Positions 1-64,000 of a DNA stretch of 64,000 nt are shown here, piece after piece. The notes under the pieces are model-generated. The model was given only the letters and a program-made list of their open reading frames with translations. It was not told the DNA's origin and searched no databases. Both the position numbers and the translations under genes were made by a program. Source of the stretch: Leucobacter sp. cx-42 (lineage in GTDB: Bacteria; Actinomycetota; Actinomycetes; Actinomycetales; Microbacteriaceae); NCBI RefSeq assembly GCF_014529985.1, contig NZ_JACVMU010000006.1, positions 186,001 to 250,000 of the forward strand. The letters are read 5' to 3'. The first letter of the stretch is position 1. Each line of letters opens with the position of its first letter.

Positions 1-80
1 GGCGGCGCCCACTTCGGGACCCAACGGAGCCAGGCGGCGATGGCATCAGCGACATCGTCCTCGACGGTGCGGGAGTTCAT
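1..80 (-). CDS. Partial CDS, translationally coupled to the membrane protein upstream
   Basis: A 26-codon reading frame runs off the left edge of the window. Its ATG at 80-78 overlaps the TGA stop of the preceding minus-strand gene in an ATGA arrangement, which is typical of coupled genes in one operon. The visible N-terminus begins MNSRTVEDDVADAIAAW and contains no recognisable motif. It is called from the overlap alone; the function cannot be judged from 26 residues. Confidence 0.45.
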   Translation of the reverse strand, partial: MNSRTVEDDVADAIAAWLRWVPKWAP

Positions 81-562
81 TCAGATGGCTCGTCTCGCTC
101 CCACGGCCAACGCGGTGGTGGCAGCTCCGTGTACACCCGACGCACGAGCACCGCCCAGAACGCAAGACATGATACGAACCAGATCGGCACCAGCACCCAT
201 GCGTAGACGCTCAGCCAGGTCTCTTCGATGTGCAATCCACCGAGTGTTCCCCCGAGGCACCACACCAGGTACGCGAGCAGCGATCCAACGAACATCGTCG
301 TCCATGCGGGATGCACTCGTCCACGCAATAGCGCGAGCGCCTGTTGCCACATGGTTGTAGCAAGCGCCACGAGCGCAATTACAACAAGTACGGGTGCGAG
401 CCACCGCGGCACGCTTTCCGTCTGCACCGGGGATGCGGATCCGAGCAAGCTCGTGAATCCCCACACCGCGACGAGCAATGCCACGGCGACAACCAAACAC
501 GCGGCAATGAGCCCGCGGACGTATCCACGGGTCACGCCGCGTCTTGGTTGAGGAGCCATCAC
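77..562 (-). CDS. Hypothetical four-helix membrane protein
   Basis: This 161-residue protein shows four hydrophobic segments (roughly residues 15-40, 53-70, 85-108 and 117-140) and a charged, proline-rich C-terminus (PPPRWPWERDEPSE). I do not recognise a family. The start is a GTG whose first base is the last base of the upstream TAG stop, so it is probably translated by coupling from the preceding gene. An ATG codon follows immediately and could serve instead. With its neighbours it forms a small operon downstream of rpoC but beyond the rpoC terminator. Confidence 0.7.
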   Translation of the reverse strand: MMAPQPRRGVTRGYVRGLIAACLVVAVALLVAVWGFTSLLGSASPVQTESVPRWLAPVLVVIALVALATTMWQQALALLRGRVHPAWTTMFVGSLLAYLVWCLGGTLGGLHIEETWLSVYAWVLVPIWFVSCLAFWAVLVRRVYTELPPPRWPWERDEPSE

Positions 563-1572
563 TACTTTGAGTTCACCTCTGCGAGTGCGACCTCGTACTC
601 GTCAAGCAGCTCTGCGTTACGGTTGCGCACGCGGCGACCGCGGAAGCCAATCCACGCACCGAACCAGACAGTCACCTCACGGGCGACGATGCCAGCTGCG
701 ATGGCCGGCATCGTAAAGCCATACTGCTCAATGATCGCGAAGGGATCGGTACCGATCCCGATGCCGAGCCCGAAGCGCGCGTAGAGCGCAGCGCCAGCGG
801 TAGCCGCAAGCCAGGTTGCGACGCCAACGAAGAAACCAAAGACGATGTACGCCCACCAGCCAGCTCGTCCGACAATCAGCACCAGCAGCGCGAGCGCAGC
901 GAAGAAACCGAAGACTGCGGCTTCAAAGCCCCAGTTCTGCAGGAGCGGGAGCAGGCCCTCGCTGAGGTACGTCGATGGCGGGAACTGTGGTGCCTGCCAT
1001 GCCGCATAGACACCTGCGAGCACGACGCCGAAACCGACCATGGCGACGAGTGAGATGAGCACGCCCACGCCACGATTGCCACGCAGATCTGGCGGCATCG
1101 GAGTCTGCATGTACAGGGCCGCCATCGGATGCTCTGCGCTGATGCGAATCTCGCCGTCACGCTCAGTCACCGCAACAGTGTCAGGCTCTGCCACGACCAC
1201 TTCCGCAGCGGCACTCGGGAGTTCCTCGAACTCCGCTACCTCGGGAAGTACCGAGGTAGCCGCCGCAGGCGCGGGTGCCACGCCAGTGGTTGACGCGTCA
1301 TCTGCGAGCGGCAAGTCCATCTCAGTTGCAACCTCGGAAAGCGCCTCACGACGACGAAGTTCAACGTCGTCTACCGTGAGGGGCGCTTGCGGATCCGCCG
1401 AAACAACCTCGGTTGACGCATCAACCGGCGTAGCGGATGCCGCAATTGACTGATCCGCCGATTCCTCAGTGCCAACCGCACGCGCGCGCTCGACTGCCTC
1501 AAGAACCTGGTTCTCTTCAACGACGTCCTCAGTAACGGGTGCGCCGGGGTTCGGCTTCTCGTTCTCAGTCAT
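562..1572 (-). CDS. Membrane protein with a long acidic disordered N-terminus
   Basis: The 336-residue product has two parts. Residues 1-160 are rich in Ala, Glu, Asp, Val and Thr and look disordered and cytoplasmic. Residues 165-320 hold about four hydrophobic segments, including the stretch starting GVGVLISLVAMVGFGVV, and end in a basic tail (GFRGRRVRNRN). No enzyme motif is visible. The ATG is preceded by GAGGAG at a normal distance. It lies after the rpoC terminator, so it probably has its own promoter, and it heads the operon that continues leftwards. The function is unknown. Confidence 0.75.
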   Translation of the reverse strand: MTENEKPNPGAPVTEDVVEENQVLEAVERARAVGTEESADQSIAASATPVDASTEVVSADPQAPLTVDDVELRRREALSEVATEMDLPLADDASTTGVAPAPAAATSVLPEVAEFEELPSAAAEVVVAEPDTVAVTERDGEIRISAEHPMAALYMQTPMPPDLRGNRGVGVLISLVAMVGFGVVLAGVYAAWQAPQFPPSTYLSEGLLPLLQNWGFEAAVFGFFAALALLVLIVGRAGWWAYIVFGFFVGVATWLAATAGAALYARFGLGIGIGTDPFAIIEQYGFTMPAIAAGIVAREVTVWFGAWIGFRGRRVRNRNAELLDEYEVALAEVNSK

Positions 1573-1685
1573 CGGTGCTCCTCACTGGTGGGGATCGCAC
1601 CACGCACACATGCGGGCACGGTGATATGGCAAATACCGTACTCTGCCCTACCGACATTCCGCGATCAGCGCGCCGTAGCGTTACC

Positions 1686-1735
1686 AAAAAACGAAAACGG
1701 CCCCGGTCCACTGCTTGCGCAGCGGCCGGGGCCGT
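1686..1735 (-). terminator. rpoC intrinsic terminator
   Basis: A 10-bp perfect stem (1697-1706 with 1726-1735, ACGGCCCCGG and its complement) encloses a second small stem (CTGC/GCAG). On the minus strand it is followed by a T-rich tract (TTTTCGTTTTTTGG). It starts 14 bp after the rpoC stop, exactly where the rpoBC transcript should end. Confidence 0.9.
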
Positions 1736-1748
1736 CATCGAGAACTTC

Positions 1749-5642
<3,894 letters not shown>

Positions 5643-5677
5643 AGTTGTTCTCCTTGGTAGCTTTTGTCTGGCCCGGC

Positions 5678-9175
<3,498 letters not shown>

Positions 9176-9328
9176 GGAAGTACCTCCGTGAGCCCCGTCG
9201 GGCCGGTTGACCTGGTCTTGCGAGAAATGCAACGGAATCACTCGTTCGGGGCTATTTGCGCATGAAGCGCCAACTCCCGGAACCTCCCACTATATGAAGG
9301 CACACTGGTGTCCGTAGTGCAAACAACG

Positions 9329-9357
9329 AGTTTATCACCAGAAATTTCACTTGTCTA
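9329..9357 (-). promoter_or_regulatory. rpoB promoter
   Basis: On the minus strand, a -35 box TAGACA (9357-9352) and a -10 box TAAACT (9334-9329) are separated by exactly 17 bp. Transcription would start near 9322, giving rpoBC a leader of about 147 nt. This is the best sigma-70-type promoter in the window. Confidence 0.8.
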
Positions 9358-9435
9358 CCGAATGTGTGTATATTGCCCCGATCAGTTTTCGGCTCAATCC
9401 GGGCATTCCAAAGGTTTGCCGAGTATCGTTCCAGG

Positions 9436-10149
9436 ATGTCAAGCGATCAAGATCCGCGCCCCGCAGTCTCGCGCCCCCGCGCCACAGCCCACGATCCGTG
9501 GCCCATTCCGCGCGCAGCGTTGCCCATCGCGATCGCCGCAATCGCGCTCGTGTGCGGTTTCGGCACGTACTTACTGATTGGCGGATCAGGCCCCACCCCG
9601 ATCGACACCTGGTGGCTGGGTGTCACCACCATTGACGCGTCCAGTCCTGCTGCCGCACTCGCAAAGTTCCTCGCGGTCGTTGGCGGATCGAAGGGCGTCA
9701 TCATACTCGGCGCCGTACTGATCGTGCTCCTGTGGGCGCTTCGGCATCGGCGATCCGCGCTCATGTTGGCGACAGCGCTCCTGCTCGGGGTCGCGATGTC
9801 AGAGGTGTTGAAGCGGGTCTTCGAGCGCGCGCGGCCCGGCGATCAGCTGTTCCCGACATCGGGCTTCTCGTACCCCTCAGGGCACTCGATGGGCGCGGCA
9901 ACGCTCGCGATCTCCCTCGCGATCATCGTTACGTGCTTCATTGGCGCGAGCCGTACGGTACTCGCAGTCACTTGGTTCGTTGCTGGCGCATGGGTAGTAC
10001 TCATGATGTGGAGTCGTGCCGCACTGCACGCACACTGGCTCACCGATACCCTCGGTGGCATGCTCCTCGGGTGTGCTGCAGCTCTTCTCGCGGGCTGGCT
10101 GTGGTCCGATTCTGGGGTTCTCGGCCGCCGCAATATGGTTGAGGGATGA
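9436..10149 (+). CDS. PAP2-family phosphatase (membrane phosphatidic-acid phosphatase type)
   Basis: A 237-residue membrane protein with all three signatures of the PAP2 lipid-phosphatase superfamily: KRVFERARP (126-134), PSGH (147-150) and SRAALHAHWLTD (193-204). The catalytic histidines are H150 and H199. These enzymes dephosphorylate lipid phosphates such as phosphatidate or undecaprenyl pyrophosphate at the outer face of the membrane; the substrate cannot be told from the sequence. About six hydrophobic segments are present. I chose the ATG at 9436; an in-frame ATG at 9364 would add 24 residues of non-membrane sequence. The stop overlaps the next start (ATGA). Confidence 0.88.
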   Translation: MSSDQDPRPAVSRPRATAHDPWPIPRAALPIAIAAIALVCGFGTYLLIGGSGPTPIDTWWLGVTTIDASSPAAALAKFLAVVGGSKGVIILGAVLIVLLWALRHRRSALMLATALLLGVAMSEVLKRVFERARPGDQLFPTSGFSYPSGHSMGAATLAISLAIIVTCFIGASRTVLAVTWFVAGAWVVLMMWSRAALHAHWLTDTLGGMLLGCAAALLAGWLWSDSGVLGRRNMVEG

Positions 10150-10991
10150 AGCTTCCGGATCCTGTCACGCTGAGTTCAGGGCTCACCGCCGCAATTGAAG
10201 AGGACGAGTGGGTCCCGGGCGCGGTGCAACTTGTCGTTGACGGCACCCCGCAGTCTCACGTGAACCTGCGCAACCCGGCTGACCTGTTCTATGAGTACAT
10301 TCGGCGGATCGGCCACGTCATCGATCTCTTCAAGCCGAGCAGCCAGCCCATCTCGGCGTTGCATCTCGGCGGTGGCGCATTCACGCTTCCACGTTACGTC
10401 GAGGCGACTCGGCCGGGCAGCCGGCAGCAGATCATCGAGCTCGAGGGCGCGCTCGTCGATCTCGTGCGTGAGGCGGCTCCCCTGCCACAGCGGGCAAGCA
10501 TCCGCGTGCGTCGCGGCGATGCCCGCGCCATGCTCGCGAAGCTGCCCGCAGGCATGCACGGCGCGATGGATCTCATCGTCGTGGATGTGTTTGCTGGCGC
10601 GCAGACGCCCGCGCATATTTCAAGCGTCGAGTTCTATGACGCGCTCAAGCCGTTCCTCTCACCAGGCGGTGTGGTTGTCGTCAATGCTGCCGATGGCGCC
10701 GGGCTGCCGTTTGTGCGCGGCCAGGCTGCGACGCTTGCCGATCGGTTCTCAGTCGTTGCCGCGATCGCTGAGCCGCAGGTGCTCAAGGGACGCCGATTCG
10801 GCAACGTCGTATTCGTCGCTTCGGATGCCGACCCTGATTTGGAATGGTTGCCGCGCTTGCTCGCTGGCGGCCCCTTCCCCGCGAGCATGCTCGCCGGCCC
10901 CGAGTTTGCCGCGCTCGCTGCCAAGGCGAAAGTCGTCACCGACGCAACCGCCTTCGACTCCCCCGCACCACCCGAGGGCATCTTCGGCTGA
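10146..10991 (+). CDS. Spermidine-synthase-like class I SAM-dependent methyltransferase-fold protein
   Basis: The 281-residue protein has the Rossmann core of spermidine-synthase-like proteins: a glycine-rich nucleotide loop (ALHLGGGAFTLPRYV, about residues 71-85), the acidic IELEGALVDL after strand 2, and the acidic pocket VVDVFAGAQTPAH (about 145-157). Bacterial proteins of this type are usually annotated as fused-MFS or spermidine synthase-like; the true substrate is not known. The start overlaps the phosphatase stop and its own stop overlaps the next start (TGATG), so three genes form one tightly coupled unit. Confidence 0.8.
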   Translation: MKLPDPVTLSSGLTAAIEEDEWVPGAVQLVVDGTPQSHVNLRNPADLFYEYIRRIGHVIDLFKPSSQPISALHLGGGAFTLPRYVEATRPGSRQQIIELEGALVDLVREAAPLPQRASIRVRRGDARAMLAKLPAGMHGAMDLIVVDVFAGAQTPAHISSVEFYDALKPFLSPGGVVVVNAADGAGLPFVRGQAATLADRFSVVAAIAEPQVLKGRRFGNVVFVASDADPDLEWLPRLLAGGPFPASMLAGPEFAALAAKAKVVTDATAFDSPAPPEGIFG

Positions 10992-11533
10992 TGGCGTCAC
11001 TGACTGAGGTGCGCGCGCTGGCCGAGTCACTGATCGAGGAGCACCTCGGGGTGCGCGGTGGCGCTGGCGGCGGTGCCGGCACTGTCGGCGTGCGCGGGTT
11101 GATTGGGCGTCTGGGATCCCGGACGCCAGGCGCAGTTCCCCCCGCTGCACCGTGGACCTTCGATTTCGACCGCGCGAAACGCCGTGCCGGTTTGTGTAAC
11201 TTCACCGATCGGCGGATCACCGTCTCCCGATACCTCGCAGAGAAGTACGAACTCGTAGAGGTGCGGCAGATTCTGCTCCACGAAGTGGCTCATGCGTTGG
11301 TTGGTCCCGAAGTCGGGCACGGCCCCACATGGCGTTCAACTGCAGCTTCGATTGGGTACACGGGTGGCCGGACGCACGATGGTGAGATCGCGCACGAGCA
11401 GGCCCCCTGGATTGGACTGTGCCCTGCGGGGCACGAGTTTTTCCGGTTCCGAAAGCCAACGCGCCCGTCATCGTGCACCAAGTGCGCGCGAGGGTACTCG
11501 CCCGAGCACGGGATTCACTGGCGGCGACGCTAG
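10991..11533 (+). CDS. SprT-like zinc metallopeptidase-domain protein
   Basis: The 180-residue product has the SprT-like metal site: HEVAH at residues 97-101 (HExxH) with a third candidate ligand at H110 in GPEVGHGPTW. A C-terminal zinc ribbon follows (C144, H148, C162, C165 in CPAGHEFF and SCTKC). SprT-like proteins resemble the protease domain of Spartan, which degrades DNA-protein crosslinks in eukaryotes; the role of small bacterial forms is unclear. The ATG at 10991 shares its A with the preceding TGA, which supports this start over upstream ones. The gene is last in its operon. Confidence 0.85.
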   Translation: MASLTEVRALAESLIEEHLGVRGGAGGGAGTVGVRGLIGRLGSRTPGAVPPAAPWTFDFDRAKRRAGLCNFTDRRITVSRYLAEKYELVEVRQILLHEVAHALVGPEVGHGPTWRSTAASIGYTGGRTHDGEIAHEQAPWIGLCPAGHEFFRFRKPTRPSSCTKCARGYSPEHGIHWRRR

Positions 11534-11570
11534 GCCGCGCTGTCGGTGCCAGCGCGCCAGTGTCCCGCCT

Positions 11571-11690
11571 AACCCCGCGAAGCCCGCTTCGTCGGCAAAC
11601 CTCGCGAAACTGACCGTTTCTGCCGAAACTTGCCGTTTCACGCGTATGAAAGGGGTGTTCTCGCGAGAAACGGTCGATCTCGAGCGGTTT
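11571..11690 (+). repeat. Dispersed palindromic intergenic repeat, copy A
   Basis: This copy begins AACCCCGCGAAG, contains CCGTTTCTGCCGAAAC and a TTTCACGCGTATGAAAG centre, and closes with TCTCGCGAGAAAC and TCTCGAGCGGTTT. Left and right halves are near-complementary, so the element can fold into a long hairpin. It lies between convergent genes. It is the most degraded of four copies in this window (see also 13672, 33424 and 35776). Confidence 0.75.
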
Positions 11691-11921
11691 GCTGGCGACG
11701 ACACGCTCAAGCGCGTGCCGCGGGGCTCCAGAACTGCTCAGCGCATCGCCAACGCGGCTCAGGTTGTGAGGCATCCGTGCGGCCGCAGGCCGCGCCCTTT
11801 CCATAAGAGCGCGGCGCAGCATGCGCCACGTAGTCTTCTCCCCTGCCTAGCCATTGTGGTTGGCGCATCCTACGCACCGGCCCGGGCACAGAAATGCTTC
11901 GGGTTTGGGCCAGCCCGCCGC
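11691..11921. other. Non-coding spacer between convergent genes
   Basis: With the repeat copy before it, this completes a gap of about 390 bp between the stops of two convergent genes. No reading frame with a plausible SD, and no RNA gene, is seen in it. Confidence 0.5.
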
Positions 11922-12500
11922 CTACCAGCCGACGGTAGCGAGGGCCTGCCGCACGAGGTTGCCGCGACCGCCGGGGAGATCAGCGAACGTGGAATCAGAC
12001 AGCGCTTCAGCAGGTGAAAGCCACGCGATCTCGAGTGCGTCCTGTCGTGGCTCGCATGAGCCCGTCACCGGCACCACATAAACAAGTGACACGGCGTGCT
12101 GACGTTCGTCAACGTATCGGGAAATGCCGGGCATTGGGAAGTACTCAGCGATCTGCGCGGGAACCAGCGCAGTGGGAATCTGCGGGAACGCCATAGGCCC
12201 GAGATCATTCTCAAGGTGGCGGAAGAGCGCCTCACGAATCGTCTCACCGTAGCGAACTCGGCCAGAGACGAACGCGTGACCGAGCCGGCCTTCCGGGGTG
12301 CTTCGCAAGAGCAGTCCAACTTCGGTGACGTTGCCATACCCGTCAAGCCGCACCGGCAGCGCCTCGACGTAGAGCATCGGCATTCGGCCACGTACGAACG
12401 CGAGCTCTGCCTCGTTCAGCCAGCCCGGGTTCTCCATACTGCGCGGAGCACGCTCGGGCTCAGTCGGTTCCTCAGGACGGTCTGCGGTGTCAATCGCCAT
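11922..12500 (-). CDS. DUF4916 / Nudix-like protein
   Basis: The 192-residue product resembles the actinobacterial DUF4916 group (NPGWLNEAEL, RMPMLYVEALPVR, AEYFPMPGISRYVDERQHAVSLVYVVPV). The region GRVRYGETIREALFRHLEND corresponds in position to a Nudix box (GX5EX7REUXEEXGU) but lacks the REUXEE core, so pyrophosphohydrolase activity is doubtful. I chose the ATG at 12500 (MAIDTADRP); an ATG 14 codons upstream is possible. It is divergent from a true Nudix gene, 48 bp away. Confidence 0.75.
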   Translation of the reverse strand: MAIDTADRPEEPTEPERAPRSMENPGWLNEAELAFVRGRMPMLYVEALPVRLDGYGNVTEVGLLLRSTPEGRLGHAFVSGRVRYGETIREALFRHLENDLGPMAFPQIPTALVPAQIAEYFPMPGISRYVDERQHAVSLVYVVPVTGSCEPRQDALEIAWLSPAEALSDSTFADLPGGRGNLVRQALATVGW

Positions 12501-12548
12501 GGCCCCATTCTGCCAGGGACCTCTGCGAAGCACAGCTATCATTTACGG

Positions 12549-12989
12549 GTGGCTGCGAACGAGATTCAGGAAACCGAACAGATCATACGCGTGAGTGCGG
12601 TGGTGATGCGCAATTCGGACGGCCGTGTATTGCACGTTCGCAAGCGCGGAACCGACATGTTCATGCTCCCCGGCGGCAAGCCAGAGGCAGGCGAAACCGC
12701 CGATGTGACCGCTGTACGCGAGATCGCAGAAGAGCTCGGGTTCGAGCTCGAATCCGCAAGTCTGATTCCGCTGGGTGTGTATCGATCCGCTGCCGCAAAC
12801 GAGGCAGGCTTCGTCGTCGAAGCGGCCGTGTTCGTGGCGCCTGCGGTGCCGGGCATTGAGTCCGCAGCACCCCAGGCCGAAATCGAGGCCATCGACTGGA
12901 TCGCTCCAACGAACACGCGCGCTGACGTGGCCCCACTCAATCACGACCATGTATTCCCCGCGCTGCGCACACTGGACGCCGCGGCGTGA
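12549..12989 (+). CDS. Nudix hydrolase
   Basis: A 146-residue Nudix hydrolase with an intact box: G43-KPEAG-E49 ... REIAEELGF (57-65). Such enzymes cleave nucleoside diphosphates linked to another group; the substrate here is unknown, though the short single-domain form is like MutT-type house-cleaning enzymes. The GTG start at 12549 is preceded by a TATCAT box at 12537-12542 with a 6-nt gap and no SD, which points to a leaderless mRNA starting at the GTG. The stop overlaps the next start (GTGA), so it is coupled to plsC. Confidence 0.85.
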   Translation: MAANEIQETEQIIRVSAVVMRNSDGRVLHVRKRGTDMFMLPGGKPEAGETADVTAVREIAEELGFELESASLIPLGVYRSAAANEAGFVVEAAVFVAPAVPGIESAAPQAEIEAIDWIAPTNTRADVAPLNHDHVFPALRTLDAAA

Positions 12990-13651
12990 CCGACCCCAAG
13001 CCTGGCATCGTCTTCACGATCGGCCGCGCGGTGCTGCGGCCGGTGCTTGCGCTTGGGTTCCGCCCGCACATCACCGGGCGTGAGAATGTTCCAGATTCTG
13101 GCCCGGTGTTACTTGTGAGCAACCATCTCTCAGGGTTCGATACGATCTTGATTCCGTCGTTCGCGCCACGCAAGGTGCAATTCCTGGCGAAGGCCTCGCT
13201 CTTTTCGAACGGGCTTGGTCGCTGGTTTTTTACGCGGATCGGCGCCATCCCCGTCTACCGGGAAGCTTCGTCGGCAGCTCAGGCCGCGCTTGATTCAGGC
13301 CGTCGGGTACTCGCAGCGGGCAATGTATTTGCCGTGTTCCCCGAGGGGAGTCGCTCACGCGATGGTCGTCTCTACCGCGGAAAGCCTGGCGCTGCCTGGC
13401 TCGCCCTTGAGACCGGTGCGGCCGTGGTGCCCGTTGGCCTCATCGGCACCAGCAGGAGATTAACCGGTCACCGTTGGCCGCGCGGCCGCGCGCAGATCAC
13501 GTATGGGCAGCCGCTCGATTTCTCAGCTCTCGCGGCTTTGCCCGGTGGCAGAGCACGCCGTGAGGCGACCGAGCAGATCATGTGCGCGATCCAGGCATTA
13601 ACTGGGCAGGAGCGCACCGATGCGCACGCGTCAGGCGCGGTCGGAGCTTAG
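12986..13651 (+). CDS. 1-acyl-sn-glycerol-3-phosphate acyltransferase family protein (PlsC type)
   Basis: The 221-residue product has the four acyltransferase blocks: the HX4D catalytic motif (SNHLSGFDT), GRWFFTRIGAIPVYRE, the FPEGSRSRDG phosphate-binding block, and VVPVGLIG. The family transfers an acyl chain to lysophosphatidate in membrane lipid synthesis; some actinobacterial members use other acceptors. The start is a GTG overlapping the Nudix stop by 4 nt. It is followed by copy B of the intergenic repeat, which ends in a strong hairpin likely to terminate transcription. Confidence 0.88.
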   Translation: MTDPKPGIVFTIGRAVLRPVLALGFRPHITGRENVPDSGPVLLVSNHLSGFDTILIPSFAPRKVQFLAKASLFSNGLGRWFFTRIGAIPVYREASSAAQAALDSGRRVLAAGNVFAVFPEGSRSRDGRLYRGKPGAAWLALETGAAVVPVGLIGTSRRLTGHRWPRGRAQITYGQPLDFSALAALPGGRARREATEQIMCAIQALTGQERTDAHASGAVGA

Positions 13652-13671
13652 CCGGCAGGGGCGCAACAGCC

Positions 13672-13764
13672 AACCCCGCGAGATGGGTCCGTTCACACGA
13701 AAAGGCCCCTTTCATACGCATGAAAGGGGCCTTTTCGGTAGAAACCCTCAGTTTCGAGGGGTTG
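13672..13764 (+). repeat. Dispersed palindromic intergenic repeat, copy B
   Basis: Same architecture as the other copies: it opens AACCCCGCGAG, has a palindromic centre around TTTCATACGCATGAAAG, and ends TTTCGAGGGGTTG. The inner part forms an 18-bp perfect stem. It fills the space between two convergent stop codons, and probably serves as terminator for both. Confidence 0.8.
13698..13737. terminator. Bidirectional hairpin terminator inside repeat copy B
   Basis: An 18-bp perfect inverted repeat (13698-13715 with 13720-13737, CGAAAAGGCCCCTTTCAT and complement) has a 4-nt loop. The stem ends in CTTTTCG on one strand and in the same run on the other, so it can act for plsC (+) and ddh (-). Confidence 0.75.
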
Positions 13765-13789
13765 AGAGCGCTACATCAAGCCCTAAAGG

Positions 13790-14770
13790 TTACAGAATCT
13801 CAGCACGCAGCTGCTCAGCCGACTTCGGCGAGAGCAGGCCGGGAGCGATGTCGAACGGCGTCTTCGCACCGGTATCGCCCTGCGCAGCGAGACGAGCTGC
13901 CGCGCGTGCGTAAGCCACGAGCACGCTCGAGGTGAACTCGGGGTTCGAGTCGAGTGCAAGCTTGTACTCGATGGTGTGGTTGACACCCTCAGACGACTCA
14001 CCGCTGCGAATCACGAAGCCGCCGTGGGGCATGCCCTGGTGGTCGCGTGCCAACTCTTCAGCCGAAATGAAGTTCACGGTCGTGTCGTACGGCTCGAAGT
14101 AATCGGGCATCGTGACGATCTCGTTGCGAACTGCTTCTGCGTCTGCGCCCTCTGCGAGCACGACGAAGCACTCGCGAGTGTGCTGCTCACGAGTGGTGAG
14201 CTCGGGCTGCTCGCCCGAACGCACGCGCTCGATCGCCGACTCTGCGGGAAGGGTGTACTGCACGGCACCAACAACACCCTCAATGCGGCGAAGCGCATCG
14301 GAGTGACCCTGGCTGAGGCCACGGCCCCAGAAGGTGTAGGTCGAGCCCTGGGGCAGGATTGCCTCACCGTAGAGACGGTTGATCGAGAACAGGCCCGGAT
14401 CCCAGCCGGTCGAGATGATCGCGATCGTGCCTGCTGCGGTTGCAGCAGCGTCTACGGCTGCGAAGTGCTCGGGAACCTTGGGATGCGTGTCAAAGCTGTC
14501 AACAATGGTGAATCGTGCAGCGAGCTCGGGGCTCTGCACGGGCAGGTCGCTGCGCGAGCCGCCGCAAAGGATAAGGACATCAATCTCGTCTGCGTGCGCA
14601 TCGAGGTCTGCAAGAGCGTATGCGGGTGCTCCCGCCGTCTTCACTTCTAATGGATCGCGGCGTGAGAACACGCCGACAAGCTGGAGGTCAGGGCTCAGTG
14701 CGATCGCCTTTTCGACGCCGCGTCCGAGGTTGCCGTAGCCAACAATTCCGATACCGATAGGAGTGGTCAT
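13790..14770 (-). CDS. ddh: meso-diaminopimelate D-dehydrogenase
   Basis: The 326-residue enzyme reduces and aminates tetrahydrodipicolinate to meso-diaminopimelate with NADPH, a one-step branch of lysine and cell-wall precursor synthesis known from Corynebacterium. Evidence: an N-terminal Rossmann motif (GIVGYGNLGRGVEKAI), the NADPH-phosphate region VFSRRDP, and the family signatures STGWDPGLFS and FWGRGLSQGHSDALR. Length matches the family (about 320). The ATG at 14770 is preceded by TATGAT (14783-14778) with a 7-nt gap and no SD, so the mRNA is probably leaderless; this decides the start. Confidence 0.93.
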   Translation of the reverse strand: MTTPIGIGIVGYGNLGRGVEKAIALSPDLQLVGVFSRRDPLEVKTAGAPAYALADLDAHADEIDVLILCGGSRSDLPVQSPELAARFTIVDSFDTHPKVPEHFAAVDAAATAAGTIAIISTGWDPGLFSINRLYGEAILPQGSTYTFWGRGLSQGHSDALRRIEGVVGAVQYTLPAESAIERVRSGEQPELTTREQHTRECFVVLAEGADAEAVRNEIVTMPDYFEPYDTTVNFISAEELARDHQGMPHGGFVIRSGESSEGVNHTIEYKLALDSNPEFTSSVLVAYARAAARLAAQGDTGAKTPFDIAPGLLSPKSAEQLRAEIL

Positions 14771-14847
14771 GCGAATCATCATATGATGTTTTGGCACTCC
14801 GACACGCGGTATTTACGACATATGACGCCCAACGTTCATCAGACCTG

Positions 14848-16188
14848 CTAGCCGAGGCCGAGCACCGAAATCGCCACCGTGAAGTAGATCATCAGGCCAC
14901 TTGCATCGCAGAACGTCGAGATGAACGGCGTCGAGAAGACCGCCGGATCCACCTTGCACGCACGCGCCACCAACGGGATCACGCCACCAACGGTCGCCGC
15001 AATCGGCAAGTTGATGATGATCGTCAGGCCGATGACGATGCCGATCGGCACCTCGTAGACGAGGCTCGCAACGGCGAATGCCAGCACCGCAAGAATCGCA
15101 CCGAGCATGAGGCCGGTTCGCACTTCCTTGAACGCGACGCGTGCAGCATCACGCAACCGCACTTCACCCATCGCGAGCGCGCGGGTGACGGTCGTCGCTG
15201 CTTGCGACCCGGTGTTACCACCGATGCCCGTGAGGAGCGGGATAAACAGCGCAAGCGCCACCTGCTGCTCAAGCGTTGCTTCGTACAGCTCAAGCACGTT
15301 GACCGTGAGCACCGCCGAAATCGCGAGCACGAGCAGCCAGACGATACGCGAGCGCGCGATCTTGCGCACCGGGGTGAGGAGATAGGGGCGACGAAGCGGC
15401 TCGCTCGCACCAGCGCGCGCCTGGTCCTCTGCGACGGCTTCCTTGTCGATCTTTGCCGCGTCCGTGATGGGCAGCAGACCGACGAGGCGGCGCTCTTTAT
15501 CAACGACGGGTGCGAGCAGATCGCCAGAGTCGAGAAGCTGACGTGACGCCTGCTCGACATCTTCGTTCGTGGTCGCCACGATCGGATCTTCGTTCATGAT
15601 GTCGGTCACGATCGTGCCGGGGGCGGATCGCCACACATCGGCGGGGTCAACAGTTCCGAGCAAGATGCGGTCTCGGGTAATCACCGGGATCGCAGCAAAG
15701 TCGGAAATGTTGACATCTTCGCCGTTAATGCGGGTCGCCAGCGTGGCAACGGTGTCGTCCGCATACGCGCGCACCCGGGTGGGTGACATGTGACGTCCGA
15801 CGGACCCCATCGGGTAGCCGAGGAGCTCCATGACTGGGCCACGCTTGGTGATGTCGATCGAGGCGACGAGGCGCTTCGCGACACGTGCCGGCAGCTCATC
15901 GAGCAGGCGCGCCTGCTCATCGGGGTCGATCGTGGCGAATGCCTCGGTGATTGCGCCGTGACCGAGTTCGTCAACGAGGTCAGCCTGCGTCGCAGTGTCG
16001 AGACTGTCGAAGACGGGCGCGGCATCGCCCTTGTGGAGGAGTCGGAAGACGATCGCTGCCTCGTTGGTTGGCAGCGCGTCAATTACCTCGACGACCTCAG
16101 CGGTATCGAGGGTGTGCAGAATCTCGGCGAGACCTTGGAGGTCGCCTGCCTGCAGTGGTTCGCGGATCTGGTTCTGAAAGTCGACCAT
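14848..16188 (-). CDS. mgtE: Magnesium transporter MgtE
   Basis: The 446-residue protein has the full MgtE layout: an N-terminal helical superhelical domain (about 1-120), two CBS domains (MGSVGRHMSPTRVRAYADD and VTDIMNEDPIVATTNED regions), a connecting helix, and five membrane segments starting near residue 275. The conserved pore region GGNTGSQAATTVTRALAMGE and the ion-site region STFCDASGLMIYF are intact. The family is a Mg2+-gated Mg2+ channel in the cytoplasmic membrane. I chose the ATG at 16188 (AGAAGG upstream). Its 200-nt leader holds a short ORF with a strong SD; see the entry at 16280. Confidence 0.95.
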   Translation of the reverse strand: MVDFQNQIREPLQAGDLQGLAEILHTLDTAEVVEVIDALPTNEAAIVFRLLHKGDAAPVFDSLDTATQADLVDELGHGAITEAFATIDPDEQARLLDELPARVAKRLVASIDITKRGPVMELLGYPMGSVGRHMSPTRVRAYADDTVATLATRINGEDVNISDFAAIPVITRDRILLGTVDPADVWRSAPGTIVTDIMNEDPIVATTNEDVEQASRQLLDSGDLLAPVVDKERRLVGLLPITDAAKIDKEAVAEDQARAGASEPLRRPYLLTPVRKIARSRIVWLLVLAISAVLTVNVLELYEATLEQQVALALFIPLLTGIGGNTGSQAATTVTRALAMGEVRLRDAARVAFKEVRTGLMLGAILAVLAFAVASLVYEVPIGIVIGLTIIINLPIAATVGGVIPLVARACKVDPAVFSTPFISTFCDASGLMIYFTVAISVLGLG

Positions 16189-16279
16189 GTCGGCACCTTC
16201 TGGCTTCACGCACCACACAATGGTGCGGACGGATGTTTGAGAGCACGCCTCAAGTCACCTATTCCAGGGGTGCGGCGTG

Positions 16280-16330
16280 CTATACCGTCCTGGAGGTGCG
16301 GTGAGATCGACTGAGCGGATCGCCCATCAT
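16280..16330 (-). CDS. Candidate 16-codon leader peptide upstream of mgtE
   Basis: A tiny frame (MMGDPLSRSHRTSRTV) starts at a double ATG with a textbook AGGAGG (16339-16334) 3 nt before the first and 6 nt before the second ATG. Bases 16331-16338 (GGAGGTGC on the minus strand) are perfectly complementary to 16292-16299 (GCACCTCC) inside the ORF, so the SD can be masked by the ORF's own codons. It sits about 90 nt before mgtE. Short leader ORFs control magnesium transporters elsewhere (MgtL in Salmonella), but homology is not claimed. Confidence 0.45.
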   Translation of the reverse strand: MMGDPLSRSHRTSRTV

Positions 16331-16387
16331 GCACCTCCTGCCGTGTTTCACAGCGAGCCAGCGAGTCTGACTCCAGAAAACCCTATG

Positions 16388-16999
16388 TTACCCGATCTGT
16401 AGCGTGGTGAGGCAGGTCGGATCTTCAGGTCCGGTCGTCACCACCTGCGATCCCGTCTTTCCATCTGCCGTCACGGTGACCTCATACTCGTTGCCGCTCT
16501 CGAGCCACACACCGGTGAATCCGTTGTCTGCGAGCGTGCGAGCGCCGTCAACTACGGTCTCCCCCGTCGCCGTATTCGTGATCTGCAGTGTCACGTCTGC
16601 ACCTCGCATCTCACCGACACACGTCGTAAGGCTGTGAAAGGTGCAGGGATGCGTCTGCTCAACGTAGGGCGCAATCGAGAGGTAGAACTGCCCCTCAGGA
16701 ATTGCCAAGTTGTGGGCGGTCGATTCTCCTGGCTGCAGCTGCAGTTCGGTTGGCGTCACCGACGCAATGAGGTTGGTGGGACGCTCAGCAAGCGGCAGCG
16801 CATCAAGCGCGTCAATGATCTCGCGCGGATTCGTCGTTGAGATCCCCAGGTCAGACAGTACCGTTGCGGGCACCGCCGCGCCGGAGACCTCCACCGCGCC
16901 ACCCTGTTCACCAGCCGTATCGTTACCGGTGGTGCACCCGGTCACGGCAAGCACCGTCGCGAGCGCGAGAGCAGAAACAACCCCAAAACGTACAGTCAT
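16388..16999 (-). CDS. CueP-family metal-binding lipoprotein
   Basis: The 203-residue product begins with a lipoprotein signal (VLAVTGC, Cys22 as lipidated residue), so it should be anchored at the outer face of the membrane. The region FYLSIAPYVEQTHPCTFHSL and TTCVGEMRGADV resembles CueP, a Salmonella periplasmic copper-binding protein. The three cysteines C119, C127 and C196 have nearly the spacing of the Cys triad in Salmonella CueP (8 and 68-69 residues). A role in copper binding is therefore likely. No copper ATPase lies next to it. The start at 16999 is chosen by the position of the signal peptide. Confidence 0.82.
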   Translation of the reverse strand: MTVRFGVVSALALATVLAVTGCTTGNDTAGEQGGAVEVSGAAVPATVLSDLGISTTNPREIIDALDALPLAERPTNLIASVTPTELQLQPGESTAHNLAIPEGQFYLSIAPYVEQTHPCTFHSLTTCVGEMRGADVTLQITNTATGETVVDGARTLADNGFTGVWLESGNEYEVTVTADGKTGSQVVTTGPEDPTCLTTLQIG

Positions 17000-17064
17000 G
17001 TGGCCATCTTCCCAAGCCACACGTCAAAGCCGCCTGTGAGTTGTGTCTTGGGGCGGATCCGCAC

Positions 17065-18063
17065 CTATTCCACTGGTACGACCGGCGCGGCGAAGCGGTC
17101 GCTGTGGGACTTGCTGAAGGGGTCGAAGATCCAGCTCACCGCTAGGGCAATGCCAGCAGCGACGAGGCCAGCAATGACCCGCTCACCCGCGAGTACGTAC
17201 CCCGGAAGTTCTGAGCTCGACGTCAGCAGGATTGCCGGCGTGAGGAATGCGACGAACAGCGCGTAGTTGCCCATATTGATGTAGGCCAGGCAGAGGATGC
17301 CACAGATGGCAGCCGCTGCGGTCTGCGCCGGCTCGGGCGCAAACATCATGAGGGCGGCAAAGAGCGCACCCGCGATCGTGCCAAACATGCGCTGATGTAC
17401 ACGCGAAACGCGGTTATCGAAGCCAACCGAGAGAATCATGCAGAACGTGAGCAGCGTCCATTCGGTGAACGTCTTGCCAACGAGCTGACCGAGCAGCAGG
17501 ATGAGCACGGAGCCGGAGGCAAACATGAAGCCGTACCACAAGCGCTGGTGCGTGCTTGTGGGCTGCTCGAGCTTGCCGCTCTTTTGCGGGTTCAGCCAGC
17601 CAACCAACAGCATGACCGATGCGCCTGCGATCGAACCGACGATGACGTGCCAGAGCTCCATGGTGCCGCTCGCACCGATGCCGGCGAACACCACAAAGTT
17701 CACCGGCGAGCGGCTCAGTGACGCAATCTCACCAATGCGGAACATGCCCTGCACCACACACACCAGCACCACACCGATGAGCATGGGCCAGAAGCCGAGG
17801 CCACCGATCAGGAAGCCGGCTACCGCGACAGCAACCGCCCAGCACGCGGCAAGCGCTCGAGTCTTCAACACGAAGGTGCGCACTGGCGAGAGCAGGAAGA
17901 GCATCGCAAGATATCCAGCGCGAGCGGTATTGGGACCGATGACCACATTCAGCAGACCGAGCACCACGATTGCGGCGATCGCGAGCGCTACGGCGCCGAG
18001 GATCGCGGCCTTCGTGAGGCGGAAGGAGAATCCGTCGAGCTTCTTTGCGGTCAAGTCATTCAC
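17065..18063 (-). CDS. FUSC-family membrane protein
   Basis: The 332-residue protein has about ten hydrophobic segments in two halves, with the conserved middle portion RVHQRMFGTIAGALFA, typical of FUSC and aromatic-acid-exporter-like proteins (the motif R-h-x-R-h-x-G-T-h-x-G). Members export aromatic acids or other organic anions, but most are uncharacterised. It starts at a GTG (18063). The C-terminus (DPFSKSHSDRFAAPVVPVE) is cytoplasmic and short, unlike the long soluble domains of some relatives. Confidence 0.75.
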   Translation of the reverse strand: MNDLTAKKLDGFSFRLTKAAILGAVALAIAAIVVLGLLNVVIGPNTARAGYLAMLFLLSPVRTFVLKTRALAACWAVAVAVAGFLIGGLGFWPMLIGVVLVCVVQGMFRIGEIASLSRSPVNFVVFAGIGASGTMELWHVIVGSIAGASVMLLVGWLNPQKSGKLEQPTSTHQRLWYGFMFASGSVLILLLGQLVGKTFTEWTLLTFCMILSVGFDNRVSRVHQRMFGTIAGALFAALMMFAPEPAQTAAAAICGILCLAYINMGNYALFVAFLTPAILLTSSSELPGYVLAGERVIAGLVAAGIALAVSWIFDPFSKSHSDRFAAPVVPVE

Positions 18064-18097
18064 ATCCCCATGCTATCTATGCGGATGGCAGTTCACA

Positions 18098-18159
18098 GGG
18101 CGGATCAGTGGAACGTCTGTGTGTCGCGTGTGACACGCAGACGTTCCCCTGATCCGCCC
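18098..18159. terminator. Hairpin terminator downstream of hemH-hemQ
   Basis: An 11-bp outer stem (GGGCGGATCAG at 18098-18108 with 18149-18159), a 9-bp inner stem (GAACGTCTG with CAGACGTTC) and a 5-bp top stem (GTGTC/GACAC) stack on each other. It lies 21 bp after the hemQ stop. No long T-run follows, as is common in high-GC actinobacteria. Confidence 0.7.
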
Positions 18160-18179
18160 CGGTGACGGACTGGCAGCGG

Positions 18180-18875
18180 CTAGCCGAGTGCGCGCGTCAG
18201 CAGCACCTCAGCTGCTACCCGCGGACCGGTGAAGAACGGCGTCTCCTCGCGCACGTGGCGTCGCGCCTCGGTCGCGCGCAGGTCGCGCATGAGGTCGACG
18301 ATGCGCAGCAGATCGTTCGCCTCGAAGGCGAGCAGCCACTCGTAGTCACCAAGCGCGAACGACGAGACCGTGTTCGCCAGCACATCGGTGTAGTCACGCG
18401 CCGCTCCACCATGCTCGCGGAGCATCTGGCTGCGCTCTGCCTCGGGCAGCAGGTACCAGTCATAGCTGCGCACGAACGGGTACACGCAGACGTAGTCGCC
18501 TGGCGTCTCGCCCGCGAGGAACGCGGGGATGTGGCTGCGGTTGAACTCCGCGGTGCGGTGCACGCCAATGTTCGACCAGACGGGCGAGAGTCGCCCCTCC
18601 GAACCCTCGATGACGGCGCGGTAGCCGGCCTGGAGCGCTTCGGAGGTGGGCGCGTGGAACCAGACCATGACGTCTGCGTCCGCGCGGAACCCCGAGATGT
18701 CATACCAGCCACGGACTTCGAGTCCGTCGACGGCTGCGATCCGCGCCTCAATCTCGGCGATTGCGGCTGCAGCGTCGTCGACGGGCGCAACCAGTCGGTC
18801 TTCTGCGAACACCGCAAACATGGTGTAATTCACGGCGTCATTAACGCTTTCGGCGATTGCTGAGTGGTCGATCAT
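18180..18875 (-). CDS. hemQ: Coproheme decarboxylase (HemQ/ChdC)
   Basis: The 231-residue enzyme converts coproheme to protoheme with H2O2, the last step of the coproporphyrin-dependent haem pathway of Gram-positives. The family blocks are FNRSHIPAF (H115), [13 protein letters not shown] (Y132) and [11 protein letters not shown] (H155). These match, at a constant offset of 3, the distal His118, catalytic Tyr135 and proximal His158 of the Corynebacterium diphtheriae enzyme. The ATG has AAGGAG in front. It follows hemH by 11 bp and is surely in the same operon. Confidence 0.95.
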
Positions 18876-18886
18876 GGCGGATCTCC

Positions 18887-19999
18887 TTAATCCTCTGGTC
18901 CTGCAAGTACCGGCTTGCCGGTTACTTCGTTGTGGCGCATGCGGCAGCTTCCTGGAGGTGCCACATCTGGCAGCGCCGCGAGCTCACCGAGCGTGCGAGG
19001 AGTGACGTCCTCGCCACGTTCGCGGGCGGCGCGTTCGAGCACGAGATCAACGAGGCCGGCAACGAAGGGGGCGCGCACGCCAGCGGTATCTGCACGAACC
19101 GCGTGGATGCCAAGCTCCTCAGCGGTTTCGAGCGCCTCGGTATCGAGGTCGTAGACGACCTCCATGTGATCTGAGATAAAGCCGATGGGCGCGAGAATCA
19201 CCTTCGTCACGCCGGCAGCAGCGAGCGCCTCCAGGTGATCGTTGACATCGGGCTCGAGCCACGGAGTGCGCGGATCGCCAGAGCGCGAGCAGTACGCGAG
19301 TGACGAATCGAAGGTGGGTGCGGTGGCACCTGCGAGGAGCGCGTCGATCGTCGCGCGCACGTCTTCGTGCTGTTCGCGGTAGCCGGGGCCGGTGACCGCC
19401 GAAGCGTCCTGCATGGTGTCGGGGATCGAGTGGGTGACGTACACGATGTGCGCGCCTGCGAGCTCGCCAGGCAGCTTCGCCGCCGCCTCGCGGATCGCGT
19501 CTGCGTTCGCGGTCACAAACCCGGGGTCATTGAAGAACGGGCGCACGATATCAATCTCGGGTGCGATGTCGCCGAGCGCGGCAACGTCTGCCGCGAGGTG
19601 CTCGCGGTACTGGCGGCTGCCCGAGTACGAGGCGTACGCGCTCGTCACAATCGTGAGCACGCGCTTCGCACCGAACGCTGCGGCATCGCGCAGGGTGTCG
19701 ACCGAGTACGGGTGCCAGTTGCGGTTGCCCCAGACAACCGGCAGGTCGATGCCGCGCCCAGCAAGTTCGGCCTGCAACGCTGCGACGAGCTCAAGGTTCT
19801 GTTCGTTAATCGGGCTCTTGCCACCGAAGTGGCCGTAGTGCTCACCGACCTCTGCGAGGCGCTCGTCGGGAATCCCCTTCCCAACCGTCACATTGCGCAA
19901 GAACGGCAACACGTCTTCGGGAGCGTTCGGTCCGCCAAAGGAGCACAGGAGCACGGCGTCGTAGGGATGGGCGGGTTTGAGATGAGATTTGTCAGTCAC
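18887..19999 (-). CDS. hemH: Coproporphyrin ferrochelatase (HemH/CpfC) without the usual Fe-S cysteines
   Basis: The 370-residue enzyme inserts Fe2+ into coproporphyrin III. The catalytic His190 ([12 protein letters not shown]) and Glu280 ([16 protein letters not shown]) are present, with [17 protein letters not shown] at the N-terminus. The GTG at 19999 is chosen because family homology begins right there, although the frame stays open 239 codons further. Actinobacterial enzymes often hold a [2Fe-2S] cluster on four Cys, three of them in a C-terminal cluster. This protein has only Cys19, Cys237 and Cys352 and no CxC motif, so a cluster seems absent. It is divergent from an iron/haem importer. 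Confidence 0.93.
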
Positions 20000-20030
20000 A
20001 ACTCTGACGCTATTCTCCCCAACCTGAACA

Positions 20031-20072
20031 TCTGATGTGAAACATCGGACGTGATAGGTCTGACGTGGAACT
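20031..20072 (+). promoter_or_regulatory. Three tandem 14-nt direct repeats between hemH and the iron importer
   Basis: Units at 20031 (TCTGATGTGAAACA), 20045 (TCGGACGTGATAGG) and 20059 (TCTGACGTGGAACT) share the core TCKGAYGTG at an exact 14-nt period. They end at a -10-like TATAGT (20072-20077) for the importer operon and lie about 30 bp upstream of the hemH start on the other strand. The position suits an operator for an iron- or haem-responsive regulator controlling both directions; the regulator is not identified. Confidence 0.5.
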
Positions 20073-20129
20073 ATAGTGATTGCCGTTCGGCCAAACGGCC
20101 GGCTCCATCCCTTCGTCAGGAGCTCAATC

Positions 20130-21176
20130 GTGACCCGCATGCGCCATCCCGTGCTGTGGACGACCATCATCGGCGTGGTTGTCCTAGCCGCGGTCGCACT
20201 CGTCTCGCTCATGCTCGGCACGGTTCGACTCACGCCAGCGGAGACGCTCGGCGCACTGTTCTCCGGATTTGGCGGATCGGCCACCCCGGGCGCCGAGGGC
20301 ACCGACCGCGCTGCCGCGCAAGCGCAGGCGGTTGTGTGGTCGATCCGCCTGCCCCGCATCGTGGTCGCGATGCTCGTGGGTGCCGCACTCGCGGTCGTGG
20401 GTACGGTCATGCAGGCGATTCTGCGCAACCCGCTCGCCGAACCTGGCATCACGGGCGTCTCCGCGGGTGCAGCGGTCGGCGCGGTTGCCGGCATCACACT
20501 TGGCTTCTCTGGGAAGAGCCAGTGGGGCGTCCCGCTCTCGGCATTTGCGGGTGCCGCGGTTGTCGCACTCATTCTGCTCGGGGTCTTGCGTGCGCGGCGC
20601 GATCTCCGCCCCGGCACCATCATTCTCGTGGGCGTCTCGCTCAGCGCGCTGGCCGGCGCAATCATCAGCATCCTCATCGCAAACGCACACGACGACGCAC
20701 TCGTGCGGAGTGCCATGTTCTGGCTCTCCGGCGACCTTGAGCTCCGCCGCTGGGATCATGTCGCGCTCGCGATCGTCCCCATCGTGCTCGGTGTCGGTTA
20801 CCTCCTCACCCGACTCCGGGCGCTCGATGCGCTCGCGCTCGGCGAAGAAATCGCGGCCACCTCAGGCATCAACGTGAACCGGGAGCGCACGATCCTGCTG
20901 CTCGTCGCCGCACTCGTCACCGGTGCCGCAGTTGCGGTGAGCGGCATCATCAGTTTCGTCGGCCTCATTGTGCCCCACTTCCTGCGGCTCATTGTCGGCG
21001 CCGCCCACGCGAGACTCCTCCCCCTCACGGCGCTCGGCGGCGCACTGTTCCTGGTGATTGCAGACACCCTGGCCCGCACCGCGTTCGGCTCGGTCGTCGT
21101 GCAGACCGGCGTTGTTGCCGCGCTCGCTGGCGCACCCGTGTTCCTCTTCATGCTCCTGCGAAAGAGCCGCTCATGA
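20130..21176 (+). CDS. FecCD-type ABC transporter permease (iron-siderophore or haem import)
   Basis: The 348-residue permease of a BtuC/FecCD-type importer has about nine or ten membrane segments. Family blocks are RLPRIVVAMLVGAALAVVG, QAILRNPLAEPGITGVSAGA and GIISFVGLIVPHFLRLIVG, the last being the loop that docks on the ATPase. It should carry iron-siderophore complexes, haem or a related chelate through the membrane. The GTG at 20130 has CAGGAG 8 nt upstream; the frame is open before it but has no homology. The stop overlaps the ATPase start (ATGA). The placement next to hemH-hemQ favours iron or haem as cargo. Confidence 0.9.
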   Translation: MTRMRHPVLWTTIIGVVVLAAVALVSLMLGTVRLTPAETLGALFSGFGGSATPGAEGTDRAAAQAQAVVWSIRLPRIVVAMLVGAALAVVGTVMQAILRNPLAEPGITGVSAGAAVGAVAGITLGFSGKSQWGVPLSAFAGAAVVALILLGVLRARRDLRPGTIILVGVSLSALAGAIISILIANAHDDALVRSAMFWLSGDLELRRWDHVALAIVPIVLGVGYLLTRLRALDALALGEEIAATSGINVNRERTILLLVAALVTGAAVAVSGIISFVGLIVPHFLRLIVGAAHARLLPLTALGGALFLVIADTLARTAFGSVVVQTGVVAALAGAPVFLFMLLRKSRS

Positions 21177-21997
21177 TGACCGATTCACTCACACTCACCG
21201 ACTTCGGCGCGATGCGGGGCGGGCGTTCGCTGGCGGATCCGCTCACCGTACACATCGAGCCAGGCGCGATCCTCGGGCTGGTCGGCCCGAACGGTGTCGG
21301 CAAATCATCACTCCTCGGTGCAATTGCCCGCACCGGGATCGCCTCATATGGCACGGCCACCTACGGCAGCACCGATCTCGCACGCCTCCCTGCACGCGAG
21401 CGCGCGAAACTCATCGCGCTCATGGCCCAGGATCACGGCGCACCTGGCGAGCTGCGCGTCCGCGAGCTCGTCGGGGTGGGAGCATGGGCGTCAGCCCGCA
21501 AGTATCCGAGCATGGCGGTCGAGCGCGCGCTCGATCAGGCCGGTATTGCTCACCTCGCAGATCGCCCCTACGCCGGACTCTCCGGTGGCCAGCGCCAGCT
21601 CGTCCAGTTCGCGCGCGTGCTCGCCCAGCAGACCCCCATCGTCGTGCTCGACGAGCCAACGAGCGCACTCGATCTCTTCCACCAGGGCGCGGTCGAGCGC
21701 ATCATGCGCGATCTCGGAGCAGAGGGGCGGATCGTGATCGCCGCCATCCACGACCTCAGCCTCGCACTGAACGCGTGCACGGACGTCCTCCTCCTCCACC
21801 CCGGCGGCGTCGCGCATCACGGCCCGCCGCAGGAGGTCCTGCATCCGGAGCGCGTGTACGACGCGTACGGCGTGCACACCGAGATTCACACAACTGACCA
21901 GGGCAGGCACGTGCTTGCGACGGCAGATCCGTACGGGGCTGATCCGCGCCCCGAAGATACACACCCCGGCGTCACGCCGCACCGAAAGGACCAGTAA
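21173..21997 (+). CDS. ABC transporter ATP-binding protein (iron-siderophore or haem import)
   Basis: The 274-residue ATPase has Walker A GPNGVGKSS, signature LSGGQRQ, Walker [12 protein letters not shown] and the switch His in AAIHDLSLAL. It belongs to the FecE/BtuD-like group and drives the adjacent permease. It is coupled at both ends: ATGA with the permease and TAATG with the binding protein. The C-terminus extends about 20 residues beyond the usual domain with a polar tail (DPYGADPRPEDTHPG), which is of no evident function. Confidence 0.92.
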   Translation: MMTDSLTLTDFGAMRGGRSLADPLTVHIEPGAILGLVGPNGVGKSSLLGAIARTGIASYGTATYGSTDLARLPARERAKLIALMAQDHGAPGELRVRELVGVGAWASARKYPSMAVERALDQAGIAHLADRPYAGLSGGQRQLVQFARVLAQQTPIVVLDEPTSALDLFHQGAVERIMRDLGAEGRIVIAAIHDLSLALNACTDVLLLHPGGVAHHGPPQEVLHPERVYDAYGVHTEIHTTDQGRHVLATADPYGADPRPEDTHPGVTPHRKDQ

Positions 21998-23028
21998 TGC
22001 ACCTCAACCGGACTCTCTCAGCCACGGCACTCGCGGCCGCGTGCCTCGTCGCCCTGACCGGGTGCGGTGCGGGTGGCGGATCGGACGCTACCGAGGGCGC
22101 CGCGTCGGCAGCACCGGCCGAGGCTGCCGCGAGCTGGCCACGCACGATTGACATTCCCGCTGGCTCGCACGGTGGCGAGGCAACGTCGATCACGATCGAG
22201 ACTGAGCCGCAGGCGATCGCCGCGCTCGACTACGAGAGTGCCGAGGCGATTGCCGAGCTGGGTCTCGCCGACCACCTCGTGCTGATCCCCGAAGCCGTAC
22301 TCAACCCGACACTTGGAAGCCACGTCAAGGAACTCAGTGCGGTGCCTGCGACCTTCCCCGTCGCAATGAGCCTTGATCCGGAGACCGTCATTGCGGCGGC
22401 GCCCGATCTCGTCATTTCGAGCCCACGCCACGGCATGGACGACACCATCGGCGAGACGCTCGCGCAGGCCGGCATTCAGTCGATGCAGCTGCCGACCTCG
22501 TGGACGAGTGTCGCCACCCTCACCCAGAACGTCGACCTCATCGGGCAGGCTATTGGTGCGGAAGACGCCGCAGACAAGCTCACCGCCGAGCTCGAGAAGG
22601 GTCTCGTGGCTACGGGATCCGCCGCCAAGGCAGCTGACACCAAGGACAGTGAGACACCAGGCGTGCTGGTGCTCACCAACCAGGCCGGTCGTGCCTTCAT
22701 CACCGCGGGCGAGGCATACCCGCTCGAGCTCCTCGAGCTCGCCGGCGGTCACAGCGTGAGCGCGGATCTTGGCATGCGGGCCACCGGTCCCATCACCGCC
22801 GAGCAGGTCGTTGAGGCAAACCCCGCAGGCATCGTACTCGTCGACATGAACGGCTCGGGCGACCGCCTGTTCCAAGATTTGCTCGCAAACGAAGCGGTCG
22901 CGGCGTTGCCAGCTGCCGCGGATGACAAGATCCTGCGCGTCACCGGACACGAGGTCCAGGCACTCGGCTTGAACTCGACCATCGACGGGCTTGCAAAGCT
23001 CTCGACCTGGGTAGCCACGCTGGGCTAA
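21997..23028 (+). CDS. Iron/haem ABC transporter substrate-binding lipoprotein
   Basis: The 343-residue protein starts with a lipoprotein signal (LVALTGCGAGGGS, lipidated Cys23). It has the two lobes of the class III periplasmic-binding fold (IAALDYESAEAIAELG ... PDLVISSPRHG ... LELAGGHSVSAD). It captures the ligand outside the cell and delivers it to the permease. Several residues near the presumed cleft (Tyr, His, Arg) suit an iron chelate or haem, but the ligand cannot be decided. It is the last gene of the three-gene importer operon; only 36 bp separate its stop from the next gene. Confidence 0.88.
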   Translation: MHLNRTLSATALAAACLVALTGCGAGGGSDATEGAASAAPAEAAASWPRTIDIPAGSHGGEATSITIETEPQAIAALDYESAEAIAELGLADHLVLIPEAVLNPTLGSHVKELSAVPATFPVAMSLDPETVIAAAPDLVISSPRHGMDDTIGETLAQAGIQSMQLPTSWTSVATLTQNVDLIGQAIGAEDAADKLTAELEKGLVATGSAAKAADTKDSETPGVLVLTNQAGRAFITAGEAYPLELLELAGGHSVSADLGMRATGPITAEQVVEANPAGIVLVDMNGSGDRLFQDLLANEAVAALPAAADDKILRVTGHEVQALGLNSTIDGLAKLSTWVATLG

Positions 23029-23064
23029 CGGGCAACTTTGGGACGCGATCGGTACACTCAACGC

Positions 23065-23853
23065 ATGGCGACCCAACAGCTCGGATCACACAAAGTGCGA
23101 GACACACTAGCTTTCCTTCGCGCGCGCATCAGCAGCGGCGAATGGGCCATCGGCGAACTCATTCCGAAAGAACCCGAGCTCATGGAGCTCATCGGTGTCG
23201 GTCGCTCGACCGTCCGCGAGGCCGTGCGGTCACTCGCGACCCTCGGCATGCTGCAGGCTGTCCCCGGCGTCGGCACCTTCGTGCGTGCACGTACGCCGGT
23301 GAGCTCGATCCTTACCGAGTTCCTGCAGGAGCAGGACATCGAAGAGGTACTCGTCTACCGGCGCTCGCTGGAAATCGAGGCGGCACAGACCGCGGCGATC
23401 AAGCGCACCGACGAGCAGCTTGAGGCACTCCGCCTGAGCTACAGGCAGAACCACACCCACATTCTCAACGGTGAATACGGCGCTCCCGAGCACGGTGACA
23501 CCCACGAGCGCTGCAACGACATCACGCGCCCGGACTCGTTCCACCGCCTGATCGTCGAGGCGAGTGGCAGCAAGCTGCTACTCGACCTGTACACGGGTGT
23601 GATGGCTGTACTCGGCCGCGCGGTCGATAACGGTGTCGCCTTCCTTGACATTTCTCCCGAGACCATGGACCTCGATCACGGTGCGCTCCTGCGCGCTATC
23701 GAGGACCGCGACGTGCGTGATGCAGCTCACACGATGGCGCTGCACGCGGACCGCGACCTCGGACTCCACACCGACATGCTGAACCTCTCCCCCAACACGG
23801 AGCGTGCCGAAAGCCTGATCGAGGCCGGTTACGATCCACAGTCGGTCGAGTAA
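23065..23853 (+). CDS. GntR/FadR-family transcriptional regulator
   Basis: The 262-residue regulator has an N-terminal winged helix (LIPKEPELMELIGVGRSTVREAVRSLATLGML, roughly 28-60) and a C-terminal all-helical FCD ligand domain (VYRRSLEIEAAQTAA ... FHRLIVEASGSKLLLDLY). FCD domains usually bind a carboxylate, often with a metal held by Asp and His residues. TACACT (23053-23058) lies 6 nt before the ATG and there is no SD, so translation is probably leaderless. That implies its own promoter rather than readthrough from the importer. Its targets are not evident from the neighbourhood. Confidence 0.88.
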   Translation: MATQQLGSHKVRDTLAFLRARISSGEWAIGELIPKEPELMELIGVGRSTVREAVRSLATLGMLQAVPGVGTFVRARTPVSSILTEFLQEQDIEEVLVYRRSLEIEAAQTAAIKRTDEQLEALRLSYRQNHTHILNGEYGAPEHGDTHERCNDITRPDSFHRLIVEASGSKLLLDLYTGVMAVLGRAVDNGVAFLDISPETMDLDHGALLRAIEDRDVRDAAHTMALHADRDLGLHTDMLNLSPNTERAESLIEAGYDPQSVE

Positions 23854-23880
23854 GGCGCGAGCGACTCAATCATGACGAAT

Positions 23881-23916
23881 CTGTGGGGCGATGTGCGAAA
23901 GCGCATCGCCCCACAG
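23881..23916 (+). terminator. Terminator after the GntR regulator
   Basis: A 13-bp perfect stem (CTGTGGGGCGATG at 23881-23893 with 23904-23916), extended by a G-T and two G-C pairs, is closed by a GAAA tetraloop. It lies 27 bp after the stop codon and separates this gene from the YhgE operon. Confidence 0.85.
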
Positions 23917-23968
23917 TCGTTTGCGCGGCTTGGCCAAACCTGGGTTTTGCAGCAAGTTTGCACTAAGT

Positions 23969-23984
23969 TGCACATTAATGTGCA
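23969..23984 (+). promoter_or_regulatory. Perfect 16-bp palindromic operator upstream of the YhgE/TetR operon
   Basis: TGCACATTAATGTGCA is a perfect palindrome. A further half-site, TTTGCAC, lies just upstream at 23957-23963. It sits 10 bp before the -10 box TAAGCT (23994-23999), so bound protein would block RNA polymerase. The natural candidate is the TetR regulator encoded at the end of the same operon (28757). Confidence 0.6.
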
Positions 23985-24005
23985 CTTTAGGGGTAAGCTG
24001 TTCAC

Positions 24006-26570
24006 GTGAAACAGAGCTGGAGCGTCTTTACACGCGATGTTAAGCGAATCCTGCGCACAAGAAAAGCGTGGGTCATCGTCGTCGGTGTACTCGTCACGCC
24101 TGCCCTCTATGCGTGGTTCAACATCAATGCATTCTGGGACCCGTACGAGAACACCTCAAACATCACCGTTGCCGTGGCAAACCTCGACCGCGGGGCAGAA
24201 AATGAGCTCACCGGCAAGGTGAACATTGGCGACGAGCTGGTCAAAGAGCTCAAGGCCAACAACCAACTCGGCTGGGAGTTCATGAGCGAAGCCGCCGCAC
24301 ACGAAGCCGTCGAAAGCGGCAAGGCCTACGCGGCAATTGTCGTCCCGGCAGAATTTAGCTCAGATCTCTTGAGTCTCACGTCAGGCGACTTTACCCAGCC
24401 AGCACTCGAGTACTACGTCAACGAGAAAAACGGCATGATCGGGCCAAAGATCACCGACGTTGGCGCATCCACGCTTGACGCACAAATCACCAGCTCGTTC
24501 AAGGAACAGGTTGCAGACGCCGCAACGAAGGCGATCAAAGATACCGGCGACTCGATCGAGCTGAAGCTGTTCAACGCGCAGGATAAGACCGTCAATGCGT
24601 TCGATCAGACCACCAAGACGCTCGAGAACGCGCGAACGAGCCTCACGAACATGCAGTCTGGGATTGAAGACTCACGCGGCACGATTGCGACCACGCGCAC
24701 GACCCTCACCGACGTGCGCAGCACGCTCGACGATGTGAAGGCCTCGATGACCGCTGCGCAGACCGCACTCGTGGAAACGCAGCGTGAGCTCGTGGCGTTC
24801 ACCGATGCGGCATCACACGCGTACCTCACCGGTGCGACAAAGCTCGCAGACTCGGCTGCCTCAGCGCAGACCTCGATCACGCACCTCACCCAGGAACTCG
24901 ATCAGGCAGGCGTTCGGCTTGATGCATCGATCACCGAGATGCAGAAGTCGATCGATGCGAACAACGAATCGATCGCAGATCTCGAGGCGCTGCTCGCAGA
25001 CTCCTCGCTTCCCAACGATACAAAGGTGGCGCTGCAGTCAGCACTTGATCAGCTCGAATCGCAGAACGAAGCGAACCAGGGTGTACTCGATTCACTCAGC
25101 GAGCTGAATGACAGCACCGCCGGCGCAGCGGCTTCGGTCAACGATGCGGTCACCGCACTCTCCACCGCGATGGACAACACCAAGAACGCCGCTGGCGATA
25201 TGCGGAAGATTCTCACGCAGACCGTCCCCGCAGTGAACTCGGCCGTCTCCCAGCTGTCAGCGAGCGCTTCGGCATTTACCGCGGCGATCTCTGCACAGCA
25301 GGAGGTCCTGACGCAGGCCGATGGCTTGCTCGCAGGCATCGATACTCAGCTGGTGGCTACCGGATCCGCCCTCACCAGCTTCGATGAGGACGTCAAGGGC
25401 CTGATCACTGGCGTGAAGACCGCCCGAGCAGACGTCCTCGCGATGTCTGCAGCGTCAGAGTGGGGTCTCCTCACCACCATCACCACGCTTGATCCCGACC
25501 AGATCGCGAGCTTCGTTTCGTCGCCGGTAACGGTGAACGAGATTCAGGTGTTCCCCATCAAAACCTACGGTTCGGCCATGGCGGCACTCTTCACCAATCT
25601 CTCCCTGTGGATCGGAGCCTTCGTGCTCATGGTCATCTTCAAGGTGGAGGTCGACACTGAGGGGCTGCGCCGCATCACCGTTCGCCAGGCCTACATGGGA
25701 CGCTTCTTCCTGTTCGCGCTGCTCGGCATGCTGCAGGCACTCATCGTGAGCGTCGGCAACCTCGTCATCGGCGTGCAAACGACGAGCGCGGTCGCCTACG
25801 TCGGCACGAGCATGCTCATCTCTGTCGTCTACATGAGCATCATCTACGCACTTTCATCTGCGTTTGGTCACGTCGGTCGCGGCCTCTGCGTCCTGTTCAT
25901 CATCATGCAGATTCCCGGTGCTTCTGGCCTCTACCCGATTGAGCTCATGCCCGGATTCTTCCGCACGCTGTACCCGCTGCTGCCGTTCTCCTACGGCATC
26001 GACGCACTGCGCGAAACGATCGGCGGCTTCTACGGGGCGCACTACTGGAAGTTCATGGGTGTGCTTGCGCTCATGTCAGCAATCGCCTTCATCATCGGCA
26101 TCACGCTGCGCACGCGCTTCGGTAACTTCAACCGACTGTTCAACCGTCAGATCGCTGAAACCGATCTGATGATTGGCGAGAAGGTTGCGGTGGTCGGCCC
26201 CGGCTACCGCCTGATTGATGTCATTCACGCACTGAAGAACCGTGACGAGTACCGCGAGGACCTTGCGGTACGCGAGCGCGCGTTCACCCACCACTACCCC
26301 AAGCTGTTGAAGAGCACGCTCATTATCGGCGCGGTCGGCATGGTCGTACTCGGAATCGTCGCGTGGGCGTTGCCCGGCGGCAAGGCCCTCATGCTCGGCC
26401 TCTGGGTGGCGTGGTCACTGCTCGTGATCGTCTCACTCATCGTGCTCGAGTACATCAAGCAGAGCTTTATTCACGCGGCCACGGTCGCAAACATGCCGGA
26501 GGAAGAACTCCGCGAAGCAGTCATGGCGAGTGCCATCACTGAGCAGGGCGAGGAGGCGCCGCGCGCATGA
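24006..26570 (+). CDS. YhgE/Pip-family membrane protein, first of a tandem pair
   Basis: The 854-residue protein has the YhgE/Pip layout. One N-terminal membrane helix (about 20-40, VIVVGVLVTPALYAWFNI) is followed by the conserved DPYENTSNITVAVANLD. A long extracellular coiled-coil-rich region (about 150-520) comes next. A C-terminal block of about six membrane helices resembles ABC-2-type permeases. Members are named after Lactococcus Pip, a phage receptor; other roles proposed include export of lipids or drugs. The GTG start is 6 nt after TAAGCT with no SD, so it is probably leaderless. It overlaps the next gene by 4 nt. Confidence 0.9.
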   Translation: MKQSWSVFTRDVKRILRTRKAWVIVVGVLVTPALYAWFNINAFWDPYENTSNITVAVANLDRGAENELTGKVNIGDELVKELKANNQLGWEFMSEAAAHEAVESGKAYAAIVVPAEFSSDLLSLTSGDFTQPALEYYVNEKNGMIGPKITDVGASTLDAQITSSFKEQVADAATKAIKDTGDSIELKLFNAQDKTVNAFDQTTKTLENARTSLTNMQSGIEDSRGTIATTRTTLTDVRSTLDDVKASMTAAQTALVETQRELVAFTDAASHAYLTGATKLADSAASAQTSITHLTQELDQAGVRLDASITEMQKSIDANNESIADLEALLADSSLPNDTKVALQSALDQLESQNEANQGVLDSLSELNDSTAGAAASVNDAVTALSTAMDNTKNAAGDMRKILTQTVPAVNSAVSQLSASASAFTAAISAQQEVLTQADGLLAGIDTQLVATGSALTSFDEDVKGLITGVKTARADVLAMSAASEWGLLTTITTLDPDQIASFVSSPVTVNEIQVFPIKTYGSAMAALFTNLSLWIGAFVLMVIFKVEVDTEGLRRITVRQAYMGRFFLFALLGMLQALIVSVGNLVIGVQTTSAVAYVGTSMLISVVYMSIIYALSSAFGHVGRGLCVLFIIMQIPGASGLYPIELMPGFFRTLYPLLPFSYGIDALRETIGGFYGAHYWKFMGVLALMSAIAFIIGITLRTRFGNFNRLFNRQIAETDLMIGEKVAVVGPGYRLIDVIHALKNRDEYREDLAVRERAFTHHYPKLLKSTLIIGAVGMVVLGIVAWALPGGKALMLGLWVAWSLLVIVSLIVLEYIKQSFIHAATVANMPEEELREAVMASAITEQGEEAPRA

Positions 26571-28744
26571 GAAACATCTTGGATCTGATCCGCCGCGATC
26601 TGCGTCACGCCACCCGCAACGTCATGGCAGGCATCGTGTTGTTCGGCCTCGTCGTCATTCCATCGCTCTTTACCTGGTTCAACGTGATCGCCAGCTGGGA
26701 CCCGTTCGAGAACGCGAGCAGCCTCAAAGTCGCCGTCGCAAGCACGGATGCCGGATATCAGAGCGACCTCATGCCGATCCGCATCAACGTCGGCGAACAG
26801 GTGCTCTCCCAGCTGCGCGCAAACGATGCACTCAACTGGGTCATCACCGATGAGGAAGACGCAATCGACGGCACCCGCTCGGGTGAGTACTACGCGGCTG
26901 TTGTGCTGCCCGCATCGTTCAGCACCGACATGATGACGTTCTACACCAACGGCTCTGAGCGCACGAGCCTCGACTTCTACACGAACGAGAAGAAGAACGC
27001 GCTCGCGCCGAAGCTCACCGAGCAGGGTGCCGAGGGCATCTCTGCGCAGATCAGCGAAACCTTCACCGAAACCCTCGGTGATGTTGCCGTCGGCATGGTG
27101 TCGTCGCTCAGCGACTACCTCACCGATGAAAACACCCAGGCGATGCTCACACGCGTTGAATCCCGCGTTGGCAACATCTCGCTCCAGCTACGCTCAAGCG
27201 CCCGCACGACCGAGATGCTCACGTCGCTCGTTGACGCCAGCATTCCCCTCGTCGACAGCGCCGAATCGCTCGTGAGCGCTGCGGGCGGCGCATTCGGCGA
27301 CACGAAGAACGCCCTCGGCGGTGGTGCAGCGGCAGTCGAAGACCTGAAGAGCACCTTGCAGGGCGCGTCAAGCGCGCTCTCAAGCGCACTCACCGCGTCG
27401 ACCGAGGGCTACGACGCAGTCGCGGCCAAGATCGACGCGCTCTACGCGAGCGGCCACGACCTCGGCAATGCGCAGGCAAATTCACTCGACTCGCTCGCCG
27501 ATCGCGTCCAGGCACAGATTGATGCCACGCAGGACCTCCGCGACAAGCTTGCGACAGACACCGCAAACCTGCCACAGCAGGACGAAGTGACCAAGCTGCT
27601 CGCCCGGCTCGACGACTCCATCGCGCGCCAAACGGTCGTGCGCGATCGCCTCACCGATGCTGCGCAGGCCATCCGCGACGGCGATGCCAAGGCGCAGGAA
27701 TCGCACGACCAGAACATCGCTGCGATCGCTGAGGCAAAGGCGGCGATTGAGGCCGCGCGCACCTCGTACGAAACCGGGTTGAAGCCGCAGCTCGACAAGC
27801 TCGGCGCTGCCGTCGACGCGGTGAGTGGTGACGTGGGGGCGATCCGCCAAGACCTCGCTTCAGCGTCTGCCGGGCTCTCTGGCGCGGGTGACTCGGTACG
27901 CGACGTGCTCGACCGCTCGCGCGATGCGACTTCGAAGCTCTCAAAGTCGCTCACCGATGCCGCCGACAAGTTCGACAAGATTCAGCAGACCATCAAGGAC
28001 GCAACGAAGACCGGCGACCTCTCCAAGCTCTCAGAGGTCATTGGCTCTGACCCGGGTACGCTCGCTACCTCACTCGCGAACCCGGTGCGCGTGGATCGCA
28101 CCGCGGTATTCCCGGTCGCAGGCTTCGGCGTTGGCGTCGCTCCGCTGTACATGGTGCTTGCACTGTGGGTGGGTGCGCTGCTGATGACAGTGACGATTCG
28201 TACCGACGTCACCAATGAGACGCTCCCCGATCGCGACGAGCTCAGCCCCACCGAGAAGTACCTCGGTCGCTACGGTATCTTCGCGCTCATCGGCCTTGCC
28301 CAGAGCAGTCTGCTGGCGCTCGGACTCATCCTGTTCGTGCAGATCGAGCCGGCGCACCCGTTCCTGCTCGTGCTTGCGTCTTGGATCATCTCGCTCGTCT
28401 TTACGCTCATCGTCTACACGGCGGTCGTCGCGTTTGGCAACGCGGGCAAGGCACTTTCGGTGCTCCTGCTCGTGCTCCAAGTGTCTGGCGCAGGCGGCGC
28501 CTACCCTCTGCCGTTGTTGCCCGAGTGGTTCCAGAACATCAGCCCGTTCCTGCCCGCCACGTACGCGGTGGAGGCGCTCAGGGCTGCGGTCGCCGGAGTT
28601 TACAATGGAGACTTCTGGATCGCGCTTGGCATGCTCCTGCTGTTCACGCTTCCCGCGCTGCTGCTCGGCCTCGTGCTGCGTCGCCCGCTCATGTCATTCA
28701 ACCGTGGCCTCATCGAGGCCGTTGAATCAACGAAACTCATGTAA
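26567..28744 (+). CDS. YhgE/Pip-family membrane protein, second of a tandem pair
   Basis: The 725-residue protein repeats the architecture of its neighbour: an N-terminal membrane helix (AGIVLFGLVVIPSLFTWFNV), the conserved SWDPFENASSLKVAVASTD, a long Ala/Asp/Ser-rich coiled-coil ectodomain and a C-terminal six-helix membrane block (QVSGAGGAYPLPLLPEWFQ region). The shared blocks suggest an old duplication and possibly a heteromeric complex. It starts with ATGA overlap. The C-terminus stops soon after the last helix, whereas the first paralogue has an extra cytoplasmic part and two more helices. Confidence 0.9.
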   Translation: MRNILDLIRRDLRHATRNVMAGIVLFGLVVIPSLFTWFNVIASWDPFENASSLKVAVASTDAGYQSDLMPIRINVGEQVLSQLRANDALNWVITDEEDAIDGTRSGEYYAAVVLPASFSTDMMTFYTNGSERTSLDFYTNEKKNALAPKLTEQGAEGISAQISETFTETLGDVAVGMVSSLSDYLTDENTQAMLTRVESRVGNISLQLRSSARTTEMLTSLVDASIPLVDSAESLVSAAGGAFGDTKNALGGGAAAVEDLKSTLQGASSALSSALTASTEGYDAVAAKIDALYASGHDLGNAQANSLDSLADRVQAQIDATQDLRDKLATDTANLPQQDEVTKLLARLDDSIARQTVVRDRLTDAAQAIRDGDAKAQESHDQNIAAIAEAKAAIEAARTSYETGLKPQLDKLGAAVDAVSGDVGAIRQDLASASAGLSGAGDSVRDVLDRSRDATSKLSKSLTDAADKFDKIQQTIKDATKTGDLSKLSEVIGSDPGTLATSLANPVRVDRTAVFPVAGFGVGVAPLYMVLALWVGALLMTVTIRTDVTNETLPDRDELSPTEKYLGRYGIFALIGLAQSSLLALGLILFVQIEPAHPFLLVLASWIISLVFTLIVYTAVVAFGNAGKALSVLLLVLQVSGAGGAYPLPLLPEWFQNISPFLPATYAVEALRAAVAGVYNGDFWIALGMLLLFTLPALLLGLVLRRPLMSFNRGLIEAVESTKLM

Positions 28745-28756
28745 GGGGTGACACCG

Positions 28757-29410
28757 ATGCCCGCATCAACTGCCGTGCGCAACGTCGTTCGCCGCGGACC
28801 CCGCAGCGACGCCACCGCCAACCGTGAAGCCCTCATCCAGGCCGCCCAGTCAGTCTTGGCGCAGCAGCCCAATGCCTCACTCGTCACGATTGCGCAGGCC
28901 GCTGGCCTCTCACGGCGCGCACTGTACGGGCACTTCCCCGACCGGGAAGCACTCATCAAGGCCGTTGTTGAGCACGGTGCACAGAAGTTCAACGACATTG
29001 CCGAGTCGACCGAGCATGCCGATCCGCGCGTTGCGCTGGCGCTGCTCGCCGCACGGTTGTGGCGCGAGGCGTCGGCCGTGCGCGCGTCGGCGAACATCGC
29101 GCTCGACGATGCACATGTTGCCGACACCGCGCGGGCGCTGGCACCGCTGCGCCAGCGGTTGCGGGTATTAACCGAGGCTGGCGTCGCTGACGGGTCGTTC
29201 CGTCGGGATCTGTCGCCCGCCGTACTCGCTTACCTTGTGGAGGAGGCGGCACGTACGACGCTGCGCGGGAGGTCTTCCTCTGGCGATTTTGCGTCAGGCG
29301 AGCTGGCTGCTGCCGCTGGCACCGTCGTGCGCGTGGTACTCAGCATCGTCGGGCTCGGCTGGGTCGAGCAGGTGGAGCTCATCGAAGCGCATCCTGAGGT
29401 GCTTGGCTAA
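28757..29410 (+). CDS. TetR-family transcriptional regulator of the YhgE pair
   Basis: The 217-residue regulator has a TetR helix-turn-helix near the N-terminus (LVTIAQAAGLSRRALYGHFP, about 43-62) and a variable C-terminal helical domain. I chose the ATG at 28757 because AAGGGG lies about 8 nt upstream; an in-frame GTG at 28748 would lie inside that site. It follows the second YhgE gene by 12 bp and belongs to the same operon, so autoregulation through the palindrome at 23969 is likely. Confidence 0.88.
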   Translation: MPASTAVRNVVRRGPRSDATANREALIQAAQSVLAQQPNASLVTIAQAAGLSRRALYGHFPDREALIKAVVEHGAQKFNDIAESTEHADPRVALALLAARLWREASAVRASANIALDDAHVADTARALAPLRQRLRVLTEAGVADGSFRRDLSPAVLAYLVEEAARTTLRGRSSSGDFASGELAAAAGTVVRVVLSIVGLGWVEQVELIEAHPEVLG

Positions 29411-29495
29411 CCCGTAGCCGCCGACTTCCTCCCTTCACCGGGCTCAGATTTCGTCAATGCGCTCGCAGCTATTGATGATTAGTTGCGGGTCGTAG
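29411..29495. other. Spacer without gene
   Basis: No terminator with a convincing stem and no RNA gene is seen between the TetR stop and the small ORF at 29496. Confidence 0.3.
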
Positions 29496-29741
29496 ATGCT
29501 CGTGTGCATGAGATCTAATGCTTCTGCACACAAGGTGAAAGTTCCCCCTGCTGTGCAACTGCAAGCGCTGAGTATCGTGCGTCAGTTTCCTTGGTCATCA
29601 GATCTGTCTGAGGCAGATCAGCTGCAGTGCGCGAATGGTCTCCTCGCGGCGATCCGGGCAGATACTCCCGGGCGTCTGTTGAACGAAATCTACTCTTGGC
29701 GTGGCACCGCTGAGGCGCTAGCCGCCGGGTCGGAGGGGTGA
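29496..29741 (+). CDS. Small hypothetical protein
   Basis: An 81-residue frame (internal Met at residue 5 could be the start) ends in GRLLNEIYSWRGTAEALAAG. The C-terminal W-R-x-T-A-E pattern recalls short antitoxin-like actinobacterial proteins, but the likeness is weak. No clear SD is present. Codon use is less GC-skewed than the operon to its left. Nothing opposes its being a real gene, but nothing proves it. Confidence 0.35.
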   Translation: MLVCMRSNASAHKVKVPPAVQLQALSIVRQFPWSSDLSEADQLQCANGLLAAIRADTPGRLLNEIYSWRGTAEALAAGSEG

Positions 29742-29921
29742 GGCGTGCGAATGGCTGGTCTCGCGCAGCCATCACGATTCTTAACCGTCCACATTCGAGT
29801 GGTTACATCTCTATCTTGGGGACGCGTGAATCTGGACGGACCGAGCGGCGCTCGCTCCCAGGCGAGAACGTTCAACTAGGGTAATTGCTGTATCGGCCCA
29901 CGCTGTCAGGAGGACCGCCAA
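29742..29921. other. Spacer upstream of the Mrr gene
   Basis: This 180-bp stretch must hold the promoter of the restriction gene. I see no box set good enough to call. Confidence 0.3.
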
Positions 29922-30872
29922 GTGAGCAGTGATCTCGTCCCACAAATCGAGACATTCCGTCCAATCGTTCTTCGGCTACTCAAAGATGGTGAAGCACGCT
30001 CCGCAAAAGATATTCAGCGTCTCGCAGCAGAAGCCGCGGGACTCAGCGAAGCCGCAACTGGCCAAGTGATTGCTTCAGGACAGCCACGATACGTGAACCG
30101 CGTGAGCTGGGCGTGCTCCAGCCTCGCTGTGGGCGGTTTACTCGAACGGCCGCGTCGTGGCTGGTACCAAATCACTGACAATGGTCGCGCAGTTGAGTCG
30201 CGCAACCTGAGTGCGTACAGCGAACAAGACATGCTGGAATGGCCGATCTGGCAGGCCTATCAGCGAGAACTCGAAGATCGTAAGCGTGCGAGCGGAGACA
30301 ATGATGCCTCGCTCGCAGCGCCTGCCACAGAACCGGTCTCATTAGATCCGCTCGAAGCCATCGAAGAAAGCTACAAAGCTTTCAACGATCACACAGAGAC
30401 CCGGCTGCGCAGACGACTCCAGGAAGCATCACCAGACTTCTTTGAGAAGGCGGTCGTGGATCTGCTCTGGGCAATGGGTTATGGCGGATCTCACGGCGAA
30501 AAACAACGCGTCGGCAAGTCAGGCGACAACGGCATCGATGGCATCATCCGTCAGGATGCACTTGGCCTATCGAATGTCTACATTCAAGCGAAGCGGTACT
30601 CGGATTCAAACCCGGTCGGCAGTCCCGCCATTCGTGATTTCATCGGCGCGCTTGACTCGCACGGTGCTACACAAGGCGTCTTCATCACGACTTCACGCTT
30701 CTCATCATCTGCGGCTAATGCAGCCAACAATTACCGCCATGGAAAAATCGTACTCATCGACGGCATCCGACTGACCACCCTCTTGGTGGACTACTCAGTG
30801 GCCGTCCGCAAGGTCAAGGAGTTCACGCTCTACGACGTCGACGAGGAGTACTTCGAGGCCGACCTCGACTAA
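29922..30872 (+). CDS. mrr: Mrr-type restriction endonuclease (type IV, modified-DNA-dependent)
   Basis: The 316-residue protein has an N-terminal winged-helix DNA-binding domain (about 10-95, ending WYQITDNGRA) and a C-terminal Mrr catalytic domain. The PD-(D/E)xK-like site is visible: FEKAVVDLLWAMGYGG, then GDNGIDGII (catalytic Asp), then YIQAKRY (Q-x-K, the Mrr variant of ExK). Enzymes of this type cut methylated foreign DNA. The GTG start has AGGAGG 8 nt before it. Its base composition is more AT-rich than the neighbours, which suggests transfer. Its stop overlaps that of the convergent P-type ATPase gene. Confidence 0.92.
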   Translation: MSSDLVPQIETFRPIVLRLLKDGEARSAKDIQRLAAEAAGLSEAATGQVIASGQPRYVNRVSWACSSLAVGGLLERPRRGWYQITDNGRAVESRNLSAYSEQDMLEWPIWQAYQRELEDRKRASGDNDASLAAPATEPVSLDPLEAIEESYKAFNDHTETRLRRRLQEASPDFFEKAVVDLLWAMGYGGSHGEKQRVGKSGDNGIDGIIRQDALGLSNVYIQAKRYSDSNPVGSPAIRDFIGALDSHGATQGVFITTSRFSSSAANAANNYRHGKIVLIDGIRLTTLLVDYSVAVRKVKEFTLYDVDEEYFEADLD

Positions 30873-33298
30873 CCGCTCACCGAAACAGCACCACGCACCG
30901 GATCCTGCTTCGCAATCAACCGCAGGTGCCACGCGCGCAATACCTCGACGAGCACGACGCCCACCGCGACAACGATCAGCACGAGTACGCCCAGATCATT
31001 GGGCAGCCACGTCACCTGGAAGAAGTCGCGCGTGAACGGAATGAGCCAGACGAGGCCGAGCCCGGCGTACATTGCCAGCACGATGAGCACCCGGAACGGG
31101 TGAATCGGTCGCGCCATCACCGCGAGCACCCAGAGCGCGACGCCAGCAAGCGTAAGCGTCGACGCCGACTGGATCTCGATCGTCGAGAAGTCACCCATGT
31201 TGAATGCGCCGATCCGCACGGCAATGAGCGCGGCCGTCACGATGAGGCCAGCAGGAATTGAGAACGCCAGGGAACGTTTAAGGAAGCCCGACCGGTAGCG
31301 CGCGGAGTTCGGCATCAGCGCCAGGAAGAACGCCGGGATACCGATGGTGAGGCCGTCGGTGATCGAGAGCTGACGCGGCAGGAACGGGAACGCCCACGCG
31401 AGCAGACCGAAGATCACGCCAATCGCGAAGGCGTACATCGTCTTCGTCAGGAACAGCATCGACACCCGCTCAATGTTCGCGATCACGCGGCGCCCCTCGG
31501 CCACGACGCCCGGCATGCGGTCGAAGCGGCCGTCGAGCAGCACGAGGCGCGCGACGGCCTTCGTCGCCTGCGCGGCAGTGTCCATGGCGATGCCAAGATC
31601 CGCCTCTTTGATCGCGAGCGCATCGTTCACGCCATCACCGGTCATCGCAACCACGTGGCCGCGCCGCTGGAGCGCGTGCACCATCGCGAGTTTCTGCCGC
31701 GGAGTCACCCGCCCAAACACATGCTCACGCTCGAGTACCTCACCGAGCTCGTCGAGATCTTCCGGGAGTTCGCGCGCATCGAATCCGGCCGCACATTCGA
31801 GTCCAACGGAGCGGGCGACGGCGGCGACCGTGCGCGGATCGTCTCCCGAGATCACTCGCACGTCGACGTCTTGCTCGGCGAAGTACTGCAGTGTCTGTGC
31901 GGCGTCCTCGCGCACCTGTTCCTTGAAGGTCAAGATCACGACCGGGAACAGTTCAGCAGGCAGCTCCGGCTGTTCCAGCGCAGCGGGTCGCTGCGGGCTG
32001 TACGCGAGTACGAGCGTGCGCGAACCCTGCTCAGCCAGGCGGCCGGCCTCCGCGAGCGCGATCCGGTTCGCCTCGGTTGCCTCGCGCATGACGAACTCGG
32101 GGGCGCCAAGCACCCAGGTGCCTTCGGCGGGGGCGGATCCGCGCCCCACCATCAACGCACTCCACTTACGCGCCGAATCAAACGGAATCGGGGTCGGGTC
32201 AACCGGTTGCTCGGCACCCGAGAACGGGGCCGCGAGCGAGGCCGCGGTGCCGTTCGCGTCGGGCGCGGATCCGAGGTAGCTCAGTACCCCTTCCCAGCCC
32301 GTGACCGGATGCAGCTCGACCGCCTGGTCGAAGGCCATCTCGCCGGTCGTGAGCGTGCCCGTCTTGTCGAGGCAGAGTGCGTCGACGCGCGCGAGGCCTT
32401 CGACGGCCGGCAGCTCTTGGATGAGGACCTGCTGCTGCGCGAGCGAGACTCCGCTCACGGCAAACGCGATACTCGTGACGAGCACGAGGCCGAGTGGCAC
32501 CATCGCGATGACGGCAGCGATCGCACCGACAACCGCTTCTTCCCACCCACCGTTGGAAATAGCGACCGACCAGCCGCCCTGCGACTGCATCTGGCCGTTC
32601 ACGACGATGACGATCATGAGCGGGAGCAGCCACATGATCCACTTCAGCAGACGGTCGATACTGCTCCGCAGCTCGGACTTCACGAGTGAGAACTTGCGTG
32701 CGTCGGCTGTGAGCTTCGCCGCGTAGGAGTCGCCACCGACGCGGATCACCTCAGCGGTTCCGCTGCCGCTCACCACGTTTGAACCCGACAGGAGCTCATC
32801 GTCGGGCTGCTTGCGAATCGCGTCAGATTCGCCCGTCAATAGTGACTCGTCGATTTCGAGGCCGGTCGGGCCGGTGTGATCGGTGTCAATAACCCGCGCA
32901 TCGGCGGTGATTTGGTCACCCGTATGCAGCACAAACACATCGCCGAGCACGACCTGTTCCTGCGGAATCTCGATCGTTTTCCCATCGCGGATCACGCGCG
33001 CCGTCGGCGCATTCAGCACGGCAAGGCGGTCAAGTGTGCGCTTCGCGTTGAACTCCTGCACGACGCCGATGACGGTGTTGAAGATTGCTGGCAGGCCGAA
33101 CAGCGCATCTTGCCAGCGGCCCAGGAGGAGCAGAATGCCGAAGCCCGCGAACACGATCGCGTTGAACAGCGTGAATACGTTGGCAGCGAGGATCGCGCCG
33201 AGCGATCGACTCGATGCGTCTGGGGCCGCGTTCCCTCGTCCGTCGGCGAGCCGTTTGGCTGCCTCTGTGCTGGAGAGTCCGGTCGTCGTCACGCTCAT
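30869..33298 (-). CDS. P-type cation-transporting ATPase (CtpE-like)
   Basis: The 809-residue pump has the A-domain LLTGESDAI, the phosphorylation motif DKTGTLTTG and the hinge MTGDGVNDALAIKEAD, with about ten membrane helices. The layout, with no metal-binding N-domain, resembles mycobacterial CtpE, which is linked to calcium uptake. The M4 ion-site motif, PEGL in many P2-type pumps, reads VPLGLVLV here. TAGGCT (33310-33305) lies 6 nt before the ATG and there is no SD, so it is probably leaderless. Substrate unknown. Confidence 0.88.
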   Translation of the reverse strand: MSVTTTGLSSTEAAKRLADGRGNAAPDASSRSLGAILAANVFTLFNAIVFAGFGILLLLGRWQDALFGLPAIFNTVIGVVQEFNAKRTLDRLAVLNAPTARVIRDGKTIEIPQEQVVLGDVFVLHTGDQITADARVIDTDHTGPTGLEIDESLLTGESDAIRKQPDDELLSGSNVVSGSGTAEVIRVGGDSYAAKLTADARKFSLVKSELRSSIDRLLKWIMWLLPLMIVIVVNGQMQSQGGWSVAISNGGWEEAVVGAIAAVIAMVPLGLVLVTSIAFAVSGVSLAQQQVLIQELPAVEGLARVDALCLDKTGTLTTGEMAFDQAVELHPVTGWEGVLSYLGSAPDANGTAASLAAPFSGAEQPVDPTPIPFDSARKWSALMVGRGSAPAEGTWVLGAPEFVMREATEANRIALAEAGRLAEQGSRTLVLAYSPQRPAALEQPELPAELFPVVILTFKEQVREDAAQTLQYFAEQDVDVRVISGDDPRTVAAVARSVGLECAAGFDARELPEDLDELGEVLEREHVFGRVTPRQKLAMVHALQRRGHVVAMTGDGVNDALAIKEADLGIAMDTAAQATKAVARLVLLDGRFDRMPGVVAEGRRVIANIERVSMLFLTKTMYAFAIGVIFGLLAWAFPFLPRQLSITDGLTIGIPAFFLALMPNSARYRSGFLKRSLAFSIPAGLIVTAALIAVRIGAFNMGDFSTIEIQSASTLTLAGVALWVLAVMARPIHPFRVLIVLAMYAGLGLVWLIPFTRDFFQVTWLPNDLGVLVLIVVAVGVVLVEVLRAWHLRLIAKQDPVRGAVSVSG

Positions 33299-33423
33299 AC
33301 GCCAAGCCTATGAGGTTTGAGGCGTTTTTCTTAGGGTTTTGTGCAGCCTCGCCAGGGTTGCCGGGCTCGCGGCACCCGCGCCTAACCCGCCGCGCAGGCC
33401 ACGATGGCCGTGCTGGTACCCCC

Positions 33424-33515
33424 AACCCCGCGAAGACACCCGTTTCTGCCGAAACCGATAGTTGCAGCGCGCAGAAACGGGTGATCTCGGCAGAAAGTGC
33501 CTGTTTCGCGGGGTT
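33424..33515 (+). repeat. Dispersed palindromic intergenic repeat, copy C
   Basis: The cleanest copy in symmetry: it opens AACCCCGCGAA and closes TTCGCGGGGTT, an 11-bp perfect terminal inverted repeat. Inside are CCGTTTCTGCCGAAACC, a GCAGCGCGC centre, GAAACGGGTGATC and CTCGGCAGAAA. It lies between the P-type ATPase and the exporter gene. Confidence 0.85.
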
Positions 33516-33544
33516 GGTGTTGGGATTGGGATTGGGCCTGCGGC

Positions 33545-34975
33545 CTAGCCCTTGACTGCCACCTCGGACACCTGCTTGCGCCCGAGGAACGGCGCGCACA
33601 CCACGCCGAGCAGCGCAATGCTGCCGCCCACGACGAACGCCAGGTGCACGCCGCTCGTCCCGCTGCCAGCGGCAGCGCCCGCCGTCCCGAGCGCGAAACC
33701 GCCGATCATCGCCGCGATACCGATCGCACCACCGAGCTGTTGCGCGGTGTTCACGATCGCGCTGCCGTGACCGTACAGTCGCATGGGCAGGCTGCTGAGC
33801 GCGTGGGTCAGCATGGGGGTGAGCACGAATGCCATACCGGTCGAGAACACGACGTGCATGCCGATGATCTGCGGCACCGTGCTCTCCGCGTTGAGCGTCG
33901 TCATCCACCACTCAGCGCCAGCGAGCACAATCGTGCCGGGAATCACGAGCGGCAGCACGCCGAACATGTCGTACAGGCGGCCAACGAAGGGCGAGAGCAG
34001 CCCCTGCAGCACGCCGCCTGGCAGCAGCATGAGGCCGGTCGCGAGCACGGTCATGCCGAGTGCGGTCTGGGCGAACATCGGCAGCACGAGAACGGTGCCG
34101 AGCATCGTGCCCATGGCGACCATCACGACGATGACCGAGAGCGCGAAGCGGCGCTCGCGGAACGGCGTAAGATCAAGCAGCGCAAGGCCGGGACCCTTCG
34201 CGAGGAGCGCACGCTGACGCAGCACGAACCACGCCAGTGCCACGAGACCGATCGGCCCCGCGATGACCGGAACGAGCGAGCCGGTGGAGAGATCCGCGAT
34301 CGTGGAAATCGCCGTCACGATACCGCCGAAACCGAGCAGGCTCAGCACCACTGAGGTGGCGTCGAGCGACGGGCGCGCGCCGCCGCCGATGCGCGGCATG
34401 AGCAGGAGGCCGACGATGAGCGCGATGATCGCGATCGGCACCATGAAGCCGAAGACCCAACGCCAGTTGAACGCGTCAATGACGAGGCCAGAGAGCGTCG
34501 GGCCAACCGCGGGACCGACCGAGATGACGACGGAGTTGAGGCCCATGACAGATCCGCGGAACTGGGGCGGCACCAGCGTCAGCGTCGTGGTCATGAGCAG
34601 CGGCATGATGATCGCTGTGCCAGCGGCCTGGAGCACCCGGCCCGTCATCACGAACCCAAACGTCGGCGCGAAGGCAGACACGATCGTACCGAAGAGGAAG
34701 AGCACGATAGCGAGCAAGAATAGGTGGCGGATCGAGTGCTTCTGGAGCAGGAATCCGGTCATAGGAATGACAATCGCCATCGTCAACAGGAAGCCAGTCG
34801 TCAGCCACTGCACCGTGGTCGCGCTCACGCCAAAGTCGGCCATGAGCTGCGGGAGGGCCACGCCAAGCACCGTCTCATTGAGAATCATCACGAAAGCAGA
34901 GATCGCAAGAATCAAGATTGCTGCCGTGATGGTACGGCGGTCGGGGGTGGGTGTTTCGGTGGGTTCAGGCGTCAC
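33545..34975 (-). CDS. DHA2-family (EmrB/QacA-type) MFS drug exporter
   Basis: The 476-residue transporter has about 14 membrane helices, the DHA2 pattern. Family motifs include LNETVLGVALPQLMADFG in helix 1, the motif-C-like VVISVGPAVGPTLSGLVID in helix 5 and WRWVFGFMVPI. It should export toxic hydrophobic compounds in exchange for protons. I chose the GTG at 34975 because the region before it is not family-like. It is divergent from a TetR regulator, with a 17-bp palindrome between them. Confidence 0.88.
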   Translation of the reverse strand: MTPEPTETPTPDRRTITAAILILAISAFVMILNETVLGVALPQLMADFGVSATTVQWLTTGFLLTMAIVIPMTGFLLQKHSIRHLFLLAIVLFLFGTIVSAFAPTFGFVMTGRVLQAAGTAIIMPLLMTTTLTLVPPQFRGSVMGLNSVVISVGPAVGPTLSGLVIDAFNWRWVFGFMVPIAIIALIVGLLLMPRIGGGARPSLDATSVVLSLLGFGGIVTAISTIADLSTGSLVPVIAGPIGLVALAWFVLRQRALLAKGPGLALLDLTPFRERRFALSVIVVMVAMGTMLGTVLVLPMFAQTALGMTVLATGLMLLPGGVLQGLLSPFVGRLYDMFGVLPLVIPGTIVLAGAEWWMTTLNAESTVPQIIGMHVVFSTGMAFVLTPMLTHALSSLPMRLYGHGSAIVNTAQQLGGAIGIAAMIGGFALGTAGAAAGSGTSGVHLAFVVGGSIALLGVVCAPFLGRKQVSEVAVKG

Positions 34976-35021
34976 TACGCAGCAGCTCTTCTCTGGTGAG
35001 GAATTGTTCGAAGCATAAATT

Positions 35022-35038
35022 ATGGCACACTGTGCCAT
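35022..35038. promoter_or_regulatory. TetR operator between exporter and regulator
   Basis: ATGGCACA-C-TGTGCCAT is a perfect inverted repeat with 8-bp arms and one central base. On the minus strand it overlaps a -10-like CATAAT of the exporter promoter. The site is 69 bp upstream of the regulator start, so it can control both directions. Confidence 0.7.
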
Positions 35039-35106
35039 CTTCTGAAAAATGGGCCGCGAATCAGATAGATTCGTATGGCACCGATCCGCCCACCGCGAGG
35101 AGCGCC

Positions 35107-35748
35107 GTGTCTACATCGCAATCTGATGCCCTGCCAGAGGGGCTGCGTCAGCGGAACTACCGCGAGACGCAGACGCGAATCCAGCTGGCCGCTATCGACC
35201 TCGCCGAACGCAATGGACTGTGCAACGTCACGACCGCGCAGATCGCCGAGGCCGCTGGCATTTCGCGGCGCACGTTCTTCCGCTATTTCTCCTGCAAGGA
35301 ACAGGCGATCATGCCCGGCCCGCGCAGGTATCTCGACACGATCGACTCGATCGAGCTCGCCGGGTCGAACCTCACGGTGTCAGACAGCATCCTCGCGACC
35401 ATCGAGGCGATCGGTGACCAAGTGTTGGAGATTGAGGGTGACCCGGAGCTCCCGGTGCACCGCCGCATTGCCGCTCTCCTCGCCAAAGAACCCGATCTGC
35501 GCACGTATGGCGCCTCGCAGGACGTCGAGATCGCAGAGCGCATGGCGGATCGGTTCAGCACGGTCTACCCCGATGTGAGCACCGCAGACCTCGCGCTCTT
35601 CGCCGAGATCGGCATCACCGTCTGGCGTCACGGCTGGATTCGCTGGTCAGGCCAGGCCGAGCAGCCGAACCCCGAGTCGCCCGTCGAGAGCCATCGTGCC
35701 GTGCGCGAGGCGATGCGCGGGGCGTTCCTAGCACTCACCCAGCCGTAG
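35107..35748 (+). CDS. TetR-family regulator of the divergent MFS exporter
   Basis: The 213-residue regulator has a canonical TetR helix-turn-helix (VTTAQIAEAAGISRRTFFRY, about 39-58), followed by FSCKEQAIM. The C-terminal ligand domain is of the kind found next to drug exporters. The GTG at 35107 has GAGGAG 4-5 nt before it; the frame is open upstream but has no homology. The divergent exporter and the palindrome between them make local repression the most likely role. Confidence 0.88.
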   Translation: MSTSQSDALPEGLRQRNYRETQTRIQLAAIDLAERNGLCNVTTAQIAEAAGISRRTFFRYFSCKEQAIMPGPRRYLDTIDSIELAGSNLTVSDSILATIEAIGDQVLEIEGDPELPVHRRIAALLAKEPDLRTYGASQDVEIAERMADRFSTVYPDVSTADLALFAEIGITVWRHGWIRWSGQAEQPNPESPVESHRAVREAMRGAFLALTQP

Positions 35749-35775
35749 CGCGGTCCGGCCCGTTCAGCCGCGCTC

Positions 35776-35910
35776 AACCCCGCAACCCCGCGACCCCGCG
35801 AACCCCGCGAACCCCGCGAACCCCGCGAAAAGCATAGTTTCTCCCGAAACCGATAGTTTCAGCGCGCTGAAAGGGGTGATCTCGGCAACAACGCCCCTTC
35901 TCGAGGGGTT
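35776..35910 (+). repeat. Dispersed palindromic intergenic repeat, copy D, with expanded left end
   Basis: The core matches copy C (GTTTCTCCCGAAACCGATAG, TTTCAGCGCGCTGAAAG, GGGGTGATCTCGGCA, TCGAGGGGTTG). The left terminal unit is multiplied: ACCCCGCGA or close variants recur about every 10 bp over 35776-35829. It lies downstream of the tetR stop and upstream of kdp. Confidence 0.85.
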
Positions 35911-35946
35911 GACCGCGGCTTGGGCAGGGTTGACCGCGGCTTGGGC
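35907..35946 (+). repeat. Two-copy 21-bp tandem duplication
   Basis: The 19-mer GGTTGACCGCGGCTTGGGC occurs at 35907-35925 and again at 35928-35946. It extends from the right end of repeat copy D into unique sequence, so it looks like local slippage. Confidence 0.8.
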
Positions 35947-36126
35947 GGTGCTGAGCACCAAATCAGCCCAGCACCACACCTCAAACACCCAACCCGTATG
36001 CCGTCCGTGAGGATCCCCGCAAACACCGTATGGATTCCGTTAGGACTCCCTTGAGCGACCCCAGACGGGTGTTTGATCAGGTCATAGCCCGTATTTGGGC
36101 GCCAGTTTTCGCTGAAAGGACCTGTC
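35947..36126 (+). promoter_or_regulatory. kdp promoter region with a direct repeat
   Basis: Two similar 14-mers, CCGTGAGGATCCCC (36005-36018) and CCGTTAGGACTCCC (36037-36050), match at 11 of 14 positions and are 32 bp apart, about three helical turns. They lie about 75-120 bp upstream of kdpF, a suitable place for binding of phosphorylated KdpE. No certain -10/-35 pair is seen. No other gene is present here. Confidence 0.4.
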
Positions 36127-36210
36127 GTGTTTGACCTCATTGCCGCCACGCTCGCGGTCGCCGCCATCGGGTATCTCGTGGTCGCACTGTTGAAGCCGGA
36201 GAAATTCTAA
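36127..36210 (+). CDS. kdpF: KdpF, small subunit of the Kdp potassium ATPase
   Basis: This 27-residue membrane peptide is a single helix with a short C-terminal tail ending KPEKF, as in other KdpF proteins. KdpF stabilises the KdpABC complex. The GTG start has GAAAGGA 6 nt upstream. The TAA stop overlaps the kdpA ATG (TAATG). It is easily missed because of its size. Confidence 0.92.
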
Positions 36211-37892
36211 TGACCTGGCCGACTACACTCCTCGCGCTCGCCTCACTCGCGACCGTCGCGCTCGTCCTGGTCATCGCGTATCGCCCGTTCGGCGATTACA
36301 TGGCCTGGGTCTACACCTCACGCACTGATTGGAAGATCGAGCGCGTGATTTATCGGATCATTGGCGCGGATCCGCAGACCGAACAAACCTGGCAGGCCTA
36401 CCTGCGCAGCGTGCTCTCGTTCTCTGCCGTTGGTCTTCTCTTCGTCTACCTGTTGCAGCGGCTCCAGCCGGTGCTCCCCTATTCGCTCGGACTCGATGCG
36501 CCGTCACCGGATCTCGCATTCAACACCGCGGCCTCCTTCGTGGGCAACACCAACTGGCAGTCGTATTCGCCAGAGCTGACCGTCGGATACACCGTGCAGT
36601 TTGCGGGTCTCGCCGTACAGAACTTTGTCTCTGCTGCGGTCGGCATCTCGGTTGCGATCGCGCTCGTGCGCGGCTTCGCGTATCGCCGCTCTGGCACGAT
36701 CGGCAACTTCTGGGTCGACCTCACCCGCGGCACCCTGCGCATCTTGCTGCCGATCGCAACGCTCGCGGCGGTGGTGCTGATGATCGCCGGCGTCGTCCAG
36801 AACTTCGCTGGTTTCACGACCGTCGAGACTCTGACCGGTGCAACGCAAACAATTCCGGGTGGCCCGACCGCTTCGCAGGAGGCTATCAAGCTCCTCGGCA
36901 CGAACGGTGGCGGTTTCTTCAACGCGAACTCCGCGCACCCGTTCGAGAACCCCTCGGCACTGACGAACCTGTTCCAGGTGCTCCTCATGCTCATCATCCC
37001 GTTCTCGCTGCCTCGCGCCTTCGGGCGGATGGTCGGCGACAACCGCCAGGGCTACGCAATCGTGTCGGTCATGGGGATCCTCTACATCGCATCCTTCAAG
37101 ATCCTCACGCTGCTCGAGACCGCCGGCCGAGGCACCGCACCCGAGCTCGCAGGGGCTGCGATGGAGGGCAAAGAACAGCGCCTCGGCATCATTGGCTCGA
37201 CGCTGTTCACCACGACGAGCACGGGGACATCGACGGGCGCGGTCTCGGCGATGCACGATTCGTACACCTCCCTCGGCGGAATGATGCCGATGCTCAACAT
37301 GATGCTCGGCGAGGTCTCCCCCGGTGGCGTCGGATCTGGGCTGTACGCGATCCTTGTCCTCGCGGTGATTGCGGTGTTCATCTCGGGCCTGCTCATTGGG
37401 CGCACCCCCGAATACCTCGGCAAGAAAATCAGCTCGCGTGAGATCAAGCTGGCGGCGATGTACGTACTCGTGAGCCCCATGCTCGTGCTTGTGGGCACCG
37501 CCCTGAGCTTCGCACTCCCCGGTGTCAAAGACGAGGTGGCCAACGTCTCGATTGCGAACCCCGGCGTGCACGGCATGTCCGAAGTGCTCTACGCCTTCAC
37601 CTCGGCAGCCAACAACAATGGCTCGGCGTTCGCGGGCCTTACCGCCGATACTCCGTGGCTGAACATCGCGCTCGGCCTCACGATCTTGCTCGGCAGGTTC
37701 ATTCCGATCGCACTCGTGCTCGCGCTCGCTGGTTCGCTCGCCGCACAGGAGAAGGTCCCGCCAACGGTCGGCACCCTCCCCACCCATCGCCCCATGTTCA
37801 TCGGACTGTTGACCGCGGTCACGATCCTCATGTCGGCACTCACTTACTTCCCAGTACTCACTCTGGGTCCGCTCGCTGAAGGGCTGCAGTAA
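36210..37892 (+). CDS. kdpA: Potassium-transporting ATPase subunit KdpA
   Basis: The 560-residue potassium-selective channel subunit of the Kdp pump has ten membrane helices. It shows the four selectivity-filter-like loops of the family, for example [37 protein letters not shown] and [15 protein letters not shown]. It sits in the cytoplasmic membrane and passes K+ to KdpB. Length is normal (about 557 in E. coli). It begins at the last base of the kdpF stop and is 3 bp from kdpB. Confidence 0.97.
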
Positions 37893-37895
37893 CTC

Positions 37896-40070
37896 ATGTC
37901 TACGATCATTTCTCCATCACAGGCGACGGCACCTGAGCCTGGCACCGAGTCGGCAGTGCCTCAGCCGCAACCCCGCTCCGGCTTCACGCTGCAGCAGGTG
38001 AATGAAGCGCTGCCGGGCGCCCTGCGGAAACTCAATCCGAAGGAACAGTGGCGCAACCCCGTCATGTTCTTGGTGTGGATCGGTGCCGCACTCACCACCG
38101 TGCTCGCGGTCGCTGAGCCGTTCATCGGCGGGCCGGCTGACTCTGGCGGATCGCCCGTGCCGGTCTCGTTCACGTGGGCAATCGCCGTCTGGCTGTGGCT
38201 CACGGTCTTGTTTGCGAATCTCGCGGAGTCCATCGCTGAGGGCCGCGGCAAGGCACAGGCTGAGACGCTGCGAAACACCCGCACGAGCACGGTTGCGAAC
38301 CGTGTCGACGGCTACGACGCTCCGGCTGATCCCGCTGCGACCGACGCCCAGACCACACAGCTCGCCTCGTCCGAGCTCACGCTCGACGATGTCGTCGTGG
38401 TCACCGCTGGTGAGCTCATTCCCGGCGACGGCGACGTCATCTGGGGCATCGCCTCGGTCGACGAGTCTGCGATCACTGGTGAGTCTGCGCCCGTGGTTCG
38501 TGAGTCCGGTGGTGACCGATCCGCCGTCACTGGCGGCACGCGCGTGCTGTCCGATCGCATCGTGGTGCGGATCACCTCGCGTCCTGGCGAGACCTTCGTC
38601 GACCGGATGATCTCGCTTGTCGAGGGTGCCGCACGACAGAAGACGCCGAATGAGATCGCCCTGAATATCCTGCTGTCAGCCCTGTCGATCATCTTCGTGA
38701 CGGTCGCGCTCACGCTCAACCCGATCGCCTCGTACGCAGCCGCTCCTGTGAGCGTCCCCGTGCTGGTCGCCCTGCTCGTCTGCCTCATCCCCACCACGAT
38801 TGGCGCACTCCTCAGTGCAATCGGCATCGCTGGCATGGACCGCCTCGTGCAGCGCAACGTCCTCGCGATGTCTGGCCGCGCGGTTGAAGCCGCGGGCGAC
38901 GTCACGACCCTGCTGCTCGATAAGACCGGCACCATCACGTACGGCAACCGACGAGCGAGCGAGTTCGTGTGCATCACCGGCGTGACCGAACAGGAACTCG
39001 GCGAGGCAGCAGCGCTCTCGTCGCTCGCCGACCCCACCCCCGAGGGCGTCTCGATCGTCGAGCTCGCAGAGCAGCTCGGCATCGCGTTCGAGCGAGAGAC
39101 CACCGGCGAGATCGTCCCGTTCACCGCACAGACCCGCATGTCTGGCCTCGACCTACCAGACGGCACACAGATCAGAAAGGGTGCCGGCTCGGCCGTCAAG
39201 GCTTGGCTCGTGGAGGCAGACGCACCTCTCACTGCTGCGGCGAGCGCGGAGCTCGATACGCACATTGCGCGGGTGTCGTCGACCGGTGGTACTCCCCTGG
39301 TGGTGGCGATGCGTGATGCAGCCGGTGTCGCCCGGTTGCTCGGCGTCGTCCATCTCAAGGACGTGGTGAAGGCGGGCCTCCCTGAAAAGTTCACGGAGCT
39401 GCGGGCAATGGGGATCCGCACCGTGATGATCACGGGTGACAATGCGCTCACGGCCGCCGCAATTGCGCAGGAGGCCGGCGTGGACGACTTCCTTGCCGAG
39501 GCAACTCCGGAGGACAAGCTCGCCTACATCCGCAAGGAGCAGGAGGGCGGCAACCTTGTCGCAATGACCGGTGACGGCACGAATGATGCGCCCGCCCTCG
39601 CACAGGCCGATGTTGGTGTCGCGATGAACTCGGGCACCTCGGCGGCGAAGGAGGCCGGCAACATGGTCGATCTCGACTCTGACCCGTCGAAGCTCATCGA
39701 TATTGTGCGGATCGGTAAGCAGCTCCTCATCACCCGCGGCGCCCTCACCACGTTCTCTATCTCGAACGACATCGCCAAGTACTTCGCCATTATCCCGGCG
39801 ATCTTCATTGGGGTCTTCCCCCAGCTCTCTGCGCTGAACATCATGGGTCTGCACTCACCGGCGTCGGCCGTGCTGTCGGCGATCATCTTCAACGCGATCG
39901 TGATCGTGTTCCTCATCCCGCTCGCGCTGCGCGGCGTGAAGTTCCGCCCGGGCAACGCCTCGACCGTGCTCGGCAGAAACCTCGGCATCTATGGCCTCGG
40001 TGGCATTGTCACCCCGTTCATCGGTATCTGGCTCATCGATCTGCTCGTGCGACTCATTCCCGGGTTCTAG
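37896..40070 (+). CDS. kdpB: Potassium-transporting ATPase ATP-binding subunit KdpB
   Basis: The 724-residue P-type ATPase subunit hydrolyses ATP for K+ uptake. It carries ITGESAPV, the phosphorylation motif DKTGTIT (Asp342), KGAGSAV of the nucleotide domain and [21 protein letters not shown]. The N-terminus has about 45 extra residues, rich in Pro and Gln, before the family-like [16 protein letters not shown]. It lies between kdpA and kdpC in the expected order. Confidence 0.97.
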
Positions 40071-40108
40071 CGCGTCCCTCTCTTCCCGTCTTTTGAAAGA
40101 AGCTCATC

Positions 40109-40723
40109 ATGCAATCCTCACTTCGTAGCGTGGGTCGTTCGACCTGGGCGTCGGTGCGCGCAATGGCGCTCTTCACGGTGCTCCTCGGTGTCGTCTACAC
40201 CCTCATCATCACCGGTATCGGGCAGCTGGCCCTTCCGTGGCAGGCCAATGGGTCGCTCCGCACCGATGCACAGGGCAACGCGGTCGGCTCTGCCCTCATC
40301 GGGCAATCGTTTGTCGACGCCACGGGCGCCCCGCTCCCCGAGTATTTCCAGCCCCGGCCGTCGGCCGCGGGCGACGGGTACGACGGTGGCGCCTCGGGTG
40401 CGTCAAACCTCGGCCCCGAGAATCCCGATCTCGTCGCCGCGATCACCGAGCGTAAGTCGCAGGTCGCGTCGTTCAACGGGGTGCCCGAGTCGGCGGTGCC
40501 CGCAGATGCTGTGACGGCGTCGGCGTCTGGCCTTGATCCGCATATCAGCCCGGAGTACGCCGCCATCCAGGTTGCGCGTGTTGCACAGGCTCGTCATCTC
40601 GACCCCGCGGTGGTACAACAGGTCGTCGCTGAAAACACCCGTGGCCGTGCCCTCGGCTATTTGGGAGAATCGACCGTAAACGTGCTCGATGTGAACATCG
40701 CGCTCACCGAGCTGAAGGAGTAA
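40109..40723 (+). CDS. kdpC: Potassium-transporting ATPase subunit KdpC
   Basis: The 204-residue chaperone-like subunit has one N-terminal membrane helix (LFTVLLGVVYTLIITGIGQL) and a large outer domain. Family signatures are GSALIGQSF, YFQPRPSAAGDGYDGGASGASNLGP and ASGLDPHISPEYAAIQVARVA. KdpC raises ATP affinity of KdpB. The ATG follows GAAAGAAG. It is followed by kdpD after 2 bp. Confidence 0.96.
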   Translation: MQSSLRSVGRSTWASVRAMALFTVLLGVVYTLIITGIGQLALPWQANGSLRTDAQGNAVGSALIGQSFVDATGAPLPEYFQPRPSAAGDGYDGGASGASNLGPENPDLVAAITERKSQVASFNGVPESAVPADAVTASASGLDPHISPEYAAIQVARVAQARHLDPAVVQQVVAENTRGRALGYLGESTVNVLDVNIALTELKE

Positions 40724-40725
40724 GC

Positions 40726-43275
40726 ATGTCGAAGCGGGGGCGGCTCAGTGTGCTGCTCGGCGCCGCCCCAGGCGTCGGCAAGACATTCGCGATGCTTGAG
40801 GAGGGGCGCAGGCTCCTTGGCGAGGGAAAAGATGTCATTATCGGCATCGTCGAGACCCATGGCCGCGAGGCAACCGCGGCCATGACCGTTGGGCTTCCCG
40901 TGATTCCGCGCGCGCTCGTCGAGCACCGCGGAGTCGCCCTCGAAGAACTCGACCTCGCAGCCGTCCTTGCGCACCACCCAGAGATCGCGCTCATCGATGA
41001 GTTGGCCCACACCAACGCCCCAGGCTCTGTGCATGCGAAGCGCTGGGAAGACGTTGAGGCGCTGCTTACCGCGGGCATTGACGTCATCTCGACGCTCAAC
41101 ATACAGCACATTGAATCGCTCAATGATGTGGTCGAGCAGATCACGGGCATTCCACAGCGCGAGACGGTGCCAGACAGCTTCCTGCGCGAGGCTGACTCCA
41201 TTGAGGTGGTCGACCTTGCCCCGCAGGCACTGCGCGACCGGTTGGGCAGCGGCGTCGTCTACCCCGCGGAACGCATCGACGCTGCCCTCTCGAACTACTT
41301 CCGGCTCGGCAACCTCACCGCCCTCCGTGAGCTCGCGCTCATCTGGCTCGCTGACGAGGTCGACCAAGCCCTTCGCGGCTACCGCGCCGCACACGGCATC
41401 AACCGCACCTGGGAAGCACGCGAGCGCGTGGTCGTTGCGCTCACGGGCGGCCCCGAGGGTGAGACCCTGCTACGACGAGGGGCGCGGATCGCTTCACGTT
41501 CAGCCGGCGGCGAGCTCTTGGCAGTGCATGTCACGACCCAGGACGGCCTGCGCGCGAGCAACCCTGCAGAGCTCTCGCAGCAGCGCCGCCTCGTCGAAAA
41601 GCTCAACGGCTCGTATCACCAGGTCATTGGTGACGACGTCCCTGGTGCGCTCGTCGAGTTCGCTCGCTCGGTCAACGCGACCCAGCTCGTGCTCGGCGCC
41701 AGCCGCCGTGGCAGGCTCGCCGCCGTTTTCACCGGCTCTGGCATTGGTGCAACCGTCGTGCGAGAGTCTGGCGACATCGACGTGCACATGGTGAACCATG
41801 CGGCGGCAGGAAAACGTTTCTCGCTCCCGCCGCGCACGGGCGCTCTCACAATGAAGCGCCGCCTGCTCGGTCTCGCCGTTGCGCTCATCGGTGGCCCGCT
41901 ACTCACGCTGCTGCTTGCCACCACCCGCAACGCTGAATCGATCACCACTGACGTACTGAGCTTCCAACTGCTCGTCGTGGTGGTCGCGATTGTGGGCGGC
42001 TTCTGGCCGGCTATTCTCGCGGCGGTCTTGTCAGGGCTCACCCTCGACTTCCTCTTCATCGAACCGCTCTACACGGTGCACATCAACCGCACCCACCATC
42101 TCCTCGCGCTCGTGCTCTACGTGATCATCGCGAGCCTCGTGAGCTTCATTGTTGACCGCTCGGCACGCTACACTCGCGCTGCCCGCAGAGCGGCGGCCGA
42201 GTCCGAACTCATCCAGACCATCGCAGGCAGCGTGTTGCGCGGTGAGAACTCGATCCAAGCGATCCTCGACCGTGCCCGCGAGGCCTTCCAATTGCCAAGC
42301 GTGGTCCTGCGCCAGGGCGACGGGGTGGTGACGAGTGCTGGCGATCCGCCGCCTGCCGAGACCCCCACCTCGATTGTGCTCACGCGCGATGCGACGCTCG
42401 ATCTCTATGGCCCCGACATTAACGCGACCGAGCAGCGCTTGCTCGGCGTCGTCGTGGTGCAGCTCACCACCGCGCTCGAACACGAGCAGCTCACCGAGAC
42501 TGCGAAGCAGATTGAACCGATCGCCGCGTCCGACCGCGTGCGCGGAGCGCTGCTCTCTGCCCTGAGCCACGACCTCCGACGCCCGCTCGCCGCTGCGACC
42601 GCGGCAATCGGCGGCCTCAAGACGGCAAACCCGGAGCTCACGCTCGCCGACAAGCAGGAACTCCTCGATACCGCAGACGAAAGCCTCACCTCGCTCGCGA
42701 CGCTCGTCACCGATCTGCTCGATGTGAGCCGGCTCCAGGCCGACGCGATGAACGTCAGGACGTTCCTGATCGACCCGGCCGACGCCATCGCTCCCGCGCT
42801 CGAGGAGCTGCGTCTCGGTCCCAGCGAAGTCACGCTCGCCCTCGATCACGGCGACACCAACGTCGATGCCGACCCCGTCCTGCTGCAGCGGGTGGTCGTG
42901 AACCTGCTGTCGAACGCGCAGCGGTACACCCCCGCCGGCATCCCGGTGCTCGTTGGTACGAGCGTGTTCGGCGACCGGCTCGAGATCAGGGTCGCGGATC
43001 GCGGTCACGGCATTCCCGCAGAAAAGTTCGACGACGTGTTCCAGCCGTTCCAACGCCTGGGCGACACCGACAATTCGACCGGCCTCGGGCTCGGCCTTGC
43101 GCTCTCTCGCGGTTTCGTGGAGGCGATGCGCGGTACGCTCACGCCAGAGGATACGCCCGGCGGCGGACTCACCATGGTGGTGTCACTGCCGATCGAAGGT
43201 GCCGCCGCTGGTAGCGGCGCGGCTAGTGCCGGTGGTGCCGGTGGTGCCGCCGCGAATGAGGAGGATGTGCGATGA
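40726..43275 (+). CDS. kdpD: Osmosensitive K+ channel histidine kinase KdpD
   Basis: The 849-residue sensor kinase has an N-terminal KdpD domain with Walker A GAAPGVGKT (12-20) and the DELAHTN box (91-97). A USP-like domain ends near residue 365 and four membrane helices follow at about 378-490. A GAF-like linker precedes the kinase core with phospho-acceptor His615 (LSHDLRRPL) and the ATP-binding boxes LLSNAQRYTP and STGLGLGLALSRG. KdpD senses low K+ or osmotic stress and phosphorylates KdpE. The SD AAGGAG lies within the kdpC end. The C-terminal Gly/Ala tail is low complexity. It overlaps kdpE by 4 nt. Confidence 0.96.
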   Translation: MSKRGRLSVLLGAAPGVGKTFAMLEEGRRLLGEGKDVIIGIVETHGREATAAMTVGLPVIPRALVEHRGVALEELDLAAVLAHHPEIALIDELAHTNAPGSVHAKRWEDVEALLTAGIDVISTLNIQHIESLNDVVEQITGIPQRETVPDSFLREADSIEVVDLAPQALRDRLGSGVVYPAERIDAALSNYFRLGNLTALRELALIWLADEVDQALRGYRAAHGINRTWEARERVVVALTGGPEGETLLRRGARIASRSAGGELLAVHVTTQDGLRASNPAELSQQRRLVEKLNGSYHQVIGDDVPGALVEFARSVNATQLVLGASRRGRLAAVFTGSGIGATVVRESGDIDVHMVNHAAAGKRFSLPPRTGALTMKRRLLGLAVALIGGPLLTLLLATTRNAESITTDVLSFQLLVVVVAIVGGFWPAILAAVLSGLTLDFLFIEPLYTVHINRTHHLLALVLYVIIASLVSFIVDRSARYTRAARRAAAESELIQTIAGSVLRGENSIQAILDRAREAFQLPSVVLRQGDGVVTSAGDPPPAETPTSIVLTRDATLDLYGPDINATEQRLLGVVVVQLTTALEHEQLTETAKQIEPIAASDRVRGALLSALSHDLRRPLAAATAAIGGLKTANPELTLADKQELLDTADESLTSLATLVTDLLDVSRLQADAMNVRTFLIDPADAIAPALEELRLGPSEVTLALDHGDTNVDADPVLLQRVVVNLLSNAQRYTPAGIPVLVGTSVFGDRLEIRVADRGHGIPAEKFDDVFQPFQRLGDTDNSTGLGLGLALSRGFVEAMRGTLTPEDTPGGGLTMVVSLPIEGAAAGSGAASAGGAGGAAANEEDVR

Positions 43276-43988
43276 AGATTTTGATTGCCGACGATGATCC
43301 GCAGATCCTCCGTGCGCTGCGCATCACGCTCACGGCCAAGGGGTACACGGTCTTCATCGCAAACGATGGTGCGCAGGCGATTGCGGCCGCCATCGATCAC
43401 CACCCCGACATCTACCTGCTCGACCTCGGCATGCCGCAGCTCGATGGTATCGAGGTCATCCAGGCGATTCGTGGCTGGTCACAGGCACCGATTCTTGTCG
43501 TTTCGGGGCGCTCAGGCGCGGCCGACAAGGTCGAGGCCCTCGATGCGGGAGCCGATGACTACATTACGAAGCCGTTTGCGGTCGAAGAGCTGCTCGCGCG
43601 CATTCGGGCGCTCTCCCGCCGCGTGGTGCAAGATGACACGTCACCTGTCGTGCGCCTCAGCAATACGGTGATCGATCTCGCTTCGCACAGCGTGACGCTG
43701 GTTGGGGGCGCTGGCAACGAAGCGGGTGCGGCTGCGGCTGCTCGCCAGATTCGGCTCACTCCCACTGAGTGGCAGTTCATCGAGATCCTCATTCGGAATG
43801 CTGGCAAACTCGTCACCCGGAAGACGATTCTCACGAGCATCTGGGGCTCCGAACACGTCGAAGACACCGGGTACCTCAGGCTCTACGTTTCGCAGCTGCG
43901 CCGCAAGCTCGAGGCAGACCCCGCGAATCCCGTACACATCCTCACCGAGCCCGGCATGGGGTATCGGTTGGAAGGGTTGAGCGCGTAA
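43272..43988 (+). CDS. kdpE: Response regulator KdpE
   Basis: The 238-residue OmpR/PhoB-type regulator has a receiver domain with the acidic pocket DDD (7-9), phospho-acceptor Asp51 (YLLDLGMPQLDG) and Lys of ITKPF. The C-terminal winged helix (LTPTEWQFIEILIRNAGKLV ... SQLRRKLEADP) binds DNA. An inserted Ala/Gly-rich loop (VGGAGNEAGAAAAARQ) lies between the domains. It should activate kdpFABC, probably through sites upstream of 36127. The ATG overlaps the kdpD stop and has GAGGAGG ahead. Confidence 0.96.
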   Translation: MKILIADDDPQILRALRITLTAKGYTVFIANDGAQAIAAAIDHHPDIYLLDLGMPQLDGIEVIQAIRGWSQAPILVVSGRSGAADKVEALDAGADDYITKPFAVEELLARIRALSRRVVQDDTSPVVRLSNTVIDLASHSVTLVGGAGNEAGAAAAARQIRLTPTEWQFIEILIRNAGKLVTRKTILTSIWGSEHVEDTGYLRLYVSQLRRKLEADPANPVHILTEPGMGYRLEGLSA

Positions 43989-44023
43989 GGCTCACTGACG
44001 TACCGCGGGCTCACCGTGCATGA

Positions 44024-44076
44024 GTGTGCCCCGGTGTCACAGCTGGCCGCTGGGCCAACGTGACACCGGGGCACAC
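44024..44076. terminator. Bidirectional terminator between kdpE and the LAXTG protein
   Basis: A 17-bp perfect stem (44024-44040 with 44060-44076, GTGTGCCCCGGTGTCAC and complement) carries a smaller TGGCC/GGCCA stem in its loop. It lies between convergent stops at 43988 and 44092. Confidence 0.85.
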
Positions 44077-44091
44077 CCGCGGTCAGACAGG

Positions 44092-47031
44092 CTATCCAGC
44101 GTCTCCCGCACGCTGCGCGGTGCGCTTTCGCGCTCCTGCGAGCGCGGCACCCGCAGCGACAAGCGCTACTCCCGCAGCAATCATCAGTGCAACCAAGTTC
44201 GCGTCCTCACCGGTGTTCGCGAGTGCGCCAGTTGCTCCGCCGGTTCCGGTTCCGCCTGCATTGCCTGAGCCCCCAGGGGTAACGGGCTTGACCGGGTCAA
44301 CCGGGTCAACCGGGTCAACCGGGTCAACCGGGTCAACCGGCGAGTCTGCGTTCAACCAGCCAGCACGGAGCGCCTCAGAGCTGTACCCATCGGCGAACCA
44401 CCACGCGGGCCGCTTGCCATCGACGATGAGCTCAGCGGGGGCAGTCGCAAACCCCTCGTTGTTCAGGTTCGGGAGCCCAGCGGGACGCAGCACATGCTTC
44501 ACCGTTGGTTCTGCGGTGCCGTTGAGCGAGATCTGTGCTCCGGTTCCGTCACATCCGTCATCGCAGACTGCCCACAGCACGCCGAGCGTCGTGTCATAGT
44601 CGAGCGCCATAACACCGGGTAGCCCCGGCTTCACCTCGGCAACAATCTCTGCCTTGCCGCCCGGGAGCAGTGCGACCGCAAACACCTGCCCTTGATCTTC
44701 GATGCCAACAAAGAACAGCCCGTCACCATGACCGGCGTAATCGCTGCTCTGGTACGGCGCATTGGTGTTGCGATCCCACAGCGCGCCTTCGAGGTCGCTG
44801 TCCGACACCCACTCGATTGCTTCAAGACCCAGGTTCGCACTGACCTGAGGCAGCATGCTCGTGAGATCCCACTGCTGTGATGCCACCACGTCAGGCCCCT
44901 GGGCGTTCGGGTCGACCTGCAACACGGTGTTGTAGTTCACACCCTTTGCGCTGTTGTCGCGCTCAGCTGCGAGGTAGAGGAAGCCATCGCCAGCGACGGT
45001 GATGCCCTCGGTATCGGGGCCTGCCGCACCCGGATTCGCCGCATCATGCTGGAACCGGGCGCGCTTGCCTGACTCCCACCCGTCAGCAAACTGCACACTG
45101 CCGTCGGCCTGCGCAGTGAGCTTCCAGAACTTGCCAGCACCGTTGTCTACTGCCCAGAGGAACACGCCTTCGTCGGTGACCTGTGTATCAAGCCCTGAAC
45201 TGTCTGCCAAGAACATGGGGGCCGTATCGAGCACGCGTGTCTCTGCAGCGCCCGGCCACGGATCCGCTGAAATCTCTCCAACGCAGGTGTTCGCTGCACC
45301 CTTCGTTGCGCCAGCTGTCACAGCGAACGGGCCAGCAGTGTCGGGGCACCGGCCCCAGCTAGGTACTGCGTGCTCAGGGCCCCAACTTGTCTCATTGATC
45401 AAGTTGCCACCTTCGAAGAGGCGCACGCTGTCGGCCTTACCCAAACCGAAGCCAAGCGCATCGCCCTCGATGACCAGGTATCCGCCTGCGGGAATCGTGG
45501 TGCCCGCAGGAATCGTGTACTCGTGTGCATCATCGTCGTCTTTCACAACAATGCCCGAGACGTCGATTGCACCCGCCGCCGGGTTCACCAGCTCAACCCA
45601 GTCACTTGGGTTCGAGACAACCTCATTGATACGCACCGGATTGCCACAGGCGTTCTGCAGTCCCTTGGTGGAGATCTCAAGGTCGCGGAACTCACCGGTG
45701 CCGTCAACGCAACGTCCGAATACACCGGCAGCGTGGTCATCCCAGCTGTACTCGGCAGCCACGAGCCCAGCCGCGGTACGCACGGATGCGGTGTCTGCCT
45801 TACCAAGCCCGAACGTGAAGTGTGACGGCTGGTCAAAGACATAGAACCCACCCGGCGCAAGCACCGTGCCGGCGGCAACCGGGGTCACATCAGCTGCATG
45901 CCCAACGGGGTCGTTATCGAGCATGATCCATCCCGAAATGTCGACAGGGCTCGCACCTGTGTTGGTGATTTCTACCCAGTCGGTCGCGTCACCGTTCGAT
46001 TCAACCTCGTTGATCGCGATGGTCGGGGGAACACAGCGGTTTTTCTCTCCCGGCGTCGCATACGCAAGCGCGAACTCACCTTCGCCATCGACGCATCGCG
46101 CGAGCGTCGCTGCGGCCGCGTCACCATCGATCGCCGCGTGGGCCGTCCATGCGCCAGTGCGATCTACCAGGTCTCCGTTGCCTGCAAAGAGGCGGATCTC
46201 GTCAGCCCCACCGATTCCAATCGCCTCAGGGAAGCGGCCGTCCTGCCAGGTACCCGTGGCGTCGTTGAACACCGATCCGCTGCTGTTCTCGTCGACGACC
46301 AGCAACGCACCGGGTTCAATCACAGCCCCCGCGGGGAAGCGCCAACGGTGATCATCAGAGTTGTCACGCAGCTCAAATCCGTCGAGTGACACCGCGACGT
46401 CACCTGGGTTCACCAGCTCGACCCAGTCTGCCGGTTGCGAGTCAACCTCGTTGAGCTTGACGCTGCCCTGCACGGGAGCAACCGTGCACATGTTTGCGGC
46501 GCCCGGAGTCGCCTGCGTCGCGGGAGCCCACTCGCCAAGTCCGTCACCGCAGCGTGCCCAGGTCATGAGCGGGGCCTCGTTCGTGTAGGCGTAGCCGTCG
46601 ACCTCAACACCGGCCAAGTCGGACAGGGTAAACGAGTCACCCTTGCCCAGCCCGAACGTGAAGTGAACGCCATTCATGAGCATGAAGTACTCGCCGGGCT
46701 GCACAACGGTGCCTGCTGGGAGCGCCTCTTGATTCTTATCATCGGCCACGCCCCAACCACTCACATCGACAGCAGTCGTCCCGGTATTGAGAATCTCAAC
46801 CTGGTCAGTGTCGAAGCCAGAAGCCTCGCCGTAAATGATCTCGTTCACGATGAGACCGCTCGGGTGCGCGGGGGCAAGTGCTGCGGGGCTCGGCTCGGCA
46901 GCACGCGCCGCGGCGTGCGGGAGCGCCAACGCGGGCACTCCCGTAATGGACATAGAAATTGGGGCAACACACACGGTTGCACCGAGTACGCCAAGGGTTA
47001 CTCTGGCGAGGGCTGAACTATTGCGGGGCAA
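44092..47031 (-). CDS. LAXTG-anchored surface protein with lamin-tail-like repeats and a beta-propeller-like domain
   Basis: The 979-residue protein has a signal peptide (about 1-45). Four repeats of about 120 residues follow, each starting like lamin-tail domains (NEIIYGEASGFDTDQVEILN, LNEVDSQPADWVELVN, INEVESNGDATDWVEITN, INEVVSNPSDWVELVN) and each ending near a conserved RC. Residues about 590-900 look like a beta-propeller (SGLDTQVTDEGVFLWAVDNG, DTEGITVAGDGFLYLAAERD). After a Pro-Val-Asp linker come LANTG (937-941), a membrane helix and ARKR: a sortase (class E-like) anchor. Function unknown; adhesion or extracellular phosphate/nucleic acid handling are guesses. Confidence 0.88.
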   Translation of the reverse strand: MPRNSSALARVTLGVLGATVCVAPISMSITGVPALALPHAAARAAEPSPAALAPAHPSGLIVNEIIYGEASGFDTDQVEILNTGTTAVDVSGWGVADDKNQEALPAGTVVQPGEYFMLMNGVHFTFGLGKGDSFTLSDLAGVEVDGYAYTNEAPLMTWARCGDGLGEWAPATQATPGAANMCTVAPVQGSVKLNEVDSQPADWVELVNPGDVAVSLDGFELRDNSDDHRWRFPAGAVIEPGALLVVDENSSGSVFNDATGTWQDGRFPEAIGIGGADEIRLFAGNGDLVDRTGAWTAHAAIDGDAAAATLARCVDGEGEFALAYATPGEKNRCVPPTIAINEVESNGDATDWVEITNTGASPVDISGWIMLDNDPVGHAADVTPVAAGTVLAPGGFYVFDQPSHFTFGLGKADTASVRTAAGLVAAEYSWDDHAAGVFGRCVDGTGEFRDLEISTKGLQNACGNPVRINEVVSNPSDWVELVNPAAGAIDVSGIVVKDDDDAHEYTIPAGTTIPAGGYLVIEGDALGFGLGKADSVRLFEGGNLINETSWGPEHAVPSWGRCPDTAGPFAVTAGATKGAANTCVGEISADPWPGAAETRVLDTAPMFLADSSGLDTQVTDEGVFLWAVDNGAGKFWKLTAQADGSVQFADGWESGKRARFQHDAANPGAAGPDTEGITVAGDGFLYLAAERDNSAKGVNYNTVLQVDPNAQGPDVVASQQWDLTSMLPQVSANLGLEAIEWVSDSDLEGALWDRNTNAPYQSSDYAGHGDGLFFVGIEDQGQVFAVALLPGGKAEIVAEVKPGLPGVMALDYDTTLGVLWAVCDDGCDGTGAQISLNGTAEPTVKHVLRPAGLPNLNNEGFATAPAELIVDGKRPAWWFADGYSSEALRAGWLNADSPVDPVDPVDPVDPVDPVKPVTPGGSGNAGGTGTGGATGALANTGEDANLVALMIAAGVALVAAGAALAGARKRTAQRAGDAG
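44294..44338 (-). repeat. Five perfect 9-bp tandem repeats inside the LAXTG protein gene
   Basis: GGGTCAACC is repeated five times without error. On the coding strand it reads as Val-Asp-Pro units of the wall-spanning linker. Because the unit is 9 bp, changes in copy number would alter linker length without a frameshift. Confidence 0.95.
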
Positions 47032-47167
47032 AACGGGGCTCCTCTGGTCTCAAACGGCCAGGTTTTAATCAACCACTCATACGTTTCTCACTGGTTACGG
47101 CAGTAGAAAGCGACGGTGACACACTGGCATCAGCTCGGGGTGCGCCGTTGCAACACCAGGAGATAAC

Positions 47168-47216
47168 GCAAATGGGTGTGCCCCGGATAGAAAACATCCG
47201 GGGCACACCCATTTGC
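47168..47216. terminator. 21-bp stem terminator after the lysA-ABC operon
   Basis: A 21-bp perfect inverted repeat (47168-47188 with 47196-47216; inner part GGGTGTGCCCCGGAT) has a 7-nt loop AGAAAAC. It lies 49 bp after the ATPase stop on the minus strand and 137 bp upstream of the LAXTG gene. The rest of the gap 47032-47264 holds no gene. Confidence 0.85.
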
Positions 47217-47264
47217 AAAGTAGACAGCCTCACACCGCCAGAGGCGGCATGTCACGAACTCTGC

Positions 47265-48044
47265 CTACAGCACGCTCTGCAAGAAGCCCTGCGTGCGCGC
47301 GTGCTGCGGGTTGTCGATGAGTTCGCTGGGGGCGCCAGCTTCGACGACAACGCCGCCGTCCATGAAGACCACCTGGTCGGCAACCTCACGGGCAAAGCCG
47401 ATCTCGTGCGTGACTACGATCATGGTCATGCCTTCCTTCGCGAGCTCCTTCATGACGTCGAGTACCTCACCGACGAGCTCGGGATCGAGCGCAGAAGTCG
47501 GCTCATCGAAAAGCATGAGCTTCGGCTTCATCGCGAGCGCGCGAGCGATCGCAACGCGCTGCTGCTGTCCGCCGGAGAGTTGTGACGGGTAGTGATCCGC
47601 CCACGCATCGAGCCCCACGCGTGCGAGCAGGCGACGTGCCTCAGCGACAGCTTCGGCCTTGCTGCGACGCGAGACAATCATCGGTGCCTCGATAATATTC
47701 TCGAGCGCGGTCTTGTGCGGGAACAGGTTGAAGCGCTGGAAGACCATGCCGATCGAGCGGCGCTGCTTCGCAACTTCGCGCGGGTGCATCTCGCGCAGGC
47801 GCTTGTCACTCTGCTCGCGATAGCCCACGATCTCGCCATCAACGGTGATGCGACCGCCGTCAATGGTTTCAAGGTGGTTGATGCAGCGCAGCAGGGTCGA
47901 CTTGCCAGAGCCTGACGGGCCGAGCAGCACAGATACCTGGCCCTCGTGCACGTCCATCGAAATGCCCTTGAGGACCTCGAGATCGCCGAAGTGCTTACGC
48001 ACTCCGCGCATCTGTACGAGCGCCGAGTCATCGAGTTCAGCCAC
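47265..48044 (-). CDS. Polar amino-acid ABC transporter ATP-binding protein
   Basis: The 259-residue GlnQ/HisP-type ATPase has Walker [26 protein letters not shown], signature [17 protein letters not shown], Walker [16 protein letters not shown] and switch His in [14 protein letters not shown]. It powers uptake of a polar amino acid. I chose the GTG at 48044 ([10 protein letters not shown]) because AAGGGAG lies 6 nt upstream. It overlaps the permease gene by 8 nt and ends the lysA operon. Confidence 0.93.
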
Positions 48045-48999
48045 GACGTGCTCCCTTCTTCTTGCCCTGCAGCTGCACTGCAATGGCACCGGTCATTTCG
48101 CGTGCCTTCTGCAGCGTCGACGTCGGAGCGTTACGTTCAACGCCACGGCCGAAGTACCGCTCAAGGTAGTGCTGCGGAATCGACAGGATCGAAACGATGA
48201 TGAGGTACCAGATGCTCACAACGATGAGCAGCTCAACCTGCTTGAGGTTCTGCGCTGAGATCTGCGTCGCACGAGTGTAGACCTCCATCACCGCAATCAG
48301 CGAGAGCAGCGAGGTGTTCTTAATCATCGAGATGAGCTCGTTGCCGAGCGGCGGAATGATCACGCGCATCGCCTGGGGCAGGAGAATGCGAACGAAGGTG
48401 TGGAACGGGCTCATGCCGAGCGAGGCAGCGGCTTCCTTCTGGCCGGAATCGACCGAGAGCATGCCCGAGCGAACGATCTCTGCCGAGTACGCAGCCTCGT
48501 TCAGCGTGAGGGCAATAATGCCAGCAACGAACGCGGTGAGCAGCACGTTGGTGTCGACTTCCCAGAACACAATGTCGGTGAACGGAATGCCGAGCGAGAT
48601 CTTCTCGAAGATGAGGCCGAAGTAGCCCCAGATGACGATCTGGACGAGCAACGGAGTACCGCGGAACAGCCAGACGTAGAAGGACGAGAACGCGATCGCG
48701 ACGGGGTTACCCGAGAGGCGCATTGCCGCCAGGATGACCGCGAGCACGGTCGAGATAATCATCGAGATCGCGGTAATGATGAGCGTCGTGCCGACGCCCG
48801 AGACGATCTCAGGGTTGAACAGGTATTGCCCAACCACGGAGTAGTCGATGTTCTTGTTCGTCCAGAGCGCCTGGATGAACCATGCTGCGAAGAGCAGGAG
48901 GACGATGGCCCAGATCCATCGCCCGGGCCGCCGGAGCGGGAGGGCCTCAATATCGAAGGCCCGATCCTGCCCCGGCTTCGGGAGAGTTGACGAAGTCAT
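48037..48999 (-). CDS. Polar amino-acid ABC transporter permease
   Basis: The 320-residue permease of the HisMQ/GlnP family has about five or six helices. Family parts include [34 protein letters not shown] and the coupling [20 protein letters not shown], the EAA loop that contacts the ATPase. The N-terminal 30 residues are cytoplasmic. It is the only permease in the operon, so it probably acts as a homodimer. It lies 8 bp from the binding protein gene. Confidence 0.93.
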
Positions 49000-49007
49000 T
49001 GTGGAAA

Positions 49008-49937
49008 CTAGCCTGCCTGCGATGCGCCGTTGACGATTGCCTCTTCGGTGGCGAAGGTCTGAAGGTTGTGCTTCTCGAGGATCTCCTGGTAGACGCCCTC
49101 ATCGATGATCGCCTGCAGTGCGAGCTGGAGCGCCTCGGTGAGCTCGGTGTTCTCCTTGAGCGTGCCGATGCCCGTGTACACGGGGTTGATGCCAGCGGGG
49201 TTCTCGGGGTCGGTGATCATTTCAAAGTCGTTGCCGTCGCCCGCGGTCTGTACGGTGTACGCCGCAACCGGTGAATCAACGGGGAATGCAACCACACGGC
49301 CGGCCTTCAGCGCGGTCTGCGGATCCTGCGCGGTGGGCAGCTGCTGGATGACGAGTTCACCCTTGCCGTCTGCCTTGCAGGTCGCGGCCTGCTCCTTCAG
49401 CAGGTCGAGCTGGGCGCTCGCCTTCTGCACAGCTACCTCGTGGCCGCAGAGATCACCGAGACCGGTAATGCCCTCGGGGTTGCCCTTCTTCACGACGATC
49501 GAGAAGCCAGCGTAGATTTCTTCGACGAAGTTCAGCGTCTTCTCGCGCTCAACGGTGTCGTTCATGCCCGACATGATGATGTCGAACTTCTTTGCCTGCA
49601 GCGAGGGGATGACGGTCTCGAACGCCTGGTGCGAGATCTGAATCTCAACGCCGAGCTTTTCACCGAGTGCCTGCGCGAGATCGGGATCAAGACCAACCTG
49701 CTTCTCGCCCTCGAGAAGAATGAACGGCGGGTACGGGATGCCTGCGGCTGCCTTGATAACGCCTGAGTCGCGGATCGAATCGGGAAGCGCAGCGGCTGCC
49801 TTCTCGTCGACGCCCGAAGTGAGCTGCGCTGCAGCGTCTTCCTTCGCGGGAGCTGCATCGGTGCTCGAGCACGCGGTGAGGCCGAACACTGCGGCGAGCG
49901 CAGCAGCTGTGGAGATCTGTACGAGCTTCTTGTTCAT
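49008..49937 (-). CDS. Amino-acid ABC transporter substrate-binding lipoprotein
   Basis: The 309-residue protein has a lipoprotein signal (VFGLTACSS, lipidated Cys23) and the family 3 solute-binding fold: IKAAAGIPYPPFILLEG, VGLDPDLAQALGEKLGVE, FDIIMSGMNDTVEREKTLNF. It captures a polar amino acid outside the membrane. The ligand is not certain; the lysA context suggests lysine, diaminopimelate or a related basic or dicarboxylic amino acid. SD GAGGA precedes the ATG. Downstream of lysA by 61 bp. Confidence 0.9.
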   Translation of the reverse strand: MNKKLVQISTAAALAAVFGLTACSSTDAAPAKEDAAAQLTSGVDEKAAAALPDSIRDSGVIKAAAGIPYPPFILLEGEKQVGLDPDLAQALGEKLGVEIQISHQAFETVIPSLQAKKFDIIMSGMNDTVEREKTLNFVEEIYAGFSIVVKKGNPEGITGLGDLCGHEVAVQKASAQLDLLKEQAATCKADGKGELVIQQLPTAQDPQTALKAGRVVAFPVDSPVAAYTVQTAGDGNDFEMITDPENPAGINPVYTGIGTLKENTELTEALQLALQAIIDEGVYQEILEKHNLQTFATEEAIVNGASQAG

Positions 49938-49998
49938 TGTGGGTTCCTCTTCTTTGGGGATTTGTGTGGCGGCAGGTGCCGCCGGTTCTATATCTGGA

Positions 49999-51297
49999 CT
50001 ATTCGGCCCAGGAGACTTCGCTCGGGCCGACGTGCGGACCCAAGAATTCTGCGTAGGTTTGGCGTCGCACCGCGAGTCGACTCTCGCCGTTTCGGCAGAA
50101 CACCACCGCGGGCTTCAGTGCACCGTTGTAGTTGTTCGAGAGCGTGTACCCGTATGCGCCGGTTGCCGCGAGCACGATGGTGTCACCGGTCTTCGGCGAC
50201 GCGAGTTCCGCCTGATCGACCAGGAGATCACCCGATTCACACTGCCGACCGACAAGCTGCGCGACCGTGTCGGGGGTCTGGTTTGCGCGATCCGCCACGA
50301 TGGGAGTGAATTCCATGTTCATGAGCGCAACGTTCATCTGGTCAGCGAGGCCGCCATCGACCGCGACGAAGGTCGCGCCGGTCTGCTTCACGTTGTTCAC
50401 CCGGTATGCGGTCATACCGCTGCGGGCGACGAGTGAGCGACCGGGCTCGATGATGAGCTGGCTCGATGCCGGCAGCACCCGCTCGGCGGCGGCGGTGATC
50501 GCGTCAAGGTACTCGTCGAGCGTCGGGGCGTTGTTCTTGACGTTGTAGTTCACGCCGAGTCCGCCACCGATGTTGTAGACCTCGAACTCACCAAGCTCTC
50601 GCACCGCGGCAACCGCACGCTCGAAGGGCTCGACCTCGAGCACCTGCGAACCGATGTGCAGGTGCAGGCCCTTGACGTTGATGTACGGGTGATCCTCGAG
50701 ACGTTCGATCAGCGCCTTCGCCTGCGGAATCGGCAGACCAAACTTCGACTTCTTGCCGCCGGTCGAAATCGCCTTCGGCACGCTCGGGTCCACACCGGGG
50801 ATGATGCGCACGAGCACATCCTGCGGGCGGGTGAGCAATGCATCGAGGCGCTCAACGTCGGCCTCGCCATCAATCACGATCGCGCCGATACCCGAGTCAA
50901 CCGCGAGTACCAGTTCTTCCTGGCTCTTCGCGTTCCCATGCAGGTGGATGAGCTCGGGATCCGCGCCAGACTCCAGAGCGAGCAGCAGCTCACCCGCGCC
51001 AGCAACGTCGAGCGCGAGGCCCTCTGACGCTGCGACCGCGTACGCCGCAAGTACCGGGAACGACTTCGAAGCGAACGCGACCTGGCTGTTCGGGCGGCGT
51101 GCTGCCAGTCCCTGCTTGTACGCACGCATCCGGTCGCGCAGGCCCTGCTCGTCGACCACGTACAGCGGGGTTCCATACTCAGCGGTGAGCGCTGGCAGTT
51201 CGCAACCGCCGACACTCAAAACTCCGTTCGCACCCACTGCGGCGCGCGTCGGAAAGATCCGTTCAAACCTCGGATCGTAGAACCCGCTAACTGCCAC
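49999..51297 (-). CDS. lysA: Diaminopimelate decarboxylase
   Basis: The 432-residue PLP enzyme (alanine racemase-like TIM barrel plus beta domain) decarboxylates meso-diaminopimelate to lysine. The PLP lysine is Lys78 (VAFASKSFPVL). HLHIGSQ, the phosphate-binding YNIGGGLGVNY, IEPGRSLVA, the active-site CESGD and GAYGYTLSNNYNG are all intact. The GTG start has AAGGAG 7 nt ahead. It does not lie with argS and hom as in many actinobacteria; instead it leads an operon with an amino-acid importer and faces a PucR regulator. Confidence 0.95.
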   Translation of the reverse strand: MAVSGFYDPRFERIFPTRAAVGANGVLSVGGCELPALTAEYGTPLYVVDEQGLRDRMRAYKQGLAARRPNSQVAFASKSFPVLAAYAVAASEGLALDVAGAGELLLALESGADPELIHLHGNAKSQEELVLAVDSGIGAIVIDGEADVERLDALLTRPQDVLVRIIPGVDPSVPKAISTGGKKSKFGLPIPQAKALIERLEDHPYINVKGLHLHIGSQVLEVEPFERAVAAVRELGEFEVYNIGGGLGVNYNVKNNAPTLDEYLDAITAAAERVLPASSQLIIEPGRSLVARSGMTAYRVNNVKQTGATFVAVDGGLADQMNVALMNMEFTPIVADRANQTPDTVAQLVGRQCESGDLLVDQAELASPKTGDTIVLAATGAYGYTLSNNYNGALKPAVVFCRNGESRLAVRRQTYAEFLGPHVGPSEVSWAE

Positions 51298-51355
51298 TTC
51301 GAAACTCCTTTGTGTTCGTATGTAAAGACTCTAGAAAGCTGGAGTGGCAGAATTT

Positions 51356-51371
51356 TTATCGGATTCGATAA
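51356..51371. promoter_or_regulatory. Palindromic operator between lysA and the PucR regulator
   Basis: TTATCG-GATT-CGATAA is an inverted repeat with 6-bp arms. Its right arm overlaps the -10-like GATAAT (51367-51372) of the regulator gene. A third TTATCG follows 25 bp later, just inside the regulator coding region. It is a candidate site for autoregulation and for control of lysA and the importer. Confidence 0.55.
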
Positions 51372-51380
51372 TCTTTAGAA

Positions 51381-52976
51381 GTGAACTTATCGAAGTCGAG
51401 CAATGTAGCTCAGCCGCCATTTGCGAGTGGCCTCCCGCTGTCGACCCTGCTGTCGCAGCTCGGTGACGAGGTCGTCGTCTCCCTCAACACCTCCGCGGCG
51501 CCCGTCGCGCTCGTCGGTGTGACCTACTACGACTCAGATGTGACGCAGCAGCACCTCACGGGTCAGCTCCTCCTGCTCACCGCTCATGCAGAGCTCACGG
51601 TCGAGCGCATCAACGAGCTGTGTGCCGAGCTCAAGCAGCATCAGGTCAGCGGAGTCGTGGCGAGAGATTCGGGCAGTGGCGTCTCCCCCGCCCTCGTTGC
51701 CGCATGCCAGTCGAACAGCCTCCACCTCCTTGCCCTCACCGCGAGCGTCGGCTGGCGCGAGTTCGACGCCCTCATCAGCCGCCTACTTGGCGAGCACGGT
51801 GCCGGCCTGCAGCTGGGCTCAAACTCGGGCGACCGCCTATTCGCACTCGCGAACTCGGTCGCGCAGGCCTTTCGCGGATCGGTCGCAATTGAGGATCACC
51901 GGCGCAACATCCTCGCCTACTCAGCGCTGCCTGGGCAGGCAATCGATCAGCTGCGCGCGAGCGGCATCCTCACGCGCAAGACCCCGGATGGGCCGCTGAA
52001 CGAGGTGCGCTACCGACAGGTCTTCAGCACCGAGGAGGTCTCGCGGTTCCCAACAGAGTACGAGTTTGCGCCCCGCGCCGCGATGCCGATCCGCGCGGGA
52101 AATATCCCCCTCGGATCCATCTGGGTGATTGACCCGACAGGCGATGACCTGGCGACCCCGCTCGCGCCAGAGAAGGAAGACGCCCTTCGAAGTGCCGCGA
52201 ACATCGCCGCGAGCTACATCGTGGATGCCTGGCGCTTTGACCACGGCGACGAGCGTTCGAAGGAGGCAGCACTCCGTCGCGTGCTCGCTGGCACCCAGCA
52301 CGTCAACGATTTCACCGTGCTCGGGATCCGCTCAGACCGCCAGTACCTCGTTGCCGCGATCGACGGCACCTCGGCTACCGAGGGTGACGTCAGCGAGATC
52401 CGCGCCGCTGCCTCACGCCATCTCTCCGTCTACTTCCCTGGCAGCACGTGCGCCGTCGTCGATGGCCGGGTGCTTGCCGTGGTGCCAGCGCTGTCCCGGG
52501 AGAACGTCGCTCGCTCGCTCGAGCGATTGCTGCCCGAGCTCGAACGTCTCACGGGCGTGCACTGCCACTGCGGCGTGAGCGATCCGAGCCATCCCGGACC
52601 CTTCGCCGAAGACACCGAGCGAGCCATCCGCATCGCTGACTGCGCACGAGACCTCGGTCTCGCGGTCGCGGGGGCCGACGCGGTGCAGGCGCAGTTGGTG
52701 CTGCGCGCATGCAACGATGCACTGCAGGGGGCGGATCTCCGACTCCCCGAAACCGATCAGCTCCTTGCCGATGCCGAAACCGAGACGCGAGCCACACTGC
52801 TGGCATGGTTGGAAGAGCGTGGCAATGCGCCGCGCATCGCAGAACGGTTGAACCTTCACGAGCAGACCGTGCGGTACCGGGTGCGCAAGGCGACTGCGCG
52901 GCTGGGGATCGATCTCGATGATCCCGACCGGACGCTGGCGCTGTGGTTGCAGTTGCGGTTGGCGGAGTTGGGTTAG
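51381..52976 (+). CDS. PucR-family transcriptional regulator
   Basis: The 531-residue protein has an N-terminal PucR-type ligand domain (about 10-130), a GAF/GGDEF-like middle region and a C-terminal PucR helix-turn-helix (LLAWLEERGNAPRIAERLNL, then HEQTVRYRVRKATARLG). PucR-family proteins usually activate genes for nitrogen or amino-acid use when their inducer is present. The GTG start follows GATAAT by 8 nt with no SD, so it is probably leaderless. The divergent lysA-importer operon is the obvious target. Confidence 0.88.
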   Translation: MNLSKSSNVAQPPFASGLPLSTLLSQLGDEVVVSLNTSAAPVALVGVTYYDSDVTQQHLTGQLLLLTAHAELTVERINELCAELKQHQVSGVVARDSGSGVSPALVAACQSNSLHLLALTASVGWREFDALISRLLGEHGAGLQLGSNSGDRLFALANSVAQAFRGSVAIEDHRRNILAYSALPGQAIDQLRASGILTRKTPDGPLNEVRYRQVFSTEEVSRFPTEYEFAPRAAMPIRAGNIPLGSIWVIDPTGDDLATPLAPEKEDALRSAANIAASYIVDAWRFDHGDERSKEAALRRVLAGTQHVNDFTVLGIRSDRQYLVAAIDGTSATEGDVSEIRAAASRHLSVYFPGSTCAVVDGRVLAVVPALSRENVARSLERLLPELERLTGVHCHCGVSDPSHPGPFAEDTERAIRIADCARDLGLAVAGADAVQAQLVLRACNDALQGADLRLPETDQLLADAETETRATLLAWLEERGNAPRIAERLNLHEQTVRYRVRKATARLGIDLDDPDRTLALWLQLRLAELG

Positions 52977-53174
52977 GGTCTCTGCACGTTCGTTGTGACG
53001 CTGCTCGCTAGATACCCGCAATTTCCCAACAAGTAATCCGGCAAAACCCCAGTAATGATCCCGACCCAGAACCGTGCCCCGACTCATATACTGACAAGCA
53101 GACCCGGCACCGCCGCCGGGTACCAATCAGGGCCACGCACGGCACAGCGCAAGCAGCTGTCGGAAGGAATTGAC

Positions 53175-54260
53175 ATGTCATATCGAGTACAGGGTGTTGT
53201 TGTTCGCGAGAAGTTCGCACCGGCCACGATCGAGACGATCATCGTTCCCGAGCCAGGCCCGGGCGAGGTCGTCGTTGACGTGCTCACCTGTGGCGTCTGC
53301 CACACCGATTACCACTACCAGCAGGGCGGAATCAGTGACGAGTTCCCCTTCCTCCTCGGCCACGAGTCAACCGCTCGCGTTGCCGTCGTCGGTGAGGGCG
53401 TGACCGAGGTCGCCGTCGGCGATCGTGTCATTCTCAACTGGCGTGCGGTCTGCGGCCAGTGCCGCGCCTGCCAGAAGGGCCAGCCCCAGTACTGCTTCGC
53501 GACGCACAATGCGAAGCAGAAGATGACACTTGAGGACGGCACTGAGCTCTCCCCCGCGCTCGGAATTGGTTCGTTCGCTGAGAAGACCCTCGTGGCTGCT
53601 GGCCAGTGCACGAAGATCGACGAGGACTCCGACGCAGCTGCCGTCGGCCTGCTGGGTTGCGGAATCATGGCCGGCATCGGCGCCGCAATCAACACCGGTG
53701 AGATCAAGCGCGGCGAATCCGCGGCCGTCATCGGCTGCGGCGGAGTCGGCACCGCAGCCATCGCTGGCGCACAGCTCGCTGGCGCCACCACAATCATCGC
53801 GGTCGATATCGACGACGCGAAGCTCGAACAGGCGAAGCACTTCGGCGCAACGCACACCATCAACTCGCGGAATGAGGATCCGGTTGAGGCGATCCGTGCC
53901 CTCACCGGTGGTCATGGTGCCGACGTCGTGATCGATGCGGTCGGCCGCCCCGAGACCTACAAGCAGGCCTTCTACGCGCGCGATCTTGCGGGCCGAGTCG
54001 TGCTCGTGGGCGTTCCTACGCCCGAGATGACGCTTGAACTGCCGTTGCTCGATGTGTTCGGACGTGGCGGATCGCTGAAGTCGTCCTGGTACGGCGATTG
54101 CCTGCCCAGCCGCGACTTCCAGATGCTCATCGATCAGTACAAGCTGGGTCGCCTCGATCTCGGTGGATTTGTCACCGAGCGCATCGCGCTTGGCGACGTC
54201 GAGGCAGCGTTTGGCAAGATGGCTAGTGGAAACGTACTGCGCTCGGTCGTCGAGCTGTAA
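53175..54260 (+). CDS. S-(hydroxymethyl)mycothiol dehydrogenase (zinc alcohol dehydrogenase)
   Basis: The 361-residue medium-chain dehydrogenase has the catalytic zinc site (CGVCHTDYH ... LGHEST), the structural zinc cluster ([15 protein letters not shown]) and the NAD-binding loop [13 protein letters not shown]. The N-terminus ([19 protein letters not shown]) and [12 protein letters not shown] match mycothiol-dependent formaldehyde dehydrogenases, which oxidise the formaldehyde-mycothiol adduct. The ATG at 53175 is preceded by AAGGA 6 nt upstream; the frame is open 40 codons earlier but lacks homology there. A metallo-hydrolase follows after 8 bp. Confidence 0.93.
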
Positions 54261-54268
54261 AGGAAATC

Positions 54269-54898
54269 ATGAGTAACGCACGCATTGAACGCCTGATCAC
54301 GAGCGGCACGTTCTCGCTCGACGGCGGAACCTGGGACGTCGACAACAACGTCTGGATCCTCGGTAACGACGACGAAGTGATCGTCATCGATCCCGCGCAC
54401 GACGCCGCCGCGGTTGCTAAGGCAGTCGACGGACGCAAGGTCATCGGCATCCTGCTCACGCACGGTCACGACGACCACATTCGTGCCGCGGTCGATACCG
54501 CCGCCGCGCTCGACGCCGCACTGTACCTGCACCCCGCAGATCACATGCTCTGGCAGTCGGTGCACAAGCAGCTTCCGCACTTCGAGATCGCTGACGGCGA
54601 CGCTTTTCCCGTGGCGGGCATCTCGGTCGAGGCGCTGCACACTCCGGGCCACTCCCCCGGTTCGGTGAGCTTCTCGGTGCCCGCACTCGAGGCCGTCTTC
54701 ACCGGCGACACTCTGTTCAACGGCGGACCCGGCGCAACCGGCCGCTCGTACAGCGATTTCCCGACCATCATCGAGTCGATCTCGCAGCGCCTGCTGACGC
54801 TCCCCGAGGAGACCGTCGTGTACACCGGCCACGGTGACACCACGACGATCGGTGACGAGAAGCCGCACCTCCAGGATTGGGTGAAGCGCGGGCACTGA
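54269..54898 (+). CDS. MBL-fold metallo-hydrolase paired with the mycothiol dehydrogenase
   Basis: The 209-residue metallo-beta-lactamase-fold protein has the metal motif THGHDDH, further ligands in HTPGHSPGSVSF, FTGDTLFNGG and TGHGDTTTIG. Relatives next to the mycothiol dehydrogenase are thought to hydrolyse S-formylmycothiol, or to act like glyoxalase II on a mycothiol thioester, completing formaldehyde removal. The 8-bp gap marks a single operon. A hairpin terminator follows 42 bp after the stop. Confidence 0.9.
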   Translation: MSNARIERLITSGTFSLDGGTWDVDNNVWILGNDDEVIVIDPAHDAAAVAKAVDGRKVIGILLTHGHDDHIRAAVDTAAALDAALYLHPADHMLWQSVHKQLPHFEIADGDAFPVAGISVEALHTPGHSPGSVSFSVPALEAVFTGDTLFNGGPGATGRSYSDFPTIIESISQRLLTLPEETVVYTGHGDTTTIGDEKPHLQDWVKRGH

Positions 54899-54940
54899 TC
54901 CGCCGATCTTCTAGGGCCGTGATCACTCGGCCCGCACCGA

Positions 54941-54978
54941 CTGTGCCCCGCGATTGTCATCCGGCTCGCGGGGCACAG
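54941..54978 (+). terminator. Terminator after the formaldehyde detoxification operon
   Basis: A 12-bp perfect stem (CTGTGCCCCGCG at 54941-54952 with 54967-54978) has a 14-nt loop. It ends 24 bp before the start of the next gene. Confidence 0.8.
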
Positions 54979-55005
54979 CTGTATCGGTACGTAGACTGGT
55001 CAGTG

Positions 55006-55557
55006 ATGAGAAAAGCAAGTGAAGTTTCTGTGTCCACGATCGCAAATCGACCGGCGTTCAAACGCTCCCTCGCAGCAGTAGGCTTCGCGTCGACGCTGTT
55101 GCTCGCAGGGTGCGGATCAGCTCCCGCAGAGGAATCAGCTACTTCTTCGCAGGGCGCCGAGCAGGCTGCGCCTGCCGCTCCGGAAACCGCTCCCGAGGCG
55201 ACGAAGCCTGCCGGCGAATGGTTCGACGTCGCGTACGAGGATTCGTACAAGTCGGTCTTCCTGCTCTCAGCTGCGCAGATCAAGGACGCAACCGGGCTTG
55301 ATGTCGCGACCGCTTCAGCGATCGATCTCTCGACAGCGTTCGCTGACGCCGACCTCTGGGCGAGCGATGCCCGTTCGGCTGACTACTCTGATGTGATCGT
55401 GACCGCGTTCAAGAACGAGGGCGACCGCCTCAACGGTACGGTCAACTCGCTCCGCAACGATGACGGCGCACGTCTGAAGGTGTTCGTGAAGCACGACAGC
55501 CACAAGACGATTGCGCACGTGCAGACCAGCCATGAGGGCGATCAGCACCACGGCTGA
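55006..55557 (+). CDS. Hypothetical lipoprotein
   Basis: The 183-residue product has a lipoprotein signal (ASTLLLAGCGSAP, lipidated Cys near residue 36), a Glu/Ala/Pro-rich linker (about 40-70) and a soluble domain of about 110 residues (DVAYEDSYKSVFLLSAAQIK ... DDGARLKVFVKHDSHKTIAH) ending in a His-rich tail. I do not recognise the domain. The -10 box TAGACT (54992-54997) lies 5 nt before a GTG at 55003 and 8 nt before this ATG; either could be a leaderless start. Confidence 0.75.
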   Translation: MRKASEVSVSTIANRPAFKRSLAAVGFASTLLLAGCGSAPAEESATSSQGAEQAAPAAPETAPEATKPAGEWFDVAYEDSYKSVFLLSAAQIKDATGLDVATASAIDLSTAFADADLWASDARSADYSDVIVTAFKNEGDRLNGTVNSLRNDDGARLKVFVKHDSHKTIAHVQTSHEGDQHHG

Positions 55558-55933
55558 GCACTAAGCCCGCCCAAGAATTACCGTAGTTAGCACTTCAAAC
55601 TTTGTAGAAGGCATCAGGCGTTGGAAGCCAGACGCTTTTGGCTGACCTCTCGCTTAGACTCGGCAGTCCCTGGCGGTCTAAGAAGCGCATTTCGTTCGAC
55701 TTACGCGCCCAATTCCAAACACACATAGGCGCGTCTTAGAGGGCAAGACCCTTAACAGGCTTTAAAAAGGGTCATGATTTGCGGGTCTCACGAATCGAAT
55801 ATGAAAACCTTCCGAGCGATAGCGGGAGCCATCGGTAGGATTGACTCGATGTGAAGCGCCACCTTGTCACGAGGCTAAACGCGCGCTGGTTTCGCTGTTT
55901 TAGACGCAGCGTGTGTGAAAGTAGGACTTCCCA
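55558..55933. other. AT-richer spacer at the left edge of the accessory island
   Basis: About 375 bp without a supported gene. It is visibly less GC-rich than the core genes to the left. A weak hairpin (GACCCTT ... AAGGGTC, about 55746-55772) is present. No integrase, tRNA or attachment repeat could be found. Confidence 0.4.
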
Positions 55934-58651
55934 ATGGCGAGGCTTAGTCTCAAAGCAATCGAGGAGCGCGTCGCTCCACTGGCTCAGCGAGAGACGTTTG
56001 ATCGTGAGTTTATTTTCGATCTGTTACTTGCATATGGTAAACCGCAGGGCAACGTAACACGATTGCGAAACGGGTCGCTGAATGTCGCTACAGACCCCCG
56101 GCTCGAGGTCGCACAGAAGAATGTTGTCTACTTCAAGGAGACCGTAGGCGACCCGCTTGAGGTCGCCGAGCAGCTTCGGAAGTCGCCGGCGGTGGTTCGC
56201 TTCAGCACGCGCTTCGTCATCGTCACCGACTACGTCGACATCGTTGCCCACGACATCAAGACGAACGAGACGATCGGGTTCCCGATCCGGGAGATCGACC
56301 AGCATTTCACCTTCTTCCTGCCGTGGGCTGGCATGGAGAAGGCGCAGTACGTCGCGGAGTCCCACGCCGACGTCAAAGCCGCCGAGCGCATGGGCAAGCT
56401 CTTCGACGAGCTATTGCAGGCCAACCCGGGGATCTTCGACGACGAGCGCGGCCGCCACTCGCTGAACATCTTCTTCACTCGACTGCTGTTCTGTTTCTTC
56501 GCCGAGGACACCGGCATCTTCACGGACAACCAGTTCACCAACGCGGTCGGTTCGCAGACCCATCCCGACGGCTCGGATCTGGCAGAGTTCTTGACTGATT
56601 TGTTCAAGGCGCTCGACACCGAGGATCCTGCCGACAAGCCGAAGCATCTCGCTGAGTTCCCCTACGTGAACGGCCGGCTGTTCACGGTCAAAGACGACCA
56701 GATCGTTCCTCGTTTTACAAAGCAGGCGCGGGAAGAGCTCATCGCCTCGGGCACGCTCATCTGGCGCGACATCAACCCCGACATCTTCGGTTCGATGTTC
56801 CAGGCAATCGTCACGCCCGGCAAACGCAGCGACCTGGGACAGCACTACACCTCGGTGCCGAACATCCTAAAGACGATCGAGCCTCTCTTCCTTGATGACC
56901 TGAAGACGGAGCTCAACGAGGCGCAGGACAGCGAGCGGCGGCTCATCCGCCTGCTGGACCGCATCGCGGCGATCAAGGTGTTCGACCCCGCCTGTGGTTC
57001 GGGCAACTTCCTCGTCATCGCGTACAAGGAGCTTCGCAAGCTCGAACACGCGATCATCGAGCGGCTCGCTGAGCTGAGCTCCTCTCACCAGGTGCTGTGG
57101 GCGGACTCGAAAATCAGCATCGAGAACTTCTTTGGGATTGAAATCGACGACTTCGCGGTTGAGGTCGCTGTGTTGTCATTGTGGATCGCGAAGCATCAGA
57201 TGAACCGGGAATTCCGCGAGAAGTTCCGCGTCGAGATCCCGCTGATCCCGTTGAAAGAGACCGGGCAGATCAACGCAGGTAACGCCACTCGGGTGGACTG
57301 GAACTCGGTCTGCCCGAACGATGGCGAGACCGAGATCTACCTGATTGGTAACCCTCCATACGCCGGTGTCAAAGAACAGACGGCCGAGCAGAAAGCTGAT
57401 TTCGTCCCCGTATTTGGAGATCGTCCGTTCTCAAAGAAGCTGGACTACGTTGCTCTGTGGTTCATGAAAGCCGCGGACTATATGGAAGGAACGGCTTCCA
57501 AAGTCGCGTTTGTGAGCACTAAGTCCATCGCGCAGGGTGAACAGGTTGGCCTCATGTTCCCGGCGATCTTCGACAGAGGGATCGAGATCGGTTACGCCTA
57601 CACACCTTTCAAATGGGAGAACAACGCCAAGCGGAACGCAGGTGTCACGGTGATCGTTGTTTCCCTCCGAAACTTAGAGCCCTCGAAGAAGTTCCTCTTT
57701 CAAGGAGACCTTCGGATTGAAGTGTCAAACATCAATGGCTATCTCACAGAAGGTGGAAACGTCTTTGTGCTTCCGCGCTCAAAGCCGCTATCACAGTTAC
57801 CACCGATGACATTCGGCTCAAAGGGTACTGACTGGGGCAATCTGATGCTCGAGCCTGCTGAGCGGGAAAGTTTGCTTACGATGGCTCCGGATGCATCGGT
57901 TTTTGTTCGCAGAATCCTGGGAACGGACGAATTTGTTAAGGATCAAGAGAAGTATTGCATCTGGATCTCAGAAGAAGAGGCAGAGTACGCGGCTACCATT
58001 CCGCTATTGAAGCTCCGGTTTGATCGGAACCGAGATCAGCGGGCCGATAGCGTCAAGGCAGCGACGAAGGCCCTCGCAAAAGTGCCATATCGTTTTGGTG
58101 AGGTTCGCTACAAACCTACGGAGTCAATCCTCGTACCAAAGGTGTCGTCAATACGTCGCGACTATATTCCGGTCGGATATCTGGATGCCGACACGATCAT
58201 CAATGCATCGGCGTTCGGCGTGTACGACGCAGAACCCTGGGTGCTAGCTTTCTTGACTTCCCGGACCCACGTAGCCTGGACGGGCGCTGTAGGTGGGCGG
58301 ATGAGAGAGGACTATCAATACTCGAACACCATCGTCTACAACAACTTCCCAGTCCCGCCGTTGTCGGAGGCGACCAAAGAGAAGTTGACCGTCGCGGCGC
58401 TCCGCGTGCTCGACATTCGCGAGTACCACTGCGAGCAAACGCTGGCTGAGCTCTACGACCCGGATAAGATGCCGCAGGATCTGCGTGACGCTCACGCAGC
58501 GGTCGATGCGCTGGTCGACTCGATCTATTCGAAGAAGCCGTACGAGACGGATGAGCAGCGCCTGTCTGACTTGTTTGCCATGTACGAGCGTATGACTGCC
58601 GAAGAGGCTGCGAAGGCCCCGGCGAAGAAGACCCGAAGGACTGCAAAGTGA
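55934..58651 (+). CDS. MmeI-like class I DNA methyltransferase with degraded nuclease motif
   Basis: The 905-residue protein resembles type IIG/IIL (MmeI-like) restriction-modification enzymes in order: N-terminal nuclease-like region (about 1-160), helical spacer, adenine methyltransferase core, C-terminal recognition region. Motif X (LGQHYTS, 301-307), SAM-binding motif I (DPACGSGNF, 351-359), FFGIEIDDFA (399-408) and catalytic motif IV (NPPY, 473-476) are intact. In the nuclease-like region the place of D-x(9-11)-ExK reads D54 ... YFK (66-68), so the metal-binding Glu appears to be missing. It should methylate adenine in a specific sequence. Coupled to the helicase (GTGA). Confidence 0.88.
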   Translation: MARLSLKAIEERVAPLAQRETFDREFIFDLLLAYGKPQGNVTRLRNGSLNVATDPRLEVAQKNVVYFKETVGDPLEVAEQLRKSPAVVRFSTRFVIVTDYVDIVAHDIKTNETIGFPIREIDQHFTFFLPWAGMEKAQYVAESHADVKAAERMGKLFDELLQANPGIFDDERGRHSLNIFFTRLLFCFFAEDTGIFTDNQFTNAVGSQTHPDGSDLAEFLTDLFKALDTEDPADKPKHLAEFPYVNGRLFTVKDDQIVPRFTKQAREELIASGTLIWRDINPDIFGSMFQAIVTPGKRSDLGQHYTSVPNILKTIEPLFLDDLKTELNEAQDSERRLIRLLDRIAAIKVFDPACGSGNFLVIAYKELRKLEHAIIERLAELSSSHQVLWADSKISIENFFGIEIDDFAVEVAVLSLWIAKHQMNREFREKFRVEIPLIPLKETGQINAGNATRVDWNSVCPNDGETEIYLIGNPPYAGVKEQTAEQKADFVPVFGDRPFSKKLDYVALWFMKAADYMEGTASKVAFVSTKSIAQGEQVGLMFPAIFDRGIEIGYAYTPFKWENNAKRNAGVTVIVVSLRNLEPSKKFLFQGDLRIEVSNINGYLTEGGNVFVLPRSKPLSQLPPMTFGSKGTDWGNLMLEPAERESLLTMAPDASVFVRRILGTDEFVKDQEKYCIWISEEEAEYAATIPLLKLRFDRNRDQRADSVKAATKALAKVPYRFGEVRYKPTESILVPKVSSIRRDYIPVGYLDADTIINASAFGVYDAEPWVLAFLTSRTHVAWTGAVGGRMREDYQYSNTIVYNNFPVPPLSEATKEKLTVAALRVLDIREYHCEQTLAELYDPDKMPQDLRDAHAAVDALVDSIYSKKPYETDEQRLSDLFAMYERMTAEEAAKAPAKKTRRTAK

Positions 58652-60633
58652 ACGCGATCCCCAAACCGGTGAACATTGTCGATGTCACGTACGCACAGAC
58701 GAAGGCCTCGGTGAACACCGACGCGCTGGGCATGCGCGAGATGCAGCAGCGCGTCTTCGAGCAACGCGACGCGCAGCATCTGCTGGTGAAGGCCCCGCCG
58801 GCGTCGGGCAAGTCCCGCGCGCTGATGTTTGTGGCGCTGGATAAGCTCTATAACCAGGGACGCAAGAAGGTCATCGTGGCCGTCCCCGAGCGATCCATCG
58901 GTGCCTCGTTCTCGTCAACGAGCCTGACGAAGTACGGCTTCTGGGCGGACTGGGAGATCAAGAACGAGCACAACCTCTGCGACGCAGGATCGTCGGCGGG
59001 CAAGGTCGATGCGTTCGTCAAGTTCCTTGACGGGCCAGACGCGGTGCTGGTGTGCACGCACGCGACACTGCGGTTCGCGTTCGAGAAGCTGGCCCCGGCG
59101 GCATTCAATGGCACGGTGCTGGCGATCGACGAGTTCCACCACGTTTCGGCAGACACGGAAACCTCACGGCTGGGTGCTCTTCTGCGTGACGTGATGAACG
59201 GCTCGGACGTACACATCGTGGCCATGACAGGGTCATACTTCCGCGGCGACTCGGTGCCGGTGCTCTCCCCCGAGGACGAGGCGAAGTTCACGCCGGTGAC
59301 GTTCAACTACTACGACCAGCTCAACGGTTACGAGCACCTGCGATCGTTGGGCATCGGGCATCACTTTTACCAGGGGCGCTACACCGATGCGATCCACGAA
59401 GTGCTCGACCTCGACAAGAAGACGATCGTGCACATCCCGAGCGTGAACTCTGGTGAGTCCACGAAGGACAAGATCGAAGAAGTCGGCCGGATCATTGACG
59501 CGATCGGCAACGTTGAGTCGACCGATCCCGATACCGGCATCATCAGTGTGCGCCGCGAAGACACTGGCGAGATCCTCCGGGTCGCAGATCTTGTCGATGA
59601 CACCGATCAGAAGAAACGTGGCGACACGTTGCACTACCTATCGCACACCGCATCGAAGGAGCGCGACGGCGTCGACATCATCATCGCGCTCGGCATGGCG
59701 AAAGAAGGCTTCGACTGGCCCTTCGCTGAGCACGCCCTGACGGTTGGCTACCGGGCGTCGCTGACCGAGGTGATCCAGATCATTGGGCGCGTCACGCGTG
59801 ACAGCGAGGGCAAGTCACACGCGCAGTTCACGAACCTGATCGCCGAGCCGGACGCCTCGCAGGGCGAGGTCAAGATGTCGGTGAACAACATGCTGAAGGC
59901 GATCACGGCGTCGCTGCTCATGGAGCAGGTGCTTGCGCCGAACTTCAACTTCAAGACGAAGAAGTTCGATGACGACGAGCCAGCGAAGAAAGGCGAGCTG
60001 AAAATCAAGGGCTTCAAGGAGCCCTCCAGCGACCGCGTGAAGCAGATCGTCGCGACGGACCTGAACGACTTGAAGGCGACGATCCTGCAGGACGACACTT
60101 TCGCGCGCGCCGCCGCGGGCTCGGTCGATGCCGAGACGACCAACAAGGTGCTGATCCCGAAGATCATCCGAGAGAAGTACCCCGACCTCACCGAGCAGCA
60201 GGTCGAAGAGGTGCGCCAGCAGGTCGTCGTGGACTCGGTGATCAAGAACGGCGAGGTACGCGAGGTTGGCGACAAACGGTTCATCAAGATGGCCGAGAAG
60301 TTCGTCAACATCGATGAGCTGAACATCAACCTCATCGACTCGGTGAACCCGTTCCAGCGCGCGTTCGAGGTGCTGTCGAAGTCGGTCACCCCATCGGTAC
60401 TGCGCCTGATTCAGGACACGATCACTTCGACGAAGATCGAATTCTCCGAAGAAGAGGCGCTGGCGCTGTTCCCGAAGATCAAGACATGGAAGCAAGTCCA
60501 CGGCAAGAATCCCGACATTCGGTCCGAGGATCCCGAAGAGAAGCGGTTGGCCACGGCGCTGCTGTTCCTGCAGAAGCTCGCGACGAAACGCAAGGCCGAG
60601 AAGGCCGCGACGGAGATGGGAGAAACGTCATGA
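58648..60633 (+). CDS. Superfamily 2 DEAD/DEAH-like helicase of the methyltransferase cassette
   Basis: The 661-residue protein has Walker A APPASGKS (49-56), motif II DEFH (162-165), motif III TGS (195-197), motif V-like GMAKEGFDWP (350-359) and motif VI QIIGRVTRD (378-386). The C-terminal 270 residues are helical and of unknown fold. Helicases of this type move on double-stranded DNA in type I, type III and BREX- or DISARM-like systems. The GTG start overlaps the methyltransferase stop; its own stop overlaps the nuclease start (ATGA), so all three proteins are probably made together. Confidence 0.88.
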   Translation: MNAIPKPVNIVDVTYAQTKASVNTDALGMREMQQRVFEQRDAQHLLVKAPPASGKSRALMFVALDKLYNQGRKKVIVAVPERSIGASFSSTSLTKYGFWADWEIKNEHNLCDAGSSAGKVDAFVKFLDGPDAVLVCTHATLRFAFEKLAPAAFNGTVLAIDEFHHVSADTETSRLGALLRDVMNGSDVHIVAMTGSYFRGDSVPVLSPEDEAKFTPVTFNYYDQLNGYEHLRSLGIGHHFYQGRYTDAIHEVLDLDKKTIVHIPSVNSGESTKDKIEEVGRIIDAIGNVESTDPDTGIISVRREDTGEILRVADLVDDTDQKKRGDTLHYLSHTASKERDGVDIIIALGMAKEGFDWPFAEHALTVGYRASLTEVIQIIGRVTRDSEGKSHAQFTNLIAEPDASQGEVKMSVNNMLKAITASLLMEQVLAPNFNFKTKKFDDDEPAKKGELKIKGFKEPSSDRVKQIVATDLNDLKATILQDDTFARAAAGSVDAETTNKVLIPKIIREKYPDLTEQQVEEVRQQVVVDSVIKNGEVREVGDKRFIKMAEKFVNIDELNINLIDSVNPFQRAFEVLSKSVTPSVLRLIQDTITSTKIEFSEEEALALFPKIKTWKQVHGKNPDIRSEDPEEKRLATALLFLQKLATKRKAEKAATEMGETS

Positions 60634-61835
60634 CTCCAGTCGACTTCACGTCCAACGAGGACCTAGTCATCACTCTTGACGACATCCTCGACGACGAGCT
60701 TCTGAACGCGCCTGAGAAGCCGAAGAAGATTACCTCGTCTGATCGTCTCGAGCGTGCATTCCTCGAGATCTTAGAGTTCAGACAGTCCGAGGGGCGGTTG
60801 CCCAGTTCGCAGACCCGTGAGATTGCTGAACGCAAGCTTGGAGCGCGTTTGGACGGTTTCCTAGCGAGTGAGGCACGGACCGAAGCCGTGAAGCACCTCG
60901 ATGATTTGGGATTGCTCGAAGTTCCGGCAGCGCCGGCCTCCATCGACGATTTGCTGGCGAGCAACGACCTTGACGATCTACTTGACGATAGCGCGGGCAT
61001 CCTCGACGTTTCGGATCTCCCTATTCGCCGTTCGGCCGATGCTCCGGATTCAATAGCACGGCGTAAAAGAGCGCAAGACTTCGAAAACTTCGCTCACCTC
61101 TTTGCCCAAAAGCATGCTGAACTTCGCGAAGGAACGCTTCTTCGCGCGCCGTTTAGGGGTGTCCAAACAATCGAAGAGGGTCGTTTCTTCGTTCTGAATG
61201 GAATGCTTTTGTTCATCGCGGAAGTTGGCGAATCGAAGACCATGGTTGTCGGAGGAAAGCCAGAGCGGAGGCAGAGACTTCGAGTGATTTTTGAAAACGG
61301 CACTGAATCTTCTCTATATCGCCAGTCGTTATCGATTCGCCTCCATGAACAAGCTGGCGAGGCCATCGTACGTAGCGAGACTTCATTAAATGAAATTCTC
61401 GACGGCGATACGGAAACGGGCCATATCTACGTGCTTCAATCTCTGAGCACGGACACCCTGATTGCGAATATAGAGCACCTGCACAAAATTGGGTTCTCGA
61501 CGACAAGCGTCGAGAAACGTGTGCAGGGTGCGTCTACCTCGCCGACTTATCTGATGGCCCCTGTCGAGATCGTCGCCGACTACCGGGTGTATAACGTCAA
61601 GGCATCTGCACTGGAAAATTTGCTGCACCGAGTGTTTGCAGATGTTCGTTTGAACCTCACTCAAGTGGACAGCCAAGGTCGCAACTATGACCCATCGGAG
61701 TGGTTCGTTGTGCCTCTTGAGGTGATTGATCAGGCGGTCTCTATGATCATGTCAGGTGAGATCATCAAGTATGAATATGACAAGGTTCTGCAGCGACTAG
61801 CGCTGCGTCCTGCCACAGGGAAACCTCGGAAGTAG
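60630..61835 (+). CDS. GIY-YIG (T5orf172-type) nuclease of the methyltransferase cassette
   Basis: The 401-residue protein has an acidic, helical N-terminal half (residues 1-160), a middle beta-rich part and a C-terminal GIY-YIG domain of the T5orf172 type (about 262-372). Active-site elements: GHIYVL (264-269), HKIGFS (285-290, the YIG position), Arg297 in VEKRVQGA and metal-binding Glu329 in SALENLLHRVF. GIY-YIG domains cut DNA. As the methyltransferase seems to have lost its own nuclease, this protein may supply cleavage. Start fixed by ATGA overlap with the helicase. Confidence 0.82.
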   Translation: MTPVDFTSNEDLVITLDDILDDELLNAPEKPKKITSSDRLERAFLEILEFRQSEGRLPSSQTREIAERKLGARLDGFLASEARTEAVKHLDDLGLLEVPAAPASIDDLLASNDLDDLLDDSAGILDVSDLPIRRSADAPDSIARRKRAQDFENFAHLFAQKHAELREGTLLRAPFRGVQTIEEGRFFVLNGMLLFIAEVGESKTMVVGGKPERRQRLRVIFENGTESSLYRQSLSIRLHEQAGEAIVRSETSLNEILDGDTETGHIYVLQSLSTDTLIANIEHLHKIGFSTTSVEKRVQGASTSPTYLMAPVEIVADYRVYNVKASALENLLHRVFADVRLNLTQVDSQGRNYDPSEWFVVPLEVIDQAVSMIMSGEIIKYEYDKVLQRLALRPATGKPRK

Positions 61836-62235
61836 GCTTCGATTACTCACATCTGACTAAACATAGAAACGTAAAGCAGACTTGAAATGCTGCAGTTGAA
61901 CGCCTCGCCAATTGCCGCTGAAGAAGAAACGTTTTGCTCGACGGATGCCGTTGGGTTTTGTATCCCGCCACGCCTGAAAACTTGGGAGTACTGCAAGAAT
62001 TCGGATATCCGTTCTTAATACCCGGGGCTTGCGTCCGAAACCTACTGCCAGCCTGACCTCAGGCAAAAGGAGTTCCTTTTCAGGAACACACGGACAGCAC
62101 TTTGAGCCATGATTTGGACGCGTCGTGCGTTATAATATTCGTCTAGGATTTCATGCTCAGCCAAGCCACAACCGCATCAGAGCATCCGTTGGATAGCTAT
62201 TCTTCCCCAGATTTGCGTGCTCCTCGCATTCGTGG
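61836..62235. other. AT-rich spacer between convergent modules
   Basis: About 400 bp between the stops of the nuclease gene and the convergent NYQAG protein. It holds a short perfect inverted repeat (AAAAGGA-GT-TCCTTTT, 62065-62080) that might terminate transcription, and an isolated TATAAT (62131-62136) without a matching -35. No convincing gene. Confidence 0.4.
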
Positions 62236-63288
62236 TCAGGGAAGCCAAATACTCAATGGAGCTGGGTCACCGGTCAATCGCGTCCAATAAGCGTGACCGA
62301 GCGCTAGCCCCACAGACGTTAATGTCATCCGGTTAATTCCGTTTCGTTCGTCCTCCCAAATATTACGAAGAGGCGCCAAAGCTGGCACGTGTTCCACTAC
62401 CTCATCAGCGATCTCGCTCTCGGTCATCTGTCCGAGAGCGAGGATTCGTTTTAGATCTTGAATTTGTATACTCAGTCCAAGCTCCGCGGCGATTTTTTCT
62501 AGGCCTTGGTCAGTGAGAAGCACCAATTGAGTTCGAGCATGATCGCGCATGGCTGGCGTCACAAGGTCGCGAGATTTCAGCTCGCTAAGAAACTCCGGCT
62601 CAATTTCAGACTCAGAGAATCCTCTTGTATAGAGGCCTTCATTTCCAGAACTAATTGCCTTTCCAAAGCTCTTCGATGAGATACTGAGCGTGCCCGCTCC
62701 GACATATTCAATATGCTGGTAGTCAGCATGACCGGGCGGAATATCTACACCGATATCTGAGACGTTTCGTCTAAGTATTGAGTAAAGACTCTCCGCAGTC
62801 TTAACGTCGAGTAGCCGTACGTATCTAAGATAAAAAACCCATGCAATGGCGCGCCTCTGTTGTTCAGTTAGCTTCGAGGCAGATGAAATCGCCTCGTTTA
62901 GAGCCAGAGTGCGCAAGTTTCGCTGATCCTCGTTTACTCGCGAGGCAAGAAGATCTACGAGTGCCGTCCGAAGGTCTGCTTCCCCCGACCGTGCAAACTC
63001 TTTTTGCGCTTCAAATACAACGGTTTGAACGTCAGGATCCGCCAGCTGGTGTACTCGCTCAGGATTCTCGGCTTCAAGTTTGGCAAGAAACTCAGAGGTG
63101 AGAGTTTCAGCTCTCTGCAAGGCCAGAGATTGCGCAACGCCTGCGAGCTCGATTGCATTACTCCGAAAAACATCAAGAGCAACTTCTCGAGCTTCATTGA
63201 CGGTCAGACCATGAAAATGCATGTCCTTCCCTGCTTGATAATTCGCTGAGCCTGGCCCTGCTTCTTGCTGCTGGCTACGCTTACTCAT
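62236..63288 (-). CDS. Hypothetical protein with N-terminal GSANYQAGKDM motif (LPO_1073/Vpar_1526-like)
   Basis: The 350-residue soluble protein begins with a polar segment and GSANYQAGKDMHFHG (residues 13-27). A helical region follows (VNEAREVALDVFRSNAIELAGVAQSLALQR) and then a mixed domain rich in charged residues. The layout recalls a family annotated as LPO_1073/Vpar_1526, of unknown function; I am only moderately sure of that. It overlaps the gene before it by 8 nt, and both share the NYQAG motif. Base composition is AT-richer than the core genes, so it was probably acquired. Confidence 0.75.
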   Translation of the reverse strand: MSKRSQQQEAGPGSANYQAGKDMHFHGLTVNEAREVALDVFRSNAIELAGVAQSLALQRAETLTSEFLAKLEAENPERVHQLADPDVQTVVFEAQKEFARSGEADLRTALVDLLASRVNEDQRNLRTLALNEAISSASKLTEQQRRAIAWVFYLRYVRLLDVKTAESLYSILRRNVSDIGVDIPPGHADYQHIEYVGAGTLSISSKSFGKAISSGNEGLYTRGFSESEIEPEFLSELKSRDLVTPAMRDHARTQLVLLTDQGLEKIAAELGLSIQIQDLKRILALGQMTESEIADEVVEHVPALAPLRNIWEDERNGINRMTLTSVGLALGHAYWTRLTGDPAPLSIWLP

Positions 63289-63592
63289 CGATATGCGGTC
63301 CTCCGATTACCATGTCCCGGCCTGCCTGGTAATTCTTCGATCCGTGACCGCCATGCTGTCGCAAACTATTGCTTTGTGGATCACGTTTGAACAAGCCGAC
63401 GAGCAACAATCCCAGGCCCGAGGCTGTGACTGTCAGGGCGACCATTCCTGGCCACGAGAAGAACGAGACTTTTGCTTCGAGTGAATAGATGTAATAGGCG
63501 ACCCCTAGCGTTCCCCCTAGCCCCATTACGATGCCACCCAACGAGAAGAACCTTTCTGAAATACTCACAAAGTCAAGCGTAACTACAGGCAT
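63281..63592 (-). CDS. Small membrane protein ending in a GSKNYQAGRDM motif
   Basis: The 103-residue product has two membrane helices (about 14-36 and 46-68) and a cytoplasmic tail ending HGGHGSKNYQAGRDMVIGG. That tail matches the N-terminal motif of the next gene's product, which overlaps it by 8 nt. The membrane protein and the soluble one probably work as a pair, with the shared motif forming a similar surface in both. The function is unknown. The start codon is uncertain; a later Met (IVMGLGG) would remove the first helix's approach only. Confidence 0.7.
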   Translation of the reverse strand: MPVVTLDFVSISERFFSLGGIVMGLGGTLGVAYYIYSLEAKVSFFSWPGMVALTVTASGLGLLLVGLFKRDPQSNSLRQHGGHGSKNYQAGRDMVIGGPHIDE

Positions 63593-64000
63593 CCTTCTGA
63601 TAGAGAGCCGACACGAACATCATGGTTTCCGGCCGGTGCTTACATAGAATAAAGAAGTCTACTTCACTTCTAGTGGAGTGGAATATACATCGGAGTTAGG
63701 ACTCTATTCGTTATCGCCGAGAACGTCCGCCTCTTCATCGACGAGGTGCTCAAGTCCAAACCAGATCGATTTCCAAGATGGCTTGACCTAAGCTGAGCAG
63801 GCCCAACCGAAGCCATCAGCCCTTCGAGCTTTGCGATCTGAAATGACCTCTAGCCACAGCCGATGATTGCGAGTTCACCTTGCCCTCTCGGCTTGGGTAC
63901 AACCGACCCCTAAAGCGCCACTTCGAACACATTTACGTCATTCGACCTACGGAATTCCGAGACCAAAACTCGCACAATTACTTAGTCGGGCATCGCCAGC
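63593..64000. other. AT-rich end of window with a possible gene remnant
   Basis: No complete gene is seen. A plus-strand frame at 63674-63796 ends in FVIAENVRLFIDEVLKSKPD and then RFPRWLDLS-stop, with GC-rich codons between AT-rich flanks. It has no start or SD and looks like the 3' end of a lost gene. Confidence 0.35.

What the first reader, a model, noticed from the sequence alone, without database searches (positions are those of the whole stretch)
55934..61835. Coupled methyltransferase-helicase-GIY-YIG nuclease cassette: candidate undescribed restriction-like system
Three genes with 4-nt overlaps encode an MmeI-like adenine methyltransferase, an SF2 helicase and a T5orf172-type GIY-YIG nuclease, inside an island with AT-rich edges. 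The set has modification, translocation and cutting parts, but I cannot match it to type I, IIL, III, BREX, DISARM or other named layouts. The nuclease type is unusual for such systems. I infer a system in which methylation marks self and the helicase-nuclease attacks unmarked DNA.
Basis: partly seen in the sequence, partly recalled or inferred. Interest (0 to 1): 0.78.

Follow-up and report, generated by a model that had tools for sequence, protein, structure and literature searches.

The report
DnmA-YeeB-YeeC restriction-like operon
This is an actinobacterial copy of a widespread, already described three-gene set (a DNA-marking enzyme, a DNA motor and a DNA cutter; dnmA-yeeB-yeeC in Bacillus subtilis), which probably marks the cell's own DNA and attacks unmarked invading DNA.

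Summary
At 55934-61835 (+) three genes overlap by 4 nt: an MmeI-type adenine methyltransferase (905 aa), an SF2 helicase (661 aa) and a T5orf172/MUG113 GIY-YIG protein (401 aa, start 60630). All expected catalytic motifs are intact. The claim that the layout is undescribed is wrong: it is the dnmA(yeeA)-yeeB-yeeC cluster of B. subtilis, where the methylase makes 6mA at GACGAG. That literature cites Morgan et al. 2009 for a proposed Type I-like system and reports a phage-sensitivity effect of homologues in Vibrio crassostreae. The three genes co-occur on one strand in 107 loci, nearly all retrieved by the helicase alone, across many phyla. The methylase's N-terminal nuclease domain has lost its active site; a second MmeI homologue in the same genome keeps it. 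Most likely mechanism: the methylase recognises and marks an asymmetric site, the helicase translocates from unmarked sites, the GIY-YIG subunit cuts. Activity of this copy is untested; the B. subtilis cluster tested inactive. Side findings: the TRD and the middle of the nuclease are divergent segments that vary independently, and a third of loci carry other genes (RhuM, YhcG, AlbA_2, AAA_13) between methylase and helicase. New member of a known kind.

The parts
55934..58651 (+). DnmA/YeeA-like MmeI-family N6-adenine DNA methyltransferase (905 aa): degenerate nuclease-like N-terminal domain, helical spacer, MTase (DPACGSGN 351, NPPY 473), TRD, C-terminal bundle
   Evidence: Pfam MmeI_N/hel/Mtase/TRD/C; phmmer to MmeI 5hr4 E=1.6e-170; nuclease triad lost
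58648..60633 (+). YeeB-like SF2 helicase/translocase (661 aa): Walker A GKS at 54, DEFH at 161, GRVTR at 380, helical C-terminal region
   Evidence: Pfam DEAD, weak Helicase_C; invariant motifs in 45 and 124 homologues; predicted model matches many SF2 helicases, HsdR of EcoR124I among them
60630..61835 (+). YeeC-like protein (401 aa): helical N-terminal part, variable beta-rich middle (~121-255), C-terminal T5orf172/MUG113 GIY-YIG nuclease domain (Y267, R297, E329)
   Evidence: Pfam; invariant G264 Y267 K286 G288 R297 E329 H333; predicted model pLDDT 87
57329..58303 (+). Divergent specificity segment of the methylase (end of the MTase domain plus TRD), GC 53.0%
   Evidence: 61% DNA identity to the three nearest relatives against 83-89% in the flanking parts of the gene
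60990..61394 (+). Divergent middle segment of the GIY-YIG subunit, GC 51.4%
   Evidence: 53-57% DNA identity to the nearest relatives against 70-80% on its two sides

Best explanation
The trio is an actinobacterial DnmA-YeeB-YeeC system: a Type I-like restriction-modification system built on an MmeI-type methylase. Gene 1 recognises a short asymmetric DNA site through its TRD and makes 6mA on one strand, which marks the host genome; its own fused nuclease is dead. At an unmodified site on incoming DNA, gene 1 would recruit or license the SF2 motor (gene 2), which uses ATP to translocate on DNA and brings or activates the GIY-YIG subunit (gene 3) to cut. Shown here by sequence: the parts, intact active-site motifs in all three proteins, loss of the methylase's nuclease motif, conserved gene set and order. 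Shown by others for homologues: 6mA at GACGAG by DnmA, and a reported phage-sensitivity effect in V. crassostreae. Inferred: complex formation, translocation, cleavage, and that this copy is active.
For: All five MmeI domains, SF2 helicase and T5orf172 domains. Nuclease motif D-x9-E-x-K is intact in the host's second MmeI homologue (contig C12) but lost in the window protein; in an alignment of 93 cluster methylases the triad's K is absent from every row and the E occurs in 2 (MmeI residues D70/E80/K82 from PMC4833311). 107 loci, nearly all found by the helicase alone, have all three genes on one strand, in Actinomycetota, Bacillota, Bacteroidota, Campylobacterota, Planctomycetota and a Methanosarcinaceae archaeon MAG. 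Plasmid copies are annotated methyltransferase, helicase, GIY-YIG nuclease in that order. Published: DnmA lacks the MmeI nuclease motif and is followed by yeeB (helicase) and yeeC (T5orf172), with a Type I-like system suggested (PMC7261158); order conserved at +1 and +2, V. crassostreae phage effect cited (PMC9973331). The TRD is the most divergent part of the methylase, as expected under changing target specificity. RhuM, YhcG, SLFN_AlbA_2 and AAA_13 genes sit between methylase and helicase in other loci; from memory, such cargo also occurs in Type I operons.
Against: In B. subtilis, deleting dnmA did not change transformation efficiency, deleting yeeB or yeeC did not change phage sensitivity, and the DnmA motif is not depleted in phage genomes; the authors call it an orphan methylase from a dead RM relic (PMC7261158, PMC9973331). 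No physical complex, cleavage or methylation motif is known for this copy. The V. crassostreae result is known to me only through its citation in PMC9973331.
Confidence: 0.72

Rival explanations
1. RM relic: only the methylase matters now, as an orphan epigenetic regulator, while helicase and nuclease are carried along without restricting DNA, as proposed for B. subtilis.
For: B. subtilis results: m6A changes expression of some genes and no restriction was found (PMC7261158, PMC9973331).
Against: In this copy the catalytic motifs of helicase and nuclease are intact, and they are (nearly) invariant across more than 100 homologues; the helicase is 95% identical in protein to that of Microbacterium nymphoidis at 87% DNA identity, which points to purifying selection on gene 2.
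Confidence: 0.17
2. BREX- or DISARM-like defence: methylation marks self, but the helicase and GIY-YIG protein block phage replication or entry rather than cutting at or near motif sites.
For: [quoted passage not shown] The methylase has weak matches to PADLOC DrmMI and PglX models.
Against: No PglZ, BrxC, DrmA/B/C or other such components were recognised next to the trio (ORFs, read by eye, not scanned one by one), and the PglX/DrmMI matches are far below that to the type IIG/MmeI model (at most 100 bits against 942).
Confidence: 0.08
3. Gene 1 is a self-contained type IIL restriction enzyme, and genes 2-3 are an unrelated neighbouring module.
For: Strong full-length MmeI similarity.
Against: The nuclease triad is lost; 107 loci carry methylase, helicase and GIY-YIG genes on the same strand; 4-nt overlaps suggest translational coupling.
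Confidence: 0.02

Closest known systems
DnmA(YeeA)-YeeB-YeeC cluster of Bacillus subtilis (PMC7261158, PMC9973331)
   Same: Same three families in the same order: MmeI-like 6mA methylase without the nuclease motif, SF2 helicase, T5orf172/GIY-YIG protein; located in a GC-poor, apparently acquired island.
   Different: Direct alignment to the B. subtilis proteins was not made here (named genome not retrievable). The B. subtilis cluster tested inactive, and its YeeB and YeeC are reported to miss C-terminal stretches; the target motif of the window copy is unknown.
DnmA-YeeB-YeeC homologues of Vibrio crassostreae (Piel et al., cited in PMC9973331)
   Same: Same three-gene set; deletion of dnmA or yeeB raised sensitivity to some phage subclades.
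   Different: Known to me only through the citing paper; sequences not compared here.
Type IIL enzyme MmeI (PDB 5hr4)
   Same: Domain layout and long similarity of gene 1 (residues 89-899, E=1.6e-170).
   Different: MmeI cuts with its own N-terminal PD-(D/E)XK domain; gene 1 has lost that active site and has helicase and nuclease partners.
Type I restriction-modification (HsdM/S/R)
   Same: Division of labour: methylase plus target recognition, SF2 motor, nuclease; the predicted helicase model also matches HsdR of EcoR124I (ranks 18-19, no better than other SF2 proteins).
   Different: MTase and TRD are fused in one MmeI-type chain, there is no HsdS, motor and nuclease are separate proteins, and the nuclease is GIY-YIG instead of PD-(D/E)XK.

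Membership tests
DnmA-YeeB-YeeC cluster | MmeI-family adenine methylase with full MTase and TRD domains | tested here: met
   Pfam MmeI_Mtase 3e-100, MmeI_TRD 8e-71; motifs DPACGSGN and NPPY
DnmA-YeeB-YeeC cluster | N-terminal MmeI nuclease motif absent | tested here: met
   D and E-x-K positions replaced; the K is absent in all 93 cluster methylases aligned, while the host's other MmeI homologue has D-x9-E-x-K
DnmA-YeeB-YeeC cluster | SF2 helicase gene directly downstream, then a T5orf172/GIY-YIG gene, same strand | tested here: met
   same set on one strand in 107 loci
DnmA-YeeB-YeeC cluster | Sequence homology to the B. subtilis proteins themselves | not tested
   Named B. subtilis genome was not retrievable; only the control that B. 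subtilis contains an MmeI_Mtase family member over the cut-off
DnmA-YeeB-YeeC cluster | 6mA at a non-palindromic motif | not testable with these tools
   Needs long-read methylation data
Type IIL (MmeI) restriction enzyme | Active fused PD-(D/E)XK nuclease | tested here: not met
   with MmeI residues D70/E80/K82 from PMC4833311
Type I RM | Separate HsdS specificity subunit and an HsdR with a fused PD-(D/E)XK nuclease | tested here: not met
   No such genes seen next to the trio; TRD is fused to the MTase; no nuclease domain matched in gene 2
BREX | PglX with PglZ and BrxC partners | tested here: not met
   PglX models match only at 17-39 bits, far under their cut-offs; no partner genes recognised around
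DISARM | DrmA, DrmB, DrmC with DrmMI or DrmMII | tested here: not met
   Partial DrmMI match (100 bits against 942 for the IIG model); no drmABC genes recognised around

The most novel reading that the evidence does not exclude
The GIY-YIG subunit carries its own exchangeable recognition or sensor segment (residues ~121-255) that is swapped between lineages independently of the methylase TRD, so restriction would need a second signal besides an unmethylated motif. This would fit the published observations that the methylation motif is not avoided by phages and that protection is limited to some phage clades.
Probability: 0.12. Interest if true: 0.55.

Novelty: new member of a known kind. Interest (0 to 1): 0.24.

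Why it matters
The DnmA-YeeB-YeeC cluster is widespread but has no model for the trio in the defence and family libraries searched here, and its two tested members disagree (inactive in B. subtilis, phage-sensitivity effect in V. crassostreae). A copy with all catalytic motifs intact is a good candidate for settling whether the set restricts DNA and how. The cassette itself is not a new system.

Tried and rejected
(1) That the layout is undescribed: rejected by PMC7261158 and PMC9973331. (2) Self-sufficient type IIL enzyme: rejected, nuclease triad lost. (3) Co-variation of the nuclease's middle segment with the methylase TRD (it would have meant shared target recognition): partial Mantel r = -0.02 (Actinomycetes) and -0.01 (all), no better than permutations. 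(4) Structure of the GIY-YIG subunit: good local confidence (pLDDT 87, pTM 0.47), but no Foldseek match at E<=0.001; VIA-align gives only Z 6 or less, mostly to small beta-barrel (tudor, KOW, EF-P-like) folds in the middle part, which says nothing firm about function. (5) Phage records hold only fragments. (8) No convincing flanking repeats and no tRNA gene in the window to mark the island's ends. (9) A draw of 300 Bacilli genomes gave further helicase relatives but no nameable B. subtilis copy.

Full report
What is there. The three ORFs are at 55934-58651, 58648-60633 and 60630-61835 on the + strand, with 4-nt overlaps at both junctions. Gene 1 matches all five MmeI domains, gene 2 DEAD (Helicase_C just under its cut-off), gene 3 MUG113 and T5orf172. 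PADLOC places gene 1 in a type IIG/MmeI model with 942 bits and gives genes 2 and 3 only weak matches. GC falls to 0.51-0.61 from 55000 on, lowest at the two edges, against 0.61-0.66 to the left.

What it is. A literature search led to DnmA of B. subtilis. Two papers describe the same set: DnmA (YeeA) is an MmeI-like methylase making 6mA at GACGAG, lacks the MmeI endonuclease motif, and is followed by yeeB (SF2 helicase) and yeeC (T5orf172 domain). They cite Morgan et al. 2009 for a possible Type I-like system and report that helicase and GIY-YIG/T5orf172 families are the commonest neighbours at positions +1 and +2 of dnmA homologues (PMC7261158; PMC9973331). The finding's claim of an undescribed layout therefore fails, although neither PADLOC nor NCBIfam gave a model for the trio as such.

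Conservation. Helicase-seeded searches of viral contigs and of species genomes gave 41 and 80 loci; with genome and plasmid loci added, 107 of the loci in hand carry all three genes on one strand. One of these, L097, has the methylase after the nuclease gene. Loci without a methylase hit have little sequence upstream of the helicase, so the methylase gene may simply be cut off. In 74 of the 107 the methylase-helicase gap is at most 300 nt; in 33 other genes or spacers lie between. Ten such inserted genes were scanned: SLFN_AlbA_2 (5), RhuM, YhcG, AAA_13, BRO-N and one without a family. The cluster is patchy: 4 of 297 genomes of the order have a close helicase, and 2 of 36 other genomes of the genus have a DnmA-like methylase over its full length, one of them with a stop codon inside. 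It also occurs on plasmids: 152 plasmid records have a relative covering at least 80% of the helicase, and one Pediococcus plasmid of 7.7 kb has only these three genes annotated. Together this points to horizontal transfer.

Active sites. NPP, GKS (54-56), DEFH (161-164), the 377-385 helicase motif, and Y267, R297, E329, H333 of the GIY-YIG domain are invariant or nearly so. The methylase's N-terminal domain has lost the MmeI nuclease triad: aligned with a second MmeI homologue of the same genome (G000 contig C12), which keeps D-x9-E-x-K, none of 93 cluster methylases has the K and only 2 have the E. MmeI D70, E80 and K82 are required for its cleavage (PMC4833311). So a cutting function must lie elsewhere, most simply in gene 3.

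How it would work. The methylase/TRD would mark an asymmetric site; an unmarked site would license the motor to translocate and the GIY-YIG subunit to cut. Complex formation, translocation and cleavage are inferred. The main counter-evidence is experimental: in B. subtilis the cluster does not restrict a plasmid or three phages, and its motif is not depleted in phages (PMC7261158, PMC9973331). The same authors cite protection against some phage subclades in V. crassostreae and note that B. subtilis YeeB and YeeC miss C-terminal stretches. The window copy has intact motifs, but its activity is untested.

Segmental variation. Against its closest relatives (L059-L061), the window's helicase gene is 86-87% identical in DNA, but methylase residues ~466-790 are 61% and nuclease residues ~121-255 are 53-57%. 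The first segment is the end of the MTase domain plus the TRD, as expected for changed target specificity. The second is unexplained. Both have low GC in the window (53.0% and 51.4%). The two vary independently: the partial correlation is about zero, and their sequence clusters cross-cut. The middle of the nuclease is predicted as a small beta-rich region with only weak structural matches.

Verdict. [quoted passage not shown]

Noticed in passing
window 60990-61394: The middle of the GIY-YIG subunit (residues ~121-255) is a discrete divergent, AT-richer segment that falls into separate sequence classes among actinobacterial relatives, independently of the methylase TRD. Its role is unexplained.
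   Followed up: partly
L039, L043, L083, L087, L089, L093, L107, L118, L136 (between methylase and helicase genes): A third of the loci (33 of 107) have more than 300 nt between methylase and helicase; inserted genes scanned include RhuM, YhcG nuclease, SLFN_AlbA_2, AAA_13 and BRO-N proteins. From memory, similar cargo occurs in Type I RM operons.
   Followed up: partly
L142:2272-5118 (G000 contig C12): The host genome has a second MmeI homologue with an intact D-x9-E-x-K nuclease motif, apparently a canonical type IIL enzyme.
   Followed up: partly
window 62236-63288 (-): LPO_1073/Vpar_1526 family protein (NCBIfam 8.6e-68) just downstream of the trio, in the AT-rich part of the island; no homologue was found in the related loci.
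   Followed up: no
L058 (Pediococcus pentosaceus plasmid pP76, 7677 bp): A plasmid whose only three annotated genes are the methylase, helicase and GIY-YIG trio.
   Followed up: no
L056:7082-8572: On a Paenarthrobacter plasmid a fourth gene of unknown family overlaps the end of the GIY-YIG gene; the window has no gene in that position.
   Followed up: no
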